Origin: Phycisphaerae bacterium
GTDB taxonomy: Bacteria; Planctomycetota; Phycisphaerae; UBA1845; Fen-1342
NCBI GenBank assembly: GCA_017999985.1
Contig: JAGNKU010000012.1
Span: forward strand, 1 to 64,000
Reading direction: 5' to 3'
DNA: 64,000 bases
Shown: positions 1 through 64,000 of the stretch, piece by piece
Position numbering within the stretch: the first letter of the stretch is position 1
Layout of the letters: the number at the start of each line of letters is the position of its first letter
Program-made: the position numbers and the translations under genes
Notes under the pieces: model-generated
The model's input: the letters and a program-made list of their open reading frames with translations, nothing else
Databases searched by the model: none
What the model was told of the DNA's origin: nothing

Positions 1-72
1 CTCCCCGAGTAGGACTCGAACCTACAACAACCCGGTTAACAGCCGGGTGCTCTACCATTGAGCTATCGGGGA
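1..72 (-). tRNA. tRNA-Asn (GTT)
   Basis: Read on the minus strand this folds as a complete cloverleaf. A 7-bp acceptor stem (TCCCCGA with TCGGGGA) is followed by a D arm AGCTC...GAGC, an anticodon stem CCGGC/GCCGG flanking a loop with GTT, and a T arm with TTCGAGTCC. The discriminator G is the first base of the window, so whether CCA is encoded cannot be seen. The anticodon GTT reads Asn codons. Confidence 0.95.
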
Positions 73-427
73 CCAGAAACCTCCGGGCGGCACCACCGCC
101 CGGGAACATTTAAGCCTACCAAACGCCCCCGCGATGTCAACCTCTAACTCGCCCAGCTCGGTGCCCGCCGGTTCGTGGCGGCTGCGGGAACGCCAACCGC
201 GGCCAATTACCGGGCCTTCCCGCCGCTCCAAAAGCCGCAGCCTGTCGTCGCCCGAAAACGCACGCCGGACCGACTGTCCCATGCCGGCCACGATCATCTG
301 GCCTGGTTGCGGTCGCGGACGTCGGCGGCCGACAGCCGTTGCCAAGGTGCCAGCCGCTCGACCCGAGAGCCCCGCGCACCAGCGCCGGCGGTCCCGATGG
401 GGAGGGGCCCACACCCCTGCCCGCGGC
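73..427. other. intergenic, no gene recognised; one strong hairpin
   Basis: This stretch lies between the tRNA and the end of the CvpA-like gene. Several overlapping open frames exist on both strands, but none has a recognisable domain or a good start. A GC-rich hairpin sits at 83-103 (8-bp stem CCGGGCGG/CCGCCCGG, 5-nt loop). It could end transcripts of the minus-strand operon or belong to the tRNA leader, but it has no T-tract on either side. Confidence 0.5.
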
Positions 428-2260
428 CTACTCCGACTGCATACGGAACGACGTCTCGAATTCGACGCGGCCACCTTGGCTGCTCACCGCCACGAGGTCC
501 TTCCCTGGCGGGACGGCGAAGATCAGTCCGAGCACGGCGTCGTCCTGGTCCTGCAATAGCGTCCGCACCGACTTGTCCTTGAAATCGAGCATCTGGCGGA
601 AGCTGGGGTCGTCCGGGACGTAAACCAGCTCGAAGTACGTCTGGTCGCCCTTCTTTACGATCGCGTAATAGCCGACGAGGTCATAGCTCTCGCCGCTGCT
701 GTCGACGGCCTTGTACTGGTTCGTAACCGAGCCGACGAAGTTCATCACCTGGCCGGGCAGCGACTTGGCCTTGCGCGGCTTCGTCTCAAGCTGGAAGAGG
801 CGTTTGCCCTCCGGCAGCTTGAAGCGCGCCACGTTGCCCTCGGCCTCCTTCTCCGGAACCTCGAACACCGCCCGGTCGCCGTCCACGCGCGCGCTGGCCA
901 GGGTCGTGCCGGCGAGCTCCACGGACGAGATCGGCCGCAGCTTGTCGATGCTCATGACGAACGGGAGCCGATCGCGGTCGCCGGTCACGCCCCGGTTGAC
1001 GGTGTCGATGAAGCGTGCCGGGCCGGTGGCGCGGTCTCTGCCGGTGCCGCCCTGGGCCTCCGCGGCGAGCCGGTCGCCCGGCGCTGACTTGGCCTTCTGG
1101 CCGTCGCTCAGGGCCGCCCGCGCGTGGCGACGATATTCGAGGAAGCGCGGCTGGAAGCCTTCCTTGACCTCGAAATAGGCGTCGACCGTCGCGGTCTTGT
1201 CCCCGGACATCCCGAAGTTGTTGTCGAGGTCCACGATGCGAATCTTGGATTCGATCGCCGAGTCCACCCCGCCCAGCATCTGCGGAATGTACTGCTGTGG
1301 CTCGGCCGTGCCATCCGGGAGCTTGACGTCGCCGACGAGGCGGATCATCGACGGGCGGAAGCGGTGGTAGGCCGACTGCTTGTCGCGGTCGGCAGCGGCA
1401 CGCTCGAGGGTGAGCCGCACGCCGATCAGCCGGTTGCCGGGCTGGACCTTGTACGCGATCGGCTCGTACGGCGGTTTCTCATTGGACTTGTCGGGCTTGA
1501 GCCGGCGGTAGCGCGTGTCATCCGCAGTCAGCGGGGTGGTCTGCTCCCACCATGATTCAACTTTCAGGCCGTTCTTGAAGCCGTCCCCCTTGTCGTCGCG
1601 GATCGGCGCCGTAAGCGACTCCGGTTGCACCGTGTTGCCGCTCCAGAAAACCCAGGTGGGGTAGTCGGGGTAGACGCTCGCGAACGTGGTCGGGCCACGG
1701 AGACTGCCGTTGCTGAGCAGCTTGAACAACCCGGCGGCAAAGGCGTCCGAGCGCAGCCAGACGTGGTGGCGCACGAAGGCGACACGTTCGTCCTGCATCT
1801 TCTCGTCCGGCGGCAGTTCGGCATCGCGATAGGTGCGGTTCTCCGGATCGCGCTCATAACGTGAGTAGCCCAGCGCCCGCCCGCCCCACGGCAGCATGAG
1901 GAAGCCGATGATCAGCACGCCGATGGTGATCTGTCCGACGAAGAACCCGCACGCCGCGCCGCCGATCCAGTCCACGTACATCGGGACCCGGACGTTGCCG
2001 CGCAGGAACAGATCGCTCAGGGTTCGCAGGATGAAGACCGTGACGATGAAGAGCAGCACCAGGGCCAACGGCTCGGTGTACGAAGGGTGCAGGTTGAGCG
2101 TGCCGGTCAGCAGGTCGTTGAGCGGGTCGACGTAGCCGAACGCCACGGCCAGCGCAAACACGCAGCACGCCAGGTTCAGGATGCCGCTATAGAGCCCGAA
2201 GATCGAGTGCACGAACGTGATGCCGAGCACGAAGAGCAGGGCGAAGAGATTGAGAGCCAT
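428..2260 (-). CDS. CvpA-like membrane protein with large C-terminal domain
   Basis: 610 aa. The first ~130 residues hold four hydrophobic segments in the pattern of the CvpA (colicin V production) family, with a short polar hairpin after the second. The remaining ~480 residues are soluble, charged and rich in beta-strand-like patterns, and I do not recognise them. Ordinary CvpA proteins are about 160-200 aa, so this is a fusion or a strongly extended form. Third gene of a minus-strand operon: its ribosome-binding site (GGGAGG) overlaps the end of the upstream GspE-like gene, three bases away. The link to pilT suggests an envelope or motility-associated membrane role, which is inference. Confidence 0.6.
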   Translation of the reverse strand: MALNLFALLFVLGITFVHSIFGLYSGILNLACCVFALAVAFGYVDPLNDLLTGTLNLHPSYTEPLALVLLFIVTVFILRTLSDLFLRGNVRVPMYVDWIGGAACGFFVGQITIGVLIIGFLMLPWGGRALGYSRYERDPENRTYRDAELPPDEKMQDERVAFVRHHVWLRSDAFAAGLFKLLSNGSLRGPTTFASVYPDYPTWVFWSGNTVQPESLTAPIRDDKGDGFKNGLKVESWWEQTTPLTADDTRYRRLKPDKSNEKPPYEPIAYKVQPGNRLIGVRLTLERAAADRDKQSAYHRFRPSMIRLVGDVKLPDGTAEPQQYIPQMLGGVDSAIESKIRIVDLDNNFGMSGDKTATVDAYFEVKEGFQPRFLEYRRHARAALSDGQKAKSAPGDRLAAEAQGGTGRDRATGPARFIDTVNRGVTGDRDRLPFVMSIDKLRPISSVELAGTTLASARVDGDRAVFEVPEKEAEGNVARFKLPEGKRLFQLETKPRKAKSLPGQVMNFVGSVTNQYKAVDSSGESYDLVGYYAIVKKGDQTYFELVYVPDDPSFRQMLDFKDKSVRTLLQDQDDAVLGLIFAVPPGKDLVAVSSQGGRVEFETSFRMQSE

Positions 2261-2263
2261 GCT

Positions 2264-4015
2264 TCACCTCCCGGCCTGGGGCTGTGCGCCGCCGGCGGCG
2301 GCGGGCGGCTTCGGTTGCGGTCGCGGCTGGGGTCGCGGTTGCGGGCCGGCGGGCGGCGCCTTGGCCGGCGTGCCGCCGTTGCCGCGGACCGCGCGGGCGA
2401 CCTCCTGGATACTCGTCACGCCGTCCAGGACTTTCTGGAGCGCCTGCGCCTGCAAACCGAGACCAAGGCGCTTCTGCACGTAGGTCTGGATCTCGGTCAT
2501 GGACTTGCTGCGGCGGATGACCTCGCGGAGGGGGTCGTCGACGCCGAGCCAGTCGAACACGCCGGTCCGGCCGAAGTACCCGCTGCCCTGACAGGCGGGG
2601 CAGATGATCGGCTCGCCCTTTTTGTCGAAGACGGGTTCCGGGGGACGGTAGAGCACCTTGTCCTCCGGCAGGTTGAGCTTGCGCATCATGTCGGGGTTGG
2701 GCTTGTAGGCCTGTTTGCAGGTGGGGCAGAGCACGCGGACCAGGCGCTGGTTGGTCACGGCCAGCAGGCTCTTGGCCACGAGCGACTTGTCGCCGACCAT
2801 CGCAATCCACTTGCGCAGGGCGTCGACGATGTCCGTGGCGCCGATGGCGACATAGACCTTCTGTTTCTCGGCGGCGGCCTTGGAGGCGATCGCCGCCCCC
2901 TCGCGCTCGCGCAGGTCCGGCAGCACGATGATGTCGGGATCGGAGCGGACGAGCTTCAGCAGGCGCTCGCTGAAGGACGGGCCCTCTCCCGGCGTGAAGA
3001 GGTTCTGGGTGACGTTGTCGAGGTCCAGCTCTTTCTCGTACTCGACCGTCTGCACGTTCTGCAGGAAGCGATCATGATTGCGGGTGAAGCTGTAAATCGT
3101 CGTGGTGAGGCCGCAGCCCGGGGGGGCGGAGAGCAGGATCAGCCCCTTGGTCTCCTCCTTGGTGGCCTGGGCCAGTTCCAGTTGACGCGGGGTGAAACCC
3201 AGATCGGGGACCTTGAACTCCGCCTCCTTGCCGATGATCCGGACGAAGAGCTTCTCGCCCGCGGTCGAGCCATCGGTCCGCACGACGACCTTGTGCTTGT
3301 CGCCGCCGATCGCGGCCATGATCATGCCTTTTTGCGGCTTGCGGCGTTCCTCGACGTTGAGGCCGGCGAGTTGCTTGACGTACTGGACGATGGCGTCCGC
3401 TTCCGCGCGGGCGAGTGTCTGGCCCTCGACGGGCAGGCCGTCGACCTGGAAGACGATCTTGGAGGCTTGCGGGCCGGCGGGCACGATCTCGCTGATGGCC
3501 GCGCGTCGCCAGAACGTGTCGAACATGAGATCCTGGGTCAGGCGGTACTGTTCGCGCTCGGGGTCCTCGGCCGGGATCTCGACGACCTTGCGGTTGTGGG
3601 CCGTGAGGCGGACCTTCTCCTTGACCTCGACCTGCTTCTTCTTTCGGCTGAAGCCCTGCGCGCGAAGACGCTTGAGGTGTCCCACGGTGAACACTCGGTC
3701 GTCTTCCTTCACGAGCCCGTTGCGGTGGACGACGTACAGCGTGCCCACGACCAGGTTGAGGACGACGAACACGGTGAACCCGACGGCGAACATGGGGACG
3801 AAGAGCGCCACCAGAAAGGCCACCAGTCCGGTGCCGAGTACGATCAGGTTCCAAAGGACGCGAAACGTGTTGACCGCGATCGTGTCCTTGTCGACCCAGG
3901 CGGCGAAGATGGCCCACAACCCGAACACCACCACGATCCCGCCCAGCTTGAGCGGGTCGATGTAGGCTCCGCTCGCAGGCAACTCGGCGAGCAGCATCTG
4001 GCCGGCGATCAGCAT
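2264..4015 (-). CDS. membrane-anchored GspE/PilB-like protein with degenerate ATPase site
   Basis: 583 aa. Residues ~24-96 form three transmembrane helices, unusual for this cytosolic family. Residues ~160-560 follow the secretion-ATPase fold. The Walker A site reads APPGCGLTTT, so Leu303 stands where the ATP-binding Lys should be. The Walker B/Glu box reads DIIVLPDLRE, with Pro366-Asp367 replacing Gly-Glu. The zinc tetracysteine (C430, C433, C472, C475) is kept. The C-terminal ~30 residues are Pro/Gln/Arg-rich. It follows pilT by 41 bp. Likely a catalytically weak or inactive partner or scaffold for a type IV pilus-type machine; that role is inference. Confidence 0.75.
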   Translation of the reverse strand: MLIAGQMLLAELPASGAYIDPLKLGGIVVVFGLWAIFAAWVDKDTIAVNTFRVLWNLIVLGTGLVAFLVALFVPMFAVGFTVFVVLNLVVGTLYVVHRNGLVKEDDRVFTVGHLKRLRAQGFSRKKKQVEVKEKVRLTAHNRKVVEIPAEDPEREQYRLTQDLMFDTFWRRAAISEIVPAGPQASKIVFQVDGLPVEGQTLARAEADAIVQYVKQLAGLNVEERRKPQKGMIMAAIGGDKHKVVVRTDGSTAGEKLFVRIIGKEAEFKVPDLGFTPRQLELAQATKEETKGLILLSAPPGCGLTTTIYSFTRNHDRFLQNVQTVEYEKELDLDNVTQNLFTPGEGPSFSERLLKLVRSDPDIIVLPDLREREGAAIASKAAAEKQKVYVAIGATDIVDALRKWIAMVGDKSLVAKSLLAVTNQRLVRVLCPTCKQAYKPNPDMMRKLNLPEDKVLYRPPEPVFDKKGEPIICPACQGSGYFGRTGVFDWLGVDDPLREVIRRSKSMTEIQTYVQKRLGLGLQAQALQKVLDGVTSIQEVARAVRGNGGTPAKAPPAGPQPRPQPRPQPKPPAAAGGAQPQAGR

Positions 4016-4056
4016 GACCTCTCCTGACGCCGCGCCGCGCGCGGCAACCGGGACCG

Positions 4057-5271
4057 TTAACCCAGGATGGCCGCCCGCCGGCCCTGGATGCCCTTCAGCG
4101 CCATCCGCAGCTCGTCAGGGTTCGGGGCGGCCTCGTACGCGGTGGCGTGGTCGATGTATCCGCTATCGACCAGCCGCCGCAAGTGCTCCGTGAAATCGAC
4201 CATGCCGTCGTCGTAGGACGCCCGGATGACGTCCACGATCTCGTTGTCGCGCTCCTCGCGGATCAGCTTCCGGATGGACGCGTTGGTGTACATGATCTCC
4301 ACTGCCGGCACGAGCGGCACGCCCTCCTTGACGCTGGGGATCAGTTTCTGGCAGATGATCGATTTCAGGTTGAACTCCAGCGCCTGGCGGACCGAGCGGC
4401 GCTCGTCGGGCGGGAACAGGTCGAGCAGACGCGAGATGGTCTGCGACGAGCTCGAGGCGTGGATCGTGCCGAACACGAGGTGCCCGGTCTCGGCCGCGTG
4501 CACGGCGGCTTTGAACGTCTCGACGTCGCGCATCTCGCCGATCAGCACGATGTCCGGGTCTTCGCGCATGAGGTATTTCAGCGCATCGTGGAAGTCGCCG
4601 ACGTCGATGCCGATCTCGCGCTGGTTGATGACGGCGCGCTTGTCGGTGAACAGGTACTCGATCGGGTCCTCGATCGTGACAATGTGCACCGGGTCGCGCT
4701 TGTTGATGTGGTCGATCATCGCCGCGATGGTGGTGCTCTTGCCCGAGCCGGTGATGCCCGCGAGCAGCGCCATGCCCTGGTGGAAGTGCGTCACCTGCTC
4801 CACGGATTCGGGCAGGTACAGCTCCGCGAAATTACGGATGTCCCGCGACACGCGCCGCGCCGCCACGGACATCTGCCCGCGCTGCTGGAAGGCATTGACG
4901 CGGAACCGGTCCGCGTCACCCGGCGGGCCGACATCGTACGCGAAGTCAACCGCCCCGCGCTCCTCGTACAGAACCTTCTGCTTCTCGGTCAGGACTTCGA
5001 AGATCCCCTCCCGAATTTGCTGGCCCGTGAGCGGCCCCCCTTGCAGCGGGCGCAAGTCGCCCTTCATGCGGATCATCGCGGGCAGCCCGGCCTTCAGATG
5101 CAGGTCTGAAACCTTCAGCTTGATGACCGCCTTGAAGAACTTGTTCAGCGACGGGCCCTTTTTCTTGCCCTCCTCGTCCGGAGCCTCGAGCACGGGCTCG
5201 GTGACGGCAGGCCCGGTGGGTACGACTGGAGTGGTTTCATCAGGCGAGGCGTCGATCGGGATTTCAGCCAT
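4057..5271 (-). CDS. pilT: PilT-like twitching motility / pilus retraction ATPase
   Basis: 404 aa, a little longer than usual because of a ~40-residue acidic, Pro-rich N-terminus. It carries Walker A GITGSGKST (K178), an Asp/His-box region VTIEDPIEY, Walker B DPDIVLIGEMRD (E246) and the His box GTIHASSS. PilT hexamers hydrolyse ATP at the base of the type IV pilus to retract it. First gene of the operon with the GspE-like and CvpA-like genes. The start has GGAGG about 10 bases upstream. It keeps every catalytic residue that its neighbour has lost. Confidence 0.93.
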   Translation of the reverse strand: MAEIPIDASPDETTPVVPTGPAVTEPVLEAPDEEGKKKGPSLNKFFKAVIKLKVSDLHLKAGLPAMIRMKGDLRPLQGGPLTGQQIREGIFEVLTEKQKVLYEERGAVDFAYDVGPPGDADRFRVNAFQQRGQMSVAARRVSRDIRNFAELYLPESVEQVTHFHQGMALLAGITGSGKSTTIAAMIDHINKRDPVHIVTIEDPIEYLFTDKRAVINQREIGIDVGDFHDALKYLMREDPDIVLIGEMRDVETFKAAVHAAETGHLVFGTIHASSSSQTISRLLDLFPPDERRSVRQALEFNLKSIICQKLIPSVKEGVPLVPAVEIMYTNASIRKLIREERDNEIVDVIRASYDDGMVDFTEHLRRLVDSGYIDHATAYEAAPNPDELRMALKGIQGRRAAILG

Positions 5272-5547
5272 CTACGCGGGTCCTCCAACCACACAACGCG
5301 GCGCGCCGAGTCCGCTCCGGCCGCCGGTGAGCGGGACTCGGGCCGCGGGGGACGCGGAGGGGTAGTATAACGCCGACCGGCCCTGTCCATCCACCATCTG
5401 GCGCGTCCGACCGGCCGATAACCAGGTGGCGGGCGGTGCCGCTTGTGCCCGGCTGGGACCGCCGGTACATTCGCAGCACGCTGGGGATGACGATGGCGTG
5501 ATGCGCCCCCCCGGCGACTCCATGCAGATGACTATGGGAGAATCGAG
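5272..5547. promoter_or_regulatory. divergent intergenic region
   Basis: 276 bp between the pilT operon (minus) and the LolA-like genes (plus). It must hold promoters for both directions. I see no convincing -35/-10 pair and no conserved RNA element. Confidence 0.3.
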
Positions 5548-6405
5548 ATGAACGCAGCAACTCGGACGCAGGGCGGCAGGTGGGCGGTGACCGTCGGCTG
5601 GTTCCTGGGGGTGGTCGTGGCGGGCCTCGCAAGTGCGGCGCCGGCCCGGGCCCAGGCGGAGGAGAAGCTCCCGAAGGCCGAGGAGGTGCTCGACAAGGCG
5701 GTGGACGCGCTGGGCGGGAAGGCGGCCATGGACAAGGTCCACAATCGCGTCTCGAAGGGCGCGTTCGAGGTGCCGCTCCAGGGCATGAAGGGCGCCGTCA
5801 CCATGTACGAGGCCGCCCCCAACAAGACGTACACGATCATCGAGCTACCGAACATCGGCAAGATGGAGAGCGGCACGGACGGCGAGACGTTCTGGGAGAT
5901 CAGCCCACAGGGCGCCCGGATCCTCGAGGGCGAAGAGAAGGCGATGAAGGCGCGCGAGAGCGAGTTCCACTTCCTGCTCAACTGGAAGAAGCTCTACAAG
6001 AGCGCCGAGTGCACCGGCGTTGCAGACGTGGCGGACCACCCCGCGTTCAAGATCGTCCTGACGCCGACGACCGGCGATCCGCAGACCTACTACTTTGACC
6101 GCAAGACGTACCTGCCGGTGCGGATGGACGTGGTCGTCAAGAGCCAGATGGGGGCGGTGCCGGTCGAAGTGCTGATCACCGACTACAAGGCGGTCAACGG
6201 CGTCCAGATTCCGCACAAGATCACGCAGCGTATGATGGGCATGGAGCAGTTTGTGAAGATCGACAGCGTGGAATGCAACGTCGATCTGCCCGCCGACCGC
6301 TTCGCGCTCCCCCCGGCCGTGAAAGAGCTCATGCAGAAGCCGAAGACCGAGAGCGCGCCCGCCGGCGCAGAAAAGCCCAAGACGGAGCAGCCCAAGACCG
6401 AATAG
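5548..6405 (+). CDS. secreted LolA-like / outer-membrane lipoprotein-sorting-type protein (copy 1)
   Basis: 285 aa with a Sec signal peptide (hydrophobic stretch at ~14-32 ending APARAQ). The mature part starts LPKAEEVLDKAVDALGG and continues with the alternating strand pattern of LolA/LolB-type half-barrels, including a YYFDRKTYLPVRMD element near 2/3 of its length that is common in these families. Probably periplasmic lipid or lipoprotein handling; the substrate cannot be read from sequence. The next gene is a clear paralogue in the same order. The C-terminus is a Lys/Pro/Thr-rich tail. Confidence 0.6.
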   Translation: MNAATRTQGGRWAVTVGWFLGVVVAGLASAAPARAQAEEKLPKAEEVLDKAVDALGGKAAMDKVHNRVSKGAFEVPLQGMKGAVTMYEAAPNKTYTIIELPNIGKMESGTDGETFWEISPQGARILEGEEKAMKARESEFHFLLNWKKLYKSAECTGVADVADHPAFKIVLTPTTGDPQTYYFDRKTYLPVRMDVVVKSQMGAVPVEVLITDYKAVNGVQIPHKITQRMMGMEQFVKIDSVECNVDLPADRFALPPAVKELMQKPKTESAPAGAEKPKTEQPKTE

Positions 6406-6481
6406 CCGCTGATGTGGCGGCCGGTTGCGGTGTCCTCGCGCGCGGGCAGCGCCCCGTGCTCTCGCGGACAGGAGGTTTGCC

Positions 6482-7336
6482 ATGATCGTCGCGCCCCGGC
6501 CGTGCACCTGCGCTCGTTTCGCCACCATTCTGGCTCTGGTCGTTGCCCTGCCCACGCTCGCGAGCCGCGCGCCGGCGCAGGACGACAAGCTTCCCGCCGC
6601 CGAGAAAATCCTCGACAAATCGCTGCAGGGTCTGGGTGGCACCACGGCATTCGAGAAGATCCACTCTCGGGTGTCCAAGGGCCAGATCGAGTTCGCGGTC
6701 GGTTCCCAGAGCCGCAAGGGCGCGGTTACCCTGTACGAAGCCGAGCCCAACAAGCGCTACCAGCGCGCTAGTCTTGTGCAGCTCGGCGTGCTGGAGGGCG
6801 GCTGCGATGGCGACGTGGTGTGGGAGATCGCCGGCGGCAAGGTCAGCCTCTTCGAGGGCGACGAACTCGCCAATCGTCTGCGCCAAGGCCATTTCAACGC
6901 GCTGCTGCACTGGCGCGACTTGTACGAGAAGGCAGACTGCGTCGGCAAGGAGGACGTGAACGCCCGTTCCTGCTACAAGGTCGTGCTGACGCCGCTGACC
7001 GGGTCGCCGGACACGCTGTACTTCGATCGCAAGAACGGCTACCCGATCCGCATGGACATCACGCGTTCCGCGGAGAGGGGCCCGCTGGTGATCCAGATCC
7101 TGTCGGAGAACTTCAAGCAGGTTGACGATATCTGGGTGCCGTTCAAGGTGACGCGCGTCGTCACCGCGCAGGGTGAGACGCTGCAGACGGTCACGTACAC
7201 GTGGGAGAGCATCGAGCACAACCCGGAGATCCCCGCCGATTGCTTCGACCTGCCCGATGCGGTCAAGCAAGCCCGTGAGAAAGCGGCGTCCAAGGACAAG
7301 AACAAGGACGACGATAAGGACGAGCCGGCGGACTAG
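6482..7336 (+). CDS. secreted LolA-like protein (copy 2)
   Basis: 284 aa, tandem paralogue of the preceding gene. Shared blocks include LP.AEK.LDK...LGG, RVSKG, KGAVT.YEA.PNK, KVVLTPLTGSPDTLYFDRK and PIRMDI. The start at 6482 is preferred to an upstream in-frame one because AGGAGG lies at 6470-6475 and a signal peptide follows directly. The C-terminus is a charged Lys/Asp tail. Both copies lie 76 bp apart and are probably co-transcribed. Function is inferred from fold pattern only. Confidence 0.6.
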   Translation: MIVAPRPCTCARFATILALVVALPTLASRAPAQDDKLPAAEKILDKSLQGLGGTTAFEKIHSRVSKGQIEFAVGSQSRKGAVTLYEAEPNKRYQRASLVQLGVLEGGCDGDVVWEIAGGKVSLFEGDELANRLRQGHFNALLHWRDLYEKADCVGKEDVNARSCYKVVLTPLTGSPDTLYFDRKNGYPIRMDITRSAERGPLVIQILSENFKQVDDIWVPFKVTRVVTAQGETLQTVTYTWESIEHNPEIPADCFDLPDAVKQAREKAASKDKNKDDDKDEPAD

Positions 7337-7393
7337 CAGACAGTCAGGTCGTAGCGCTCCGCCGGCGGCCTGCCGCGAACTGGCCGACGCACG

Positions 7394-8839
7394 GTGCCAG
7401 ACATGCTGCGAGAGCACTATCCATACTATCTCGGCGGCGCACCCACGACCGGCGTCACCGAGCTGATTGTGACCAATAAGTACACCGGCGCGCCGGTCAC
7501 GCGCGTGGCCCGCGCGGACCGCGCGACCGTCGAACGCGCCATCGCGGCCGCGCACGACGCGTTCGCCACCACGCGCCGCCTGCCCGCCCATCAGCGGCAA
7601 GCCATCCTGCAGCACATCGTCCAGCGCGTGACTGACCGACACGAGGAGCTGGCCCGGGCCCTCGCCATCGAGGTCGGCAAGCCGATCCGCGACGCCCGCG
7701 GCGAAGTCACGCGTCTCGTCGACACTTTCCGCATCGCCGCCGCAGAGGCCGTGCGCATCACCGGCGAGTGGCTGCCGCTCGATATCAGCGCCCGCGCTGC
7801 TGGCTACCAGGCGCTCGTCCGGCGGTTCCCGCTCGGCCCGTGCGGCTTCATCACGCCGTTCAACTTCCCGATGAATCTCGTCGCGCACAAGGTCGCGCCG
7901 GCGATTGCGGCGGGTTGTCCGTGGGTGCTGAAGCCGGCCTCAGCGACGCCGGTGGGGGCGCTGATGCTGGGCGAGATCATCGCGGAAACGGACTGGCCGC
8001 GCGGCGCGTTTTCGATCCTGCCGTGCCCGAGTGCCGACAGCGAGCCGCTGGTGACGGACGAGCGCATCAAGCTGCTCAGCTTCACGGGCTCGCCGGACGT
8101 GGGTTGGGCACTGAAGGCGCGGGCGGGCAAGAAGCGGGTCACGCTGGAGCTGGGCGGCAACGCCGCGTGCATCGTCGATCGCGATGCGGACCTCGACTAC
8201 GCCGCTGAGCGCATCACGATCGGCGCGTTCTACCAGTCCGGCCAGAGCTGCATCAGCGTGCAGCGCATCATCGCGCACCGCGCCATCTATGACGACCTGA
8301 AGACGCGGCTCGTCGCGCGGGCGGAACAACTCAAGGCCGGCGACCCGCTCAACGAGACGACGTTCCTCGGTCCGCTCATCACGGAGGGCGACGCCCGCCG
8401 GATCGAGCAGTGGGTGGCCGAGGCGGTTGCGGCCGGGGCGCGCGTGCTCTGCGGCGGCCGGCGCGACGGGGCATTCTATGCGGCAACGTACCTGGAGAGC
8501 GTAGACCCACGGCAGAAGGTCAGTTGCGTCGAGGTGTTCGGCCCGGTGGCGACATTGCAGCCATTCGACGACTTTGCCGATGCGATCCGCAGCGCGAATG
8601 ACAGCGTCTACGGACTGCAGGCCGGCGTGTTCACGCGCGATCTGCAGCACGCGTTCTACGCGTACGAGGAGCTTGACGTCGGCGGCGTCGTTGTCAACGA
8701 CGTGCCGAGCTTTCGCGTGGACAGCATGCCCTATGGCGGCGTGAAAAACAGCGGTTGCGGTCGCGAGGGCGTGCGCTACGCGATCGAAGAAATGACCGAG
8801 CCGAAACTGCTTGTCCTCAACCGCCCGAGCGTCCTCTGA
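7394..8839 (+). CDS. NAD(P)-dependent aldehyde dehydrogenase
   Basis: 481 aa, full length for the ALDH superfamily. Catalytic Cys286 lies in GQSCIS, the general base Glu252 in LELGGN, and the oxyanion Asn157 in TPFNFP. GAFSILP and FTGSPDVG mark the cofactor cleft. It oxidises an aldehyde to an acid, or to an acyl-CoA or phosphate in some subfamilies; the substrate is not readable. The start is GTG at 7394 or the ATG three codons later. A repeat hairpin lies directly behind its stop codon. Confidence 0.9.
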   Translation: MPDMLREHYPYYLGGAPTTGVTELIVTNKYTGAPVTRVARADRATVERAIAAAHDAFATTRRLPAHQRQAILQHIVQRVTDRHEELARALAIEVGKPIRDARGEVTRLVDTFRIAAAEAVRITGEWLPLDISARAAGYQALVRRFPLGPCGFITPFNFPMNLVAHKVAPAIAAGCPWVLKPASATPVGALMLGEIIAETDWPRGAFSILPCPSADSEPLVTDERIKLLSFTGSPDVGWALKARAGKKRVTLELGGNAACIVDRDADLDYAAERITIGAFYQSGQSCISVQRIIAHRAIYDDLKTRLVARAEQLKAGDPLNETTFLGPLITEGDARRIEQWVAEAVAAGARVLCGGRRDGAFYAATYLESVDPRQKVSCVEVFGPVATLQPFDDFADAIRSANDSVYGLQAGVFTRDLQHAFYAYEELDVGGVVVNDVPSFRVDSMPYGGVKNSGCGREGVRYAIEEMTEPKLLVLNRPSVL

Positions 8840-8918
8840 TTCACCGCCAAGACACCGAGGCACTAGGAAGGAATCCATTCAGGTCTCTTCTTCGTGACTC
8901 TGTGTCCTGGTGGTGAAT
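8839..8918. repeat. imperfect inverted repeat (ATTCACCGCCAAGACAC family)
   Basis: A 17-bp arm at 8839-8855 pairs with 8902-8918 (15 of 17 positions), separated by 46 bp. The same arm sequence recurs in inverted form at 10126-10192, so this is a dispersed palindromic element rather than a gene-specific terminator. Confidence 0.7.
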
Positions 8919-8931
8919 CGTGCAGCGCGGT

Positions 8932-9306
8932 CTATTCGCCGCGGTATTCGCAGCCCGACGTGCAGGTTTCGTGGACGCTGACCGCCGACAGCAGCGGCAG
9001 GGCGGGGTGCAGCCGGTCCCAGATCCAGCGGGCCAGGTTCTCGGCCGTCGGGTTTGCGAGACCGTCGATCTCGTTCAGGCAATAGTGATCGAGCTGCGTG
9101 CGGACCGGTTCGCACGCGGCCTTGATGGCGCCGTAGTCGACCAGGTAACCCTGCGTCTCATTCACCTCGCCCGCGACGCGCACCTCGACCCGGAAGCTGT
9201 GCCCGTGCAGCCGCCGGCACTTGTGGCCCTCGGGAAACGTCGGCAGCCAGTGGGCGGCCTCGAAGGTGAACGACTTGGACAGCTCAACACGCACGATGGC
9301 CTCCAT
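8932..9306 (-). CDS. queD: 6-carboxy-tetrahydropterin synthase (QueD)
   Basis: About 124 aa from the ATG at 9306. The zinc site is the typical FEAAHWL...CRRLHGHS, with a later Asp-His (LDHYCLN) and the Glu of the PTAENLA motif. It converts 7,8-dihydroneopterin triphosphate to 6-carboxytetrahydropterin, the second step of queuosine/7-deazaguanine synthesis. It lies directly downstream of queE on the same strand, which makes QueD more likely than an eukaryote-like PTPS. The longer frame from 9327 has no advantage. Confidence 0.9.
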   Translation of the reverse strand: MEAIVRVELSKSFTFEAAHWLPTFPEGHKCRRLHGHSFRVEVRVAGEVNETQGYLVDYGAIKAACEPVRTQLDHYCLNEIDGLANPTAENLARWIWDRLHPALPLLSAVSVHETCTSGCEYRGE

Positions 9307-9312
9307 GGGAGC

Positions 9313-9404
9313 GTGATAAGGTGACAAAGTGATAACGTGATGACGGCGCGCCGAACATCCACCGGTGAGGGAGCGCTCGCTTTATCACTTTGTCACCTTA
9401 TCAC
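9313..9404. repeat. perfect 23-bp inverted repeat between queE and queD
   Basis: Arms 9313-9335 and 9382-9404 are exact reverse complements (23 bp, starting GTGATAAGGTGACAAAG) around a 46-bp spacer. The arms are AT-rich against a GC-rich background. Each arm is itself built of near-repeats of GTGATAA/GTGACAAA. Confidence 0.85.
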
Positions 9405-9417
9405 TTTTTCACGCTGC

Positions 9418-10071
9418 TCACACGCCGCGCGTCTCTGCCGGCCAGATCAGCTTGTGCAGTTGCAGCCCGAGCCGCACGTCCAGCCGGTCGTCGAGGATCC
9501 ACCTCGCCAGTTCCGCCGGCGGCAGTTTGCCGTGCACCGGCGAGAAGATCACCGGGCAGCGTGCCGGCAGGCCGTAGCGCCGCAACACGTCGCGGGCCCA
9601 GTCGTAGTCCCCGCGATCGGAGAGCACGAACTTGACCTCGTCGCGCGGCGTGAGCAGCTCAATGTTCGGCCAGTGGTTGCGCTCCACTTCGCCGCTGCCG
9701 GGGCATTTCACATCCACAATGCGGACCACACGCGGATCGACCTCGGCGATGCTGACCGCGCCGCTGGTTTCCAGCAGCACCGTGGCGAATTCGTCCGCGA
9801 GCCGCGACATCAGGGGATACACGCCAAGCTGCAGCAGTGGCTCGCCGCCGGTGACCTCGACGGTCGGGCACGCGAAGGCCCGCACGCGCTGGAGCACGTC
9901 GTCCACCGACAGCCACTCGCCCTCGTTGAAGGCGTACGTCGTATCGCACCACGCGCACCGCAAGTGGCAGCCCGTCAGCCGGACGAAGACGGACCGCACG
10001 CCCGCGCGGGTGCCTTCGCCCTGGACGGAGTGAAAGATCTCGTTGACGCGCAGCCGCTCCGACGAACTCAT
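9418..10071 (-). CDS. queE: 7-carboxy-7-deazaguanine synthase (QueE), radical SAM
   Basis: About 217 aa. It begins RVNEIFHSVQGEG, the N-terminal motif of QueE. The radical-SAM 4Fe-4S site is CHLRCAWC, followed by TVEVTGGEPLLQ and a late KFVLSDRGDY segment. It converts 6-carboxytetrahydropterin to 7-carboxy-7-deazaguanine with SAM and Mg2+. Partner of queD downstream. An alternative ATG lies three codons upstream at 10080. No preQ1 riboswitch is visible ahead of it. Confidence 0.92.
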   Translation of the reverse strand: MSSSERLRVNEIFHSVQGEGTRAGVRSVFVRLTGCHLRCAWCDTTYAFNEGEWLSVDDVLQRVRAFACPTVEVTGGEPLLQLGVYPLMSRLADEFATVLLETSGAVSIAEVDPRVVRIVDVKCPGSGEVERNHWPNIELLTPRDEVKFVLSDRGDYDWARDVLRRYGLPARCPVIFSPVHGKLPPAELARWILDDRLDVRLGLQLHKLIWPAETRGV

Positions 10072-10125
10072 GCGGCACATTATAGAGCGGCGACCCGGCC
10101 GGCGCTTGCGCCGCGCTCGGAGTAA

Positions 10126-10192
10126 ACCACCAAGACACGAAGCGAAGCGGCCCCTTCGTTCATAACTCTTGGCGCCTTAGCGTCTTGGTGGT
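10126..10192. repeat. inverted repeat, second copy of the CCACCAAGACAC family
   Basis: Arms at 10126-10145 and 10173-10192 (ACCACCAAGACAC... and ...GTCTTGGTGGT) pair imperfectly. The sequence is the same family as the element behind the aldehyde dehydrogenase gene. It lies upstream of queE and of the divergent dehydrogenase gene. Confidence 0.65.
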
Positions 10193-10357
10193 GAATCCCG
10201 GCGGGATGGGCGCAGTGCCCGCCGGGTCGTTGCCTCGTTTTGCTCGTTCCCCTAAACTGTGTTTTCTGCCGCTTGGCGGCGCGTCGGTGTACCCGGGTGC
10301 GTCGCGACGGTCCTGCCCCGGCGGCGTTCTGGTTCCCCATGGATAGGAGTGGCTCAC

Positions 10358-11542
10358 GTGGCGAAGCGAACGATCGTGACGATGCCCGGCGACGGGATCG
10401 GGAAAGTCGTGCTGCCGGAGGCCGTGCGCGTCCTCCAGGCGGTCGGATTCGACGCGGACTACGTCCACGGCGACATCGGCTGGGATTTCTGGGTGAAGGA
10501 GGGCAATGCGCTGCCGCAGCGCACGATCGACCTGCTTGCAAAGCACAAGATCGGCCTGTTCGGGGCCATCACGTCCAAGAGCAAAGACAAGGCCGAAGCC
10601 GAGCTGTCGCCCAGCTTGAAGGGCAAGGGCTACACCTACTTCAGCCCGATCGTCACGATGCGCCAGCATTTCAACCTGGACATCTGCATCCGCCCGTGCA
10701 TCTCGTTCAAGGGCAACCCGCTCAACTACGTCCGCAAGACGCCCGCCGGCGGATTCGAGGAGCCGCCGATCAACGTGGCCGTGTTCCGACAGAACACCGA
10801 GGGGCTCTACTCCGGCATTGAGTGGACCAACCCGCCGGAGCCGGTCCGCAAGGCGTTCGAGTCACATAAGAAGTGGGCGGCGTTCAAGAACGTGCCGCCG
10901 GCTGATGTCGCCGTGTCGCTGCGCGTGATTACGCGCGCGGCCAGCCACCGCATCTGCAAGGCCGCGTTCGAGTACGCCAAGAAGTTCGGCTACAAGTCCG
11001 TCACGATTTGCGAGAAGCCGAACGTGCTGCGCGAGACCAGCGGCCTGTTCACCAGCGCCGGCAAAGCAGTCGCCAAAGACTATCCCGGCATCGCCTGCTG
11101 GGAGACGAACATCGACGCGCAGATGATGTGGCTGTCGAAGAACCCCGAGGACTACGGCGTCGTCGTGTGCAGCAACATGTTCGGCGACATCGCCTCGGAC
11201 GCGTTCGCGGGCCTGGTTGGCGGGCTGGGATTCGCGTGCAGTGCGAATATCGGCGAGGAAGTGGCGGTCTTTGAGCCGACGCACGGTAGCGCGCCGAAGT
11301 ACGAGAAGCTCGATCCGCCGATCGTGAACCCGATCGCGATGATCCTGAGCGCGTGCATGATGCTGGATCACCTCGGCGAGACGCAAAAGTCGGAGCGGAT
11401 CAAGCGGGCGATCGCGGCGGTGGTCGCGGAAGGCCAGGTGCGGACGTACGACATGCTGCGCCTCCCCGGCGGCCCGGACGTATTCAAGCACGGCGCGGCC
11501 AGCACGAAGCAGATGGGCGAGGCGATCATTCAGAAGCTGTGA
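10358..11542 (+). CDS. isocitrate/isopropylmalate-family beta-decarboxylating dehydrogenase
   Basis: 394 aa from the GTG at 10358 (AGGAG eight bases upstream). Family marks: TMPGDGIGKVV at the start, FRQNTEGLYSGIEW, the Mg2+/substrate segment NMFGDIASDAFAGLVGG, and EPTHGSAP with the nucleotide-binding NP.AM. The usual S.N..LR substrate loop is altered (SPIVTMRQHFNLDICIRP). It oxidatively decarboxylates a 2-hydroxy-3-carboxy acid such as isocitrate, homoisocitrate or 3-isopropylmalate. The aconitase-family genes downstream fit any of these, so the substrate is left open. Confidence 0.85.
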   Translation: MAKRTIVTMPGDGIGKVVLPEAVRVLQAVGFDADYVHGDIGWDFWVKEGNALPQRTIDLLAKHKIGLFGAITSKSKDKAEAELSPSLKGKGYTYFSPIVTMRQHFNLDICIRPCISFKGNPLNYVRKTPAGGFEEPPINVAVFRQNTEGLYSGIEWTNPPEPVRKAFESHKKWAAFKNVPPADVAVSLRVITRAASHRICKAAFEYAKKFGYKSVTICEKPNVLRETSGLFTSAGKAVAKDYPGIACWETNIDAQMMWLSKNPEDYGVVVCSNMFGDIASDAFAGLVGGLGFACSANIGEEVAVFEPTHGSAPKYEKLDPPIVNPIAMILSACMMLDHLGETQKSERIKRAIAAVVAEGQVRTYDMLRLPGGPDVFKHGAASTKQMGEAIIQKL

Positions 11543-11593
11543 GAAAGCCTGAAGCCGTTAGCCAGACTGTGGCACCGGCGTCCCGCCGGTGGG

Positions 11594-11618
11594 TAGCCGC
11601 CGACCCCCGAGTCGGCCG
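11594..11618 (+). repeat. REP palindrome (GCCGACCCCCGAGTCGGC family), copy 1
   Basis: The core GCCGAC-CCCCGA-GTCGGC gives a 6-bp stem with a 6-nt loop and a TAGC lead. The same core recurs at 11977, 12005, 12559 (inverted) and 19024, around and beyond the REP-associated transposase gene. Confidence 0.75.
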
Positions 11619-11668
11619 TAGGTGCCGCGCGAATCTCCCGGCGCCGAGCGCCGCGCAGGGAGTCAGAG

Positions 11669-11968
11669 ATGGCAGAATCCGAGTATCTCAAACGACCAGA
11701 CGCAGCCGGCTACCTCAGGGTGCTTGAGGCACTTCAATTCTGGGATCCTATCGGAGTGCTGAGCGATCCAGCTTGTCCGCGCGACGAGTACGATGTCTAT
11801 GCTGCACCGATCGTCCGGCTGCTCGATCGGGGAGTCTCAGCCGAGCAGTTGATGCGGGTTCTTCGCCACATCGCGAGGGAAGAAATGTGCATTGAGTCCA
11901 ACGCGGAGCGCGACGCGAAAGTCGCCGCCGATCTCGTGGCGTTTGGGCGGGACTGGAACCGTACCTGA
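11669..11968 (+). CDS. small hypothetical protein, DUF1871-like pattern
   Basis: 99 aa, acidic, no signal peptide or membrane segment. GGGAG lies just upstream of the ATG. The pattern WDPIGV...DEYDVYAAPIVRLL, followed by a helical stretch, resembles small DUF1871-type proteins found as orphans or immunity-like genes; this is a weak resemblance seen by eye. It sits between REP elements in the repeat-rich block. Its codon use is less GC-extreme than its neighbours, so it may be a late arrival. Confidence 0.6.
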   Translation: MAESEYLKRPDAAGYLRVLEALQFWDPIGVLSDPACPRDEYDVYAAPIVRLLDRGVSAEQLMRVLRHIAREEMCIESNAERDAKVAADLVAFGRDWNRT

Positions 11969-11976
11969 CGAACGGA

Positions 11977-12031
11977 TAGCCGCCGACCCCGAGTCGGCGT
12001 CACCGTAGCGGCCGACCCCCGAGTCGGCCGT
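11977..12031 (+). repeat. two REP palindromes, copies 2 and 3
   Basis: 11977-12000 is a shorter variant and 12003-12031 a full copy (stem CGGCCGAC/GTCGGCCG). The second copy is identical over 28 bp to the one at 19024-19051. They lie directly upstream of the REP-associated transposase. Confidence 0.8.
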
Positions 12032-12042
12032 GGGAGCCGGAC

Positions 12043-12543
12043 ATGCGTTCCGACCACAACCGTATACCGCTCCGCGACCTACGAACCTACAGCGCGAGCC
12101 GCGCCGTGCGTCACCAGGACTGTGACTATAGCGGCAACATCGATGTACACTTGACCGTATGTGCAAGGCGAACCGACGCATTTACGGCCGTCGAGACCGC
12201 GCGGCTTGTATGCGAAAACGTCGAATTCTATTGCAGTAACCTCGGTTTCCGGCTCTACGGATACTGCCTGATGCCGGACCATTTGCACGTGCTCCTGTCG
12301 CCGGCCGAATCGCGAATTGCGGTCGGTACTTGGTTACGGCAGTTCAAGAGCTTCACCACCCGGCAGCATCAGTTGCGGACCGGCGACGCCGAGTTGTGGC
12401 AGCGCTCGGCGCACGATCATGTGTGTCGCACCGAAGAGACTGCGGAGAAAGTCCTGGCGTATATCGTTAACAACCCGGTCCGGGCCGGATTGGTGCAGCG
12501 TTGGCAGGATTGGCCGTGGACGAAGGTGTTCGTAGACCTATGA
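12043..12543 (+). CDS. REP-associated tyrosine transposase (RAYT, Y1/HUH family)
   Basis: 166 aa. The metal-binding HUH motif is in YCLMPDHLHVLL (H80, H82) and the nucleophile is Tyr140 in AYIVNNPVRAG, both typical of TnpA-REP/Y1 transposases. These cut and rejoin single-stranded REP hairpins in other bacteria and are usually single-copy domesticated genes. Here REP palindromes flank it in opposite orientation (12003-12031 forward, 12559-12586 reversed), the expected architecture. It appears intact. Confidence 0.92.
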   Translation: MRSDHNRIPLRDLRTYSASRAVRHQDCDYSGNIDVHLTVCARRTDAFTAVETARLVCENVEFYCSNLGFRLYGYCLMPDHLHVLLSPAESRIAVGTWLRQFKSFTTRQHQLRTGDAELWQRSAHDHVCRTEETAEKVLAYIVNNPVRAGLVQRWQDWPWTKVFVDL

Positions 12544-12558
12544 GTGCCTCACAGCTAC

Positions 12559-12586
12559 TACGGCCGACTCGGGGGTCGGCCGCTAC
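12559..12586 (-). repeat. REP palindrome, copy 4, inverted
   Basis: Reverse-oriented copy (CGGCCGAC-TCGGGG-GTCGGCCG) just after the RAYT stop codon. With copy 3 upstream it forms an inverted pair around the gene. Confidence 0.8.
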
Positions 12587-12616
12587 GTTCGGGCGGCGCG
12601 CCGCCCTGGAGGAAAC

Positions 12617-13198
12617 ATGATTAGCGACAAGGATATTCAAACCCTCTTCGGCTCCGTCCTCGAGCGCATCTCAAACAAGGACCTCCGCGACAAGGTCGTC
12701 AAGACCTGGACGCTCGGCTGCCAGCGCGGCGGCTGGAACAGCGTGGACGAGCTCAGGAACATGCCCTTCACGCTGCTCACCAAGACCGACGGCGTGAACT
12801 TCATCCAGCACACGCTCGCCGTCACGGAGGGTGCCTACGGCCTCGCGAAGGCCCAGGAAACCGCCTACGGCGGAAAGCTGCCGTACAAGGTGGACTACGA
12901 CCGCCTGCTCGCCGGCGGGCTGCTGCACGATGTCGGCAAGCTGGTCGAAACCGAGCCGGACGGAAAGGGCGGCTATCGCAAGAGCCGGGCCGGGGCGTGC
13001 CTGCGTCACCCGATCTCGGGCACGGCGCTGGCGGTCGAAGCCGGCATCAAAGACGACACGGTCCTGAACACGATCGCCTGCCACGCGAAAGAAGGCGAAG
13101 GCGCCCCGAAATGCCTGGAAACGGTGCTGATCCACCAGGCAGATTTCGCGACGTTCGATCCGCTGGTAATGATGGAGAAGGGGCAGCTGATCCAGTAG
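12617..13198 (+). CDS. HD-domain protein
   Basis: 193 aa. It has HD-superfamily metal ligands: His65 in FIQHTLAV, His104-Asp105 in LLHDVGK, His131 in LRHPISG, His156 in ACHAKEG and Asp176 in HQADF. The spacing suits a compact metal-dependent phosphohydrolase. The substrate is unknown. GGAGG stands upstream of the ATG. It is followed by a block of 7-bp tandem repeats in reverse orientation. Confidence 0.8.
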   Translation: MISDKDIQTLFGSVLERISNKDLRDKVVKTWTLGCQRGGWNSVDELRNMPFTLLTKTDGVNFIQHTLAVTEGAYGLAKAQETAYGGKLPYKVDYDRLLAGGLLHDVGKLVETEPDGKGGYRKSRAGACLRHPISGTALAVEAGIKDDTVLNTIACHAKEGEGAPKCLETVLIHQADFATFDPLVMMEKGQLIQ

Positions 13199-13201
13199 CT
13201 G

Positions 13202-13228
13202 TCAGCGGTCAGCACTCAGCAGTCAGCC
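13202..13228 (-). repeat. 7-bp tandem repeat (TCAGCNN)n, reverse orientation
   Basis: TCAGC occurs at 13202, 13209, 13216 and 13223, an exact 7-bp period. It is the reverse complement of the GCTGA repeats found before three later genes. With the block at 13633-13665 it flanks the four-helix-bundle gene as an inverted pair. Confidence 0.85.
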
Positions 13229-13255
13229 GGAGAGCTCCGACGCCGGAGCGACGCG

Positions 13256-13615
13256 ATGAAGAACTTCCGTGACCTGCAGGTTTGGCAGAAAGCCCATGAA
13301 CTGACGCTGCAGGTCTATCGTCTGACAGGCAAGTTCCCGTCACACGAGCTGTACGGATTGGTCAGCCAGGTCCGGCGGGCCTGCGTATCCATCCCCGCCA
13401 AGCTGGCCGAGGGCTGCTGCCGGCAGGGCGACCGCGAGTTCGCGCGGTTTGTGCAGATCGCGATGGCCTCCGCCAGCGAGGCGGAGTATCTCTTGCTGCT
13501 GTCCGGCGACCTTGGCTATATCACCGCATCGGAACGCGAAACGCTCTTGGCGAACGTCGAAGAAGTCAAGAGAATGTTGGCCAGCCTGCTGTCCAAGCTG
13601 AACACAGCTCACTGA
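13256..13615 (+). CDS. four-helix bundle protein (23S rRNA intervening-sequence family)
   Basis: 119 aa. The pattern FRDLQVWQKAHELTLQVY...FP..E.YGL..QVRRACVSIPANIAEG-like (here IPAKLAEG) is diagnostic for the IVS/S23 four-helix bundle family. Its members occur inside 23S rRNA intervening sequences, beside reverse transcriptases (Avd), or, as here, as orphan chromosomal genes. The role of orphans is unknown. It lies between two inverted blocks of 7-bp repeats, which suggests gene and flanks may have moved as a unit. Confidence 0.9.
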   Translation: MKNFRDLQVWQKAHELTLQVYRLTGKFPSHELYGLVSQVRRACVSIPAKLAEGCCRQGDREFARFVQIAMASASEAEYLLLLSGDLGYITASERETLLANVEEVKRMLASLLSKLNTAH

Positions 13616-13632
13616 TTACGGAGTTCCCTCTG

Positions 13633-13665
13633 GCTGACCGCTGAATGCTGACTGCTGAGTGCTAA
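13633..13665 (+). repeat. 7-bp tandem repeat (GCTGANN)5 running into a start codon
   Basis: GCTGA at 13633, 13640, 13647 and 13654, then GCTAA at 13661: exact 7-bp period. The last unit ends two bases before the ATG at 13668, taking the place of a normal ribosome-binding site. Confidence 0.9.
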
Positions 13666-13667
13666 TC

Positions 13668-15479
13668 ATGCCAAAAACAATCATCGAGAAAATCATCGGC
13701 AACCACGCTGGCCGCACCGTTTCCCCCGGCGACATGGTCGACATTACCATCGACGCTCGCGTGGCGCGCGATTTTGGCGGCGCGAACGTTGTGAAGAACC
13801 TCGTCGATAACGGTCTTGGCGTCGCCGACCCGGCGAAAACGTGCTTCACGTTCGACTGCAACCCCGGCGGGTCGGACCAGAACTACGCCAGCAACCAGCA
13901 CAAGTGCCGGCAGTTCGCCCGCCAGCACGGCATCCGCGTGTTCGATATCGACACCGGCATCGGCACGCACGTCGCGATCGACGAGGGTCTGTGCGGCCCC
14001 GGCGATACGCTCGTTTCCACCGATTCGCACGCCAATATCCTCGGCGCGATTGGCGCCTTCGGGCAGGGCATGGGTGACCAGGACATCGCGCACGCTTTCG
14101 CTTACGGCACGACGTGGTTCGTGGTGCCGCCGACGATCAAGGTCACGCTGAGGGGCATGCCGTCGAAAACGGCGACGCCGAAGGACGTGACGCTCGCGGT
14201 GAACAAGCACTTCGGCGCGAACGGCCTGCTCGGCTACGCCGCCGAGATGTACGGGCCGTACGTCGATCAACTCGACCTCGCGGGCCGCGTCACGATCGCG
14301 TCGATGTGCACCGAGATGGGCGGGATCATCATGCTCTTCCCGCCGAACCAGGCCGCGCTGGACTACTGCGGCAGGAAGATGGGCCGCGCGGTGCAGGGCG
14401 TCTACGCCGACCCGGACGCGAAGTACGCGCAGGAAGTCACGATCGACATCACCGGCCTGACGCCGATGATTGCCCGCCCCGGTCATCCCGAGGACGTCGT
14501 CCCGGTCAGCGAGCTGCGCGGCAAGAAGGTCGATTCCGTGTTCATCGGCTCCTGCACGAACGGCCGGTATGAGGATCTCGTGGCCGCCGCCCGCGTGCTG
14601 CAGGGCCGCAGGATCGCGCCGGGGGTGGTGCTCAAGATCGTCCCCGCGACCGACCGCATCTGGCAGCAGATGCTGGTCGATGGCACGCTCAAGACCTTCA
14701 AGGACGCCGGTGCGCTGGTCGGCAATGCCGGCTGCGGCGGATGTGCGGCGGGGCAGATCGGCCAGAACGGCCCCGGCGAGGTCACGGTCAGCACGGGCAA
14801 CCGCAATTTCGCCGGCAAGCAGGGCAAGGGCGAGGTGTATCTCGCGTCGCCGGAGACAGCGGCGGCGTGCGCTATCGCCGGTCAGATCACGACAGTGGAC
14901 GCCATCCCCGCGCAGCCGGCGATATTCAAGGCGAGTACGCCGGCGGCGGCCGCGCCCAAGGGGGCCGAACACTGCTCAAGAGCAGTGGCACAAGGGAAGC
15001 CGACGAGGGTGAAGGGCCGCGTGTGGGTGATTGCGAAGGATAACATCGACACGGACATGATCTTCCACAACCGCTACCTGACGATCACCGACCTCAAGGC
15101 GATGGGCCAGTACACGTTTGACAATCTCAAGGGGTGGGAGGATTTCGCGAAGAGGGCCAAGCCCGGCGACATCGTCGTCACCGGCAAGAATTTCGGCTGC
15201 GGCAGCTCGCGGCAACAGGCGGTGGATTGCTTCCTGTCGCTCGGCATCGCGGCGGTGGTGGCGGAGTCGTTCGGGGCGATCTACGAGCGCAACGCGATCA
15301 ACGCCGGCCTGGCGATCCTGCGTGCCCCGGCGGCGGGGGCATTGAAGGACGGTGAGGAAGTCGAGGTTGATTTCACGACGGGTGTGATCAAGTGCGCCAC
15401 CGGGGAAGTCACGGGCGCGCCGTTCAGCGACGCGCAGCTAAAGATCTACCAGCGTGGCGGCCTGTTGGTGAAGGTGTAG
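13668..15479 (+). CDS. fused large+small subunit aconitase-superfamily dehydratase (3-isopropylmalate/homoaconitate dehydratase-like)
   Basis: 603 aa. Residues 1-415 are LeuC-like with the 4Fe-4S ligands Cys296 (SCTNGR), Cys356 and Cys359 (CGGC) and STDSHA. A ~30-residue Ala/Pro linker follows. Residues ~447-603 are LeuD-like with NIDTDMI (459-465), the substrate loop RYLTITD and GCGSSRQQA. It isomerises a 2- or 3-hydroxy tricarboxylate by dehydration and rehydration. Separate leuC and leuD lie 1.5 kb downstream, so this enzyme may serve another substrate (citrate, homocitrate) or a second leucine route. The ATG at 13668 follows the repeat block; an in-frame GTG lies at 13659. Confidence 0.85.
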   Translation: MPKTIIEKIIGNHAGRTVSPGDMVDITIDARVARDFGGANVVKNLVDNGLGVADPAKTCFTFDCNPGGSDQNYASNQHKCRQFARQHGIRVFDIDTGIGTHVAIDEGLCGPGDTLVSTDSHANILGAIGAFGQGMGDQDIAHAFAYGTTWFVVPPTIKVTLRGMPSKTATPKDVTLAVNKHFGANGLLGYAAEMYGPYVDQLDLAGRVTIASMCTEMGGIIMLFPPNQAALDYCGRKMGRAVQGVYADPDAKYAQEVTIDITGLTPMIARPGHPEDVVPVSELRGKKVDSVFIGSCTNGRYEDLVAAARVLQGRRIAPGVVLKIVPATDRIWQQMLVDGTLKTFKDAGALVGNAGCGGCAAGQIGQNGPGEVTVSTGNRNFAGKQGKGEVYLASPETAAACAIAGQITTVDAIPAQPAIFKASTPAAAAPKGAEHCSRAVAQGKPTRVKGRVWVIAKDNIDTDMIFHNRYLTITDLKAMGQYTFDNLKGWEDFAKRAKPGDIVVTGKNFGCGSSRQQAVDCFLSLGIAAVVAESFGAIYERNAINAGLAILRAPAAGALKDGEEVEVDFTTGVIKCATGEVTGAPFSDAQLKIYQRGGLLVKV

Positions 15480-15587
15480 GGGCCGGCAAGCGGCCACGAA
15501 GGTAGGGTAGATCGCTTCGACCTGCCATGAACGCCGACGAGCGTTTTGCGGACGACGCGAGTGTGGCTTGATATTGACGGGCGTGCA

Positions 15588-15953
15588 ATGACACTGTCCG
15601 ATCTCGACTCGGAAGACGAAGCACTCCGGCGCTGGGCGGCCATCGACATCTCGAAGTCGCGTGACGCGACATACGAGCAGGAGCTGCTGCGCCGATTTTC
15701 GATTGATCCCAGCGAGGGTGTGCGACGCCACATCGTGCGGGCGCTGGGCAACATACGCTCCAGCGCTGCCGTGCCGCTGCTGCTGGACATCCTGACGAAC
15801 GGCAGCGGACTGATCGTCGGCGACGCGGCGGAAGCGCTCGGTTGCCTGCGCGAGCCTCTGGCGCGCGAACCGTTGGAGCGGCTGAGGGCATCCGAAATCG
15901 ACTGGGTCAGAAACAAGGCGACTTGGGCGCTGAAGCAATTGGATCAGCGGTAG
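15588..15953 (+). CDS. small HEAT-repeat protein
   Basis: About 121 aa from the ATG at 15588; a TTG 14 codons upstream is possible. Two to three HEAT/PBS-type repeats are visible (SEGVRRHIVRALGNI, AAVPLLLDILTNG, GDAAEALGCLREPLA, WVRNKATWALKQL). No signal peptide. Such proteins usually act as adaptors. No partner is evident; it stands alone between the fused dehydratase and amn. Confidence 0.65.
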   Translation: MTLSDLDSEDEALRRWAAIDISKSRDATYEQELLRRFSIDPSEGVRRHIVRALGNIRSSAAVPLLLDILTNGSGLIVGDAAEALGCLREPLAREPLERLRASEIDWVRNKATWALKQLDQR

Positions 15954-16009
15954 GGCAAGTCGCTTCGAGCTGCCATAGAGCGGTTTTGCACTCGCCGCGT
16001 TGCGGCGTC

Positions 16010-16045
16010 TCATCGACGGGCGGGACGCCCGTACCACCCGTCCCC
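16010..16045. repeat. dispersed repeat with GGGCGGGACGCCCGTACCACCC core
   Basis: The core ACGGGCGGGACGCCCGT is palindromic and is followed by ACCACCC. Similar cores occur at 27838-27890 and 61616-61660, and a related ACCGGCGTCCCGCCGGT at 11575-11591. It lies in the gap behind amn (minus strand). Confidence 0.5.
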
Positions 16046-16054
16046 GGCCGCCGG

Positions 16055-16822
16055 CTAAAAGCGCAGGTGCTTCACCGACTCGCCCGAATTGCGCAGCTCG
16101 AGCAGCGAGTCGATCCCCACCGCCAGATGCTCGCGCACGAACTTCTGCGTCACGGCCTTGTCGCTCCGCGACGTTTTCACGCCCTCCGGTGTCATCGGGT
16201 TGTCCGACACGAGCAGCAGCGCGCCCTTCGGAATGTGGTTGACGAACCCGACCATAAACACCGTCGCCGTCTCCATGTCGATCCCGATCGCGCGCGTCCG
16301 CGTCAGGTACTCCTTGAACTGCTCGTCGTGCTCCCACACCCGCCGGTTCGTCGTGTAGATCGTCCCGGTCCAGTAGTCGAGCCGGTGCTGCACGATCATC
16401 GCCGACACGGCCTTTTGCAGGCGGAACGACGGCAACGCCGGCACTTCCGGCGGCATGTACTCGTTGCTGGTGCCCTCGCCGCGAATGGCCGCGATTGGCA
16501 GGATGAAATCCCCCACTTTCGTCTTTTTGAGGCCCCCGCACTTGCCCAGGAACAGGACGGCCTTCGGTGCGACGGCGGAGAGCAGGTCCATGACGGTCGC
16601 GGCCATCGCGCTGCCCATGCCGAAATTCACAATCGTGAGGTCCTCAGCGGAGGCCGACTGCATGGGCTTGTCGCGGCCGAGGACCTCGACGCCGAAGTGC
16701 TCCGCGAAGCGCTCGACGTAGTCGGTGAAATTGCTGAGCAGGATGTACTCGCCGAACCCCTCCAGCGGCCGCCCGGTGTAGCGCGGCAGCCAGTCGGAGA
16801 CAATCTGTTCCTTCGTCGGCAC
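16055..16822 (-). CDS. amn: AMP nucleosidase (short form)
   Basis: 255 aa; GTG start with GAGGA upstream. The nucleoside phosphorylase fold is shown by VNFGMGSAMAATVMDLL, FLGKCGGLKKTKVGDFILP, AIRGEGTSNEYMPPEVPAL and the ribose-binding IGIDMETATVF with catalytic Asp in VSDNPMTPEG. It hydrolyses AMP to adenine and ribose 5-phosphate, regulating the adenylate pool. The length matches the short Amn type rather than the 480-aa E. coli form. Convergent with the HEAT gene. Confidence 0.88.
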   Translation of the reverse strand: MPTKEQIVSDWLPRYTGRPLEGFGEYILLSNFTDYVERFAEHFGVEVLGRDKPMQSASAEDLTIVNFGMGSAMAATVMDLLSAVAPKAVLFLGKCGGLKKTKVGDFILPIAAIRGEGTSNEYMPPEVPALPSFRLQKAVSAMIVQHRLDYWTGTIYTTNRRVWEHDEQFKEYLTRTRAIGIDMETATVFMVGFVNHIPKGALLLVSDNPMTPEGVKTSRSDKAVTQKFVREHLAVGIDSLLELRNSGESVKHLRF

Positions 16823-16980
16823 GCGTGGTCCTCGGCACGCAGCCCCCGCTCACCGCGTGTACCCGCGAGTGTATCCCGCGTCTGGCCTCGTGGCTATGCA
16901 GCCGGCCCCGCCCGCCTTGCCAGCGTGACGTTTCCCCCCGAGAATACCGCCGAATCCGTTACCATCCGCACTTCGTGAGA

Positions 16981-17013
16981 GCTGATGGCTGAGTGCTGAA
17001 AGCTGAGAGCTAA
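16981..17013 (+). repeat. 7-bp tandem repeat (GCTGANN)5 before leuC
   Basis: GCTGA at 16981, 16988, 16995 and 17002, then GCTAA at 17009. The last unit ends two bases before the leuC ATG, exactly the geometry seen before the fused dehydratase gene. Confidence 0.9.
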
Positions 17014-17015
17014 CG

Positions 17016-18455
17016 ATGGCACAAACATTCGCACAGAAGGTGCTCGCCCGGGCCGCCGGTCTGCCGCAGGTAGCCGTCGGCCAGATCGTCACGGTCAGGC
17101 CGGCCCACCTGCTCACGCACGACAACACGTCGGCGATCGTCGGCAAGATCGACAAGGACCTCGCCGAGTTCGGCCTCGTGCGTCAGGACCTGCCGATCAT
17201 CGTCCTCGACCACGTCATCCCGGCCTCCGACGAGAAGACCGCCACCGGCCACGCCAAGGTGCGCAAGTTCGTCGAGAAGTACGGCGTCAAGAACTTCTAC
17301 GACGTTGGCGAGGGCATCTGCCACCAGGTCGTCGTCGAAAAGGGCCACGCCAAGCCCGGCACGATCCTCGTCGGCAGCGACTCGCACACGTGCTCGTATG
17401 GGGCCGTCGGCGCGTTCGCGACCGGCATCGACCGCACCGAGGCCGCCGCCCTGTACCTCACTGGCGAAACCTGGCTGAAAGTGCCGCCGACGATCAAGGT
17501 CACACTGCGCGGCAAGTTCGCTGCCGGCGTGAGTGCCAAGGACCTCGTCCTGCGCATCATCGGCGACATCGGGGCCGACGGCGCGGACTACGCCTCGGTC
17601 GAGTTCCACGGTGACATTAAGAACCTCACGATCGAGGACCGCTTCACGATCGCGAACATGGGCGTCGAGATGGGCGCGAAGCTTGCCGTGTTCCCGGTGG
17701 ACGACCAGACGATCAAGTACCTGAAGGCCGCCGGCGTGCCGCGCAGCGCGTACGAGCCGGTGTGGGCCGACAAGGATGCGGAGTACGCACGCGAGTTGAC
17801 GTACAACCTCGCCGAGCTCACGCCGGTCGTGGCTTGCCCGCACAAGGTGGACAACGTCAAGCCGGTGGGTGAGGTCGCGGGCAAGAAGATCGATCAGGCC
17901 CTGCTCGGCACGTGCACCAACGGCCGGCTCAGCGATCTGCGTGAGGCCGCCGCCATGCTGAAGGGTCGGCGCGTGTCGCCGAAAGTGCGTTTCCTGGTTC
18001 TGCCGGCGTCGCGGAGCATCTACGCGGCGGCGACGCAGGACGGGACGCTCTTGACGCTGACGGAGGCGGGTGCGGTCGTACTGCCGCCGGGCTGCGGCCC
18101 GTGCCTGGGTGCGCACCAGGGCATTCTCGCGCCAGGCGAGGCGTGCCTCTCGACCTCGAATCGCAATTTCAAAGGTCGCATGGGCTGCAAGGAGGCGGAG
18201 ATCTACCTCGCCAGCCCGGCGACGGTGGCGGCGTCGGCGTTGCATGGTGTGATCACCGATCCGAGAACGGAACTGCGGAAGCCACGGAGCCACGGAGCCA
18301 CGAAGCCACGGAGAGAAGGCACGAAGGCACGGGGGGCAGGCACAACGGCACGGAGGCACGCGGGCACGCAGAAGCGTATGGCGTCGGCCCCCCGTGGCCG
18401 ACGTGGTGTGCCGGCGAAGGCCAAGAAGACCGCGCGCGGCAAAGCGCGGCGATGA
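17016..18455 (+). CDS. leuC: 3-isopropylmalate dehydratase large subunit
   Basis: 479 aa, about 60 longer than the family norm. Fe-S ligands Cys300 (GTCTNGR), Cys360 and Cys363 (GCGPC), GSDSHTCSYGA and the conserved ending LHGVITDP are present. With LeuD it isomerises 2- to 3-isopropylmalate in leucine synthesis; homoaconitase activity cannot be excluded. After residue ~418 the frame runs through a degenerate CCACGGAG/GGCACGAAG tandem repeat and ends in a very basic tail (PAKAKKTARGKARR), apparently read-through of repeat DNA. leuD follows 81 bp later. Confidence 0.9.
   Translation: MAQTFAQKVLARAAGLPQVAVGQIVTVRPAHLLTHDNTSAIVGKIDKDLAEFGLVRQDLPIIVLDHVIPASDEKTATGHAKVRKFVEKYGVKNFYDVGEGICHQVVVEKGHAKPGTILVGSDSHTCSYGAVGAFATGIDRTEAAALYLTGETWLKVPPTIKVTLRGKFAAGVSAKDLVLRIIGDIGADGADYASVEFHGDIKNLTIEDRFTIANMGVEMGAKLAVFPVDDQTIKYLKAAGVPRSAYEPVWADKDAEYARELTYNLAELTPVVACPHKVDNVKPVGEVAGKKIDQALLGTCTNGRLSDLREAAAMLKGRRVSPKVRFLVLPASRSIYAAATQDGTLLTLTEAGAVVLPPGCGPCLGAHQGILAPGEACLSTSNRNFKGRMGCKEAEIYLASPATVAASALHGVITDPRTELRKPRSHGATKPRREGTKARGAGTTARRHAGTQKRMASAPRGRRGVPAKAKKTARGKARR
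18277..18372 (+). repeat. degenerate tandem repeat inside the leuC 3' end
   Basis: Units of CCACGGAG and GGCACGAAG recur at a 7-9-bp step. Similar CAC.AAG/CAC.GAG strings occur in the intergenic inverted repeats at 8839 and 10126. It encodes the non-conserved tail of LeuC. Confidence 0.7.
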
Positions 18456-18480
18456 CAGGCGTGTGATCGATCGGAAATAT

Positions 18481-18499
18481 GACCGACCGGAGGTCGGTC
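18481..18499. repeat. short palindrome between leuC and leuD
   Basis: GACCGACC-GGA-GGTCGGTC: 8-bp perfect stem, 3-nt loop, followed by CCCCC. It could be a weak transcript-stabilising or processing hairpin, or another REP-type element. There is no T-tract, so a terminator is unlikely. Confidence 0.5.
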
Positions 18500-18505
18500 C
18501 CCCAA

Positions 18506-18538
18506 GTTGACTGCTGACCGCTGAGAGCTGAATGCTAT
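18506..18538 (+). repeat. 7-bp tandem repeat (GCTGANN)5 overlapping the leuD start
   Basis: GTTGA at 18506, GCTGA at 18513, 18520 and 18527, then GCTAT at 18534, whose last bases belong to the ATG at 18537. It is the third such block placed directly at a start codon. Confidence 0.88.
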
Positions 18539-19028
18539 GAGAATCTGGAAATACGGCGACGACATCAACACCGACATGCTCTTCCCCGGTAAGTACACGT
18601 ACACCTGTGCGACGCCGGACGAAATCAAGCCGCACCTGCTCGAAGATCTCGACGCGAATTTCGCGAAGCAGGTCCAGGCCGGGGACGTGCTCGTCGCGGG
18701 CCGCAACTTCGGCTGCGGCAGCTCGCGCGAGCAGCCGGTTGTCGGCCTGAAGGCGGTCGGCGTGGCAGCGATCATCGCGAAGGGCTTTGCCCGCATCTTC
18801 TACCGCGCCGCGATCAACCAGGGGCTGCTGCTCATCGAGTGCCCGGACGCCGTCGACGCGTACAAGGACGGCAGCGCGATCGCGATCGACGCGGCCGGCG
18901 GCCAGATCGGGGTCGACGGCCACGCCTACAGCTTCCCGAAGCTGCCCGCGGAGATCATGGCGATCTGCGAAGCCGGCGGCCTGCTCGAATACACGCGCAA
19001 GAAGTTACGGGCCCGCAAGACCGCGTAG
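18537..19028 (+). CDS. leuD: 3-isopropylmalate dehydratase small subunit
   Basis: 163 aa, standard length. DDINTDMLFPGKYTYT holds the NxDTD motif and substrate loop. FGCGSSREQPV and AIIAKGFARIFYRAAINQGL are the conserved core. Partner of LeuC. Its TAG stop codon lies inside a REP palindrome that starts at 19024, so the end of the gene may have been set by the repeat. Confidence 0.92.
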   Translation: MRIWKYGDDINTDMLFPGKYTYTCATPDEIKPHLLEDLDANFAKQVQAGDVLVAGRNFGCGSSREQPVVGLKAVGVAAIIAKGFARIFYRAAINQGLLLIECPDAVDAYKDGSAIAIDAAGGQIGVDGHAYSFPKLPAEIMAICEAGGLLEYTRKKLRARKTA

Positions 19029-19051
19029 CGGCCGACCCCCGAGTCGGCCGT
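19024..19051 (+). repeat. REP palindrome, copy 5, overlapping the leuD stop
   Basis: 28 bp identical to 12003-12031 apart from the outer bases (stem CGGCCGAC/GTCGGCCG). It is 7 kb from the transposase gene. Confidence 0.85.
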
Positions 19052-19135
19052 TGACGTTGACCCGCTACAGGCCGCGCGTAGCGTCACCGCCCCGTGGGCA
19101 ACGTAGAAGCCTCATCGAGTCTCCAAGGAGCGACG

Positions 19136-19363
19136 ATGTCCGCGAACCGCCCGCCGACGTATGTTTCCTGCCCGCGCTGCAACACGCCGCTCGAGTTCGG
19201 CGGCACCAAGCAATTCCACGAAGGCACCCGCGTGTTTGATTTCCTGGGCGGCGTCTTCGAGCTGATGAAGCACCGCTCGGCGTTCGATCTGTATGTCTGC
19301 CCGCGCTGCGGCCGGGTCGAGTTCTTCGTCGATGGCGTGGGCGAGGAACTGCGGGGCGAATAG
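19136..19363 (+). CDS. small double zinc-ribbon protein
   Basis: 75 aa from the ATG at 19136 (AAGGAG upstream). Two CPRC knuckles, CPRCNTPLEFG near the start and CPRCGRVEFFVDG near the end, form one zinc ribbon with a ~35-residue insert containing FLGGVFELMKHRSAFDLYV. No other domain. Probably a small structural or nucleic-acid-binding protein; function unknown. Confidence 0.75.
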   Translation: MSANRPPTYVSCPRCNTPLEFGGTKQFHEGTRVFDFLGGVFELMKHRSAFDLYVCPRCGRVEFFVDGVGEELRGE

Positions 19364-19387
19364 CACAGTGCCACAACGGCCACGCGA

Positions 19388-20452
19388 CTATTCGGCGTGT
19401 CCTTCAAAGAGCCGAAGCTGCTTGGCCTCCGCGCGCGGCGGGGTGGCACAGCTTCGCTGCCACTCTCGTCCGCTGTCCAGGCCGAACCGCGTCGCTGCCG
19501 TCTCGAACAGTCGTTCGATGCTCTCCCAATAGGCGCCGTGGGCCGACATCCGCGCGCCGAATTCCGGCTGGTTCAGCCGCCCGTCACGCAGCGCCCGGAC
19601 GCGCGCCTCGACACGTTCGGCGGCGGCGGGCATTTCACGCCGGAGCCGCGTCAGGAACACATCCGCGACACTGCCCGGCAGTCGCACCGGCGTATAGCCC
19701 GCGCTGGATGCGCCCGCCTCCGCCGCCCGCGCCAGCAGCGCGGGGATGTCGCGGTCATTCAGCCCGGGAATTACGGGGGCGATGATCACGCCGACGGGGA
19801 TGCCGGCGTCGTGCAGGTGGCGCATGGCGGCGAAACGCGATTCCGCCGCCGGCGCGCCGGGTTCGATGCGTCGTCCAGTGGCCGAGTTGGCGAAGGTCAC
19901 GCTGAACAGCACGCTGACCGCGCTCCGGCGGTGCAGCTCGACGAGCACGTCCAGGTCACGCGTAACCAGCGGCGACTTCGTGACAATGCCCACCGGGTTG
20001 ACGACGTCGCGGCAGACCTCCAGGCAGCGGCGCGTGAGGCGGTATTTCGCCTCGAGCGGCTGGTAGCAATCGGTCACGCCGGAGAAGGCGATGAACTCGC
20101 GCCGCCAGCTCCGCCGCCGCAGCTCCGCCGCGAGCAGCTCCGGCGCATTCACTTTGACGGTGATCTGCGTCTCAAAGTCGGTGCCGGCGCCGAGGTCGAG
20201 GTACTCGTGCGTCCGGCGGGCGTAGCAGTACGCACAGGCATGCTGGCACCCGCGATAGGGATTCACCGACCAGCGGAAGGGGATGTCGGGGCTGTCGTTC
20301 TGGGTAAGCAGCGAGCGGGCGTGCTCCTCGCGGACCGTCAGGGAGGCGGCCGGCGGGGGCACGTCCCGCTCGCAGGCACTGTGATGGAAAGGGTTGGGTG
20401 GATTCTCCACGGGCCGCATGTCTGCACCTGTCTGCACGACACGCGACATCAT
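19388..20452 (-). CDS. radical SAM protein, PA0069 / spore-photoproduct-lyase-like family
   Basis: 354 aa. The 4Fe-4S site is CQHACAYC inside NPYRGCQHACAYCYAR, followed by DFETQITVKVNAPELL and FSGVTDCYQPLE, the signature of the PA0069/SplB-like uncharacterised group. The reaction is unknown. The C-terminal ~60 residues are Arg-rich. It follows the LTxxQ protein gene by 20 bp on the same strand. The start at 20452 is the longest option; 20419 is possible. Confidence 0.85.
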   Translation of the reverse strand: MMSRVVQTGADMRPVENPPNPFHHSACERDVPPPAASLTVREEHARSLLTQNDSPDIPFRWSVNPYRGCQHACAYCYARRTHEYLDLGAGTDFETQITVKVNAPELLAAELRRRSWRREFIAFSGVTDCYQPLEAKYRLTRRCLEVCRDVVNPVGIVTKSPLVTRDLDVLVELHRRSAVSVLFSVTFANSATGRRIEPGAPAAESRFAAMRHLHDAGIPVGVIIAPVIPGLNDRDIPALLARAAEAGASSAGYTPVRLPGSVADVFLTRLRREMPAAAERVEARVRALRDGRLNQPEFGARMSAHGAYWESIERLFETAATRFGLDSGREWQRSCATPPRAEAKQLRLFEGHAE

Positions 20453-20472
20453 ATTCGGTTTTTGTTAGGATG

Positions 20473-21612
20473 TCAACTCTCGCGGCCCGCGCCGCGCCGG
20501 GCGCCTCGGCCACCCGGCCGGTCGCGTTCCTGCTGGCCGGCTGGCCGGCGCTCACGGTCGAGCAGCTTCTGGAACTCGGCGGCCTGCTGCTCGTCAAGAA
20601 TCTTGACGATCTGGCCCTTGACCTCTTCCGCGTGCTTCGCGCGGGTCTCCGCGTCCGCCGACCCCTGACGCTCACCGACTTGCGCATCGCGGATGATGGT
20701 CTTCAACTGCTCTTCCTGCGCGTCCGTGAGCTTGAGCTGCTTGGCGGCCCGCAGCACGGCGCGCACGTCGAGCGCAGCACCACGGCGCCCGGGGCGCTGT
20801 TCGCGCAGCGTCGCCAGCTTGGCCTGCTGCTCGGGCGTCAGGATCTTCTCCAACTCGGCGAACAGCTCATCGAAATTGGGCGGTCCGGGGCGCTTCTCGG
20901 CGATTTGCGCCTCCAGCTCAGCGACGCGCTGCTCATCGCCGTTTTCCCGTGCCTGGCGCAGCTCTTCCATCAGCGGACGCAGCTCGCGCCATTGCTCGCG
21001 GTTTTGACCCATGTTCTGTCGCCGCTCGGCGACCAGGGCGTCGAACTGCTCGCGCTGCTCGGGCGTGAGCCCCAGTTCCTCGGGCAAGCGCCGCAGCAGG
21101 TCGCGGTTGTCAGCGTCACGCTGCCCCTGCTCGAACCGGCGCAGCGTCCGCTCGCGGAACTGCTCCAGCTTCGGGATCTGAGTTTCGTCAAGCAACGGCT
21201 CGACGGCCGCGAGAAAGTCGCGGATGACCCGGGTGCGCCCCGTCCCCGCCTCCCGCAACTGCGCACGCAGCTCTTCGACGCGGGCTTCGTCGCCGTTCTG
21301 ACGCGCCTCGCGCAACTGCTGGGTGAGCGCGCGCATATCCGGCTGCTCCGCCTGGGCGGCCTCCGTCTGCGCCTGGTACTTGGCAACCAGCTCATCGTAC
21401 GCCGGCCGCTGCGCATCGGTGAGCTGCAACTCCTCGGCCAGCCGCTGGGCCATGACGTCGAGCCGCGCAGGGCCGCGTTCGCCACGTTCGCCGCGCTGAC
21501 CGCGGTCGCGCGGCGGGCCGGGACGGTCCGGGGGGGCCTGTTCCGGCACCTGCGCCTGCAGGGTCGCGGCCAGTACGATGAGACAAACGCTCATTAACCA
21601 TCTGCATCTCAT
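20473..21612 (-). CDS. secreted LTxxQ-motif protein (Spy/CpxP-like repeats)
   Basis: 379 aa from the ATG at 21612, which has CAGGAG upstream and a signal peptide (LMSVCLIVLAATLQAQ); the frame continues far upstream without coding character. The mature protein is helical, Arg/Glu/Gln-rich, and holds repeated LTxxQ boxes (LTDAQRPAYDEL, LTPEQREQFDAL, LTPEQQAKLATL, LTDAQEEQLKTI), about twice the number in Spy or CpxP. A periplasmic chaperone or metal/stress-sensing role is inferred from those families. Pro/Arg/Gly-rich ends may be disordered. Confidence 0.75.
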   Translation of the reverse strand: MRCRWLMSVCLIVLAATLQAQVPEQAPPDRPGPPRDRGQRGERGERGPARLDVMAQRLAEELQLTDAQRPAYDELVAKYQAQTEAAQAEQPDMRALTQQLREARQNGDEARVEELRAQLREAGTGRTRVIRDFLAAVEPLLDETQIPKLEQFRERTLRRFEQGQRDADNRDLLRRLPEELGLTPEQREQFDALVAERRQNMGQNREQWRELRPLMEELRQARENGDEQRVAELEAQIAEKRPGPPNFDELFAELEKILTPEQQAKLATLREQRPGRRGAALDVRAVLRAAKQLKLTDAQEEQLKTIIRDAQVGERQGSADAETRAKHAEEVKGQIVKILDEQQAAEFQKLLDRERRPAGQQERDRPGGRGARRGAGRES

Positions 21613-21984
21613 GACAAGCTCCTGTAGTTGGCGGGCGCTGCCGTTCGTAGCGGCCCTGCGGCCTGTGCCCGGTATGCGGCCGCAACCGCCGCGCGACGCC
21701 CGGTCTGTCAGGCCAAACGTGTGGCCGGACGGTTTCTTGCGGCACCAGCCCGCTATTGTACCGCTCCGGTCCCAGGGCAGGGGGCCCCGTTGACCGCCCG
21801 GCGTGAGCGGGATACGATACATGCCCCCTGTGACTGCGGCCACGCCGGTTGCAGGCGTCGGGTGTCCCGATCGTCGGCGTTCCGATGGACGGCATGGCTG
21901 TACGCCGATGGCGTGCCGGGTCGCTGCGCGGCCGGGCTTCCCGGCCCAGCCACAGCGGGAAGCGGTGAGCACCAGGGAGTGCCT

Positions 21985-22215
21985 TTGGCCAAAGAAGATG
22001 CCATTCAGATGGAGGCGGTCGTAGTGAAGGCGCTGCCCAACGCGATGTTTCTCGTTGAGGCCGAGCTGACCGGTTCGGGCAAGCACGAAGTGCTCGCGCA
22101 CGTGTCCGGCCGCATGCGGAAGAACTTCATCCGCATTCTGCCGGGCGACCGCGTCACCGTGGAGCTTTCGCCGTACGACCTCAAACGGGGCCGGATCGTT
22201 TACCGACAGAAATAG
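21985..22215 (+). CDS. infA: translation initiation factor IF-1
   Basis: 76 aa. The OB-fold sequence [21 protein letters not shown]...[33 protein letters not shown] matches IF-1 throughout. The start is TTG at 21985, which yields the standard MAKED opening and has GGGAG five bases upstream; GTG at 21979 would overlap that site. A four-residue insert (ELTGSGKHE region) lengthens the loop after strand 2 relative to E. coli. IF-1 binds the ribosomal A site during initiation. Confidence 0.93.
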
Positions 22216-22299
22216 CTGCGGACGTCGAGTTGCAGCGGGCCCGGGGCCGCCGGCGAAGCCGCGCGTGTATAGACACGGGTGTTTGAGACGCGCCGCGCA

Positions 22300-23040
22300 T
22301 CAGGGCGGGGTCGGCTCATTGGGCTCCAGCCAGTCGAGCGCGTGACTGTAGCGCGCGGTCTGCTCGACTCCGCGCTCGAAACGGATGAACGCGGCGTGCC
22401 CGTCGAGGAAGCCGATGTTCATGCTGAGTCCGTCGGGCACGTGCCAGGGGGCATGCAGGTAGTCCTGGTCCGGGTCGAGGTGCTGATTGTCGCCGACCAG
22501 CACCATGATCGACACTGGCACGCGCACGTCCACCATGCGCACCGGGCGGATCTTCGGCACCGGCGAGGCGAAGAACACCGGGTTCGTCGGGTAGCTGTTG
22601 CCGTAGTAATGGTAGGTGCTGGCCCGCTGCCACGGCGTCGGCCCCGAGTACGCGACGCCGCGGTCATCCGGGCAGTGAAACAGCTCGGCCGTGCGGTTGC
22701 CGTATGGATCGGCACCCACGTAGCGATTGACGGGCCGGGGGTTGAGCACCTGAGGAAACTCGGCGGTGTCGTTCTTGCCGCCGTAGAACCACTGGATGTT
22801 CAGTCGGTACTTCGGAAAGTGCCCGCGATTCTCATGATCGACGTACATGGTCCAGCCATGCGAAATCTGGCGCAGATTTGACGCGCACTTGATCCGCCGC
22901 GCGCGCTCCCGGGCCGCCCCGAACGACGGCAGAAGAATACTCATCAGCAGCGCGATGAGCGCGACCACAACCAACAACTCGATGAGCGTGAAACAACGCT
23001 GTCGTGCGTCGGAAGGTAACGCTTTGCCGCACGGGCTCAT
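22300..23040 (-). CDS. type IV prepilin-like protein (short pseudopilin, planctomycete type)
   Basis: 246 aa from the ATG at 23040. Residues ~18-40 are the class III prepilin leader and helix: [20 protein letters not shown], with Glu at position 5 of the mature protein. The rest is a globular domain with [16 protein letters not shown] and a late [12 protein letters not shown] motif typical of the DUF1559-like pseudopilins abundant in Planctomycetota. Role: subunit of a pilus or type II secretion-like fibre. Its prepilin peptidase is not in the window. Confidence 0.88.
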
Positions 23041-23089
23041 GGCGCTTCCCGATGTGTCGCCTGCCCGGATTATACGCTCACGCGTCGGC

Positions 23090-23398
23090 TCAGCGCACTC
23101 CCAATCGCGCACGAGCCTCGGCTGCTGTGAGCCCCCGCACTGCGACCCGCTTGAGCCGTTGCCCGTGACCGCTGACGATTTCAACGTCGGATTTCGACAC
23201 CCCGAGCGCCTCCGCCAGCAGCCGGATGACCGCCGCGTTCGCCTTGCCGCCCTCCGGCGGAGCGGCGACGGCGACCTTCAGCGCCGTGCCCAGCACGCCG
23301 GCAACGCGCGTCCGCGATGCTCCGGGGACGACCTTCAAAGTCAGCTCAATACCCCCCGGCGTTGCGCGGATCTCCACGTCGCCGGCTTCAGGCGCCAT
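23090..23398 (-). CDS. DUF167 / YggU-family protein
   Basis: 102 aa from the ATG at 23398, or 109 from GTG 23419. The family pattern [43 protein letters not shown]...VEIVSG is clear. It overlaps the 3' end of lptB by 11 bp, indicating coupled translation. Function unknown; widely conserved small protein. Confidence 0.85.
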
Positions 23399-24182
23399 GA
23401 CTCCGCCCGCCTGACTCACCGGCCACCGATTCCACCGACCGCGACTTCTGTGGTCCGAACTCGTCGCCGCGGAAGGTGTTGCCCAGGTAAGTCTCCTTCA
23501 CGCGCGGATCGTTGATCAGCTCCGCCGGCGTGCCCGAGCAGATCACCTTGCCCTCGTGAATCACGTAGCTGCGATCCGTAACCCTCAGTGTCTCATGGAC
23601 GTTGTGATCGGTCAGCAGGATCGCGATCCCGGATTTGCGCAGCCGCGTGATCTCCTCACGCAGCCCTTCGACCGCGATTGGATCCACGCCGCTGAACGGC
23701 TCGTCCAGCAGGATCAGCTTCGGCTTGGTAATCAGGGCGCGCGCGATTTCCAGTTTGCGGCGTTCGCCGCCCGAGATCTTCTTGGCCGGATTGGAGCGCA
23801 CCTTGGTCAGGCCGAATTGCCGCAGCAGCTCTTCCACGGTGGCCTGCCGCTCAGCGCGGGTGAAGCGCATCGTCTCGCAGATGGCCATCAGGTTTTCCGC
23901 GACCGTAAGTCGCTGAAACACGCTGGGTTCCTGTGACAGGTAGCCGATGCCTCGGCGTGCCCGCTGGTACATCGGCAGGCCGGTGATGTCCTCGCCGTTG
24001 AATGTCACGCGGCCACCTTCCGGCGTGATCATGCCGACGGTGATACGGAAACTCGTGGTCTTGCCGGCGCCGTTGGGGCCCAGGAGGCCGACGATTTCGC
24101 GTTCGTGAACCTGGTAACTGACGCGGTCGACGACAGTGCGACCGTTGTACGATTTCACCAGGCTGTTGGCCTCAAGCAGCAT
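23388..24182 (-). CDS. lptB: LPS export ABC transporter ATP-binding protein
   Basis: 264 aa. Walker A GPNGAGKTT, Q-loop SQEPSVF, signature ISGGERRK, Walker B LILLDEP with FSGVDP, and the LptB-typical LLTDHNVHETL. It drives the LptFGC complex that lifts LPS from the inner membrane. The C-terminal ~25 residues are an extra Ser/Arg-rich tail. GGGAG six bases before the ATG. LptFG genes are not in the window. Confidence 0.9.
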   Translation of the reverse strand: MLLEANSLVKSYNGRTVVDRVSYQVHEREIVGLLGPNGAGKTTSFRITVGMITPEGGRVTFNGEDITGLPMYQRARRGIGYLSQEPSVFQRLTVAENLMAICETMRFTRAERQATVEELLRQFGLTKVRSNPAKKISGGERRKLEIARALITKPKLILLDEPFSGVDPIAVEGLREEITRLRKSGIAILLTDHNVHETLRVTDRSYVIHEGKVICSGTPAELINDPRVKETYLGNTFRGDEFGPQKSRSVESVAGESGGRSHGA

Positions 24183-24503
24183 GTATTGCTCCCGGGGCGG
24201 GTGTTGCAGCCGCTGTGGACAAGTTGTGAAATGGCGTGTAAGTCACGCAAATTCTGAGGGATGGGAATGGGTTCAATGTTCCGATAATGCAGCAGGACGG
24301 CGACTTTCCGTCATCATTGCGGAGCTGGTTTGTATCTGCATTATTTACAATGGGTTGCGAGCTGACTTCCGCGCGATGGAGGCGGTCCCAACGGATTTCA
24401 TTCGTAACCGTTTCCGAATCTCTGATCGTTGTTGGTGACCTAAGGTTCATCGACTACCTTGCTTGTTGACAAGTCACCAGTTCGTCGCGGCAGCGTCAGC
24501 TCA
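24183..24503. other. intergenic, AT-richer than surroundings; no gene recognised
   Basis: 321 bp between lptB and the second signal peptidase. The section 24240-24480 is visibly poorer in G+C than the rest of the window and probably holds the lptB promoter. A 92-codon minus-strand frame here lacks family motifs and a ribosome-binding site. A single TGTGGACAA at 24214 is DnaA-box-like but isolated. Confidence 0.5.
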
Positions 24504-26045
24504 TCAGCGAACGAACCGCACGCGCCCGATATCTGGCACCGACCAGCGCGCGCCCGTGCCGAGCGGCAACAATCCGGGAAGATACACGAAGGCGGCCTGC
24601 CCCACAATCTGGTCGGCGCGCACCGTCCCGGGACGATAGTCGGGCGGCAAGTGCGGCCCGGCTTCGGTCCATTCGCGGCTGTCGTGACTGTCCGGGCTGT
24701 TGTCGCCCATCACGAAGTACTCTTCGGCGAGCAGGGTGAACGGGCGTCCGGTTGTGGCCCGCAGCGCCTGGACCGGTCGACTCGTGTAGTGCACGTCGCG
24801 GTCGATACGCAGGCGTCGCAGCTCGCAGGCCAGGTCGCGGGCCCCGATGCGCAGGCCGACTGGCCGAGCCCGCGCGGCCGTGCGCAGGTGTTCGAGCCGC
24901 GGTGCGTACAACTCGTCGGTGCTGCTGAGCACTTCCTGCCCATCGATGGTCAGATACACCCGGAAGTCCACGTGCCCGAACTCGACCGCCACGGGACGAC
25001 CGAACGCGAGCGCTGTGTTCAGGTGCTTGTCCAGCGTAAACGTGCAGCCCGCGGCATCCAGCGCTTCGGCGCCCAGCACCACGTGTCCATCGCGGTGCAG
25101 CTCGGCGAAAAAGCGCTGCGGCGAGCGCAGCAGCTCCCACCGGCATACGCCGTTTCCCGCCCGGGGGGTGAACTCGGCGACGATGCGCACGTCGCCGACG
25201 AATGCGCCCGATGAATGACGGTTGTAGGCATATAGGTCAAGCAGATATTCCGTCCCGGTGTCCGCGTTGAAGATGATCTCACGGCCGGTCTGATCCAGAC
25301 CGTCGTAGCGGATCGTGCGCTGGTCGAGGCCGGCCCAGCCGGCGCCCGTCGGGTCCGGCGGATCGAGCGCAATCCAGCGTGGTAGACGGCCAGAGGGGGC
25401 GTTCGCACTCGCCAGGTGCGCCTGGTCGAAGACGACCATCCAGAGCGTCGCCTGTACTTCGGGCGGCTTGCGGGCGATGCGGCCGTCGATGAAGACGTCG
25501 CCATCCACCAGCTCGACCGTCTCGCCGGGCTGGCCGACCAGGCGCTTTATGTAGTGCTGGTCCGGGTCCGCCGGGTCACGGAAGACAATCACATCCCAGC
25601 GTTGCGGTGGGCACAGGCCGGCGAGGGCGTACGGCCACTTGTGGACCAGAATGCGGTCGCCGGCCTTGGGGGCGGTGTCGGTTGGCGTGGCTTCGAAGGC
25701 GAACTGGCAGTTGGGGCAGATGATCTCGGGCGGCACAACGAAGCCGGCGCCGGGGGCGGCGGTTCGCAGGGGGGCGAAATCGAATTCCCAGCCGCAGGCC
25801 GGGCAGACGCGCGTGGCGTGGGCCCCGAGTAGCGTATCGGCCATCGAGCCCGTGGGAATGATGAAAGCCTCGACCAGGAACGCGCGAAAGATGAAGGCGA
25901 GGATCAGTCCCGTGAGCACCGTCTGCAGGATTTCGGCAACCCGGGTGGCGCGCGGCGCCGCAGGCGGCAGTGACGGCTCGGCCGGACCCGGTGTAGGCAT
26001 TTCGGGTCCAGGCGGACGGGTTGTCACGGGTCCGGTGTCGCTCAC
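24504..26045 (-). CDS. lepB: giant signal peptidase I with zinc-ribbon and beta-domain insertions (copy 2)
   Basis: 513 aa from GTG 26045, about twice the usual LepB size. One transmembrane helix (~40-60) leads to catalytic Ser67 in IIPTGSMAD. Cys81/84 and Cys110/113 form a zinc ribbon immediately after it. Catalytic Lys167 is in HYIKRLVGQPGE. About 220 residues of beta-rich insert follow (YLLDLYAYNRHSSGAF..., VEFGHVDFRVYLTIDGQEV, lectin/LamG-like). Box E EEYFVMGDNSPDSHDSR then closes the fold. It cleaves signal peptides on the periplasmic side. Tandem paralogue of the next gene; both proteins begin VSD from GTG. Confidence 0.85.
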   Translation of the reverse strand: MSDTGPVTTRPPGPEMPTPGPAEPSLPPAAPRATRVAEILQTVLTGLILAFIFRAFLVEAFIIPTGSMADTLLGAHATRVCPACGWEFDFAPLRTAAPGAGFVVPPEIICPNCQFAFEATPTDTAPKAGDRILVHKWPYALAGLCPPQRWDVIVFRDPADPDQHYIKRLVGQPGETVELVDGDVFIDGRIARKPPEVQATLWMVVFDQAHLASANAPSGRLPRWIALDPPDPTGAGWAGLDQRTIRYDGLDQTGREIIFNADTGTEYLLDLYAYNRHSSGAFVGDVRIVAEFTPRAGNGVCRWELLRSPQRFFAELHRDGHVVLGAEALDAAGCTFTLDKHLNTALAFGRPVAVEFGHVDFRVYLTIDGQEVLSSTDELYAPRLEHLRTAARARPVGLRIGARDLACELRRLRIDRDVHYTSRPVQALRATTGRPFTLLAEEYFVMGDNSPDSHDSREWTEAGPHLPPDYRPGTVRADQIVGQAAFVYLPGLLPLGTGARWSVPDIGRVRFVR

Positions 26046-26109
26046 TGAGGTGAATTCTGCGGGTGCGCGGCGAGCTTGCCAATAGGCGCGGCGCGCGGAT
26101 GCGGCGGTC

Positions 26110-27750
26110 TCAGCGGATCCAGCGGGTGCGGCCGAGGTCGGGCAGCACGTTGAGCCCATTCGGCGTGAGCGGCAGGAAACCCGGCCAGTATACGAAGAAC
26201 GCACGGCCGATCAACTGGTCGGCGGGGACGGTGCCGGCGTGGAACACGCCGCGCTCCAGCTCGGCCTGCAGGTGCGGCCCGACCGGCTCCTGATCCGCGC
26301 GCGAGAATGCGAAGCGCCCGTCCAAACTGTTGGGGCTGTTGTCGCCGAGAACGAAATACTCGTCGGGGCCAAGCTGGATGGGGCGATCCTGCAGGCCGAC
26401 CGCCACGCGTTCGCCGCCGTGGACCTCGCTCGTGTAGTAGACGTCGCGCTCAATGAGCACGTGGCGAAGCGTGGCCCGCGTATTCTCAGCGGCGATGCGG
26501 AGAACGGGCGGGCTGTTATTGGCCGCGACCTGCCGGGCGTCTTGCGGGGTCAGCTGGTACTGCGCGGGCGTCGACTCGAACACGGTCTGGCCGTCGACTT
26601 CCACGCGGACGAGGCCATCGACGTGGCTGAGGGCCAGGTGGATCGGAGCGCTGGAGTTAGCGGACTGCTGCGTGGACCATGACTCGCGCGGTCCGTTGCG
26701 CCCACTTTGATGCTCAACGGTCACCTGGCCGGCCGCGTCCACGCGGGCGATGAACCGGTGCGTGCCCTTGGTCGTGCTCAGCTCGACGTAGCCGGTCGTG
26801 GCGCCGCCGGCGAACTGCACCTCGGCCGACAGCCGCACGTCGGAGACCGTGTGCAGCAGCAGCGCGGGATCGTTGTAGGCGTAGATGTCTTTGACCTGCC
26901 CCGGTGCCTGCGGATCGGTTGGATCCGTGGCAAACTGGATCTCCGACCGCGCGTGCTGCAGCCCATCGTACTGCAGGGTCCGCGCGGCGGGCTGAGTCAG
27001 CCCGGACCAGGCGCGTGCGTCGTCGAGGGCGACCCAGCGCGGATAGTACGCGGCTCGCGCCGAGGGCTCGCGCGGCGCGTGGTCGTGGTCGTAGTACGGG
27101 AACCAGAGCGCGCGCTGGGCGTCCCGCGTCTTGCGCGCGATCTGATCGTTCACGAAGATATCACCGTTGATGATCTCGATCTTCTCGCCCGGGAGGCCGA
27201 TGAGACGCTTGATGTAGTTCGTCTGGCCGTCCGTGGGGACTTTGAAAACCACGACGTCCCACCGTGCCGGACCGAGTCCGTCGAGCCCGGCGAACGGGCG
27301 ATCGAACAACCAGCCGTGCACGAAAATGCGATCGCCGGCCGAGGGTCGCAACCGCGCCGGCAACTTCTCGGAGGCCAGCAGCGGCGGCCGTGGCGTCCCA
27401 TCCGTCGGACCGAGCGGACGGAACTGCATCCACCGGCAGTTCGGGCAGCGAAGGCACGGACTGCTCCACGGCCACGCGCCGCGAAGCTGCCAGCCGACGG
27501 CGTATTCAGTCCCGCAATTCGGGCAGGTGTTCGCGGCGTGCTCGCCGTAGAGCGTTTCCGCCATCGACCCCGTTGGGATGATGAAGAGCGGCAGGAAGAA
27601 AGTCTTGAGCACGAGCAGGTAGATGAAGAAGCCCACGAAGGACGAGGTCTGTTCGATCCACGACTCCTTGGGCGCCGGTGTGTCAGCGGCGCGTGCGCGT
27701 GGCCGCTGCGGGCGTTTGCTCGGATGCGACTCGGACACCTGATCGCTCAC
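26110..27750 (-). CDS. lepB: giant signal peptidase I with zinc-ribbon and beta-domain insertions (copy 1)
   Basis: 546 aa from GTG 27750 (AAGGAG 11 bases upstream; GTG 27762 is an alternative). Same architecture as copy 2: membrane helix, Ser62 in IIPTGSMAE, zinc ribbon Cys76/79 with Cys102/105, Lys181 in NYIKRLIGLPGE, a ~220-residue insert, and box E DEYFVLGDNSPNSLDGR at ~464-479. Within the insert, TGYVELSTTKGTHRFIAR and HLALSHVDGLVRVEVDGQ look like strands of a concanavalin/LamG-type sandwich. The spacing to copy 2 is 64 bp, so both are probably one transcript. Confidence 0.87.
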   Translation of the reverse strand: MSDQVSESHPSKRPQRPRARAADTPAPKESWIEQTSSFVGFFIYLLVLKTFFLPLFIIPTGSMAETLYGEHAANTCPNCGTEYAVGWQLRGAWPWSSPCLRCPNCRWMQFRPLGPTDGTPRPPLLASEKLPARLRPSAGDRIFVHGWLFDRPFAGLDGLGPARWDVVVFKVPTDGQTNYIKRLIGLPGEKIEIINGDIFVNDQIARKTRDAQRALWFPYYDHDHAPREPSARAAYYPRWVALDDARAWSGLTQPAARTLQYDGLQHARSEIQFATDPTDPQAPGQVKDIYAYNDPALLLHTVSDVRLSAEVQFAGGATTGYVELSTTKGTHRFIARVDAAGQVTVEHQSGRNGPRESWSTQQSANSSAPIHLALSHVDGLVRVEVDGQTVFESTPAQYQLTPQDARQVAANNSPPVLRIAAENTRATLRHVLIERDVYYTSEVHGGERVAVGLQDRPIQLGPDEYFVLGDNSPNSLDGRFAFSRADQEPVGPHLQAELERGVFHAGTVPADQLIGRAFFVYWPGFLPLTPNGLNVLPDLGRTRWIR

Positions 27751-27835
27751 GCGGCGGCGCACTCCTTCCCGGCATCATTCTCGGGCCGGTGGTGGCTGCG
27801 ACGAGTGAGTGCCTCAGACTCACTCCAACATGGGT

Positions 27836-27895
27836 GCTACGGGCGTCTTGCCCGTCCGTATGACGGACGAGACACCCACACCACCCCTGTTATGA
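27836..27895. repeat. dispersed repeat, GGGCGTCTTGCCCG core
   Basis: The string ACGGGCGTCTTGCCCGTCCG followed by ACGGACGAGACACCC..CCACCCCTGTTATG parallels 61616-61675 (GGGCATCTTGCCCGT...GGGCGGGACGCCCGT...CCAGTTATG). It lies in the divergent region between lepB copy 1 and the small lipoprotein gene. Confidence 0.55.
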
Positions 27896-28004
27896 GCCAC
27901 ACGCAACGAGGCAGCACACTAGCGTACCGGTGCCGGTGCAGGTGGTCAAACCGCACGTCTCGTCATAGTATTCGACGCGCACGGATCATGATTCGGAGGC
28001 ACAC

Positions 28005-28142
28005 TTGAACGGCAGGACATCACGTTGGGCGGGGCTGGCGGCGCTCTCGGGGGCGTGGCTGTTGGCCGGGTCGTGCGCGGCGGTCCCGAATGCCCTGAAG
28101 GCCGTGCTGATGGCTGTGGCGTTTGTGGACGCCCTGGCCTGA
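28005..28142 (+). CDS. putative 45-aa lipoprotein
   Basis: TTG start at 28005 with GGAGG at 27995-27999, five bases upstream. The 45-residue product opens MNGRTSRWAGLAAL, continues with a hydrophobic stretch and has Cys24 after LLAGS, a lipobox-like site. About 20 residues remain (AVPNALKAVLMAVAFVDALA), themselves hydrophobic. Very short lipoproteins of this shape occur in planctomycetes to my knowledge. It ends 26 bp before the methyltransferase gene. An alternative is a chance frame. Confidence 0.45.
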   Translation: MNGRTSRWAGLAALSGAWLLAGSCAAVPNALKAVLMAVAFVDALA

Positions 28143-28168
28143 GGCCGCCGCGGCAAAGCGGAAATGCG

Positions 28169-28963
28169 ATGTTGCGACCGCCGCTCGTCGAATGCCGCTT
28201 CCTCGACCCGCGACCCGCCGCCGAGGCCGCCAGGGCGCCGATCGTCGGCGCGGTCAACATGCCCCGGTCGGAGCTGCCGGCGCGGACCCACGAGCTGCCG
28301 CCGCGTGACGAACTGATCCGCGTGGTCGGCCCGCCGGAGTTTGCCGAGCCTGCGGTGGCGTGGTTGACAAGCGCGGGCCGGCGGGCGGCGGTCGAATCGG
28401 CATTTGAGTACGCGCCGCCAGCGGATGCGCGGCTCGTGGGACGTTTGTGGCGCCCGACGGCGTTCCTGGCCGAGGTGTGCGCGCGACTGTCACCCGGTCG
28501 GGCGCTGGAGCTGGCCTGCGGGACGGGGCGCGATGCCGTTTACCTGGCTGCGTGTGGCTGGCAGGTGCTGGCGGTGGATGTCCTGCCGGACGCGCTTGAG
28601 CGCGGACAGATGCTGGCGCAGCGCTGCGCCCCCGCGCTGGCGCCCATCGAGTGGCGGCAGGCTGACCTCGAACGCGGCGTTTTGAAGCTGCCGGCGGGTT
28701 TTGATCTGGTCGTCGCGGTGCGCTACCTGCACCGGCCGCTCTTTGCCCGCCTTGCCGACTGGCTTCGCCCAGGCGGCAGTTTTGTCTGTGAGACCTTCAC
28801 GACCGTGCATCGCGCGCGACACGGGCGACCGGCGCGCACCACCGATGTGTTGCGGCCGGGTGAGCTCACCGCTCTGCTGGCGGGTTTTGAATTGCGGCAC
28901 TGCTCCGAGGCATGGCATGGCCCCCTGCACACGGCGCGGGCGTGGGCCGTGCGTGCGGGCTGA
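28169..28963 (+). CDS. SAM-dependent methyltransferase with degenerate rhodanese-like N-terminus
   Basis: About 264 aa from ATG 28169; the start is uncertain. Residues ~1-85 resemble a rhodanese domain (APIVGAVNMPRSELPARTHELP), but the active-site Cys loop is absent (RVVGPPEFAEPAV). Residues ~105-264 are a class I methyltransferase: motif I ALELACGTGRDAVYLA, VLAVDVLPDALE, FDLVVAVRYLHRPLF and LRPGGSFVCETFT, close to TehB-like enzymes. The substrate is unknown. Confidence 0.75.
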   Translation: MLRPPLVECRFLDPRPAAEAARAPIVGAVNMPRSELPARTHELPPRDELIRVVGPPEFAEPAVAWLTSAGRRAAVESAFEYAPPADARLVGRLWRPTAFLAEVCARLSPGRALELACGTGRDAVYLAACGWQVLAVDVLPDALERGQMLAQRCAPALAPIEWRQADLERGVLKLPAGFDLVVAVRYLHRPLFARLADWLRPGGSFVCETFTTVHRARHGRPARTTDVLRPGELTALLAGFELRHCSEAWHGPLHTARAWAVRAG

Positions 28964-28991
28964 ACAGCGATAAGGCGGCGCTCTGCGAGTG

Positions 28992-30200
28992 CTACAGCGG
29001 CGGCCCGTCGGTGCTCCAGGCTGGGTCGGAGGATTCGCTGGCGGTTGTGCTGCCCAGCACGCCGTCGGTTCCGCCGGTCACGTGGTTTCGCAAACTCTGC
29101 CCGCTGCCCTCGAAGATCGGCCAATAGGCGAGCAGGTTCGTCTCCGTTCCGTCGAGACGTTCGTTGAGCGTGGTCAGGATCGCGGCCGCTTCGCGGGCTG
29201 TTGACCAGAGCCGGACCTCGCCGAGCTTGCCGCGCAAGCCGACACCCAGCGTGAGCTGGCTGAAAGTGAGGGCCCCCGCGACGGGGGTGTTTGCCAGGGG
29301 CGCGCCGTCTAGGTACACGCTGCAGCTCGACGCGGTCACGCCGTCGTAGACGACGGCGATTTGCCGCCACGCGCCGGCGAGGTTGGTCGCGGCGGCGTCG
29401 GTGGGGGTGCCGCCGATCTGCAGCCGAATACGGTTGGCGCTCGGCTGGATCTCAATGGTCAGCGAGCCGCTGCCGACGCTGGCGATGATGCCACCGTCGT
29501 TGTCGGGTTTGACCCAGGCTTCGAGCGTGAACGCCGTCAGGGCGTACGCACTCCCCAGCGGCAAGGTGGCAAACGCCGTGCCGTCGAACTGGAGCGACGC
29601 TTCGGGCTTGCCGACGGTGATGGCGACGCTGGTGGTGGCCTCGACGCCCCCCGCCGTAACGATGCGCAGCGCCACGCCGTAGTTGCCCTGGTTGTAGAAC
29701 GTGTGTCGCGGCTGCGCTTCGCGTGACGTGGTGCCGTCGGCGAAGTCCCAGTAGTAGTCCAGGATCGTATCGTCGGGCACGACGCTCGTCGTGCCGTCGA
29801 ACTGCACGACAAGTGGCGCGGTGCCGCTCGTGACGTTGGTGACGATGACGGCGGTGGCGCCGGCGCCGGCTGCACGAATCTCAACGCTGGTGATGTCGGT
29901 TTCGCCCAGCTCGTCGGTGACCCGCAGCTTCACGATGTAGCGACCAGGGTTCGTGAACGTATGGGCCAGCGCGACCAGGTTCGACGTCGTGCCATCGTCG
30001 AAGTCCCACGCATACGTTAGTGTGCCGCCGTTGGTGGAGGCCGACGAGGCCGCCGAAAACGTGATCGTCAGCGGGGCGGCGCCCTGCGTGGAGGATGCGG
30101 CGACTGCTGCGGTGACGGCGGAATCGTCCGTGGTGCCGTTGTTGGGGCAGCCGACGACGAGGAGCAGGGACAGCAGGGTGATGGCGGCGCAGGTCTTCAT
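28992..30200 (-). CDS. lipoprotein with two PKD domains and a LamG-type domain
   Basis: 402 aa. Lipoprotein signal LLSLLLVVGC (Cys18). Two PKD repeats at ~40-110 and ~115-195, each with the YAWDFDDGT / YYWDFADGT core and AHTFTNPG/RHTFYNQG. C-terminal ~205-375 is a concanavalin/LamG-like fold (FTLEAWVKPDNDGG, GAWRQIAVVYDG, LGEVRLWSTAR, LLAYWPIFEGSG). A surface-anchored binding or adhesion protein is inferred from the domains. Confidence 0.85.
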   Translation of the reverse strand: MKTCAAITLLSLLLVVGCPNNGTTDDSAVTAAVAASSTQGAAPLTITFSAASSASTNGGTLTYAWDFDDGTTSNLVALAHTFTNPGRYIVKLRVTDELGETDITSVEIRAAGAGATAVIVTNVTSGTAPLVVQFDGTTSVVPDDTILDYYWDFADGTTSREAQPRHTFYNQGNYGVALRIVTAGGVEATTSVAITVGKPEASLQFDGTAFATLPLGSAYALTAFTLEAWVKPDNDGGIIASVGSGSLTIEIQPSANRIRLQIGGTPTDAAATNLAGAWRQIAVVYDGVTASSCSVYLDGAPLANTPVAGALTFSQLTLGVGLRGKLGEVRLWSTAREAAAILTTLNERLDGTETNLLAYWPIFEGSGQSLRNHVTGGTDGVLGSTTASESSDPAWSTDGPPL

Positions 30201-30370
30201 GCTTGGATCGCTCCGTATGCGGGGCCGGACCGTCCGCAGGCCTCCGGCGCATTATACGGGCTGCCGCGCGTGTCCGGCTACGCGCGGCGCAGGCGCGCAA
30301 AGCAGCGGGCAGGCCAGGGCCTGCCCGCTGGTTTCTGTGGAACTGTCCGGGGGGGCCGCGCCGGGTGCGC

Positions 30371-31618
30371 CTATTGCCCGGAATTCTCGCCGGGGTCGGT
30401 CGAGTCGGTGGTCTCGCGGATGCCGGCCGGAACCGTCTCGTCGGGCGCGGTCGTCTCGGCCGGATTGGTGACTTCGACCATGGCGGCGACCGGGATGGTT
30501 GGGACGATGCCGTCGGCCGTCGCCTCGGCGACGATGCCGTGCAGCGCGGAGCCGACGCGTGGCCAGGAATCGACGGCCCGTCGCCGCGCGCGGCTCTTGG
30601 TTTCGCTGAGGGCGACGCGCACTTCGCTGAAGGCCTTCTTGACGCTGTTGAGGGCGGACTCGGCCGAACGGTTCTGGTTCCGCAGCGTAGTGACCTCGCA
30701 CTCGTAGAACTGGCGCTGCTCGATGAGCCGCGCGTTCTCGCGTTCCAGGTGCGTCAGTTGGACCTGGAGGTTCTTCTTCTCGGCGCGCAGGTTCTCGATC
30801 GTGTCGTCCAGCGTCCCCTGCACCTGCGTCAGCTCGCGGATGCGGTCGTCCGCGGCGCGATTCGCCATCTGCAGCCGGTTACGCTCCGTGGTCGTCTCGT
30901 CGAGGGAGATCTGGGTTTCCTGGAGCTGCGACTGGAGGCTGGTGCGCTCTTCGAGGTTTTCGCGCACGCTGCGTTCGAGCTCTTCGACCTTGGCCGAGAG
31001 GATCTTGCACTCGGAGCGCAGGCTGTCGCGCTCCTTGCTCGCGGCCCACAACTCGTCCAGTTGCTTGTTGGCGGCCTTCAGGTCGGTCTTGAGGCGGCTG
31101 CGCTCTTTCTCGGTCTCACTGAGCTGGTCGTTGATCCGCTGGGCCTTCGTGTTCGCGTCGGCCAGCTCTTCTTCAAGTGACGCGACCTCGGTGCGGAGCT
31201 GCTCGAGCGCGTCGACGCGCGTCTGCAGCGTCACTGCCTGCCACTCCAGCTCCTGGACGCGCTGGGTGGCGGCCTGCAGCTTCTCGCTGGTCGTGGTCAG
31301 CTCACGCTCCATCGTCTCGCGAATTTCCTGGTGACGGTCGAGCTGGTCTTCCAGCTCGTTGATCACCGCCAGCACGTCATTCCGCTCGTCGATGAAGGTG
31401 TCCTGGAGGCCGCGGGGCGTGCTCTTGCCCTGGAGCAGCGCGCTCCCGGCGGCCATTTCAATTCTTTGCTTGGCCTCCTGGGCGGGCGTGGGCGCGGATG
31501 ATCCGGGGCGCGTCGCTCCGGTCGCGGACGTGCCGGTCCCCGCCGGGTTCTGGCTGGTGGGCGCGCCGGTCTCGGCGCCGTTTCCGTTCCGTCGTGCGCG
31601 AGAATTGGACTTTTCCAT
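30371..31618 (-). CDS. long coiled-coil protein
   Basis: 415 aa from the ATG at 31618. After a ~75-residue Ala/Gly/Arg-rich lead, residues ~80-345 are an almost unbroken heptad pattern rich in Glu, Arg, Leu and Gln (for example LEEELADANTKAQRINDQL). The end is acidic and disordered. No signal peptide or membrane helix. Such proteins act as cytoskeletal or scaffold elements; nothing more specific can be said. Confidence 0.75.
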   Translation of the reverse strand: MEKSNSRARRNGNGAETGAPTSQNPAGTGTSATGATRPGSSAPTPAQEAKQRIEMAAGSALLQGKSTPRGLQDTFIDERNDVLAVINELEDQLDRHQEIRETMERELTTTSEKLQAATQRVQELEWQAVTLQTRVDALEQLRTEVASLEEELADANTKAQRINDQLSETEKERSRLKTDLKAANKQLDELWAASKERDSLRSECKILSAKVEELERSVRENLEERTSLQSQLQETQISLDETTTERNRLQMANRAADDRIRELTQVQGTLDDTIENLRAEKKNLQVQLTHLERENARLIEQRQFYECEVTTLRNQNRSAESALNSVKKAFSEVRVALSETKSRARRRAVDSWPRVGSALHGIVAEATADGIVPTIPVAAMVEVTNPAETTAPDETVPAGIRETTDSTDPGENSGQ

Positions 31619-31888
31619 AGCTGTTGGCTTCCTTGCGTGGAGGTAAGGCACGCCCCGAAGGGGGGCTTCCCTGCCCGTGCCCGGCGACCGCCTGCGGGAC
31701 GCGTCCGGCACCGTGAGTAACTATCGGCCCGCTGGCGCAGACTTGACTCGCGCGGGCGCAACGCAGCGCAAGAAATGCCGCGCCCACCCCGCTGGCAACC
31801 CGCGGCGCGGGAATCTGGCGACCCGCCGGGGTGGTCGTGATCGGCAGGCCCTGCGCGGCCGTTGGCACCGGCTGAGGAAGTGGGTACC

Positions 31889-33412
31889 AGGTCCGTGACC
31901 TTTTAGGCGGCGTTTGCCTAGGGGGGTTGGGCGTCACAGTGGCGTCGCCAGCGATCGTCTTGCGACAGCCATAGGGCGCGCAAGGCGAGGATGGCCTCCA
32001 CGCCGGGCAGATTCCAGAACTGCTCGGTCCCTTTCAAGCGCTTGTTGAACTGCTTGACGGCGGATTCGGTCACGCCGGAGCCGATCGGCCACCCTTTTTG
32101 CCGGTAGGTGGGATAGTCCATGTGCGCCCGATGCGTCTGGAAGTAGCCCACGTTGTTGGCGAGCACACGCCGCGGATGCTCCGGGCCATCCGCGGCTCGA
32201 GGCGGCCCCAGCCGCTGGGCGTGCCCCTCCAGGATCGCGATCACCTGTGCCACCTGCCCATCCCACAAGGCGTCTTCGAGTTGCTCGGCCAGCGCAGCTG
32301 CCTCCGACGTGTCTTTGCCCAGCGCGGCCCGCGCCGCGTCGTGCAGGTGCTCCGCCGCGTGGTAATAGTCCACGATGCGCTGATCGTGCAGATGTTCGCG
32401 TTCACTCAACGGATCGATCCAGTTCCCACCATCGCCCATCACCAATACCGTCTGCGTTTGCCGCAACCCGCGGCGCTCGGCCTCCAGCCGCACCAATTTC
32501 CCAAACGGCTCCGTCGCACCCATCGTCGCCACATAGGTCGTCACCAGCGGCCGCGGCCGCTGCGCCGGCGTTCCATCCCCCGGCTGATACGACGTCAGCG
32601 CCGCCACCTTGTCCTCGCGCCAACGGCTCCCGTTTTCTCCGGATTTTTCGCGCGTTTGCACCCGCCCCCCGTCCATCCCGATCACCAGCAAGGCCGGCAG
32701 ATTGGCCGGCCCGACCGGACGCTGGCCCTGTTCGTAGGCCGCCACTTCGGCGTCCCGCGCCGCACGAACCACTTCACCCAACGCCTCCGCCCAGCGCTGC
32801 ACCTGCTTGCCGTCCAGATGCGTGCCCCAGTCCTCGTTCAACGCCAACGCCGCCGGATCAAACGCGTGCAGGGCTCCCTCCCGCGCCACCCGCCGTGCCG
32901 CGCGCGGCGTCAGCGGAACTTCGGCCAGCAAACCCCAGTCCCGCACCTGAGGGGGAAAAAGAACCCCCGCACGCCCGACACCGCGCGTGCTGTTTGTGCA
33001 CCACCACCCGCCCGTGCCGCGACTGCACCTCGGGCTGCGTCTGCTCCTTCTCCAGGTACACGGCGCCCGAGCCGCAGTACGGACAGCGTCCCGCACGGTC
33101 GACCTGGGCGCCGGGCGCTAGCGCCGCGCGCTGCTCCAACGCCACCGGCAAGGCCGCCTGCGCCAGGGTCTCGACTTGGTCCTCGAAGTCCGCAAACGTC
33201 GCCCCCTTCAGCGGAATCGTCTCGTCGGCCGGAAGCACCCGCTCCAACTGCGCGGCAAAAGCGGCCATAATCCGCGCCCGCGCCTCCTGGCGTGTCGTCC
33301 GTGCTGGCATGTCCGCTTCCTCCTTGAAGCACTTCCACTCGCGCGGGCCCGCCACCGGGCCCAACCCACCCCAATCCTACCTCAAATCGGCCGCCGCAAG
33401 TGTCACGGACCT
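31889..33412 (-). mobile_element. ISKra4-like insertion sequence, about 1.52 kb
   Basis: Terminal inverted repeats: left 31889-31912 and right 33389-33412 (reverse complement) share AGGTCCGTGAC and GGCGGC, 19 of 24 positions. One transposase gene fills the element on the minus strand. I see no target duplication at the ends (TGGGTACC left, CCGATTAT right), so the insertion is old, rearranged or the true ends differ by a few bases. It separates the coiled-coil gene from the sugar-oxidation cluster. Confidence 0.8.
31918..33310 (-). CDS. ISKra4-family transposase, split over two reading frames
   Basis: It starts at ATG 33310 with GGAGG upstream. Frame 1 carries a zinc ribbon (CPYCGSG...CRACGGSF); frame 2 carries the catalytic DDE-type region (VIGMDGGRVQ, VMGDGGNWI, NNVGYFQTHRAHMDYPTYR, GWPIGSGVTESAVKQFNKR). 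The frames must join near 32951-32962, where the coding strand has TTTTTCCCCC. A +1 shift there gives CGGSFPPQVRDW, a sensible junction. This is either a programmed shift or a single-base indel in a homopolymer that inactivates the gene. Confidence 0.82.
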
Positions 33413-33526
33413 CCGATTATCGGCCGCACAGCCGCGCGGTTGACTCCAGTTTCGCCAGCGTTACAGTGGACGAAATTGCGGCGGCCCGGCGGAGATGGGT
33501 CACGCCGTGACATTCAAAGGTGTGGT

Positions 33527-34876
33527 ATGAAGAACGAGTCGTCGCTTCCGAGCGGGTTTGGACTGAATCGGCGTGAGTTTCTGGCATCGGCCGCCGCGGC
33601 CGGCGCCGGCTTGATGATGACCTGGCCCGGCTGGGCGCAGGAGCAGGCGGCGGGGGAGAAGGTCGACGCTCTGCGCGTCGCGTTCATCGGCCCCGGCAGC
33701 CAGGGCCGCAACCTGCTGAACCAGGCGCTGAAGATCCCCGGCATTCGGTTCGTCGCGATCTGCGACATCTGGCCATACAACCAGACCTACGCCGCCAACA
33801 TTCTGAAGAAATACGACATGCCCGTGAAGGTCTACACCGAGTACCAGGAGCTGCTGGCGACGGAGAAGGACCTCGATGCGGCGATCGTGGCCACGCCGGA
33901 CTGGGTGCATGCCGAGCACACCATCGCGTGCCTGAAGGCGGGCCTCAACGTGTACTGCGAAAAGGAGATGTCGAACACGCTGGAGGGGGCGAAGCAGATG
34001 GTGCGCGCGGCGCGCGAGACGAAGAAGCTGCTGCAGATCGGCCACCAGCGGCGCAGCAACCCGCGTTACTGGCACGCGCTCAAGATGATCAAGAATGACA
34101 AGATCTGCGGCCGCATCACGCACGTGAACGGGCAGTGGAACCGGTCGCGGCGCTTTGACATCGGCTGGCCGGAGGGCAAGGAGCTCGACGCCGCCACGCT
34201 GAAGAAGTACGGCTACGACACGATGGAGCGGTTCTGCAACTGGCGCTGGTACAAGCAGTACTCGGGCGGGCCGATGGCGGACCTGGGTTCACACCAGATC
34301 GACGTCTTCAACTGGTTCCTCGAGACGCTGCCGGCCGGCGTGCAGGCCAGCGGCGGCTTGGACAACTACGACGACCGCGAGTGGTACGACAACGTGCTGT
34401 CGCTGTATGACTGGAAGGTCAACGGCAAGCACGTGCGCGGCTTCTACCAGGTGCTGAACACGACGAGCCACGGCGGGTTCTGGGAGGCGTTCATGGGCGA
34501 CGAGGGCTCGCTCGTCATCTCCGAGGACACGCGCAAGGGGTTCGCCTTCCGCGAGCCGGAAGCCAAGCGGCGCGAGTGGGAAGACGAAGCCTCCAAGATC
34601 GAGACCATGGACCGCGACGCGATCGAGCTGAAGATCGGCGAGACGCTGCGGCCGGACGGCACCAAGGATCCCGAGTCGCAGCGGTTGCTCGAAGAGAGCC
34701 AGAAGCCGCCACACCAGTTGCACCTGGAGAACTTCTTCAACGCGATCCGGGGCGGCACGCCGCTGTCGTGCCCGCCCGAGGTCGCGTATGAAACGGCGGT
34801 CACGGTCCTGAAGGCCAACGAGGCCGTCGAAAAGGGCTGCCGGATCGAGTTCCAGCCGGAAGAATTCAAGGTGTAG
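33527..34876 (+). CDS. TAT-exported Gfo/Idh/MocA-family oxidoreductase
   Basis: 449 aa. The twin-arginine signal NRREFLASAAAAGAG marks export of the folded, cofactor-loaded enzyme. The Rossmann domain begins RVAFIGPGSQGRNLL; the catalytic Lys region is YCEKEMSNTL (EKP variant, Pro to Glu-Met). The C-terminal beta domain has GGPMADLGSHQIDVFNWF. Family members oxidise or reduce sugars with tightly bound NAD(P). A periplasmic glycoside or sugar dehydrogenase is likely. The cytochrome gene starts at the very next base after its stop codon. Confidence 0.9.
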   Translation: MKNESSLPSGFGLNRREFLASAAAAGAGLMMTWPGWAQEQAAGEKVDALRVAFIGPGSQGRNLLNQALKIPGIRFVAICDIWPYNQTYAANILKKYDMPVKVYTEYQELLATEKDLDAAIVATPDWVHAEHTIACLKAGLNVYCEKEMSNTLEGAKQMVRAARETKKLLQIGHQRRSNPRYWHALKMIKNDKICGRITHVNGQWNRSRRFDIGWPEGKELDAATLKKYGYDTMERFCNWRWYKQYSGGPMADLGSHQIDVFNWFLETLPAGVQASGGLDNYDDREWYDNVLSLYDWKVNGKHVRGFYQVLNTTSHGGFWEAFMGDEGSLVISEDTRKGFAFREPEAKRREWEDEASKIETMDRDAIELKIGETLRPDGTKDPESQRLLEESQKPPHQLHLENFFNAIRGGTPLSCPPEVAYETAVTVLKANEAVEKGCRIEFQPEEFKV

Positions 34877-37183
34877 ATGCACCGCAAGCTGGCACAGAGC
34901 GCCGTGCTGTTGTTGCTGGTGCTGGGCGGCGCCACGCTGCGGCTGTCCGCCGGTGAGCCGGCCGAGGTGGAGTTGCTCAAGACGGATAGCGCCGCGCCGT
35001 ACGTGCATCGCCTGACGCTCTACGATCACGACGGTAAGGCGATCAATCCCAAGGACGAGCCCGCGGTGCCGTACTCGCCGGCGATGACCTGCGGCAAGTG
35101 TCACCCGGTTGGGCAGATCAGTCATGGCTGGCATTTCAATGCCTGGGACCCGAATGTGCCAGCGGGGCGGTCGGGCGAGCCATGGTTCCTCGTCGATCAG
35201 CGCACGGGCACGGTGCTGCCGATCTCGGGGCGCGGCTGGCCGGGTACGTATAAGCCGGAAGATGTTGGCCTGTCGAACTGGGAGTTCGTGCTCCGCTTTG
35301 GCGCGCATACGCCGGGCGGGGGCTATGGGGCGCCGAGCGGCGAGGTGCTCGCGAAGTCGCGCGAGGAGGCGCGCTGGAAGATCTCCGGCCAACTCGAAGT
35401 GGACTGCATGAGCTGCCATAGCGCGGGGCAGTCGCACGACCCGGCGGAGGCGGCCCGGCAGATTGAGGCGCAGAATTTCAAGTGGTCGCCGACGATCGCA
35501 CTGGGCTTGGGCGTGGTGCGGGGCGAGGCCCGCAAGGTGCCGGACGACTGGGATCCGACGATGCCACCGAATCCGGATTACCCGGAGCGGGCTGGTCCGA
35601 AGCTGATCTACGACCTGCGGCAGTTTGACCGGGACGACCGGGTGTTCTTCGACATCACGCGCCGCCCGCCGGTCGAGCGCTGCTACTTCTGCCACTCGTT
35701 CCGCGAGGTGGGGCCGTTGGCGGAGGATCATCTGGCCAAGTCGCGTGATGTGCACCTGGCGGCGGGGCTGATTTGCTCGGACTGCCACCGCAATGAGCTT
35801 GATCACTTGACGGTGCGCGGTTTCGACGGTGAGGCGGCGCTGCGCGACGACGACACCGTCGCGACTCTGACGTGTGAAGGCTGCCATCTCGGGTCCGAGA
35901 CCGAGCCGGCCGAGCACATGGTGGGGCGGTACGGCGCGCCGCGGCCGGAGCACCCGGGTTTTCCGACGATTCACTTCGAGAAGCTCGCGTGTACGGTGTG
36001 CCACAGCGGGCCGTGGCCGGCGATGGATGCGCACGAGTTTCAGACGGCGCTCGCGCACGGGCTGGGCCTGGCGACGCGCGAACGCAAAGACACCGATCCG
36101 CCGGAGATTGGCGGGCCGATCTTCGTGCGGCAGCCGGACGGCAAGCTTGGCTTGCAACGCAGCGTGTGGCCGTCGTACTGGGGGCACACGCCGACCGAAG
36201 GACCGCGTCCGCTGCTGCCGGCGGTGGTGCAGAAGATCGCGGGCAAGCTGCTGCCGAAAACGACGACGCAGCCGGTGGGGACGGACCGCGAGCAGATCAA
36301 GGCGGTGCTAGCGGCCCTGCGCGGCGCGAAGGGCGTGGAGGGCGAGCCCTGGTGCGTGCGGAACGGCACGCTTTTCCAGCTCAACGCGGACGGCGGTCAG
36401 CTCGTGATGGCGCCGAGCCAGCCGTGCATGTGGTCGCTGGCCCACAATGTGCGCCCGGCGTCGCAGTCGCTCGGCATTCGCGCGTGCACGGATTGCCACG
36501 CAGCCGACACTCCCGTGTTCTTCGGAGTCGCGACGACGGCCCGACAGATAGCGCGCGGCGATGCGTCCGTGCCCATGGCGCGCTACCACGGCTATGACTC
36601 AACCTTGGCGAGCCTTTGGGCGACGAGCTTCCAATTCCGCTCGGCGTTCAAGTGGTTCGGGTTTGCCTGTGCCGCGGTGATCGCCCTGGTCTTGATACGC
36701 GTTCCGCTCGATGTGCTGACCCGCCCGGCGCTCGCCGCGCCAACCGGGGTGGTGCCGTTCGGCAGACTGGAAAGGTCAAGTTGGGCGTTCGTGGTCCTTG
36801 GGACCGTGATCGGCGCGGTGACCGGGCTGGGCTCGAAGTGGCTGTTGGGCAGATTAGTCACGTGGGCGCTGCTGACGCACATGATTGGCGCCGGCCTGTT
36901 TCTCGTCGGCGTCACCGCGGCGGCCGTGCTGTGGGCGCGTCGGTGCCGGGGACCGGCCAAGGGGCGCAGCGCGCTGCAGAAGCTGGTCACGTGGCTGGTG
37001 CTTGGCTGCAGCCTTACATTGATTGGCACGATGCTGGCGGCGATGACGCCGTTGTGCGGATATCGGCAGCAGGCTCTGATGGCCGTCTGGCACTACTGGG
37101 CGGCGATCGTCCTGCTGGTACTGATTGTGGTCTATGCCGTGCTGGCTCTGGCCGGCCGCGGGCCGAAAGGAAGGACGTCATGA
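34877..37183 (+). CDS. seven-haem cytochrome c fused to a five-helix membrane domain
   Basis: 768 aa with an N-terminal signal. CxxCH haem sites: 72-76, 177-181, 269-273, 300-304, 333-337, 372-376 and 537-541. Residues ~590-760 form five transmembrane helices with His in LLTHMIGAG and AVWHYWAA, which could bind haem b or a quinone site. The haem-bearing part would face the periplasm. I know no named family with this exact layout. Position (zero spacing behind a TAT-dehydrogenase, ATGA overlap with the next gene) points to electron transfer from periplasmic oxidation into or out of the quinone pool; that role is inference. Confidence 0.85.
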   Translation: MHRKLAQSAVLLLLVLGGATLRLSAGEPAEVELLKTDSAAPYVHRLTLYDHDGKAINPKDEPAVPYSPAMTCGKCHPVGQISHGWHFNAWDPNVPAGRSGEPWFLVDQRTGTVLPISGRGWPGTYKPEDVGLSNWEFVLRFGAHTPGGGYGAPSGEVLAKSREEARWKISGQLEVDCMSCHSAGQSHDPAEAARQIEAQNFKWSPTIALGLGVVRGEARKVPDDWDPTMPPNPDYPERAGPKLIYDLRQFDRDDRVFFDITRRPPVERCYFCHSFREVGPLAEDHLAKSRDVHLAAGLICSDCHRNELDHLTVRGFDGEAALRDDDTVATLTCEGCHLGSETEPAEHMVGRYGAPRPEHPGFPTIHFEKLACTVCHSGPWPAMDAHEFQTALAHGLGLATRERKDTDPPEIGGPIFVRQPDGKLGLQRSVWPSYWGHTPTEGPRPLLPAVVQKIAGKLLPKTTTQPVGTDREQIKAVLAALRGAKGVEGEPWCVRNGTLFQLNADGGQLVMAPSQPCMWSLAHNVRPASQSLGIRACTDCHAADTPVFFGVATTARQIARGDASVPMARYHGYDSTLASLWATSFQFRSAFKWFGFACAAVIALVLIRVPLDVLTRPALAAPTGVVPFGRLERSSWAFVVLGTVIGAVTGLGSKWLLGRLVTWALLTHMIGAGLFLVGVTAAAVLWARRCRGPAKGRSALQKLVTWLVLGCSLTLIGTMLAAMTPLCGYRQQALMAVWHYWAAIVLLVLIVVYAVLALAGRGPKGRTS

Positions 37184-37923
37184 TACGAATCGCATTGTTG
37201 TCCATCGCCGCAACTCTGGTGTTGGCTTTCAGCGGCGCAGTGGCTGCCGCTCAGGAGAAGCAGCCCGCCCCGACGACGCAGCCGGCGAAGGCGGACGAGG
37301 GCACGCCCAAGACCGGCGACACCAAGCTGGTGCCGCTGGAGATCAAGCTGCCGCGGCCGGCGTTCAAGGGTACGCCGACGAACATCCCGCCGGGCACGAA
37401 CCTGGAGCCGCCGCGCAAGGGGCCGCGACCGCCGTTTCTGGCGCCGCCCGGCACGAAGAACGTCGCGCTCAACAAGCCGGTCACGAGCAGTGACCGCGAG
37501 CCGATCATCGGGACGATGAAGCTGGTGACGGACGGCGACAACGAGGCGAAGGAAGGCAGCTATGTGGAGCTGGGCCCCGGGCTGCAGTGGGTCCAGATCG
37601 ACCTGAAGGAGAAGTACAACATCTACGCGATCCTGGTGTGGCATTACCATTCCAGCGCGCGCGTCTATCATGATGTGGTGGTGCAGGTGGCCGACGACGC
37701 GGATTTCATCGAGAACGTTCGCACGCTGTACAGCAATGATCACGACAACTCGTCCGGATTGGGCCTGGGCACCGAGAAGGAGTTCTGGGAGACGTACGAG
37801 GGACGCCTGATCGACGCCAAGGGTGCCACGGCGCGCTACGTCCGGCTCTACAGCAAGGGCAGCACGGCCGATGACCAGAACCACTACATCGAGGTGGAGG
37901 TCTACGGCCTGCCGGCCAAGTAA
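37180..37923 (+). CDS. secreted F5/8-type-C (discoidin)-like protein
   Basis: 247 aa. Signal peptide ending AVAAAQ, then a ~75-residue Pro/Thr/Lys-rich linker. The domain starts NVALNKPVTSSDREPIIG and continues LQWVQIDLKEKYNIYAI and ATARYVRLYSKGS, the discoidin/galactose-binding beta-sandwich pattern. Probably binds a glycan or the cell surface. It overlaps the cytochrome stop codon by ATGA, so the two are translationally coupled. Confidence 0.82.
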   Translation: MIRIALLSIAATLVLAFSGAVAAAQEKQPAPTTQPAKADEGTPKTGDTKLVPLEIKLPRPAFKGTPTNIPPGTNLEPPRKGPRPPFLAPPGTKNVALNKPVTSSDREPIIGTMKLVTDGDNEAKEGSYVELGPGLQWVQIDLKEKYNIYAILVWHYHSSARVYHDVVVQVADDADFIENVRTLYSNDHDNSSGLGLGTEKEFWETYEGRLIDAKGATARYVRLYSKGSTADDQNHYIEVEVYGLPAK

Positions 37924-37924
37924 C

Positions 37925-37962
37925 AGGGATCGAGGGAACCAGGGATCGCGGGATCGAGGGAA
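37925..37962 (+). repeat. GGGATCGAGGGAA short repeat between genes
   Basis: GGGATCGAGGGAA occurs at 37926-37938 and 37950-37962 (24-bp step), with a degenerate GGGATCG copy between them. It stands exactly where the next gene's ribosome-binding site and first codons would be expected. Confidence 0.6.
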
Positions 37963-38010
37963 GACGCCCGGCCGTATCGGCTTGTTGCGCTGATCCTCGT
38001 TAGCGCGGCG

Positions 38011-39552
38011 GTGGCACTGGCGTTTCGTCTGCCCGGGCTGAATCTGCGCCCGATGCACGGTGACGAAGCGGTTCACGCCGTGAAGTTCGATGAGCTCTGG
38101 CATGCTGGCCAGTACCAGTATGACCCGGACGAATACCACGGCCCGACGCTCTACTACCTGACATTTCCATCCGTTTGGCTCAGCGGGGCGACGGACTTCG
38201 CCCACACACAGGCGGCCACGTATCGCATTGTGCCGGTCGTAGTCGGCGTCGTGCTGATTCTGCTGCTGCTATTGATCGGTCGCGGCCTGGGCTGGCCGGC
38301 GACGGCGGGCGCTGCGGTGCTCACGGCCGTCTCGCCCGCGATGGTGTTCTATAGCCGCTATTACATCCAGGAAACGCTGCTGGTCTGTTTCACGCTGCTG
38401 GTGATTGCGGCCGGGTGGCGGTATGTGCAATCGCGACGCATCGGCTGGGTGCTGCTGGCCGGCGTCGGCGTGGGGCTGATGCACGCAACCAAGGAAACGT
38501 GCGTGATCGTGTGGGGGGCGCTGGTGGGAGCGCTGGTTGTCACCCTGCTGTGGGTTCGCGCCTCCCACACCGCTGATGCTCACCCTGCCCTCCCCCCGAG
38601 AGGGGGCGGACTGTGGGTGGCGCTGGGCGCGGGTGTGCTCGCGGCGGTGCTTGTTTCGGTGCTGCTTTTCTCCGCCGGGTTCACGCATCTCCGCGGCCCG
38701 CTCGATTCGCTGCGCGCCTATGCGATCTATTTCCAACGAGCCGGCGGCGGCGTGCATGAGCATCCTTGGTACTACTACTTGCAGATGCTGGGGTATACGC
38801 ACTACACGCCGGGCCCGGTGTTCAGCGAGGTGCTCATCGTGGGGCTGGCCGTCGTCGGGCTGATCGTGATCGTGCGCCGGCGTGAGACGAGCGGCTTGCT
38901 CCGCTTTGTCGCGGTGTACACGATCCTGCTCACCGCGATCTACTCGGCGATTCCGTACAAGACGCCGTGGTGTGCGCTCGGATTGCTGCATGGCATGATC
39001 CTGCTCGCGGGCCACGGCGCCGCGACGCTGGTCGCCGGGTGCCTGTCGCGCACCAAGCTGGGCATGGGCCGTCTTGCGCTCACCGCCGGGGTAGCCGTGC
39101 TTCTGCTGGCCGGCACAACTCAGTTGGCGTGGCAGGCTTGGCGCGGCAGCCAGCGCTTCTATGCCGATCGGCGCAATCCGTATGTGTACGCCCATCCGGT
39201 GCGCGATGTGGAGCACCTCACGACGCAGCTCACGCGCCTGGCCGCCGTCTCGCCGGACGGGCCGCGCATGCTCATCAAGATCGTCGTCGAGAACTGCTGG
39301 CCGCTGCCGTGGTACCTGCGCGGCTTCGAGCGCGTCGGCTATTGGGAGCAGCCGCCAGATGAACCGGACGCCGACGTGGTTCTCGTTTCGTACGCGCTCC
39401 AGGACGCGCTCGCCCCGCGGCTGCGCGACGCGTACGAAGTCAGCTACTATGGACTGCGGCGGGACGAGATTCTTGCGGTCTACGTCCGGCGCGCCTTGTG
39501 GACGACGTTTGTCCAAAGCCTGACGCCGGCCACGCAGCCGACAGCGCCATGA
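38011..39552 (+). CDS. GT39 / TIGR03663-type polytopic membrane glycosyltransferase-like protein
   Basis: 513 aa from GTG 38011. About 10-11 membrane helices; the first loop has the acidic motif MHGDEAVHAVKFD typical of GT-C (dolichol-phosphate-mannose-type) transferases, followed by YYLTFPSVW. The soluble C-terminal ~130 residues are periplasmic. The open frame extends upstream to 37924 and codes for the first half of membrane helix 1 (RLVALILVSAAVALAFRL), yet contains no ATG, GTG or TTG, so the real start is unclear. Its stop overlaps apbE by ATGA. Confidence 0.78.
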   Translation: MALAFRLPGLNLRPMHGDEAVHAVKFDELWHAGQYQYDPDEYHGPTLYYLTFPSVWLSGATDFAHTQAATYRIVPVVVGVVLILLLLLIGRGLGWPATAGAAVLTAVSPAMVFYSRYYIQETLLVCFTLLVIAAGWRYVQSRRIGWVLLAGVGVGLMHATKETCVIVWGALVGALVVTLLWVRASHTADAHPALPPRGGGLWVALGAGVLAAVLVSVLLFSAGFTHLRGPLDSLRAYAIYFQRAGGGVHEHPWYYYLQMLGYTHYTPGPVFSEVLIVGLAVVGLIVIVRRRETSGLLRFVAVYTILLTAIYSAIPYKTPWCALGLLHGMILLAGHGAATLVAGCLSRTKLGMGRLALTAGVAVLLLAGTTQLAWQAWRGSQRFYADRRNPYVYAHPVRDVEHLTTQLTRLAAVSPDGPRMLIKIVVENCWPLPWYLRGFERVGYWEQPPDEPDADVVLVSYALQDALAPRLRDAYEVSYYGLRRDEILAVYVRRALWTTFVQSLTPATQPTAP

Positions 39553-40445
39553 ACTTCGCTGCATCGGACAGGCCGCAGCACGGGCAGGGGGGCGCAGCCC
39601 ACCGTTTCGCCCACGACGCGATGGCGTGCACGTTCGAGCTGTACCTCGTGGGTGTTGGCGCCCGCTACGCCCGCCAGGCTGCGGAAGCCGCGTTCGAGGA
39701 GGTGCACCGCCTCGAACAGCTCCTCAGCCGCTTCATCCCCCACAGTGACATCGGCCAGATCAACGCGCTGCAACCCGGCAGCGCCATCCGCGTGAGCCCC
39801 GAGACGATCGAGTGCCTGCAACTCGCGGCCGAAGTTCACCAGCAGACCGGCGGCGCGTTCGACATTGCGTTTCACAGCCAGCCGCGAATAGGCCCAGATG
39901 GGCCGTCGCCGCTGATCTTCGATCCGACGCAATCCGCGATCGGCGTGCAGCGAACCGGGGTCGTGCTCGACCTGGGGGCCATCGGCAAGGGCTACGCCGT
40001 GGATCGCGTTGCGGCGCTGCTGCGTGAATGGAAGATCCCGGCGGCACTCGTGCATAGTGGCCAGAGCACGGTCTACGCGCTGGGCCGGCCGCCGACCGGC
40101 GACGCATGGCGCCTGACTCTGCGGTCGCCGGACGAGCAGGGCGATGCGCTCGGCACGCTGGCGCTGACCGACGAAGCTCTGAGCGGATCGGGCCAGCGTC
40201 TGCACGGCGGGCACATCCGCGACCCGCGCACCGGCGCACCGGCCACGGCGTACTCCGCTACCTGGGCGGTCGCGTCGTCCGCGGCGGTGTCCGATGCGCT
40301 GTCGACGGCGTTCATGCTGCTCACGCCGGCGGAGGTCGCCACCGTGTGTGGACGCCAGCGCGACGTGTCCGGTATACTGCGGCCCACGACGGCGCAGACG
40401 GGGCGGGAACTGCTGTGTTTTGGCCGCCACCAACCAGGAACCTGA
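39549..40445 (+). CDS. apbE: FAD:protein FMN transferase (ApbE family)
   Basis: 298 aa. Motifs: MACTFELYL near the start, ...FDIAFHSQ, LGAIGKGYAVDRVA (FAD/Mg site) and HIRDPRTGAP. It attaches FMN covalently to Thr/Ser of target proteins in the periplasm, but no classical lipobox or signal is visible at this start, so it may be cytosolic. No obvious FMN-carrier (S/T-GAT) protein is encoded nearby. Starts inside the preceding stop codon. Confidence 0.9.
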   Translation: MNFAASDRPQHGQGGAAHRFAHDAMACTFELYLVGVGARYARQAAEAAFEEVHRLEQLLSRFIPHSDIGQINALQPGSAIRVSPETIECLQLAAEVHQQTGGAFDIAFHSQPRIGPDGPSPLIFDPTQSAIGVQRTGVVLDLGAIGKGYAVDRVAALLREWKIPAALVHSGQSTVYALGRPPTGDAWRLTLRSPDEQGDALGTLALTDEALSGSGQRLHGGHIRDPRTGAPATAYSATWAVASSAAVSDALSTAFMLLTPAEVATVCGRQRDVSGILRPTTAQTGRELLCFGRHQPGT

Positions 40446-40446
40446 G

Positions 40447-41736
40447 ATGTCCACACACCGAATTTCACGCCGCAAGTTCGTCCAGCGGGCCGCGACGGCG
40501 GCCGCCGTGTTCTACATCGTCCCGCGCCATGTGCTGGGCGGCCGGGGTTACGTTCCGCCAAGCGAAGTAGTCACGCGCGGTGTCATCGGCACCGGCGGGC
40601 AAGGCCTGAGCCACGTGACCGAGAACGTGGAGGGTCAGCCGCCGGTCACGCTGGCGGTCTGCGATGTGGATCGCAAGCATCTTGAGAACGGCCTGAAGCG
40701 CGCCGGCCGAAGCTGTGACGGCTACGCCGATTTCCGGGAGGTGCTGGAGCGGAAGGACATCGACACGATCCACGTCGCCACGCCGCCGCACTGGCACGCC
40801 GTCGTTGGCATCGCCGCGGCCCAGGCGGGCAAGGATGTGTTCGGCGAAAAGCCGTTCGCGCGGACGATCGCGGAAGGGCGGGCGCTGGCGGGTGCGATCC
40901 GGAGTTACGGGCGGGTCTTTCAGGTCAACACGCATGGCCGCTTCGGGAACTACTACCACTTCGGCGCGACGAAGATGCTGCGCAAGCTCGTCGACAGCGG
41001 CTTGCTGGGCACGCCGTTGACGGTGCGTTTGACCGCCGCGAACGGCATCTTCTGGAAGGTGAAGATGTGGAGCGGGCGGACGAACCTGACGCCCGAGCCG
41101 GTGCCGGCTGTACTTGACTATGACATGTGGCTCGGCCCGGCGCCGTCCAGGCCGTACCATCCGCACCGCGTCCATCAGAGCTTTCGCGGCTACTGGGACT
41201 ACGACGGCGGCGGGCTGGCGGACATGGGGCAGCATTACCTTGACCCCGTGCAGTACATGCTGAACAAGGACGACACCAGCCCGGTGGAGATCGAAGCCGA
41301 GGCGCCCTGGCCGCAGCATCCCGACGCGGTGGGGATGTGGGGCACTATCCGGCTGAAGTACGACGACGGCCACACGCTGATTCTGCAGAGCGGCGAATGG
41401 GGGCCGGCGGACCCGGCCGGGCTGCCGTTCATCGAGGGGCCGCGCGGCAAGGTGTACGACAACTACCGCACCGATCCGCCGGGCCTGTTCGATCAACTCG
41501 CGCGCTTCCCCGATCCGCCGCCGCTACTCGATTTCGAGACGGCGGTGCGCACGCGGAAGCAGCCGGGTGGCAACGCGGACGTGGCCCAGCGGTCGTGCGC
41601 GCTGGTGAACCTGGCGAATATTGCGATTCGCACGGGGCGCAAGCTGCGCTATGACCCGGTGCGCGAACGCTTCGTGGGGGATGAGCAGGCCAACCTCCTG
41701 GTCGCGCAGCCCATGCGCGCCCCGTGGCATATCTAG
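40447..41736 (+). CDS. TAT-exported Gfo/Idh/MocA-family oxidoreductase (second)
   Basis: 429 aa. TAT signal ISRRKFVQRAATAAAVF. Rossmann start RGVIGTGGQGLSHV, catalytic DVFGEKPFARTIAEGR (canonical EKP), and GGGLADMGQHYLDPVQYML with candidate catalytic His. Distinct from the first copy: it keeps EKP and lacks the C-terminal extension. It begins one base after the apbE stop codon. Together the two enzymes could act on different positions or partners of the same periplasmic sugar substrate. Confidence 0.9.
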   Translation: MSTHRISRRKFVQRAATAAAVFYIVPRHVLGGRGYVPPSEVVTRGVIGTGGQGLSHVTENVEGQPPVTLAVCDVDRKHLENGLKRAGRSCDGYADFREVLERKDIDTIHVATPPHWHAVVGIAAAQAGKDVFGEKPFARTIAEGRALAGAIRSYGRVFQVNTHGRFGNYYHFGATKMLRKLVDSGLLGTPLTVRLTAANGIFWKVKMWSGRTNLTPEPVPAVLDYDMWLGPAPSRPYHPHRVHQSFRGYWDYDGGGLADMGQHYLDPVQYMLNKDDTSPVEIEAEAPWPQHPDAVGMWGTIRLKYDDGHTLILQSGEWGPADPAGLPFIEGPRGKVYDNYRTDPPGLFDQLARFPDPPPLLDFETAVRTRKQPGGNADVAQRSCALVNLANIAIRTGRKLRYDPVRERFVGDEQANLLVAQPMRAPWHI

Positions 41737-41747
41737 GAGCTAACCCG

Positions 41748-44399
41748 ATGAGCATTGGTCGTCGGTGCTGCGTACTGCCGTTGATTCTGTTCGCGTTGGT
41801 CGCGGGTGCGGAAGCGCAGCAGCCCTCCGCGCAGCTTGCGGCGCTGCTCGCGAAGCTCCCGGCGGAGACGCCGGCGGTGCGGGCGGAATTGCTGATACTG
41901 GGGGTGGAAGACATTCGCACGCTATGTGCAATGCTGAAGGAGCCTGGGCCGGGCGAGGACACGCAGGTCCGGCTGGCTTTGCACGGGCTGGCATTCGCCG
42001 TCGCGGATCCGCAGCGCGCCACTGAGCGCAAGACGTATATCGATGCGCTGATCGCCGCGCTGCGCGCCGCTCCGCCGCCGGCGGACGTGCCCTTCGTCGT
42101 TGAGCAGTTGCAGCTTGTCGGCGGCCCGGACGCCTGTGCGGCGCTGGGGCGGGTACTGGTGCCCGGCGCGACGGAAGCTGTCTGTGATGCTGCCGCGCGA
42201 ACCCTGCAAATAATCGGCGGCGATCCGGCGGTCGCGGCGCTCCGTGCAGCGCTGCCGGCGCTCAGCGGGCGCTGTCGTCTCTCGGTGATCGCAGCTCTCG
42301 GTGCGCTTCGTGACGAGGCATCCGTGGCCGTTCTGCTCGCCGATGCGAAGTCTGATGATCGTGCACTGCGTCTGGCCGCGCTGGATGCGCTGGCCGGCAT
42401 CGGCGACTCGCGTGCCCGCGACGTGCTGATGCCGGCTGCCGCGGCCGACTCCTGGTACGAACGTTCGCGCGCCACGGATAACCTGCTGGTACTCGCGGCT
42501 CGGTTGGGAGCCGCGAAGCAGGCTGACGCAGCCGCGTCCATCCTGCGTGAGCTGCTCAAGACGCGAGTCGATCCGGCGGATACGCACGTGCGTTGCGCGG
42601 CCCTGCATCAACTGGCCGCTGTGTGCGCCGACGGTGCGGTCCCCGACCTTCTGGCGGCGCTCGCTGACGAGAACCCGCAGGTGCGTGCCGCGGCAGCGAA
42701 CGCCGCGGCTGGCGTTCCGGGTGAAGCGGTGACGAACGCGCTGGTGGCCGGTTTCGAGTCGGCATCGGAGTTGGCCCGTGTTGCGCTGCTGGAGGTCTTT
42801 GCGCGTCGCGGCGATGCGGCGGCGCTGCCGACGGTCATCAAGGCGTTCAACGACCCGATCAAAGAGGTGCGTGTTGCCGCTTTCGCGACGGCGGCGGCGC
42901 TCAGCGGCGAGCGGGCCGTTGCACCGCTCCTCACTGTCTTCATGCGCGACGACGCGGACGAGTTGCAGGCCGCGCACACGGCGCTCGCACGCATTCCGGG
43001 CGTGGAAGTGACCGACAAGATCATCACGCTGATGTCGAACCTGCCGCCGCGCGTGCGGGCCCACGTCCTCGGCGTGCTGGCCGCGCGGCCGAAGCCGTCC
43101 ACGCTGGAGCCGATCTTCAACGCGGCGAAGGACGCCGACGCCGGCGTGCGCCTGGCGGCGATCCGGGCGCTGGCCGAACTGGCCGACGATGCGTCCGTGC
43201 CGGCGCTGCTCGCCCTGTTGCGCGGGGCCGAGACGGACGATGAACGCACCGCGGCCGGCGAGGCCATCGCCGCGGTGTGTCTGCGGGCCGCGGATCGCGC
43301 GCGGGCGGCGGGTCTGGTGGCGGGCGTGCTCAGGGACGCGCCGGTGCCGGTGAAGTGCGCACTGTTGCCGGCGCTCGGGCGCGTGGGTGGCAAGGCGGCG
43401 CTTGATGCCACGCTGGCCGCGCTTGGTGACACGGAGCCGACGGTCCGCGAGTCAGCCACACGCGCATTCGCCGAATGGCCCGACGCCACGCCGGCGCCGC
43501 ACGTGCTCAAGCTCGTGCAGACAGCGACGGACGCGAAATCGCAGGTGCTGACGCTGCGGGCGTACGTCCGCATGATTGGCCTCGGCCCGGAGCGGCCGGC
43601 CGCCGACACGCTGGCCATGTGCACCGCAGCCCTGGCGGCGGCCCAGCGCCCCGAGGAAAAGAAGCTCGTGCTGGCGCGCCTGGGCGAGGTGAAGGAACCC
43701 GCGGCGCTCGAGCTGCTTATGCCGTATCTCGCGGACGAAGCGCTGCGGGCTGAGGCGGCGTCGGCGATGCTGAACGTGGTCGAGGCGCTCATCCCCGCGC
43801 GCTGCCAGGACGCCCGCGGCGCCCTCGACCGGATCTCGGCGGACCAGTGGCCGGACGCGCTTCGCGAGCGGGCGGACGCGGTCCGGCGGCGGCTGGAACG
43901 CTTCGAAGGGTACATCACGGACTGGTGGGTGGCGGGTCCGTACACCGAGAAAGACAAGGCCGGGCACCAACTGCTCGACATGGTGCTTCCGCCGGAAGAG
44001 GCCGGCGCCAAGGACGTGAACTGGCGCAAGCAGCCGGTGAACTCCGATCCCGAGTCAGCCTGGTGGATCGACCTGAACGCGACGATGGCCGGCGATCACC
44101 GCGCGGCCTACGCTTTCACGCACGTGAAATCGCCGAGCGCCCAGAAGCTGCGGTTTGATCTGGGCAGCGACGACGGCGTGAAGGTCTGGCTGAACGGTGC
44201 CCTCGTGCACACCAACAACACCCATCGCGGCATCTCGCCGGGTGAGGACAAGGTCGTCGTGACAGTCAACGAGGGCTGGAATACGCTGCTCATCAAGGTG
44301 ACCAATGACGATGGTGGTTGGGCCCTGTGTGCTCGTTTGCGAACGCCGGAAGGCGGCAATCCGCCGGACGTTTACGCCGAGGCGGGCGATCATCCCTGA
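41748..44399 (+). CDS. secreted HEAT-repeat protein with C-terminal carbohydrate-binding-like domain
   Basis: 883 aa; start 41748 has TAGGAG upstream and a signal peptide (LILFALVAGAEAQ). Residues ~30-720 are Ala-rich HEAT/PBS repeats at roughly 31-residue spacing. Residues ~725-883 (YITDWWVAGPYTEKDKAG..., RFDLGSDDGVKVWLNGALV, VNEGWNTLLIKVTND) match the beta-sandwich often attached to planctomycete sugar-active proteins. Likely a periplasmic scaffold or substrate binder of the cluster. Confidence 0.78.
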   Translation: MSIGRRCCVLPLILFALVAGAEAQQPSAQLAALLAKLPAETPAVRAELLILGVEDIRTLCAMLKEPGPGEDTQVRLALHGLAFAVADPQRATERKTYIDALIAALRAAPPPADVPFVVEQLQLVGGPDACAALGRVLVPGATEAVCDAAARTLQIIGGDPAVAALRAALPALSGRCRLSVIAALGALRDEASVAVLLADAKSDDRALRLAALDALAGIGDSRARDVLMPAAAADSWYERSRATDNLLVLAARLGAAKQADAAASILRELLKTRVDPADTHVRCAALHQLAAVCADGAVPDLLAALADENPQVRAAAANAAAGVPGEAVTNALVAGFESASELARVALLEVFARRGDAAALPTVIKAFNDPIKEVRVAAFATAAALSGERAVAPLLTVFMRDDADELQAAHTALARIPGVEVTDKIITLMSNLPPRVRAHVLGVLAARPKPSTLEPIFNAAKDADAGVRLAAIRALAELADDASVPALLALLRGAETDDERTAAGEAIAAVCLRAADRARAAGLVAGVLRDAPVPVKCALLPALGRVGGKAALDATLAALGDTEPTVRESATRAFAEWPDATPAPHVLKLVQTATDAKSQVLTLRAYVRMIGLGPERPAADTLAMCTAALAAAQRPEEKKLVLARLGEVKEPAALELLMPYLADEALRAEAASAMLNVVEALIPARCQDARGALDRISADQWPDALRERADAVRRRLERFEGYITDWWVAGPYTEKDKAGHQLLDMVLPPEEAGAKDVNWRKQPVNSDPESAWWIDLNATMAGDHRAAYAFTHVKSPSAQKLRFDLGSDDGVKVWLNGALVHTNNTHRGISPGEDKVVVTVNEGWNTLLIKVTNDDGGWALCARLRTPEGGNPPDVYAEAGDHP

Positions 44400-44457
44400 A
44401 CTCGCGGGGTGGCCACTGGCCGCCGAGCGCGACTGGCTTGAGACCTGGAGAACCCTG

Positions 44458-45909
44458 ATGCGATCCGTACGTGCTTCCGCGACGATTCTGAGCTCGATCA
44501 TTGCGACCCTGATGGCCGGCGGCCCGGCCTGTGCGGACGAGGGCGTCCCGCCGGACGCCCGTGCGAAGATCCGCGCCGCCGCGCCGCAGCAGGCGCCGGC
44601 CAAGCCCGCGCAGGCGCGCCGTCTGCTGGTTTACACGGCGTGTCAGGGCTTCCGTCACAGTGCGATCCCGTATTGCACGGCGGCGCTGGAGATTCTCGGT
44701 GAGAAGACCGGCGCGTTCAGCGTGGTCGCGAGCGATGATCCAGCCGTGTTCAAGCCGGAGTCGCTCAACACGTTCGACGCGGTCTGCTTCAACAACACGA
44801 CCGGCGAGCTATTCGAAGACGCGACGCTGAAGCAGGCGCTGCTGGACTTCATCCGGGGCGGCAAGGGCATTGTTGGGATTCACGCGGCCACCGACTGCTT
44901 CTACAACTGGCCGGAATTTGGCGCGCTGATGGGCGGCTACTTCGACGGGCATCCATGGAATGAAACCGTCACCGTGAAGCTCGACGAGCCGGGGCACCCG
45001 GTCAACGCTGCTTTCGGCGGGAAGCCCTTCGAGATCGCGGACGAGATTTACCAGTTCAAGGAGCCGTACACACGTCATGCGCTGCGCGTGCTGCTCAGCC
45101 TCGACACCGACAAGACGAACATGACCCGCGACGGGATCAAGCGCACCGACAAGGACTTCGCCGTGAGTTGGGTGCGCAACTACGGTCTCGGCCGCCTGTT
45201 CTACTGCTCGCTCGGGCATCGCGAGGAGATTTTCTGTAACCCGGCGGTGCTCGGGCACTACCTCGCCGGTATCCAGTTCGCGCTCGGCGATCTGCCGGCC
45301 GACGCGACGCCCAGTGCCCGGATCGCCGCCGACGGCTGGACCACGCTGTTCAACGGTCAGGACCTGAGCGGCTGGATCACCAAGCCCGGCAGTTGGGTGG
45401 TTGAGGACGGCGTCCTGGCCCGCAAGGGCGGCGGCGACATCTGGACCGAGCAGCTCTTCGGTGACTTCACGCTCGACCTCGAGTTCAAGTTCGAGCCCGA
45501 GGCCAACAGCGGCATCTTCTTCCGCACCGGCGACATCAAGGACTGCGTGCAGACCGGCATCGAGATGCAGGTGATTGATTCATTTGGCAAGCCGGCGGCC
45601 GACAAGCACGATTGCGGTGCCATCTATGACTGCCTTGCGCCGCGCAAGAACGTGGTCAAGAAGGCGGGCGAGTGGAACCACGTGACGCTCACCTGTCGCG
45701 GTCCGCGCATCCAGGTGGAGCTGAACGGCGAGGCGATCGTCGACATGAACCTCGACGAGTGGACCACGGCCCACCAGAACCCCGACGGCACCGAGAACAA
45801 GTTCAACACGGCGTACAAGGACATGCCGCGCCGCGGCCGCATCGGCTTTCAGGACCACGGTAAGTCGGTGTGGTATCGCAATATCCGGTTGAAGCGGCTG
45901 GATTCGTAG
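44458..45909 (+). CDS. secreted ThuA domain fused to DUF1080 (3-keto-disaccharide hydrolase)
   Basis: 483 aa; start 44458 gives a signal peptide and has CTGGAG upstream. Residues ~52-285 are ThuA-like (LLVYTACQGFRHSAIP, GIVGIHAATDCFYNWPEFGALMGGYFDGHPW). Residues ~300-480 are DUF1080 (WTTLFNGQDLSGW, FEPEANSGIFFRTG, EWNHVTLTCRGPRIQVELNG), a lectin-like fold shown in other bacteria to hydrolyse 3-keto-glycosides. Such hydrolases act after a Gfo/Idh/MocA dehydrogenase has made the 3-keto sugar, which matches the cluster's two dehydrogenases. Last gene of the cluster. Confidence 0.88.
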   Translation: MRSVRASATILSSIIATLMAGGPACADEGVPPDARAKIRAAAPQQAPAKPAQARRLLVYTACQGFRHSAIPYCTAALEILGEKTGAFSVVASDDPAVFKPESLNTFDAVCFNNTTGELFEDATLKQALLDFIRGGKGIVGIHAATDCFYNWPEFGALMGGYFDGHPWNETVTVKLDEPGHPVNAAFGGKPFEIADEIYQFKEPYTRHALRVLLSLDTDKTNMTRDGIKRTDKDFAVSWVRNYGLGRLFYCSLGHREEIFCNPAVLGHYLAGIQFALGDLPADATPSARIAADGWTTLFNGQDLSGWITKPGSWVVEDGVLARKGGGDIWTEQLFGDFTLDLEFKFEPEANSGIFFRTGDIKDCVQTGIEMQVIDSFGKPAADKHDCGAIYDCLAPRKNVVKKAGEWNHVTLTCRGPRIQVELNGEAIVDMNLDEWTTAHQNPDGTENKFNTAYKDMPRRGRIGFQDHGKSVWYRNIRLKRLDS

Positions 45910-45944
45910 GGGGGCGGCGGACGGGGTGCGGTAGAGCCCGGCCG

Positions 45945-47126
45945 TTACGCGGCGCTGCCGGCCAGCGTGACGTTGCGCCCGTTTTCCCCGGCTTCGAAGT
46001 AGTGCGCCCGCGCCATGTCCACGGCCATTCGCGCCGGCGCGTTCTCGTTCACGCGCGTCCGCGTGTCGACGCGGCAAACGATGTGGGCATGTCGCGGCGT
46101 GCTGCAATACACGTCCGTGCGGTCGCCCAGCGGCTCAACGACGGAGACCTGCGTGTTCAGCACGGCGTCCGCGGATGGGCCGGCGGGGCTGAGGGCCTCG
46201 GGGCGGACGCCGAGCGTCAGCGGCTGACCCACGAGCGGCAGCAGCCGGTCGCGGTGCGTGGCGTGCACGGCGAGGCGGTTGTCGCCTTCGTCGAACAGCA
46301 GCCGGTCGCCCTCGCGGACGAGCTTCCCCTCGAAGAAGTTCATCGGCGGCGTGCCGACGAAACCCGCGACGAAGCGGTTCGTGGGGTGCTCGTAGACGTC
46401 GTAGGGCGTCGCGCACTGGTGGATCAGACCGTCTTTCATCACCACGACGCGGTCGCCCAGCGTCATGGCCTCTTCCTGGTCATGCGTGACGTAGACCGTC
46501 GTCGTCTGCACCTGCCGATGCAGGCGCTTCAGTTCGGCGCGCATTCCGATGCGCAGCTTCGCGTCCAGGTTCGAGAGCGGCTCGTCGAACAGAAAGGCCT
46601 TCGGCTGCCGGACGATCGCGCGCCCGACCGCGACGCGCTGCCGCTGCCCGCCCGACAGGGCCCGCGGCCGGCGGTTGAGCAGCTCCTGGATGCCGAGGAT
46701 GCTGGCGGCCTCCTGCACGCGGCGGTCGATCTCCTGGCGCTCCTGGCGGGCCTGTTTCCAGTAGGGGTGCGCGACGAGAAAGCCGAGGGGGTTGTCGAAC
46801 GCGGCGTACTTGCGGCGCAGCAGCAGGCCGAACGCCATGTTCTTATACACCGTCATGTGCGGGTACAGGGCGTAGTTCTGGAAGACCATGGCGATGTCGC
46901 GGTCTTTCGGGGCGACGCCGTTGACGACGCGGTCGCCGATGCGGATGGTGCCGGCGGTGATGTCCTCGAGGCCGGCGATCATGCGCAGGGTGGTGCTCTT
47001 GCCGCAGCCGGAGGGGCCGACGAGGACGACGAACTCGCGATCGTGGATTTGCAGGGAGATGTTGTCGACCGCCCGCACGTCACCGGGATAGATCTTGGTG
47101 ACGCCTTCGAGATGCACCTCGGCCAT
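45945..47126 (-). CDS. ugpC: sugar ABC transporter ATP-binding protein, UgpC/MalK type
   Basis: 393 aa from ATG 47126 (GAGG upstream). Walker A GPSGCGKST, Q-loop FQNYALYPHMTV, signature LSGGQRQR, Walker B AFLFDEPLSNLD, and the C-terminal MOBE/TOBE-type domain with LGVRPEAL. A ~25-residue insert follows GLLLRRKY (AAFDNPLGFLVAHPYWKQ). The ATPase would energise a CUT1 sugar importer, but no permease or binding-protein gene is beside it, as usual for a shared ATPase. Convergent with the cluster above, 35 bp apart. Confidence 0.88.
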   Translation of the reverse strand: MAEVHLEGVTKIYPGDVRAVDNISLQIHDREFVVLVGPSGCGKSTTLRMIAGLEDITAGTIRIGDRVVNGVAPKDRDIAMVFQNYALYPHMTVYKNMAFGLLLRRKYAAFDNPLGFLVAHPYWKQARQERQEIDRRVQEAASILGIQELLNRRPRALSGGQRQRVAVGRAIVRQPKAFLFDEPLSNLDAKLRIGMRAELKRLHRQVQTTTVYVTHDQEEAMTLGDRVVVMKDGLIHQCATPYDVYEHPTNRFVAGFVGTPPMNFFEGKLVREGDRLLFDEGDNRLAVHATHRDRLLPLVGQPLTLGVRPEALSPAGPSADAVLNTQVSVVEPLGDRTDVYCSTPRHAHIVCRVDTRTRVNENAPARMAVDMARAHYFEAGENGRNVTLAGSAA

Positions 47127-47520
47127 GGTCGCCTCGCTCGCTACGCCTGCCGCGCCCCGGACATAAGTCGGCTGGTCGGATGAATATACGTGCGGGGCGG
47201 GTGCGGGGTCAACTGCCGGACGGCGTCCCGGGTGCGGCGCGCGGCTGTCGCGGCAGGCCCGAGAATTACGCCCCGGCGTCCGCATGCGCGGCAGTCAAAC
47301 CGCGCGGTCGAAAAAAGTACGCCCGCCGTTTGCCGCGCCCGTCCGGCGATTTCTACACTTGATCGGGTTCGCGGTCGGCAACGCGAAACGGAGCGACTCG
47401 AAGTCGCTGGGCAGTACGGCGAAGCGCTGCACGCGGATCGCAAAGGGTGGTCGACTGTGATGACAGCCGCCACCCGTTTTGTTTTGGCCAGCAGAGCGCC
47501 CGCGGCCGGGCCCGGCTCGG
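47127..47520. other. intergenic, no gene recognised
   Basis: 394 bp between the giant dockerin protein gene and ugpC. No repeat family of the window occurs here. One small hairpin (GCGACT-CGA-AGTCGC, 47393-47407) lies behind the dockerin gene stop without a T-tract. The open frames here have no domain signal. Confidence 0.5.
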
Positions 47521-50500
47521 CTAATTGACGCAGCCGACCACGATTCTCCAGCGGTTGTTGCCCTTCGCGCACGGATAATAATCCAGCATCAAGTTGCCAA
47601 ACTGATCCACGGCCGTGAACCGACCGTAAATCGTCGTGCCCTGCGGGTACGTGCTCGTGCTGGTTACCATCGCGCTCGGGCATGCAGTGCCCAACGTCAA
47701 GGGGGTGAACGCGTCCAGACCGGGAATCGCTGTGCCTGCGTCATAGTCGCTGCAGCTCGCGTACGCTTCCACATGGGCGAGAAACTCGGCCGTCACGGAG
47801 AGGCGGAACCGCTTCGCCGTCGCATTCGTCTGCGTGATCTGGAACCAGTCGGGATCGTAATACCCCTGTCCATTGATCTCCTGCGCGGACACCCGGCCGC
47901 AGTACGTGCCGCCGCACGCGAACACCATGTAGTGCGGCCCCGGCGCGTTCGGATCGTCGCAGCCGGCGTTTGTGTCATCCAAGAACGCGTCGTCGCACGC
48001 ACCATCCAGATCAACCCCCGCGCATGAGTACGCGCAAGGTGCGCAACTACCGGCTTCAGTCAGCGCAAGGTAGTAGCACTTGCCAATGTCCGCCCAACCG
48101 GTCGGATACACACGCAGCCAGAAAGTCCCGGCCGGGTAGCAGCGCGCCGTGTAGATGCCGGCATCGTAGCATGCCGGCACGTCCAGCCCCTCAATTGGAC
48201 CTGCAGCGCAGTTGCTGGCCGGCCAGATTTCCCAGGTCGCGGGAAAGTCGGCGAACAGGTACACCTTGAAACGCCGCCGCGCAGTGAGCGTGATTTCATA
48301 CCAGTCGTAGTCCTTCTGCAGGACGCCACTCTCCTGCCAGGTGCCGGTGTGCGCTAACCAGGCGTTGACCGGCTCGAAGCCCAGTGCGAGGCGTGGCCCC
48401 GGTGGGGCGGCGGCGTCGCAACCGCTGTTGTAGGTATCAACATAGCCCGGCCCGAGTGGCTCGGCGAACTCGGTGTCCCCGTGTGGATGGTCGTCACACG
48501 GGCACGGCGGGGGGCCGGCGTAGAGTGTAACCTGATATTCGCTGCCAGGGTCGTTGCCGCCCTGCGGGCATGGGTAGCCGTGCAAGAGGGGGCCCTGCTC
48601 ATCTTCCGGCGTAACCAGGAACCAATAATCCCCCGGCCGGTAACACGCGTTGCTGCTGAAGCTTTCCGGAAGACACGGCGTGAAGAGCGTGTCCACCCAG
48701 AAGTAGTAAACGGAACAGTCTTCCGGCGGAGCTCCGTATATGCCGCCGCCGAGGTCGCTGAAGAGCATCGTGGCCCGGATGGGGACTTCCGTGTTCACCT
48801 CCCAATGGACCTGTGTAAACAAGGGCAGGGTGATCAAGTACCAATCGGAATCACGACGCCCCGCCAGGGCCCACACCGTCCCGCAGACCGTTACTGGTGC
48901 GTATGGGTCGAGGGGCAGGGGTTCAAACGCATAAGGTACAGTAACGCAGCCGCCGTTGGGATCGGGGTGGTTGGGGTCGTCGTCACACTCGCCCGGATGG
49001 CCGGTCGCCGTGCCCTCGATGTATGAGCCTGTTGGGCAGGGACTGATGGAGCAGCATTCCGTGGCGGGCAAGGCATCCACATGCAGCCGATAGTCCGCTC
49101 CACAGCGCACGGCCTGCCCGGGCGCGGGCGTGATCACCACGTAGAACGCACCCGGCAACATGCACCGCGCGTTTAGTGCGACCTCTGCGCAGCGCGGACC
49201 GGTCACCGGGGCGGCGATCTCGCGGGCTCCAGCACACTCATCCACGCCGTCGCCGGCGAGGTACAACTGGACCCGTGGGGCAAACTCCGCCGTCACCGCG
49301 ACCTGAATGAAGCTGGCCGTGCTCGTCTCGAAGCGATACCAGTCCGCGTCCGCGTAGGGCGACCCCTGAATGCTCGTCGTCCCCGACTCGCCGTAGATCG
49401 TTTGTCCGATGCTAAGCGGCGAGAATACCGGCGGGTACGAACCGCAGCCGCCGTTGAACACATCAACGATGCTGGCCCCATCGCACACGACGGGCCCCGG
49501 GCAGGCCGCACCGGTGTGCTCCACCAGCAGGGCGACGAACGGGTTAATATCGCCGAACGCGCCCTGTCCGTACAGACTGTCACAGTTGACGTCGCCGTTT
49601 CGCAGATTGCAGTCGCCGTATTGCCCCCGCCAGGCCGCGAGGTCCGTCAGGTACAGCACAAACGGATTGATGTCCTTGAAGTTGATCGTCCCGTCGCAGT
49701 TCAGATCGCCGACACACACCGGCGAATAGACGGACGGCGCGCAATCCTCCGGCTCAGTCTCAAGCCAGGCCCCCGGAGGCACGACGACCGTGCAGCAACC
49801 GCCGGCCGGCCACGGTTCGCAGGTTGTGCCCCAGCCCGCCCAGTACGAACCCTGCACGCGGGATGCGGAGCCGCAATCACCGCACCCGGGTGGGCATGGA
49901 ATGGGCAGAGGGTTCTGCGACAGGCACGCCACGAACGCGCCGAGATCGCCTTCCCCGCACCAGATGCCGTCGCAATTCAGGTCCGCGTTCAACGGATCAC
50001 AATCGGGGTAGGTCAGGACCCACTCCCGGAATGAATAGCACAAGAGTTGCCACGCATTGATATCGAAGACGTCGACTCCACCATCGCAGTTGATGTCCCC
50101 AAGACAGCGCGGCGTCGGCGGGCTTTCGCAGTCCCGGAACACCGTCAGTTCGCAGGTCCCGTCGTCGAAGCAGCAGGCTCCGAGGGCTTCCCCGCACGGC
50201 GGCGTCAGAGCGGCGCACGGCGTCTCTGGCTGGAATCGACCACCGATGCTGCTGCAATAGAACTCGCTGGTGTTTTCGACGCACTGCATTGTGCGATCGT
50301 CGCAGCACGCCCCGCCGACCCACCCGTGCAGGCAATACACGAGATCGCACCGATCCGTCACCGGCGGGCCGGGAATGGTGCCGCCGATCTCGTACCACTG
50401 GTAGAACTTGCTGTCGCCTTCGTTGGATCCTGCCCACAGGAAGTAGCAGCCTGGACGGCCGTGACCCGCGACGGTGAACCAGCCGGATGTGAGACCTACC

Positions 50501-51159
50501 GGCGCGTTCAGAATGGCGGTGAACTCCCAGAGCGTCGCCGGAACGGCGGCGAACACCACCGTGTCTCCCGTGTCGACGGCGGTGGCGACGATGTTGTCCG
50601 AGTACACAGGCGCGGCGGTGTCCGGCGCGCCGTCGACATCGGCGTAGAACTGGACGCGGAACAGGTGCTGCGGCTTTACGCAACCGTTGGTCGCATCGTC
50701 GACATACACACCGCGCCATGCGACGGCGCCGATGGCGCGGTCGATCGTCACGCCGGGCGGGGGGAAATTCTCGCAGCGCACGCGCTGGCACGGCGCCGGC
50801 CCCGGATTGCAGAATTCCAGATCCGAGTAGAAGTACCATTGCGTCGTGCCGCACGGGCCGTGATCCTGCCCGCAGAGCGCCCCCGGTGGACATTCCTCGC
50901 CGGCCCGCCCAGTGGTCGCGCGCGGCGGCGCGGCGGATAGCCCTAGTGCGTCAACGTGGTCCGGCGCGAGCGCCGCGGCTCCCGGCGCGGAAAAGTCGGG
51001 CGGCCGGACCATTGAATCATCCCGATCGTGGAGGCTCCACTGCGGCGCGCTCATCCCGGCCACAGGGCAGACGCTAAACATCAGCACCAGCGTGTGCGCG
51101 CGGGCGAATCCGCCCGGCTCCATAATCCGGCGGCGCGCTGGCCGTTTCTCGCTCATCAT
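47521..51159 (-). CDS. giant secreted Cys-rich protein with dockerin-like and PPC-like repeats
   Basis: 1212 aa from ATG 51159 (the longer frame has no signal). A hydrophobic stretch at ~15-35 serves as signal. The mature part has very many Cys and Asp. Dockerin-like calcium motifs near ~355-420 (GDINCDGGVDVFDINAW, ADLNCDGIWCGEGDLGAF) and ~485-550 (GDLNCDGTINFKDINPFVLYL, GDVNCDS...FGDINPFV). Four repeats with a DWYRFET / DWYLITL / DWYEITL / DWFQITQ core at ~605, 770, 950 and 1105 look like bacterial pre-peptidase C-terminal domains. No catalytic domain is recognised. Cell-surface or matrix function is inferred. Confidence 0.8.
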   Translation of the reverse strand: MMSEKRPARRRIMEPGGFARAHTLVLMFSVCPVAGMSAPQWSLHDRDDSMVRPPDFSAPGAAALAPDHVDALGLSAAPPRATTGRAGEECPPGALCGQDHGPCGTTQWYFYSDLEFCNPGPAPCQRVRCENFPPPGVTIDRAIGAVAWRGVYVDDATNGCVKPQHLFRVQFYADVDGAPDTAAPVYSDNIVATAVDTGDTVVFAAVPATLWEFTAILNAPVGLTSGWFTVAGHGRPGCYFLWAGSNEGDSKFYQWYEIGGTIPGPPVTDRCDLVYCLHGWVGGACCDDRTMQCVENTSEFYCSSIGGRFQPETPCAALTPPCGEALGACCFDDGTCELTVFRDCESPPTPRCLGDINCDGGVDVFDINAWQLLCYSFREWVLTYPDCDPLNADLNCDGIWCGEGDLGAFVACLSQNPLPIPCPPGCGDCGSASRVQGSYWAGWGTTCEPWPAGGCCTVVVPPGAWLETEPEDCAPSVYSPVCVGDLNCDGTINFKDINPFVLYLTDLAAWRGQYGDCNLRNGDVNCDSLYGQGAFGDINPFVALLVEHTGAACPGPVVCDGASIVDVFNGGCGSYPPVFSPLSIGQTIYGESGTTSIQGSPYADADWYRFETSTASFIQVAVTAEFAPRVQLYLAGDGVDECAGAREIAAPVTGPRCAEVALNARCMLPGAFYVVITPAPGQAVRCGADYRLHVDALPATECCSISPCPTGSYIEGTATGHPGECDDDPNHPDPNGGCVTVPYAFEPLPLDPYAPVTVCGTVWALAGRRDSDWYLITLPLFTQVHWEVNTEVPIRATMLFSDLGGGIYGAPPEDCSVYYFWVDTLFTPCLPESFSSNACYRPGDYWFLVTPEDEQGPLLHGYPCPQGGNDPGSEYQVTLYAGPPPCPCDDHPHGDTEFAEPLGPGYVDTYNSGCDAAAPPGPRLALGFEPVNAWLAHTGTWQESGVLQKDYDWYEITLTARRRFKVYLFADFPATWEIWPASNCAAGPIEGLDVPACYDAGIYTARCYPAGTFWLRVYPTGWADIGKCYYLALTEAGSCAPCAYSCAGVDLDGACDDAFLDDTNAGCDDPNAPGPHYMVFACGGTYCGRVSAQEINGQGYYDPDWFQITQTNATAKRFRLSVTAEFLAHVEAYASCSDYDAGTAIPGLDAFTPLTLGTACPSAMVTSTSTYPQGTTIYGRFTAVDQFGNLMLDYYPCAKGNNRWRIVVGCVN

Positions 51160-51371
51160 CCACCACCCGTGCGGTGCAGTCCGACAGAAGTGCACTGCCG
51201 CTAATCTTATGAACGTTCCAGAACGAGGGTCAATGGGCAGAGCCAATGGGCCAGGCTAAGCCCCCGTCTGCCCCCGTCTGGTCCGGGCAGGCGCGCCACC
51301 TGACTCCTGAGGGATGAAACTGCCGCCGCGGGCGCCTAATGTATGAGCATGACTTCAGCGGAGGCGCTCTG

Positions 51372-51686
51372 ATGTCCGCACGTACCGTTCACTGTGCCAA
51401 GCTTAATCGCGACCTGCCCGGCCTCGACGATACCACCCCCGATGGTGCGCGGGCCTTGAAGATGGCCACGCTGCTGGGCGGCCCGGACTTGCGGCAGCGC
51501 ATCTACGAGCACGTGTCCGCCGAAGCCTGGGGCATGTGGAAGGACTACATGCTGATGGTCATCAACGAGTACCGGCTGGACCCGACGTCTGACGCCAGCA
51601 ACGCCTTGCTGCGGGAGCACCTGGAGGCGTTCTTGTTCGGGCAGGGCAAACAGATCGCGAAGTACACCCCGCCCACAGGCAAGTGA
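51372..51686 (+). CDS. yggX: probable Fe(II)-trafficking protein YggX
   Basis: 104 aa from ATG 51372 (GGAGG at 51360-51364). The family pattern R.VHCAKL.RDLPGLD...G..LRQRIYEHVSAEAWGMWKDYMLMVINEYRL...LREHLEAFLF matches YggX along the full length, including the N-terminal Cys. In enterobacteria it protects Fe-S clusters from oxidation. It stands alone here, flanked by minus-strand genes. Confidence 0.9.
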   Translation: MSARTVHCAKLNRDLPGLDDTTPDGARALKMATLLGGPDLRQRIYEHVSAEAWGMWKDYMLMVINEYRLDPTSDASNALLREHLEAFLFGQGKQIAKYTPPTGK

Positions 51687-51748
51687 CCGGCGACCTGGCG
51701 GTGTGAGATCTGGCCGCGCCGGCGCGGGATCGTGCGGCGGGTGGTGCA

Positions 51749-53152
51749 TCAGGTCTTCACGAAGCGGATCCCGGAGTCCCAGCCGTCCGCGCCCACCGAC
51801 CGGATCGAGACCACCCGCCCCCGACGCAGCCGCGCCCGGTCGGAAGTCCCTGGCAGCTCGATCTCCACCACGTCGTTGCGCGACAGCGGCCAGGCGGTCC
51901 GCAGGCGCGCGCCGCCCTGGCTGATGTCCATCATGCGCACCTCGGTCCATTCACCGTCGAGCACCGGCAACGGCTTGCCGTGATAGATGAACCGCACCCG
52001 CACGGGCACATTGCATTCATGCCGCGGGTGGCGCCGTTGCTCCTCCCCGACCCGCAGGAACGAGTCGCGCGGCTCGATGTCCTGCTCGATGAGCGGGGCC
52101 TGCTGTCCCAGCGCCCCCAGCGACAGCTTGCTGGGCTCGCCAGTGCTCGCCGGTGCCCGCGAGGGATCCTCGCACACCAGCCGCTCCACGATCGCCGCCC
52201 AGGCGTCGAAGATGTCGGAGTCGAAGTGCTTGCCGCGGCCTTCCCGCATGATGCGGAGGGTCTCCTGCGGTGGGGTGGGGCCGCGATACGGGCGCGCCGC
52301 GCAGATCGCATCGAAGACGTCCACCACCGCGCAGATACGGGCCGCGAAACTGACGCGCGCGTCGCGCAGCCCCTCGGGATAACCGGTGCCGTCCGGACGC
52401 TCGTGGTGATCGCGCACCATTTCGATCACGAACGCCGGCACGGCCGGGTTGTTTCTGAGCTCGTCGGCGCCGATCAGCGGATGTCGTCGGATGGTCTGCC
52501 ACTCGTCCGGTGCGAGCTTGCCCTCCTTGTTCAGCAACTCGGCGGGAATGCCGCGTTTCCCGATGTCGTGCAGCATGCCGCCCTCGACCAGGGCCGTGCG
52601 GAGTTCCTCATCGCCGGGCCGCAACTCGTTGACCAGCAGGCCGCAGCCGACGCCGACGCTCACCATGTGCAGCGTCGTGTAGTAGTCGTGCCCCGACATG
52701 TCCAGCAAGTAGGAGAACTGCTGCGGGTCTTCGGTCGCCCAGGTCGCGAACTTGCGGCTCATGTCCGCGATCATCGCGATCGGCTCGGGCTGGTTCGGGA
52801 AGATCAGCACGTCCTCGATCATGCGCTTGCAGCTCGCCCGGATCAGCCGGGCCCGCTCCACCCGCTGCAGGTGCGGATCGTGGAAGGTCTCTTCCACCCG
52901 GTCGCTCAGCAGCCGGCGGTAGGCCTTGTGCTGTGACATCGGGATGTACAGGAACTCGATGTGCTGCTCCATCAGCCGCTGGCGGTCCTGCAGGGTGAAT
53001 TCGATCCCGGTCGTGCGGTACAGCACGGCCGGGGCGTCCGGCGCCGGCTTGAGATAGAGGTCCATTTCCAGGAGGCGCGCGTCGAAGGACTCGATACTGA
53101 CCGGGAAGAGACGCAACTCGGTTGTTTTTGCCGGAGCGGCCGCGGTCGTCAT
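51749..53152 (-). CDS. HD-GYP phosphodiesterase with C-terminal PilZ domain
   Basis: 467 aa, GGGAGG before the ATG. Residues ~150-330 are HD-GYP: GGMLHDIGKRGIP, RRHPLIGADEL, RDHHERPDGTGYPEGL (HHE and GYP motifs), VVDVFDAICAARPYR. Residues ~375-467 are PilZ: RRHPRHECNVPVRV and MMDISQGGARLRT (RxxxR and DxSxxG c-di-GMP sites). It should hydrolyse cyclic di-GMP and bind it allosterically. No receiver domain; the N-terminal ~140 residues are unassigned. Such enzymes control motility or adhesion, which fits the pilT locus elsewhere in the window. Confidence 0.93.
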   Translation of the reverse strand: MTTAAAPAKTTELRLFPVSIESFDARLLEMDLYLKPAPDAPAVLYRTTGIEFTLQDRQRLMEQHIEFLYIPMSQHKAYRRLLSDRVEETFHDPHLQRVERARLIRASCKRMIEDVLIFPNQPEPIAMIADMSRKFATWATEDPQQFSYLLDMSGHDYYTTLHMVSVGVGCGLLVNELRPGDEELRTALVEGGMLHDIGKRGIPAELLNKEGKLAPDEWQTIRRHPLIGADELRNNPAVPAFVIEMVRDHHERPDGTGYPEGLRDARVSFAARICAVVDVFDAICAARPYRGPTPPQETLRIMREGRGKHFDSDIFDAWAAIVERLVCEDPSRAPASTGEPSKLSLGALGQQAPLIEQDIEPRDSFLRVGEEQRRHPRHECNVPVRVRFIYHGKPLPVLDGEWTEVRMMDISQGGARLRTAWPLSRNDVVEIELPGTSDRARLRRGRVVSIRSVGADGWDSGIRFVKT

Positions 53153-53396
53153 CAGTGCCTCCCCCCAATCACGGTTACGGGAGAACGCCTCGCACTATGA
53201 CATCGTACTGCCCGCCCCGGGCCTTCACTCCGCTGGCCGACGACCGCACCGAGTTCTCGGACGTGCCTGCGCCGCCGGGTCGCGCGTGGCTTTTTATCCT
53301 GCCCGGTGCCGGTGATTGCAGACTGATCCGCGCCGCCCGGCGTGACGTGCGCACGGACGGCAACGGTCTGGGCTTGCGTCGCGAGCGCGGTACTGC

Positions 53397-54059
53397 TCAG
53401 CGCTTCCGCACCAGCATGAGGCCGTCCCCGATGGGGACCAGGCTGAAGCTCACACGCGGGTCGGCCTGGATCTTGCGGTTCAGTTGCGCCATGGCCTGGG
53501 CCTTGGCCTGGTCGGGGGTCGGGGCCACCACGCGCCCGCCGCTGAACGCGTTGTCGATCGCGACCAGTCCGCCAGGCCGCAGCAGTGTCAGCACGCGCTC
53601 GTAGTACGCGTCGCTGTTTTCCTTGTCCGCGTCGATGAACGCGAAATCGAAGGTCCCACCCTGGCCCGCGGCGAGCAACGCATCGAGGGTCTGCAGCGCC
53701 GGCGCCAGGCGCAGCTCGATTCGGTCCGCCAGCCCGGCCTGTGCCCAGTAGCGCTGCGCGATGGCCGTCCATTCCGCGTTGATGTCGCAGCAGATGAGCT
53801 GCCCGTCGGCCGGCAGCGCGGCCGCCACGCACAGTGCGCTGTAGCCCGTGAACGTCCCGATCTCCAGCGCCCGCCGCGCCCCCAGGAGCTCGACCAGCAG
53901 TCGCATGAACTGCCCCTGCTCCGGCGCGATCTGCAGCTCCGGGTCGGGCAGCCGCCCCGTCTCCGCGCGCAGCCGGCGCCCTACCTCCGGCTCACGCAGC
54001 GTGACGTCGACGAGATAGGCCTGCAACTCCGGTGTCAGCGGCAGTGTGCGCGTGGACAC
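53397..54059 (-). CDS. class I SAM-dependent O-methyltransferase (CCoAOMT-like)
   Basis: 220 aa. GTG start at 54059 with AAGGAG eight bases upstream. Family 3 motifs: EQGQFMRLL, ALEIGTFTGYSALCVA, ICCDINAEWTAIA, FDFAFIDADKENSDAYYE (metal Asp), LLRPGGLVAIDNAFSGG. Members methylate catechol-type substrates with a divalent metal. The substrate here is unknown. It lies 129 bp downstream of ppdK on the same strand. Confidence 0.92.
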   Translation of the reverse strand: MSTRTLPLTPELQAYLVDVTLREPEVGRRLRAETGRLPDPELQIAPEQGQFMRLLVELLGARRALEIGTFTGYSALCVAAALPADGQLICCDINAEWTAIAQRYWAQAGLADRIELRLAPALQTLDALLAAGQGGTFDFAFIDADKENSDAYYERVLTLLRPGGLVAIDNAFSGGRVVAPTPDQAKAQAMAQLNRKIQADPRVSFSLVPIGDGLMLVRKR

Positions 54060-54188
54060 GATTTTCGCTCCTTGGCCCTGGGCGGTGCGTCAGACCGGCG
54101 GATTGCAGCCGCGGCGCCAGCCAACAGCCGGGGCACGCCACGCAGCGCGGCGTGCCCCGCGTCGAACCGGCTGTAACGGACGGCGCGC

Positions 54189-57044
54189 CTAGCGCCGCGC
54201 CTTGGCGGTCTTCCGCGCCTTCGCCTTTGGGGCCGGCCTGGACTTCTTGCCCGACCGGGCCGGCTTCTTCGCTTTCGATGCGCGCGGCGCGGCCTGCGCT
54301 TCCTCTTCCTCTTCAATCACGGCCTGCGCCGCCGCCAGCCGCGCGATCGGCACGCGGTAGGGCGAGCAGCTCACGTAGTTCATGCCCACGTGGTGGCAGA
54401 ACTTGACGCTGTCGGGGTCGCCGCCGTGCTCGCCGCAGATGCCGACCTTCAGCGTGGGGTTGACCTCGCGGGCCAGGTCGATGCCGATGTACACCAGCAT
54501 GCCTACGCCGACCTGGTCGAGCGACACGAACGGGTCCTGCTCGAAGATGCCGGTCTTGTTTGCGTTCACGTAGTCGGGCAGGAAGCGCCCCGCGTCGTCG
54601 CGCGACAGGCCCATCGTCATCTGCGTCAGGTCGTTCGTGCCGAAGCTGAAGAACTCGGCCACCTGGCCGATCTCGTCCGCCGTGATCGCCGCCCGCGGCG
54701 TCTCGATCATCGTGCCGACCAGGTAGTCCAGCTTCACGCCGGCCTTGCGAATGATCTCGTCCGCCACCGCCCGCGTCTGCTCAACCAGGATCTCCAACTC
54801 GCGCGCGTCGATCGTCAGCGGGATCATGATCTCCGGGCTGACCTTGCCGCCGCGCTTCTTCACGGCCAGCGCCGCCTCGATGATCGCCCGCACCTGCATA
54901 TCCAGGATTTCGGGATACGTGATGCACAACCGGCAGCCGCGGTGCCCGAGCATCGGGTTCGCCTCGTGGAGCTGCTCCGCCCGCTGCAGGATCTTCTCGG
55001 TCGGGATCCCCGTTGCGCGCGACAGGTCGTCCGCCTGCTCCGGCGTGCGCGGCACGAACTCATGCAGCGGCGGATCGATCAGGCGGATCGTCACCGGCCG
55101 GCCGGCCATCGCTTCGAAGATGCCGATGAAGTCGTCGCGCTGGTACGGCAGCAGCTTGTCGAGCGCCGCCTTGCGCGCCTCCGGCGTCTCCGCGACGATC
55201 ATCTCCTGGATCGCCAATTGCCGCTCGCGCGTCGCGAAGAACATGTGCTCCGTCCGGCACAGGCCGATGCCCTCGGCGCCCATCTCCACGGCCTTCGCCG
55301 CATCTTCCGGCGTGTCCGCGTTCGTGCGCACCCGCAGCCGGCGGCGCTGGTCCACCCAGCCCATCAGCGTGAAGAACTCCTTCGGGGGCTTCGGCCGCTG
55401 CAGCTCGAGCTTGCCGTTGTAGACCGTGCCGGTCGAGCCATCCAGCGTCAGGTAATCGCCCTGCTTGATCACGGTCGCGCCAATCGTCATCTGACCGGCG
55501 TCATAGTCGATCTTCAACGTCTCGCAGCCGACGATGCAGCACTTGCCCCAACCGCGCGCCACGACCGCCGCGTGCGAGGTTTTGCCACCGGTCTGCGTCA
55601 GAATGCCCTTCGCGGCCTGCATGCCGCCGACGTCCTCGGGGCTCGTCTCCTTCCGCACCAGGATCACGTCCGCGCCGTCGGCGGCCCGCGACTCGGCTTC
55701 GTGGGCCGAGAACACGACCTGCCCGCACGCCGCGCCCGGGACCGCGTTGATGCCTTCGGTCAGCTTCTGCTTGTCCAGCTCCGCGCGGCCGACCTTCGGG
55801 CTGATAACCGGGTAGAACAACCGTTCGATGTCCTCGCGGACGATGCGCTTGATCGCCTGGTCCTTCGTGATCACCGGCTTGGACGCCGCCGCCACGTACT
55901 GCTTCGGCAGATACCCCGCCTTGGCCAGCCGGCTGGCTTCGGCCGCCGTCATCAGCGGCAGCGACGCCTGCTCGACCGCGATGCGGAACGCCGCCGCCGG
56001 CGTGCGCTTGCCCGTCCGGCACTGCAGCATGTAGAGCTTGCCGCGCTCGAACGTGAATTCCAGGTCCTGCATTTCGCCGTAGTGGATCTCGAGGATCGCC
56101 CGCATGGCACAAAGCTGGTCATAGATCGCGGGCATCTTCCTGCCGAGGTCGGACAGCTTGATCGGCGTGCGAATGCCGGCCACGACGTCCTCGCCCTGCG
56201 CGTTCACCAGCATGTCGCCGTAGAACACGTTCTCGCCCGTGCTCGGGTCGCGCGTGAAGCACACGCCCGTACCGCTGTCGTCGCCCATGTTGCCGAAGAC
56301 CATCTGCTGCACGTTGACGCCCGTGCCCTTCAGATCGGTGATCTTCTCGACGCGGCGATAGGTGACGGCCTTCTCGGCGTTCCACGAGCCGAACACCGCG
56401 TTGATCGCGCCGACGAGCTGCTCCCACGGGTCCTGCGGGAAGTCGCGCCCCGTCTGATCGCGGAAGAACGCCTTGAACTCGCCGCACAGCTCCTTGAGCC
56501 GTTCGGCGGGCAGCTCGTTGTCGAACTTCACGCCGGCGCGCTCCTTGATCGCGTGCAGCTTCCCTTCGAGCACGTCCTTGCTCAGGCCGACGACGACGGT
56601 GGAGTACATCTGGAGGAACCGGCGGTACGCGTCCCAGGCGAAGCGCGGGTTCCTGGTCGCCTCGGCGAGGCCGACGACGGACTGGTCGGTGAGGCCAAGG
56701 TTGAGGATGGTTTCCATCATGCCCGGCATCGAGCGGGCCGCGCCGCTGCGCACAGAGACGAGCAGCGGGTCTTGCGGGTCGCCGAGCTTCTTGCCGCAGA
56801 CCTTTTCCAGGCGGGCGAGCTGCTGGCGGACTTCCTTCTCCATGCCGGCAGGCCACTGCCGGTTGTGCGTGTCGTAGTAAGCGCAGGCCTCGACGGCGAT
56901 GGTGAACCCGGCGGGGACGGGGAGGCCGATGTTGGTCATCTCGGCCAGGCCGGCGCCCTTGCCGCCGAGGAGCTGGCGGTCGGAGCCCTTGCCCTCCGCC
57001 TTGCCGGCCCCGAAGAAGTAGACGTATTTCTTGCTCGCTGCCAT
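54189..57044 (-). CDS. ppdK: pyruvate, phosphate dikinase
   Basis: 951 aa from ATG 57044 (AAGGA upstream), about 45 longer than typical. N-terminal nucleotide domain (LLGGKGAGLAEM), the phosphohistidine swivel GGKTSHAAVVARG (His ~490), and the PEP/pyruvate barrel with GTNDLTQMTMG and CGEHGGDPDSVKF (Cys ~868). It interconverts pyruvate + ATP + Pi and PEP + AMP + PPi. After the conserved end (PIARLAAAQAV) comes an acidic EEEEE stretch and a Lys/Ala/Pro/Arg tail resembling a histone-H1-like segment. No PPDK regulatory protein gene is nearby. Confidence 0.95.
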   Translation of the reverse strand: MAASKKYVYFFGAGKAEGKGSDRQLLGGKGAGLAEMTNIGLPVPAGFTIAVEACAYYDTHNRQWPAGMEKEVRQQLARLEKVCGKKLGDPQDPLLVSVRSGAARSMPGMMETILNLGLTDQSVVGLAEATRNPRFAWDAYRRFLQMYSTVVVGLSKDVLEGKLHAIKERAGVKFDNELPAERLKELCGEFKAFFRDQTGRDFPQDPWEQLVGAINAVFGSWNAEKAVTYRRVEKITDLKGTGVNVQQMVFGNMGDDSGTGVCFTRDPSTGENVFYGDMLVNAQGEDVVAGIRTPIKLSDLGRKMPAIYDQLCAMRAILEIHYGEMQDLEFTFERGKLYMLQCRTGKRTPAAAFRIAVEQASLPLMTAAEASRLAKAGYLPKQYVAAASKPVITKDQAIKRIVREDIERLFYPVISPKVGRAELDKQKLTEGINAVPGAACGQVVFSAHEAESRAADGADVILVRKETSPEDVGGMQAAKGILTQTGGKTSHAAVVARGWGKCCIVGCETLKIDYDAGQMTIGATVIKQGDYLTLDGSTGTVYNGKLELQRPKPPKEFFTLMGWVDQRRRLRVRTNADTPEDAAKAVEMGAEGIGLCRTEHMFFATRERQLAIQEMIVAETPEARKAALDKLLPYQRDDFIGIFEAMAGRPVTIRLIDPPLHEFVPRTPEQADDLSRATGIPTEKILQRAEQLHEANPMLGHRGCRLCITYPEILDMQVRAIIEAALAVKKRGGKVSPEIMIPLTIDARELEILVEQTRAVADEIIRKAGVKLDYLVGTMIETPRAAITADEIGQVAEFFSFGTNDLTQMTMGLSRDDAGRFLPDYVNANKTGIFEQDPFVSLDQVGVGMLVYIGIDLAREVNPTLKVGICGEHGGDPDSVKFCHHVGMNYVSCSPYRVPIARLAAAQAVIEEEEEAQAAPRASKAKKPARSGKKSRPAPKAKARKTAKARR

Positions 57045-57365
57045 GTTTGGTCCTTCGCACTGGAGGCCCCGGGTTGCTGGGGCATGGGTTCCTCGCCGAC
57101 CACGCGCGGCGAAAACGGAGTCGCGGATCATAACCGCGAACGGCGGTGAGGTGTAGGGGTTGAAGGTAGCTCCGGGCGCGCTCCCGACAGCGAAGCATCT
57201 GCGCGGCAGAGCCAGTGTACGACGGCGCACAGAGCAGAGCGTGTTGGTGCGCGACGATTCAGATCTCCCGGCGCGGGCGTGCGCGACACCGGACAGTGCG
57301 AAGTGGACGGCTGAGGCCGGTCACCGCGCCGCACAGTCTCGCGTCATGCGATACGATGTGCACTC
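57045..57365. promoter_or_regulatory. divergent intergenic region ppdK / ROK kinase
   Basis: 321 bp that must contain promoters for both genes. No repeat family, riboswitch or clear -35/-10 pair is seen. Confidence 0.3.
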
Positions 57366-58304
57366 ATGAACACCATTCTCGGCCTCGACATCGGCGGGAC
57401 GAAGACGGCCGTGGTGCTGGGGGACCATGACGCGCGCATCGTCCATCGCACCGTGTTCGAGACGCGCCCGGAGCGCGGGTTCGCGGCGACCTGGGCGGAG
57501 CTGCGTGACCACATCGCAACCGCGCAACGCCGGGCGACTGAACTGGCCCGCACCGTCGACGCCGTCTCGGTGTCCATCGGCGGGCCGCTGCAAATCGAGC
57601 CCGGCATCATCAAGTCGCCGCCGAACCTGCCCGGCTGGGATGACATCCCGTTGAAACAGCTGTTGGCGGACCTCACCGGACTGCCCGTGTACATCGAGCA
57701 TGACGGCAACGCCGGGGCGCTCGCCGAGTGGCTGTTCGGCGCGGCGCGCGGGGCGCGGAACGTGATCTTCCTGACCATGGGCACGGGCTTTGGCGGCGGG
57801 TTGATCCTGAACGGTCAACTCTACCGCGGAACGTGCGACACCGCCGGCGAAGTGGGGCACGTGCGGATTGCGGACGACGGGCCGGTGGGGTTCGGCAAGG
57901 CCGGCTCGTGGGAGGGGCTGTGCGCGGGCGCGGGCGTCGCGAAGCTCGCGGCGGTGCGCCATCCCGAGCGTTGGCCGGCGGACAAAGTGACGGCCCGAGA
58001 CGTCGCAGAAGCCGCGCTCGCAGGCGATGCCCAGGCGGTCGCGGTCCTGCGCGAGGTCGGCGGCCACCTTGGCCGCGGACTGGCCATCCTCGTGGACGTG
58101 CTCAACCCCGAGGTGATCGTGATCGGCGCGCTGGCCGTGCGTTTGGGTGATCTGGTTCTCGGACCGGCACGCCAAGTCCTGGCACGCGAGGCACTGCCGG
58201 ACGCCGTGCGTGTCTGCCGCGTCTTGCCGGCCGGGCTGGGCGAGCGGATCGGCGACGTCGCTTGCCTGTGCGCGGCGATCGTGGCCGTCGGCAAACACGC
58301 GTGA
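57366..58304 (+). CDS. ROK-family sugar kinase (glucokinase-like)
   Basis: 312 aa. Phosphate-1 motif LGLDIGGTKTAVVLG, catalytic Asp in EHDGNAGALAEW, FLTMGTGFGGGLILNGQL (phosphate 2) and GEVGHVRI (sugar-binding Glu-His, His ~166). The ROK zinc motif CxCGxxGCxE that normally follows is replaced by GPVGFGKAGSWE, with no Cys ligands. It probably phosphorylates glucose, a related hexose or N-acetylmannosamine. It lacks a DNA-binding domain, so it is a kinase and not a ROK repressor. Confidence 0.88.
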   Translation: MNTILGLDIGGTKTAVVLGDHDARIVHRTVFETRPERGFAATWAELRDHIATAQRRATELARTVDAVSVSIGGPLQIEPGIIKSPPNLPGWDDIPLKQLLADLTGLPVYIEHDGNAGALAEWLFGAARGARNVIFLTMGTGFGGGLILNGQLYRGTCDTAGEVGHVRIADDGPVGFGKAGSWEGLCAGAGVAKLAAVRHPERWPADKVTARDVAEAALAGDAQAVAVLREVGGHLGRGLAILVDVLNPEVIVIGALAVRLGDLVLGPARQVLAREALPDAVRVCRVLPAGLGERIGDVACLCAAIVAVGKHA

Positions 58305-58405
58305 GTACCGGCGTGACGGCGGCGGCACGCGGCGCGGTACACAACCAGTCGGCCGTCGCTTGCAGCCGTCCGAGTGCCGACATTATCCGCACAGAGCCCG
58401 CCTGC

Positions 58406-58434
58406 TTGTTCGGCGATTGCGTTTCCGTTACAGT
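58406..58434 (+). promoter_or_regulatory. possible promoter upstream of the C25 peptidase gene
   Basis: TTGTTC (58406-58411) and TACAGT (58429-58434) are 17 bases apart in a locally AT-richer stretch. This is a weak sigma-70-like match, 150 bp upstream of the start codon. Confidence 0.2.
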
Positions 58435-58580
58435 TATCTTTTGAGTGGGGCGGGTGTTCGGCGCGCGGGAGCAACCGCGCCAGCAGAACCGGGGTCCGGA
58501 GCGGCCGTGGAGCCGCGACCGGCCTTGTTGACGGGGCCAAGGGAATGTCTCTGCAAGCCGGCTTTGCCGAGGAGGAATCC

Positions 58581-61493
58581 ATGAAGCGTCGGAGCGCGCC
58601 CGCGTCGTACGGCTGTGTGACTGGCGGCCTGTCGGTGTTGGTCCTGATCTTCATGTTGGCTGCGCCGGCGATCGCTGGGCAGGAAGGCACGCTCAGCACG
58701 ACGATCACGGTTGGGCCGTACCAGATGGTCGAGACGGCGCGCGGCAACGAGCTGCGCGTCGAGGGTTTTGGCCGGCTACTGGTGCCGGGCAAGCCGAACC
58801 TGCCAGCCCGCATCTTCGCGATCGCCGTTCCGCCGGGTGCCGAGGTGACGGGCGTGGACTACGAGTGCGCGCCGGGCATCACGCTGCCGGGCAGCTACGA
58901 GATCCTGCCCGCCCCGCTGCCGCGCGTGGTCGGCCCGGAAGACCCGGCCATCCAGGCGGCGCGCGAGCAGACGTACCTCGCGAACCACGCGGCGGTATAC
59001 AGCAGCGACGCGGCGTACCCGGCCCGCATCGTCACGCTGGAGCGCGTCGCGCACTATCGCAAATATGATCTGGTGGACGTGCGCGTGGCGCCGTTCACGT
59101 ACCGACCGCTGTCGGGGCAACTGACGTACCACGGCTCCATCCAGGTGAACGTGCGCTACGTGTTGCCGGACGAGGAACAGGCGGGACGTCTGTACCCCCC
59201 GGTTGATGACGACCTGCCGCAGACGGAGGCGATCGCCCGCGCGCTGATCGCGAACTATGCGCAGGCGGCGGCGTGGTACCCCGCGAGCCCGCGCGACGGA
59301 CGTGACCTGTACGACTTTGTCATCATCACGCTCGACTCGCTGACCACCGCGGTGCAGCCGCTGGTGGACTGGGAAACCACCAAGGGCCGTTCGGTGTACG
59401 TGGCGACCATGCCCTGGATCATCGCCAACTACACGGGCTACGACAACGCGGAGCGCATCCGTAACTTCCTGCGGGCGAAGTACCCGTCCAGCCAGTGGGG
59501 CATTCGCGATGTGCTGCTCGTCGGGCACTACGACGACGTGCCGATGCGGCGCACCGCGCAGAACCTCGGCTACGGCCAGCCGGAGACGGATTACTACTAC
59601 GCCGAGCTGTCCCTGGCCGACAGCGCCTCCTGGGACGCGAACGGCAATCACGCCTACGGCGAGGATTCCGACCCGATCGACTTCTACGCCGAAGTGAACG
59701 TGGGCCGCATCCCCTGGAGCGACGCAACGACCGTGCAAAGCATCTGCCAGAAGTCGGTGGCCTATGAGCAGAACGAGGACCCGACGTTCAAGCGGAACAT
59801 GCTGCTGCTCGGGGCCTACTTCTGGGATGACACCGACAACGCCGTGCTGATGGAAGCCAAGGTGGACCAGCCATGGATGACGGGCTGGACGCTCACGCGG
59901 ATGTACGAAAAGAACTCGGGTTACATGTCGACGTACCCGTGCGACTATCCGCTGCTGCAGAGCAACGTCATGGCCGTCTGGCCGGCGGGCAAGTTCGCGT
60001 TCGTCAACTGGGCCGGGCACGGCTCGCCCACGTCGGCGCACATCCTGGGGCTGGGCGCGCCGGCGTTCATCGCCGCCAGCGACTGCCCGGCGCTGAACGA
60101 CAACTACCCCGCGATCATCTTCGCGGATGCGTGCAGCAACTCGGACACCGATGAGCTCAACATCGGCCAGGCGATGTTGAAGCAGGGGGCGGTGGGGTTC
60201 GTCGGGGCCACGAAGGTCGCGTACGGCTGCCCCGGCTGGACCGGCCCGACTAGCGGCTCCAGCCAGTCCATGGACTATTTCTTCACGACCGGCCTGACCT
60301 CGGGCGAATACACGCAGGGCGAGTCGCACCAGGCGGCCCTGCGCCAGATGTACACGCTGGGGCTGTGGGACGCGCTGAAGTACGAGACGTTTGAGTGGGG
60401 CGCCCTGTGGGGCAACCCGGACTTGCGCATGTTGCCGCCGCCGCCGCTGACCATTCGCCTGGTCGAAGATCCGCCGCAGTACGTGGTCCCCGGTGAAACG
60501 ACGGCGTTGCACGTCGAGATCAACAACGGCACCGAGACGTACGCGCCCGGCACGGGCCTGCTGTACTACCGCTATAACGACGGCCCGTACCTGACTGCAC
60601 CGCTCGTGCCCCAGCTCGGCAACGTGTTCCTCGCGACGCTGCCGGCGACGCCGTGCGGCAAGACGCTGTGCTATTACGTCTCGGCGGCTTCGACGGTGGG
60701 GACGGTGGTGACGGCCCCGTCCGACGCGCCGGCCGCGACCTACCAGTCGGCGGCGATCCCGATCGTGACGGTGTACAACAAAGACATGAGCACCAATCCG
60801 GGCTGGGTCAAGCTTCCGAACACGGCGGCCAACCAGTGGGCGTGGGGCCATCCGAACGGCGGCGGCGGCGAGTACGGCGCCGCGGACCCCGCCAACGGCT
60901 ACACCGGCGCGAACGTGGTGGGCTACAACCTGAACGGCGATTACGCCAACGGCCTCTCGGAAATGAACATCACGACGACGGTGATGAACTGCTCCGGGCT
61001 GACCGGCGTAAGGCTGTCCTTCTACCGCTGGCTGGGCGTCGAGTCGCCGACGTATGATCACGCCTACATCCGCATCACCACCAACGGCAGCTCGTGGAAC
61101 ACCGTCTGGCAGAACACGGGTACCGTGGACGATGGCGCGTGGGTTTACCAGGAATATGACCTGTCGGCGTACGCGGACAATCGCCCGACCGTGCAGCTCC
61201 GTTGGACGATGGGCGTGACCGATAGTGCGTGGCGCTACTGCGGGTGGAACATCGACGATGTGAAGGTCTGGGCGGCCGACCCGACCGCGTGCCCGGATGT
61301 TGTCGGTGACCTGAACTGCGACGGTGAGGTCACGTTCGGCGACATCAACCCGTTTATTCTGGCGTTGACGAACCCAGTCGCCTACGCGGATGCGTACCCG
61401 GACTGCGACGTGAACCTGGCGGATGTGAACGACGATGGCACGGTGAGCTTCGGCGACATCAATCCGTTCGTGCTGCTGCTGTCCGGGCAGTAG
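58581..61493 (+). CDS. C25 (gingipain-like) secreted cysteine peptidase with dockerin tail
   Basis: 970 aa. GGAGG before ATG 58581; signal peptide ending AIAG. An N-terminal propeptide-like region (~30-230) is followed by the caspase-like catalytic domain: DFVIITLDSL, WGIRDVLLVGHYDDVP, His480 in WAGHGSPTSA and Cys518 in FADACSNSDTD. Then an Ig-like segment (~650-720), a beta-sandwich (~735-890) and a dockerin-like pair (GDLNCDGEVTFGDINPFILAL ... DVNDDGTVSFGDINPFVLLL) at the C-terminus. A secreted protein-degrading enzyme held on the cell or matrix by its tail is inferred. Confidence 0.9.
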   Translation: MKRRSAPASYGCVTGGLSVLVLIFMLAAPAIAGQEGTLSTTITVGPYQMVETARGNELRVEGFGRLLVPGKPNLPARIFAIAVPPGAEVTGVDYECAPGITLPGSYEILPAPLPRVVGPEDPAIQAAREQTYLANHAAVYSSDAAYPARIVTLERVAHYRKYDLVDVRVAPFTYRPLSGQLTYHGSIQVNVRYVLPDEEQAGRLYPPVDDDLPQTEAIARALIANYAQAAAWYPASPRDGRDLYDFVIITLDSLTTAVQPLVDWETTKGRSVYVATMPWIIANYTGYDNAERIRNFLRAKYPSSQWGIRDVLLVGHYDDVPMRRTAQNLGYGQPETDYYYAELSLADSASWDANGNHAYGEDSDPIDFYAEVNVGRIPWSDATTVQSICQKSVAYEQNEDPTFKRNMLLLGAYFWDDTDNAVLMEAKVDQPWMTGWTLTRMYEKNSGYMSTYPCDYPLLQSNVMAVWPAGKFAFVNWAGHGSPTSAHILGLGAPAFIAASDCPALNDNYPAIIFADACSNSDTDELNIGQAMLKQGAVGFVGATKVAYGCPGWTGPTSGSSQSMDYFFTTGLTSGEYTQGESHQAALRQMYTLGLWDALKYETFEWGALWGNPDLRMLPPPPLTIRLVEDPPQYVVPGETTALHVEINNGTETYAPGTGLLYYRYNDGPYLTAPLVPQLGNVFLATLPATPCGKTLCYYVSAASTVGTVVTAPSDAPAATYQSAAIPIVTVYNKDMSTNPGWVKLPNTAANQWAWGHPNGGGGEYGAADPANGYTGANVVGYNLNGDYANGLSEMNITTTVMNCSGLTGVRLSFYRWLGVESPTYDHAYIRITTNGSSWNTVWQNTGTVDDGAWVYQEYDLSAYADNRPTVQLRWTMGVTDSAWRYCGWNIDDVKVWAADPTACPDVVGDLNCDGEVTFGDINPFILALTNPVAYADAYPDCDVNLADVNDDGTVSFGDINPFVLLLSGQ

Positions 61494-61574
61494 CCGGTCC
61501 GCCATGAGTTGCGGTTACTCCGGCCAGCATTGGGTCTCCGTGCCCAGCGCTGGCCGGTTCACTTGCCCCCGCGT

Positions 61575-61675
61575 GGATAATACGGGCCAATGGGTAGTAT
61601 GGGCCAATAGGTGGTATGGGCATCTTGCCCGTTCATACGATGGGCGGGACGCCCGTACCAGCCCAGTTATGGCCT
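61575..61675. repeat. dispersed repeat with GGGC..CTTGCCCG / GGGCGGGACGCCCGT cores
   Basis: Begins with near-tandem ATACGGGCCAATGGGT / GTATGGGCCAATAGGT units, then GGGCATCTTGCCCGT and GATGGGCGGGACGCCCGTACC. The second half matches the repeats at 16010 and 27836. It lies between the convergent C25 and zinc-finger protein genes. Confidence 0.65.
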
Positions 61676-61705
61676 GCGTTCAGCCAGGCAGGGCAGCAGC
61701 GATCG

Positions 61706-62344
61706 TCAACGTGCCCTGCCCGTCCCCTGGCAGTCTGGACAGATGATCGTACCCCCCTTGCAGTGCGGGCACTTGCCCGTGTGAAGCTCGTATTCGCCCC
61801 GTCCGTGGCAGCGCGGGCAGATCACCTGGCCGCGCAGCTCCGTCGCCGGCGCTTCGGCGGACCACTCGCCTCCCTCGCCGTCGGCGACCGCGCCGGCGTA
61901 AACCGGATGCGCAAACACCAGTCCGCTGTCGCGGCATACCCACAACGGCACGCACCGCGGGCAGTCCACGTACCCCTGCGCAACGCCGTGCTCGTCTGCG
62001 CACGCGCGGCACGGTCGGCGCTCGGTGCGCACGACGACGCCGTTTTCGCGGATTTCGACCGTTTCGAAGCGCGTGCCCTGGCAGCGCTGGCACTTGATTC
62101 GGCCGGTGCCGTGGCATTCACCGCAGGGACGGTAGCCGCGGCCATCGCAGCCCACTTGTCCGTGGGCGGTACAGGGCAGCAAGGTTGTATGCGGCACGTG
62201 CCAGCGGCCCTGACAAACCGGGCACGTGACGCGCCCGCGCCCGTGGCAGCGCTCGCAGGGTGGCCGGCGCAGCGGACCGGTGGACAGACCCACCGCCAGG
62301 CAGGTGGCGACCGCCAGACTCAGGAGGTAAGCCAGGTTTCTCAT
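61706..62344 (-). CDS. membrane-anchored or secreted Cys-rich protein with DnaJ-type CxxCxGxG zinc fingers
   Basis: 212 aa. An N-terminal hydrophobic segment (LLSLAVATCLAVGLS) suggests export or a membrane anchor. About nine CxxC knuckles, many of DnaJ central-domain type (CERCHGRGRVTCPVCQG, CGECHGTGRIKCQRCQG, CPRCHGRGEYELHTGKCPHC), ending CPDCQGTGRAR. No J domain. A periplasmic zinc-finger protein of this kind would be a redox or protein-folding factor; that is conjecture. Convergent with the C25 gene. Confidence 0.7.
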   Translation of the reverse strand: MRNLAYLLSLAVATCLAVGLSTGPLRRPPCERCHGRGRVTCPVCQGRWHVPHTTLLPCTAHGQVGCDGRGYRPCGECHGTGRIKCQRCQGTRFETVEIRENGVVVRTERRPCRACADEHGVAQGYVDCPRCVPLWVCRDSGLVFAHPVYAGAVADGEGGEWSAEAPATELRGQVICPRCHGRGEYELHTGKCPHCKGGTIICPDCQGTGRAR

Positions 62345-62455
62345 CCCGCAGACACCGCTGCTTCGTCGCCGTCCCGCCCCTGCGTACTGGCCCTGGCTTC
62401 AGCTCATCCAGGGCGCTGCCAGTATAACCGCCGCGAACGGCTGGACAAGCGCGAA

Positions 62456-64000
62456 CTATCGGCCGTGGAAGGCCTGTATGTGCGCGGTGAAGCGCGGTCC
62501 GTATTCGCGCAGCTTCTGCGCGCCGACCCCGTGCACCGCGCGGAACTCCGCCAGCGTGCGCGGCCGCCGGCGGGCCATGTCGCGTAAGGCGGCGTCGCCG
62601 AAGATTACGAACGCGGGCACGCCGCGCTCCGCGGCCAGCGTGCGGCGCAAGGCGCGCAGGCTCTCGTAGAGCGCGCGGTCCACGCCGTCCCACGCGTTGG
62701 CCTGCACCTGGGTAGCCTTGACGACGCGCTCCCGTGGCAACGTGAGTCGCACGTGGCGCTCGCCGCGCAGCACGGCCCACGACGTGGCGTTGAGCTTGAG
62801 CAGTGGGCGGTCGGTCGTGGTGCGGTCGAGCACGCCTTGTTCGACCAGTTGAAACACGAGGTTGGTCAGTTTCTTCGGGTCCAGCTCGCGCAGCAGACCG
62901 AATGTGCTGAGCCGGTCATGACCGAAGGCGCGCACGTTGCGGTCGTTGTTGCCGGTGAGCACCTTGACTATGTGCACGAGGCCGAAACGCTGCTCGACCC
63001 GCGCGACGCACGAGAGGATCTTCTGCGCGATGACCGTTGCTTCCTCGTCGACTTCGCCCTCGTCGAGGCACACGTCGCACGCGCCGCACTTCGCCGCGGC
63101 GTAGGGCTGGCCGAAGTACTCCGACAGCAGCTTGTGCCGGCAGACGTAGCCCGCCGCGTAGGCCCGCATGTGACCCAGCAGCTCCAGCCCGGCGGCAATG
63201 ACCTCCTCGGGCCGGTCGGCGTCGGTGGCGCTCTTGCGGATCAGGCTCTCCCAGCGGATCGCGTCGGCCGCGGAGTAGAGCAGCACGCACTCGGCTTCCA
63301 GTCCGTCGCGTCCGGCGCGGCCCGTCTCCTGCTGGTAGTGCTCGATGGACTTCGGCAGGGCGGCGTGGAGTACGCAGCGCACGTCGCTGCGGTCGATGCC
63401 CATGCCGAACGCGACCGTGGCGACGATGACGTCGAGCTCCTCGCGCGAAAAGCGCTCCTGCGCCAAGCGGCGCTGCTCGGCATCCAGACCCGCGTGGTAG
63501 CACGCGGCGCGGATACCGGCCGTCGCCAGGTGGCGGGCCAGGGTCTCCGTCTCGCGGCGCGTGATGCAATAGACGATCACGGCCTGGTTGGCATGTCGCC
63601 GGACGACCTCCAGCGCCTGCTGCTCGATGTCCAAGCGCGGGATCACGCGATAGACCAGGTTCGGCCGGTCGAACGTGCCGACCAGCACGGCGGGGTGCGC
63701 GAGACGCAACTGCGCCACGATGTCCTGCCGGACGCGCTCGGTTGCGGTCGCGGTGTACGCATGAACGCTCGCGCGCGGGAACCGCTCCTTGAGCACAGCG
63801 AGCTGGCGGTACTCGCGGCGAAAATCGTGGCCCCAGTGGCTGATACAGTGGGCTTCATCGATCGCGAACGCGCGGACCGGCAGCCGGTCGAGCAGCTCGA
63901 AGAAGCCGGGCGTCAACAGGCGTTCGGGCGCGACGAAGACCAGCCGGCAAGCACCCTGGCTGATTTCCCGCTCGATCTCCCGCTGAACGCCGATCGGCAG
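62456..64000 (-). CDS. recQ: ATP-dependent DNA helicase RecQ (3' part; 5' end outside the window)
   Basis: The frame is open to the window edge; 515 codons are visible. Helicase motif II DEAHCISHWGHDFR, motif III region YTATATERV, motif V GMGIDRSDVRCVLHAALPKS, motif VI QETGRAGRDG, then the RQC zinc site (CGACDVCL) and a winged-helix region. An HRDC domain closes it (ERGVPAFVIFGDAAL...HGVGAQKLREYG). A 3'-5' helicase in recombination and fork repair. The N-terminal ~100 residues with Walker A lie beyond position 64000. Confidence 0.95.
   Translation of the reverse strand: MPIGVQREIEREISQGACRLVFVAPERLLTPGFFELLDRLPVRAFAIDEAHCISHWGHDFRREYRQLAVLKERFPRASVHAYTATATERVRQDIVAQLRLAHPAVLVGTFDRPNLVYRVIPRLDIEQQALEVVRRHANQAVIVYCITRRETETLARHLATAGIRAACYHAGLDAEQRRLAQERFSREELDVIVATVAFGMGIDRSDVRCVLHAALPKSIEHYQQETGRAGRDGLEAECVLLYSAADAIRWESLIRKSATDADRPEEVIAAGLELLGHMRAYAAGYVCRHKLLSEYFGQPYAAAKCGACDVCLDEGEVDEEATVIAQKILSCVARVEQRFGLVHIVKVLTGNNDRNVRAFGHDRLSTFGLLRELDPKKLTNLVFQLVEQGVLDRTTTDRPLLKLNATSWAVLRGERHVRLTLPRERVVKATQVQANAWDGVDRALYESLRALRRTLAAERGVPAFVIFGDAALRDMARRRPRTLAEFRAVHGVGAQKLREYGPRFTAHIQAFHGR

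Follow-up and report, generated by a model that had tools for sequence, protein, structure and literature searches.

The PilB/GspE family, which includes the assembly ATPases of type IV pili and type II secretion systems, is itself already known. To our knowledge, natural pseudo-ATPases have not been recognised as part of type IV filament machines. It has been shown that the zinc tetracysteine domain is essential for the function of EpsE and is absent from PilT and PilU (PMC5061722). In Vibrio cholerae, PilU works only with PilT, and two-hybrid assays have detected interactions among PilB, PilT and PilU (PMC6762196). In the part of the literature that we searched, we found no description of a pilus or secretion pseudo-ATPase, nor of CvpA paired with PilT. 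The same holds for the arrangement reported here, a natural class-wide branch of pseudo-ATPases with active orthologues that is paired with a CvpA-like protein.

The window, a stretch of 64,000 nucleotides from a Phycisphaerae bacterium (contig JAGNKU010000012.1), harbours the following three neighbouring genes:

4057 to 5271, minus strand: intact PilT, 404 aa, the upstream neighbour (TIGR01420)
2264 to 4015, minus strand: putative membrane-tethered pseudo-ATPase with PilB/GspE fold, 583 aa (Pfam T2SSE, AF2, VIA)
428 to 2260, minus strand: CvpA-like membrane protein with a large beta-rich domain, 610 aa, the downstream neighbour (4 TM helices; Pfam Colicin_V)

The earlier note had described the central ORF as a membrane-tethered GspE-like protein next to an intact PilT, and had its coordinates and strand right. 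The product matched Pfam T2SSE (PF00437) with 1.9e-50 and 172 bits (cut-off 24.9). Its cytoplasmic part is predicted to have the PilB/GspE fold, as the model aligned with Thermus PilF (5oiu_B) at Z 41.0 and 2.7 A over 380 residues (VIA). The scores for the narrower profiles remained below the cut-offs, with 204.6 against 630.25 bits for the GspE equivalog TIGR02533, 178.8 against 675.65 bits for the PilB equivalog TIGR02538 and 34.1 against 319.1 bits for the PilT/PilU profile TIGR01420. The neighbouring PilT was indeed intact: it reached 397.7 bits with TIGR01420 (4.6e-119; cut-off 319.1), and its catalytic K178, E246 and H271 are invariant in 20 orthologues.

As had also been claimed, three N-terminal TM helices replace the soluble domain with which canonical PilBs begin. 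These form three long helices in the AlphaFold (AF2) model, for which the input included 43 orthologues and which had a pLDDT of 89.6:

3872 to 3955, minus strand: TM helix 1 (residues 21-48; W34, W40, D44), from AF2 helix and hydropathy
3800 to 3862, minus strand: TM helix 2 (residues 52-72; W55), from AF2 helix and hydropathy
3713 to 3790, minus strand: TM helix 3 (residues 76-101; Y94, R98, N99), from AF2 helix and hydropathy

The motifs of the cytoplasmic part read as follows:

3098 to 3127, minus strand: degenerate Walker A APPGCGLTTT (residues 297-306), with Lys in 0/69 class orthologues
3026 to 3049, minus strand: degenerate Asp box TVEYEKEL (residues 323-330), with Glu325 kept in 50/50 and the Asp lost
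2906 to 2947, minus strand: altered Walker B RSDPDIIVLPDLRE (residues 357-370), from alignment with canonical PilBs and orthologues
2831 to 2869, minus strand: degenerate His box EKQKVYVAIGATD (residues 383-395), both His lost
2591 to 2728, minus strand: intact zinc tetracysteine C430/C433...C472/C475, conserved in 48-50 of 50 orthologues

In the P-loop, the window reads SAPPGCGLTTT, compared to SGPTGSGKTTT in canonical motors. Leu303 (codon CTC, 3107-3109) occupies the site of the Walker A lysine, and the loop does not match GX4GK[ST]. The change in the Walker B/Glu box that had been pointed out before was found as well (IIVLPDLRE, compared to VGEIRD in canonical PilB), and all four zinc ligands (Cys 430, 433, 472 and 475) are present in the CXXC...CXXC arrangement of GspE/PilB. 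Further losses had gone unmentioned. The Asp box deviates from the canonical TIEDPVEY, the Asp of its EDP being replaced by Tyr326, followed by E327. Gln385 and Gly392 stand at the His-box positions, and Val244 at that of the first Arg finger. At the place where the canonical motor reads GHLVFSTLHTND, the window carries KQKVYVAIGATD. Every motif is present in seven canonical PilBs of the class that were read. The window's own genome, which has 12 T2SSE proteins, contributed four of them, and ordinary GKT PilBs coexist with the pseudo-ATPase in the same genomes. The retained zinc domain agrees with a retained assembly role, as this is the domain that is essential in EpsE and absent from PilT/PilU (PMC5061722).

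A protein search of the genomes sampled from the class supplied relatives, regions were retrieved from different families, and members of weak-scoring families were obtained with a profile search. The resulting 69 orthologues, window included, belong to 27 families of one class (Phycisphaerae by two named relatives). None of them has the Walker A lysine; the site is Leu in 27, Val in 20, Arg in 13, Ile in 4 and another residue in 5. A single step cannot turn a Lys codon into a Leu or Val codon, so the preference for an aliphatic residue at this site looks selected. According to the earlier note, close relatives with a normal GKT would have pointed to lineage-specific decay. No such relative was present in the class, and orthologues with GKS or GKT were found only outside it.

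Motif conservation was scored in detail for 50 orthologues. Gly302 and Glu325 are kept in all 50, Thr/Ser304 in 49 and the zinc cysteines in 48-50, while other residues are mostly lost: 23 orthologues retain the second Arg finger and 7 the first, the Walker B Glu remains in 19, and 4 still have the second His. The E-to-D change in the Walker B of the window is mild and variable across the family (E 19, D 17, other 14; n=50). The invariant lesion is the loss of the lysine, not the change in Walker B. In the family f8 orthologues (L124:4998-6725 and L125:5016-6752), three of the four zinc cysteines are also gone and the Walker A lysine site is Arg.

Sequencing error was ruled out, since two independent genomes have the same change in proteins that are 70-72% identical. 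The dN/dS values of close pseudo-ATPase pairs (0.03-0.15) are similar to those of active relatives (0.02-0.14), and the pseudo-ATPase is a maintained protein under purifying selection. Together with the class-wide pattern, these values rule out lineage-specific decay, and the sequence supports the proposed pseudo-ATPase. Its fast divergence, with a mean column identity of 37% compared to 61% for the neighbouring PilT, would suit a non-functional relic in decay. However, the protein is full-length across the class, gene order is conserved and the TM and zinc residues are invariant, which, in addition to purifying selection, leaves a relic with next to no probability.

We also looked for a relocated lysine. 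A Lys or Arg lies within the loop in 29 of the 50 orthologues, but its position is not fixed and the loop of the window has none, and this candidate was rejected. A still active ATPase, in which such a relocated residue substitutes for the lysine, could appeal to the acidic Walker B residue (E or D in 36/50) and to the Arg at the lysine site in 13/69. It is nevertheless very improbable: the lysine, the His boxes, the Asp-box Asp and the Arg fingers are gone together, and nowhere in the loop has a basic residue become invariant. Arg312 (3080-3082) directly follows the P-loop helix; a basic residue is found at this position in 46/50 pseudo-ATPases, compared to 12% among canonical PilBs and active relatives.

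The kept Gly, Thr and Glu may leave room for nucleotide binding. By way of these residues, the pocket could bind ATP or another ligand and switch the conformation of a platform without hydrolysis. The near-complete conservation of Gly302, Thr/Ser304 and Glu325 would be expected of such a sensor, and the basic residues in the loop and at position 312 speak for it as well. On the other hand, the basic residue of the loop has no fixed place and is missing from the window, and Walker A mutation strongly lowers the nucleotide affinity of PilB (PMC5544727). We regard a nucleotide sensor as quite unlikely.

A further profile search covered 294 genomes of the phylum. Tethered proteins matched the profile over the full length, whereas the matches of canonical PilBs began only at about profile position 100-160. 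Outside the class, the tethered protein was found in families f50, f57, f71, f91 and f100, and there too the CvpA-like gene adjoins it. All ten proteins of f50, f57 and f71 read catalytically intact (GKST or GKTT; EDP or ENP; GEIRD; both His), whereas the three read from f91 and f100 have degenerate motifs, the lysine site being Leu in two of them and Phe in the third. The W and D of TM helix 1 are nearly invariant in the orthologues and also occur in the active tethered relatives. The signature as a whole (W34, W40, D44, W55, Y94, R98 and N99) is common to intact and dead tethered forms, and canonical PilBs lack it. Because catalytically intact relatives bear the same signature, the tether is, on this comparison, older than the loss of the lysine.

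Two changes of state are needed in trees that were built without the motif columns. The careful tree of a smaller set places f91/f100 beside f50 (support 94/91), and one origin was seen in 1% of the bootstrap trees. In the AU test on the larger set, a single origin of the lysine loss was not rejected (p 0.19). An active tethered motor has probably become a pseudo-ATPase twice.

Gene neighbourhoods were counted at 43 loci of the class. The CvpA-like gene, which is absent from the earlier note, adjoins the pseudo-ATPase gene at 41 of these and PilT at 38, so that the CvpA-like gene is the closer partner. The match of its product to Pfam Colicin_V is below the cut-off in the window (1.9e-4) and over it in orthologues (1.1e-11 and 6.4e-7). 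Besides the four TM helices, the protein of the window has a beta-rich part of about 480 residues, and in other lineages it is far shorter (about 185-420 aa). A comparison of the soluble domain with solved folds (Foldseek, VIA) gave no match above Z 5. At most of the loci inspected, the trio is surrounded by genes other than pilus genes. At L044, L052 and L079 the cluster also includes a canonical PilB, and the one at L052:3157-4908 seemingly has an FHA-type N-terminal domain (by eye). In the window, two adjacent plus-strand ORFs (5548-6405 and 6425-7336) have signal-like N-termini and resemble tandem paralogues with a common K.PxAE..LDK...GG..A..K...RVSKG pattern.

Where PilT is not adjacent, a PilT of the trio type is clearly present elsewhere in seven of the nine genomes checked. 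In f50, where the CvpA-like gene is still adjacent, five of six genomes have a clear PilT at another place (480-506 bits, compared to about 360 for paralogues). It is likewise clear elsewhere in G171 and G260, and ambiguous in G031 and G236. The profile search of weak-scoring families gave no full-length match to the pseudo-ATPase in five genomes (G166, G122, G271, G080 and G157). In G166, G122 and G271, the pseudo-ATPase, the CvpA-like gene and PilT are absent together, which could reflect one missing contig, given that the three lie side by side and the assemblies are drafts. PilT as an obligatory partner everywhere was not upheld, because f11 (G016 and G048) keeps the pseudo-ATPase and the CvpA-like gene without a recognisable trio-type PilT, its best PilT being paralogue-like. 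The proposal that the protein anchors or regulates PilT is plausible given the frequent adjacency, but the CvpA-like gene is the closer neighbour and f11 does not fit, and we keep it as an inference.

These data suggest, at the level of sequence, that a motor was turned into a structural or control part. With moderate confidence, we take the protein to be a PilB/GspE family member that is tethered to the membrane and catalytically dead, and that would serve as a fixed docking or control platform for a working motor without ATP hydrolysis. At the inner membrane it would form a full or partial ring like that of PilB, which its own three TM helices and the CvpA-like protein would hold in place. 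The joint action of PilU with PilT and the interactions among the motors (PMC6762196) provide a precedent. The ring, which would itself hydrolyse no ATP, would offer a fixed surface on which a working motor could dock or be controlled, most likely the neighbouring PilT and possibly a canonical PilB. As most of the trans-acting Arg fingers have also disappeared, a hetero-hexamer in which catalytic sites are shared seems less likely than a stacked or side-by-side platform. A broader proposal, which we put forward tentatively, is that the whole class may have a pseudo-motor fixed in the membrane, which would descend from an active tethered PilB-like ATPase that still exists today. The lysine would have been replaced by a hydrophobic residue at least twice independently, and the pseudo-motor would form with its CvpA-like partner an unrecognised membrane platform for PilT-family motors.

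The main rival is a pseudo-motor that is PilB-like and frozen in a nucleotide-free state, and that signals to other pathways instead of holding PilT. M. xanthus PilB K327A provides a precedent, as it neither hydrolyses ATP nor sustains motility and yet signals exopolysaccharide production (PMC5544727), and the residue at the lysine site is non-basic in most of the orthologues. This precedent, however, was engineered in a soluble motor, and no conserved gene for a signalling partner was seen at the loci examined. We consider signalling unlikely. Dead and active living relatives with a common tether and common gene neighbours provide a natural experiment on the roles of PilB/GspE-type motors that do not burn ATP. 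Moreover, the poorly understood CvpA family becomes linked to PilT-type motors.

Compared to known systems, the window protein has the same fold as PilB, PilF and GspE (Z 36-41 across about 365-380 residues) and shares with them the zinc tetracysteine, the P-loop Gly and the Asp-box Glu. In contrast to these ATPases, it has lost the Walker A lysine, the Asp-box Asp, both His and most Arg fingers, and has three TM helices instead of a soluble N-terminal domain. Like PilU, the accessory retraction ATPase that is encoded beside pilT, it is a relative of the motor family and may act with PilT; PilU, however, is an active ATPase without the zinc domain, whereas the window protein is membrane-bound, PilB-like and without the catalytic residues. 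The Walker A mutant PilB of Myxococcus xanthus likewise lacks the P-loop lysine and is still functional as a signal (PMC5544727), but is a laboratory change in a normal motor, whereas the window protein represents a natural lineage. Among the close systems are also the active tethered relatives of the same phylum (f50, f57 and f71), which share the TM signature (W40, D44, Y94, R98), the full-length alignment, the CvpA-like neighbour and, in some, the PilT neighbour; in contrast to the window protein, these have all motifs intact (GPTGAGKST, EDPVEY, GEIRD and TGH...H).
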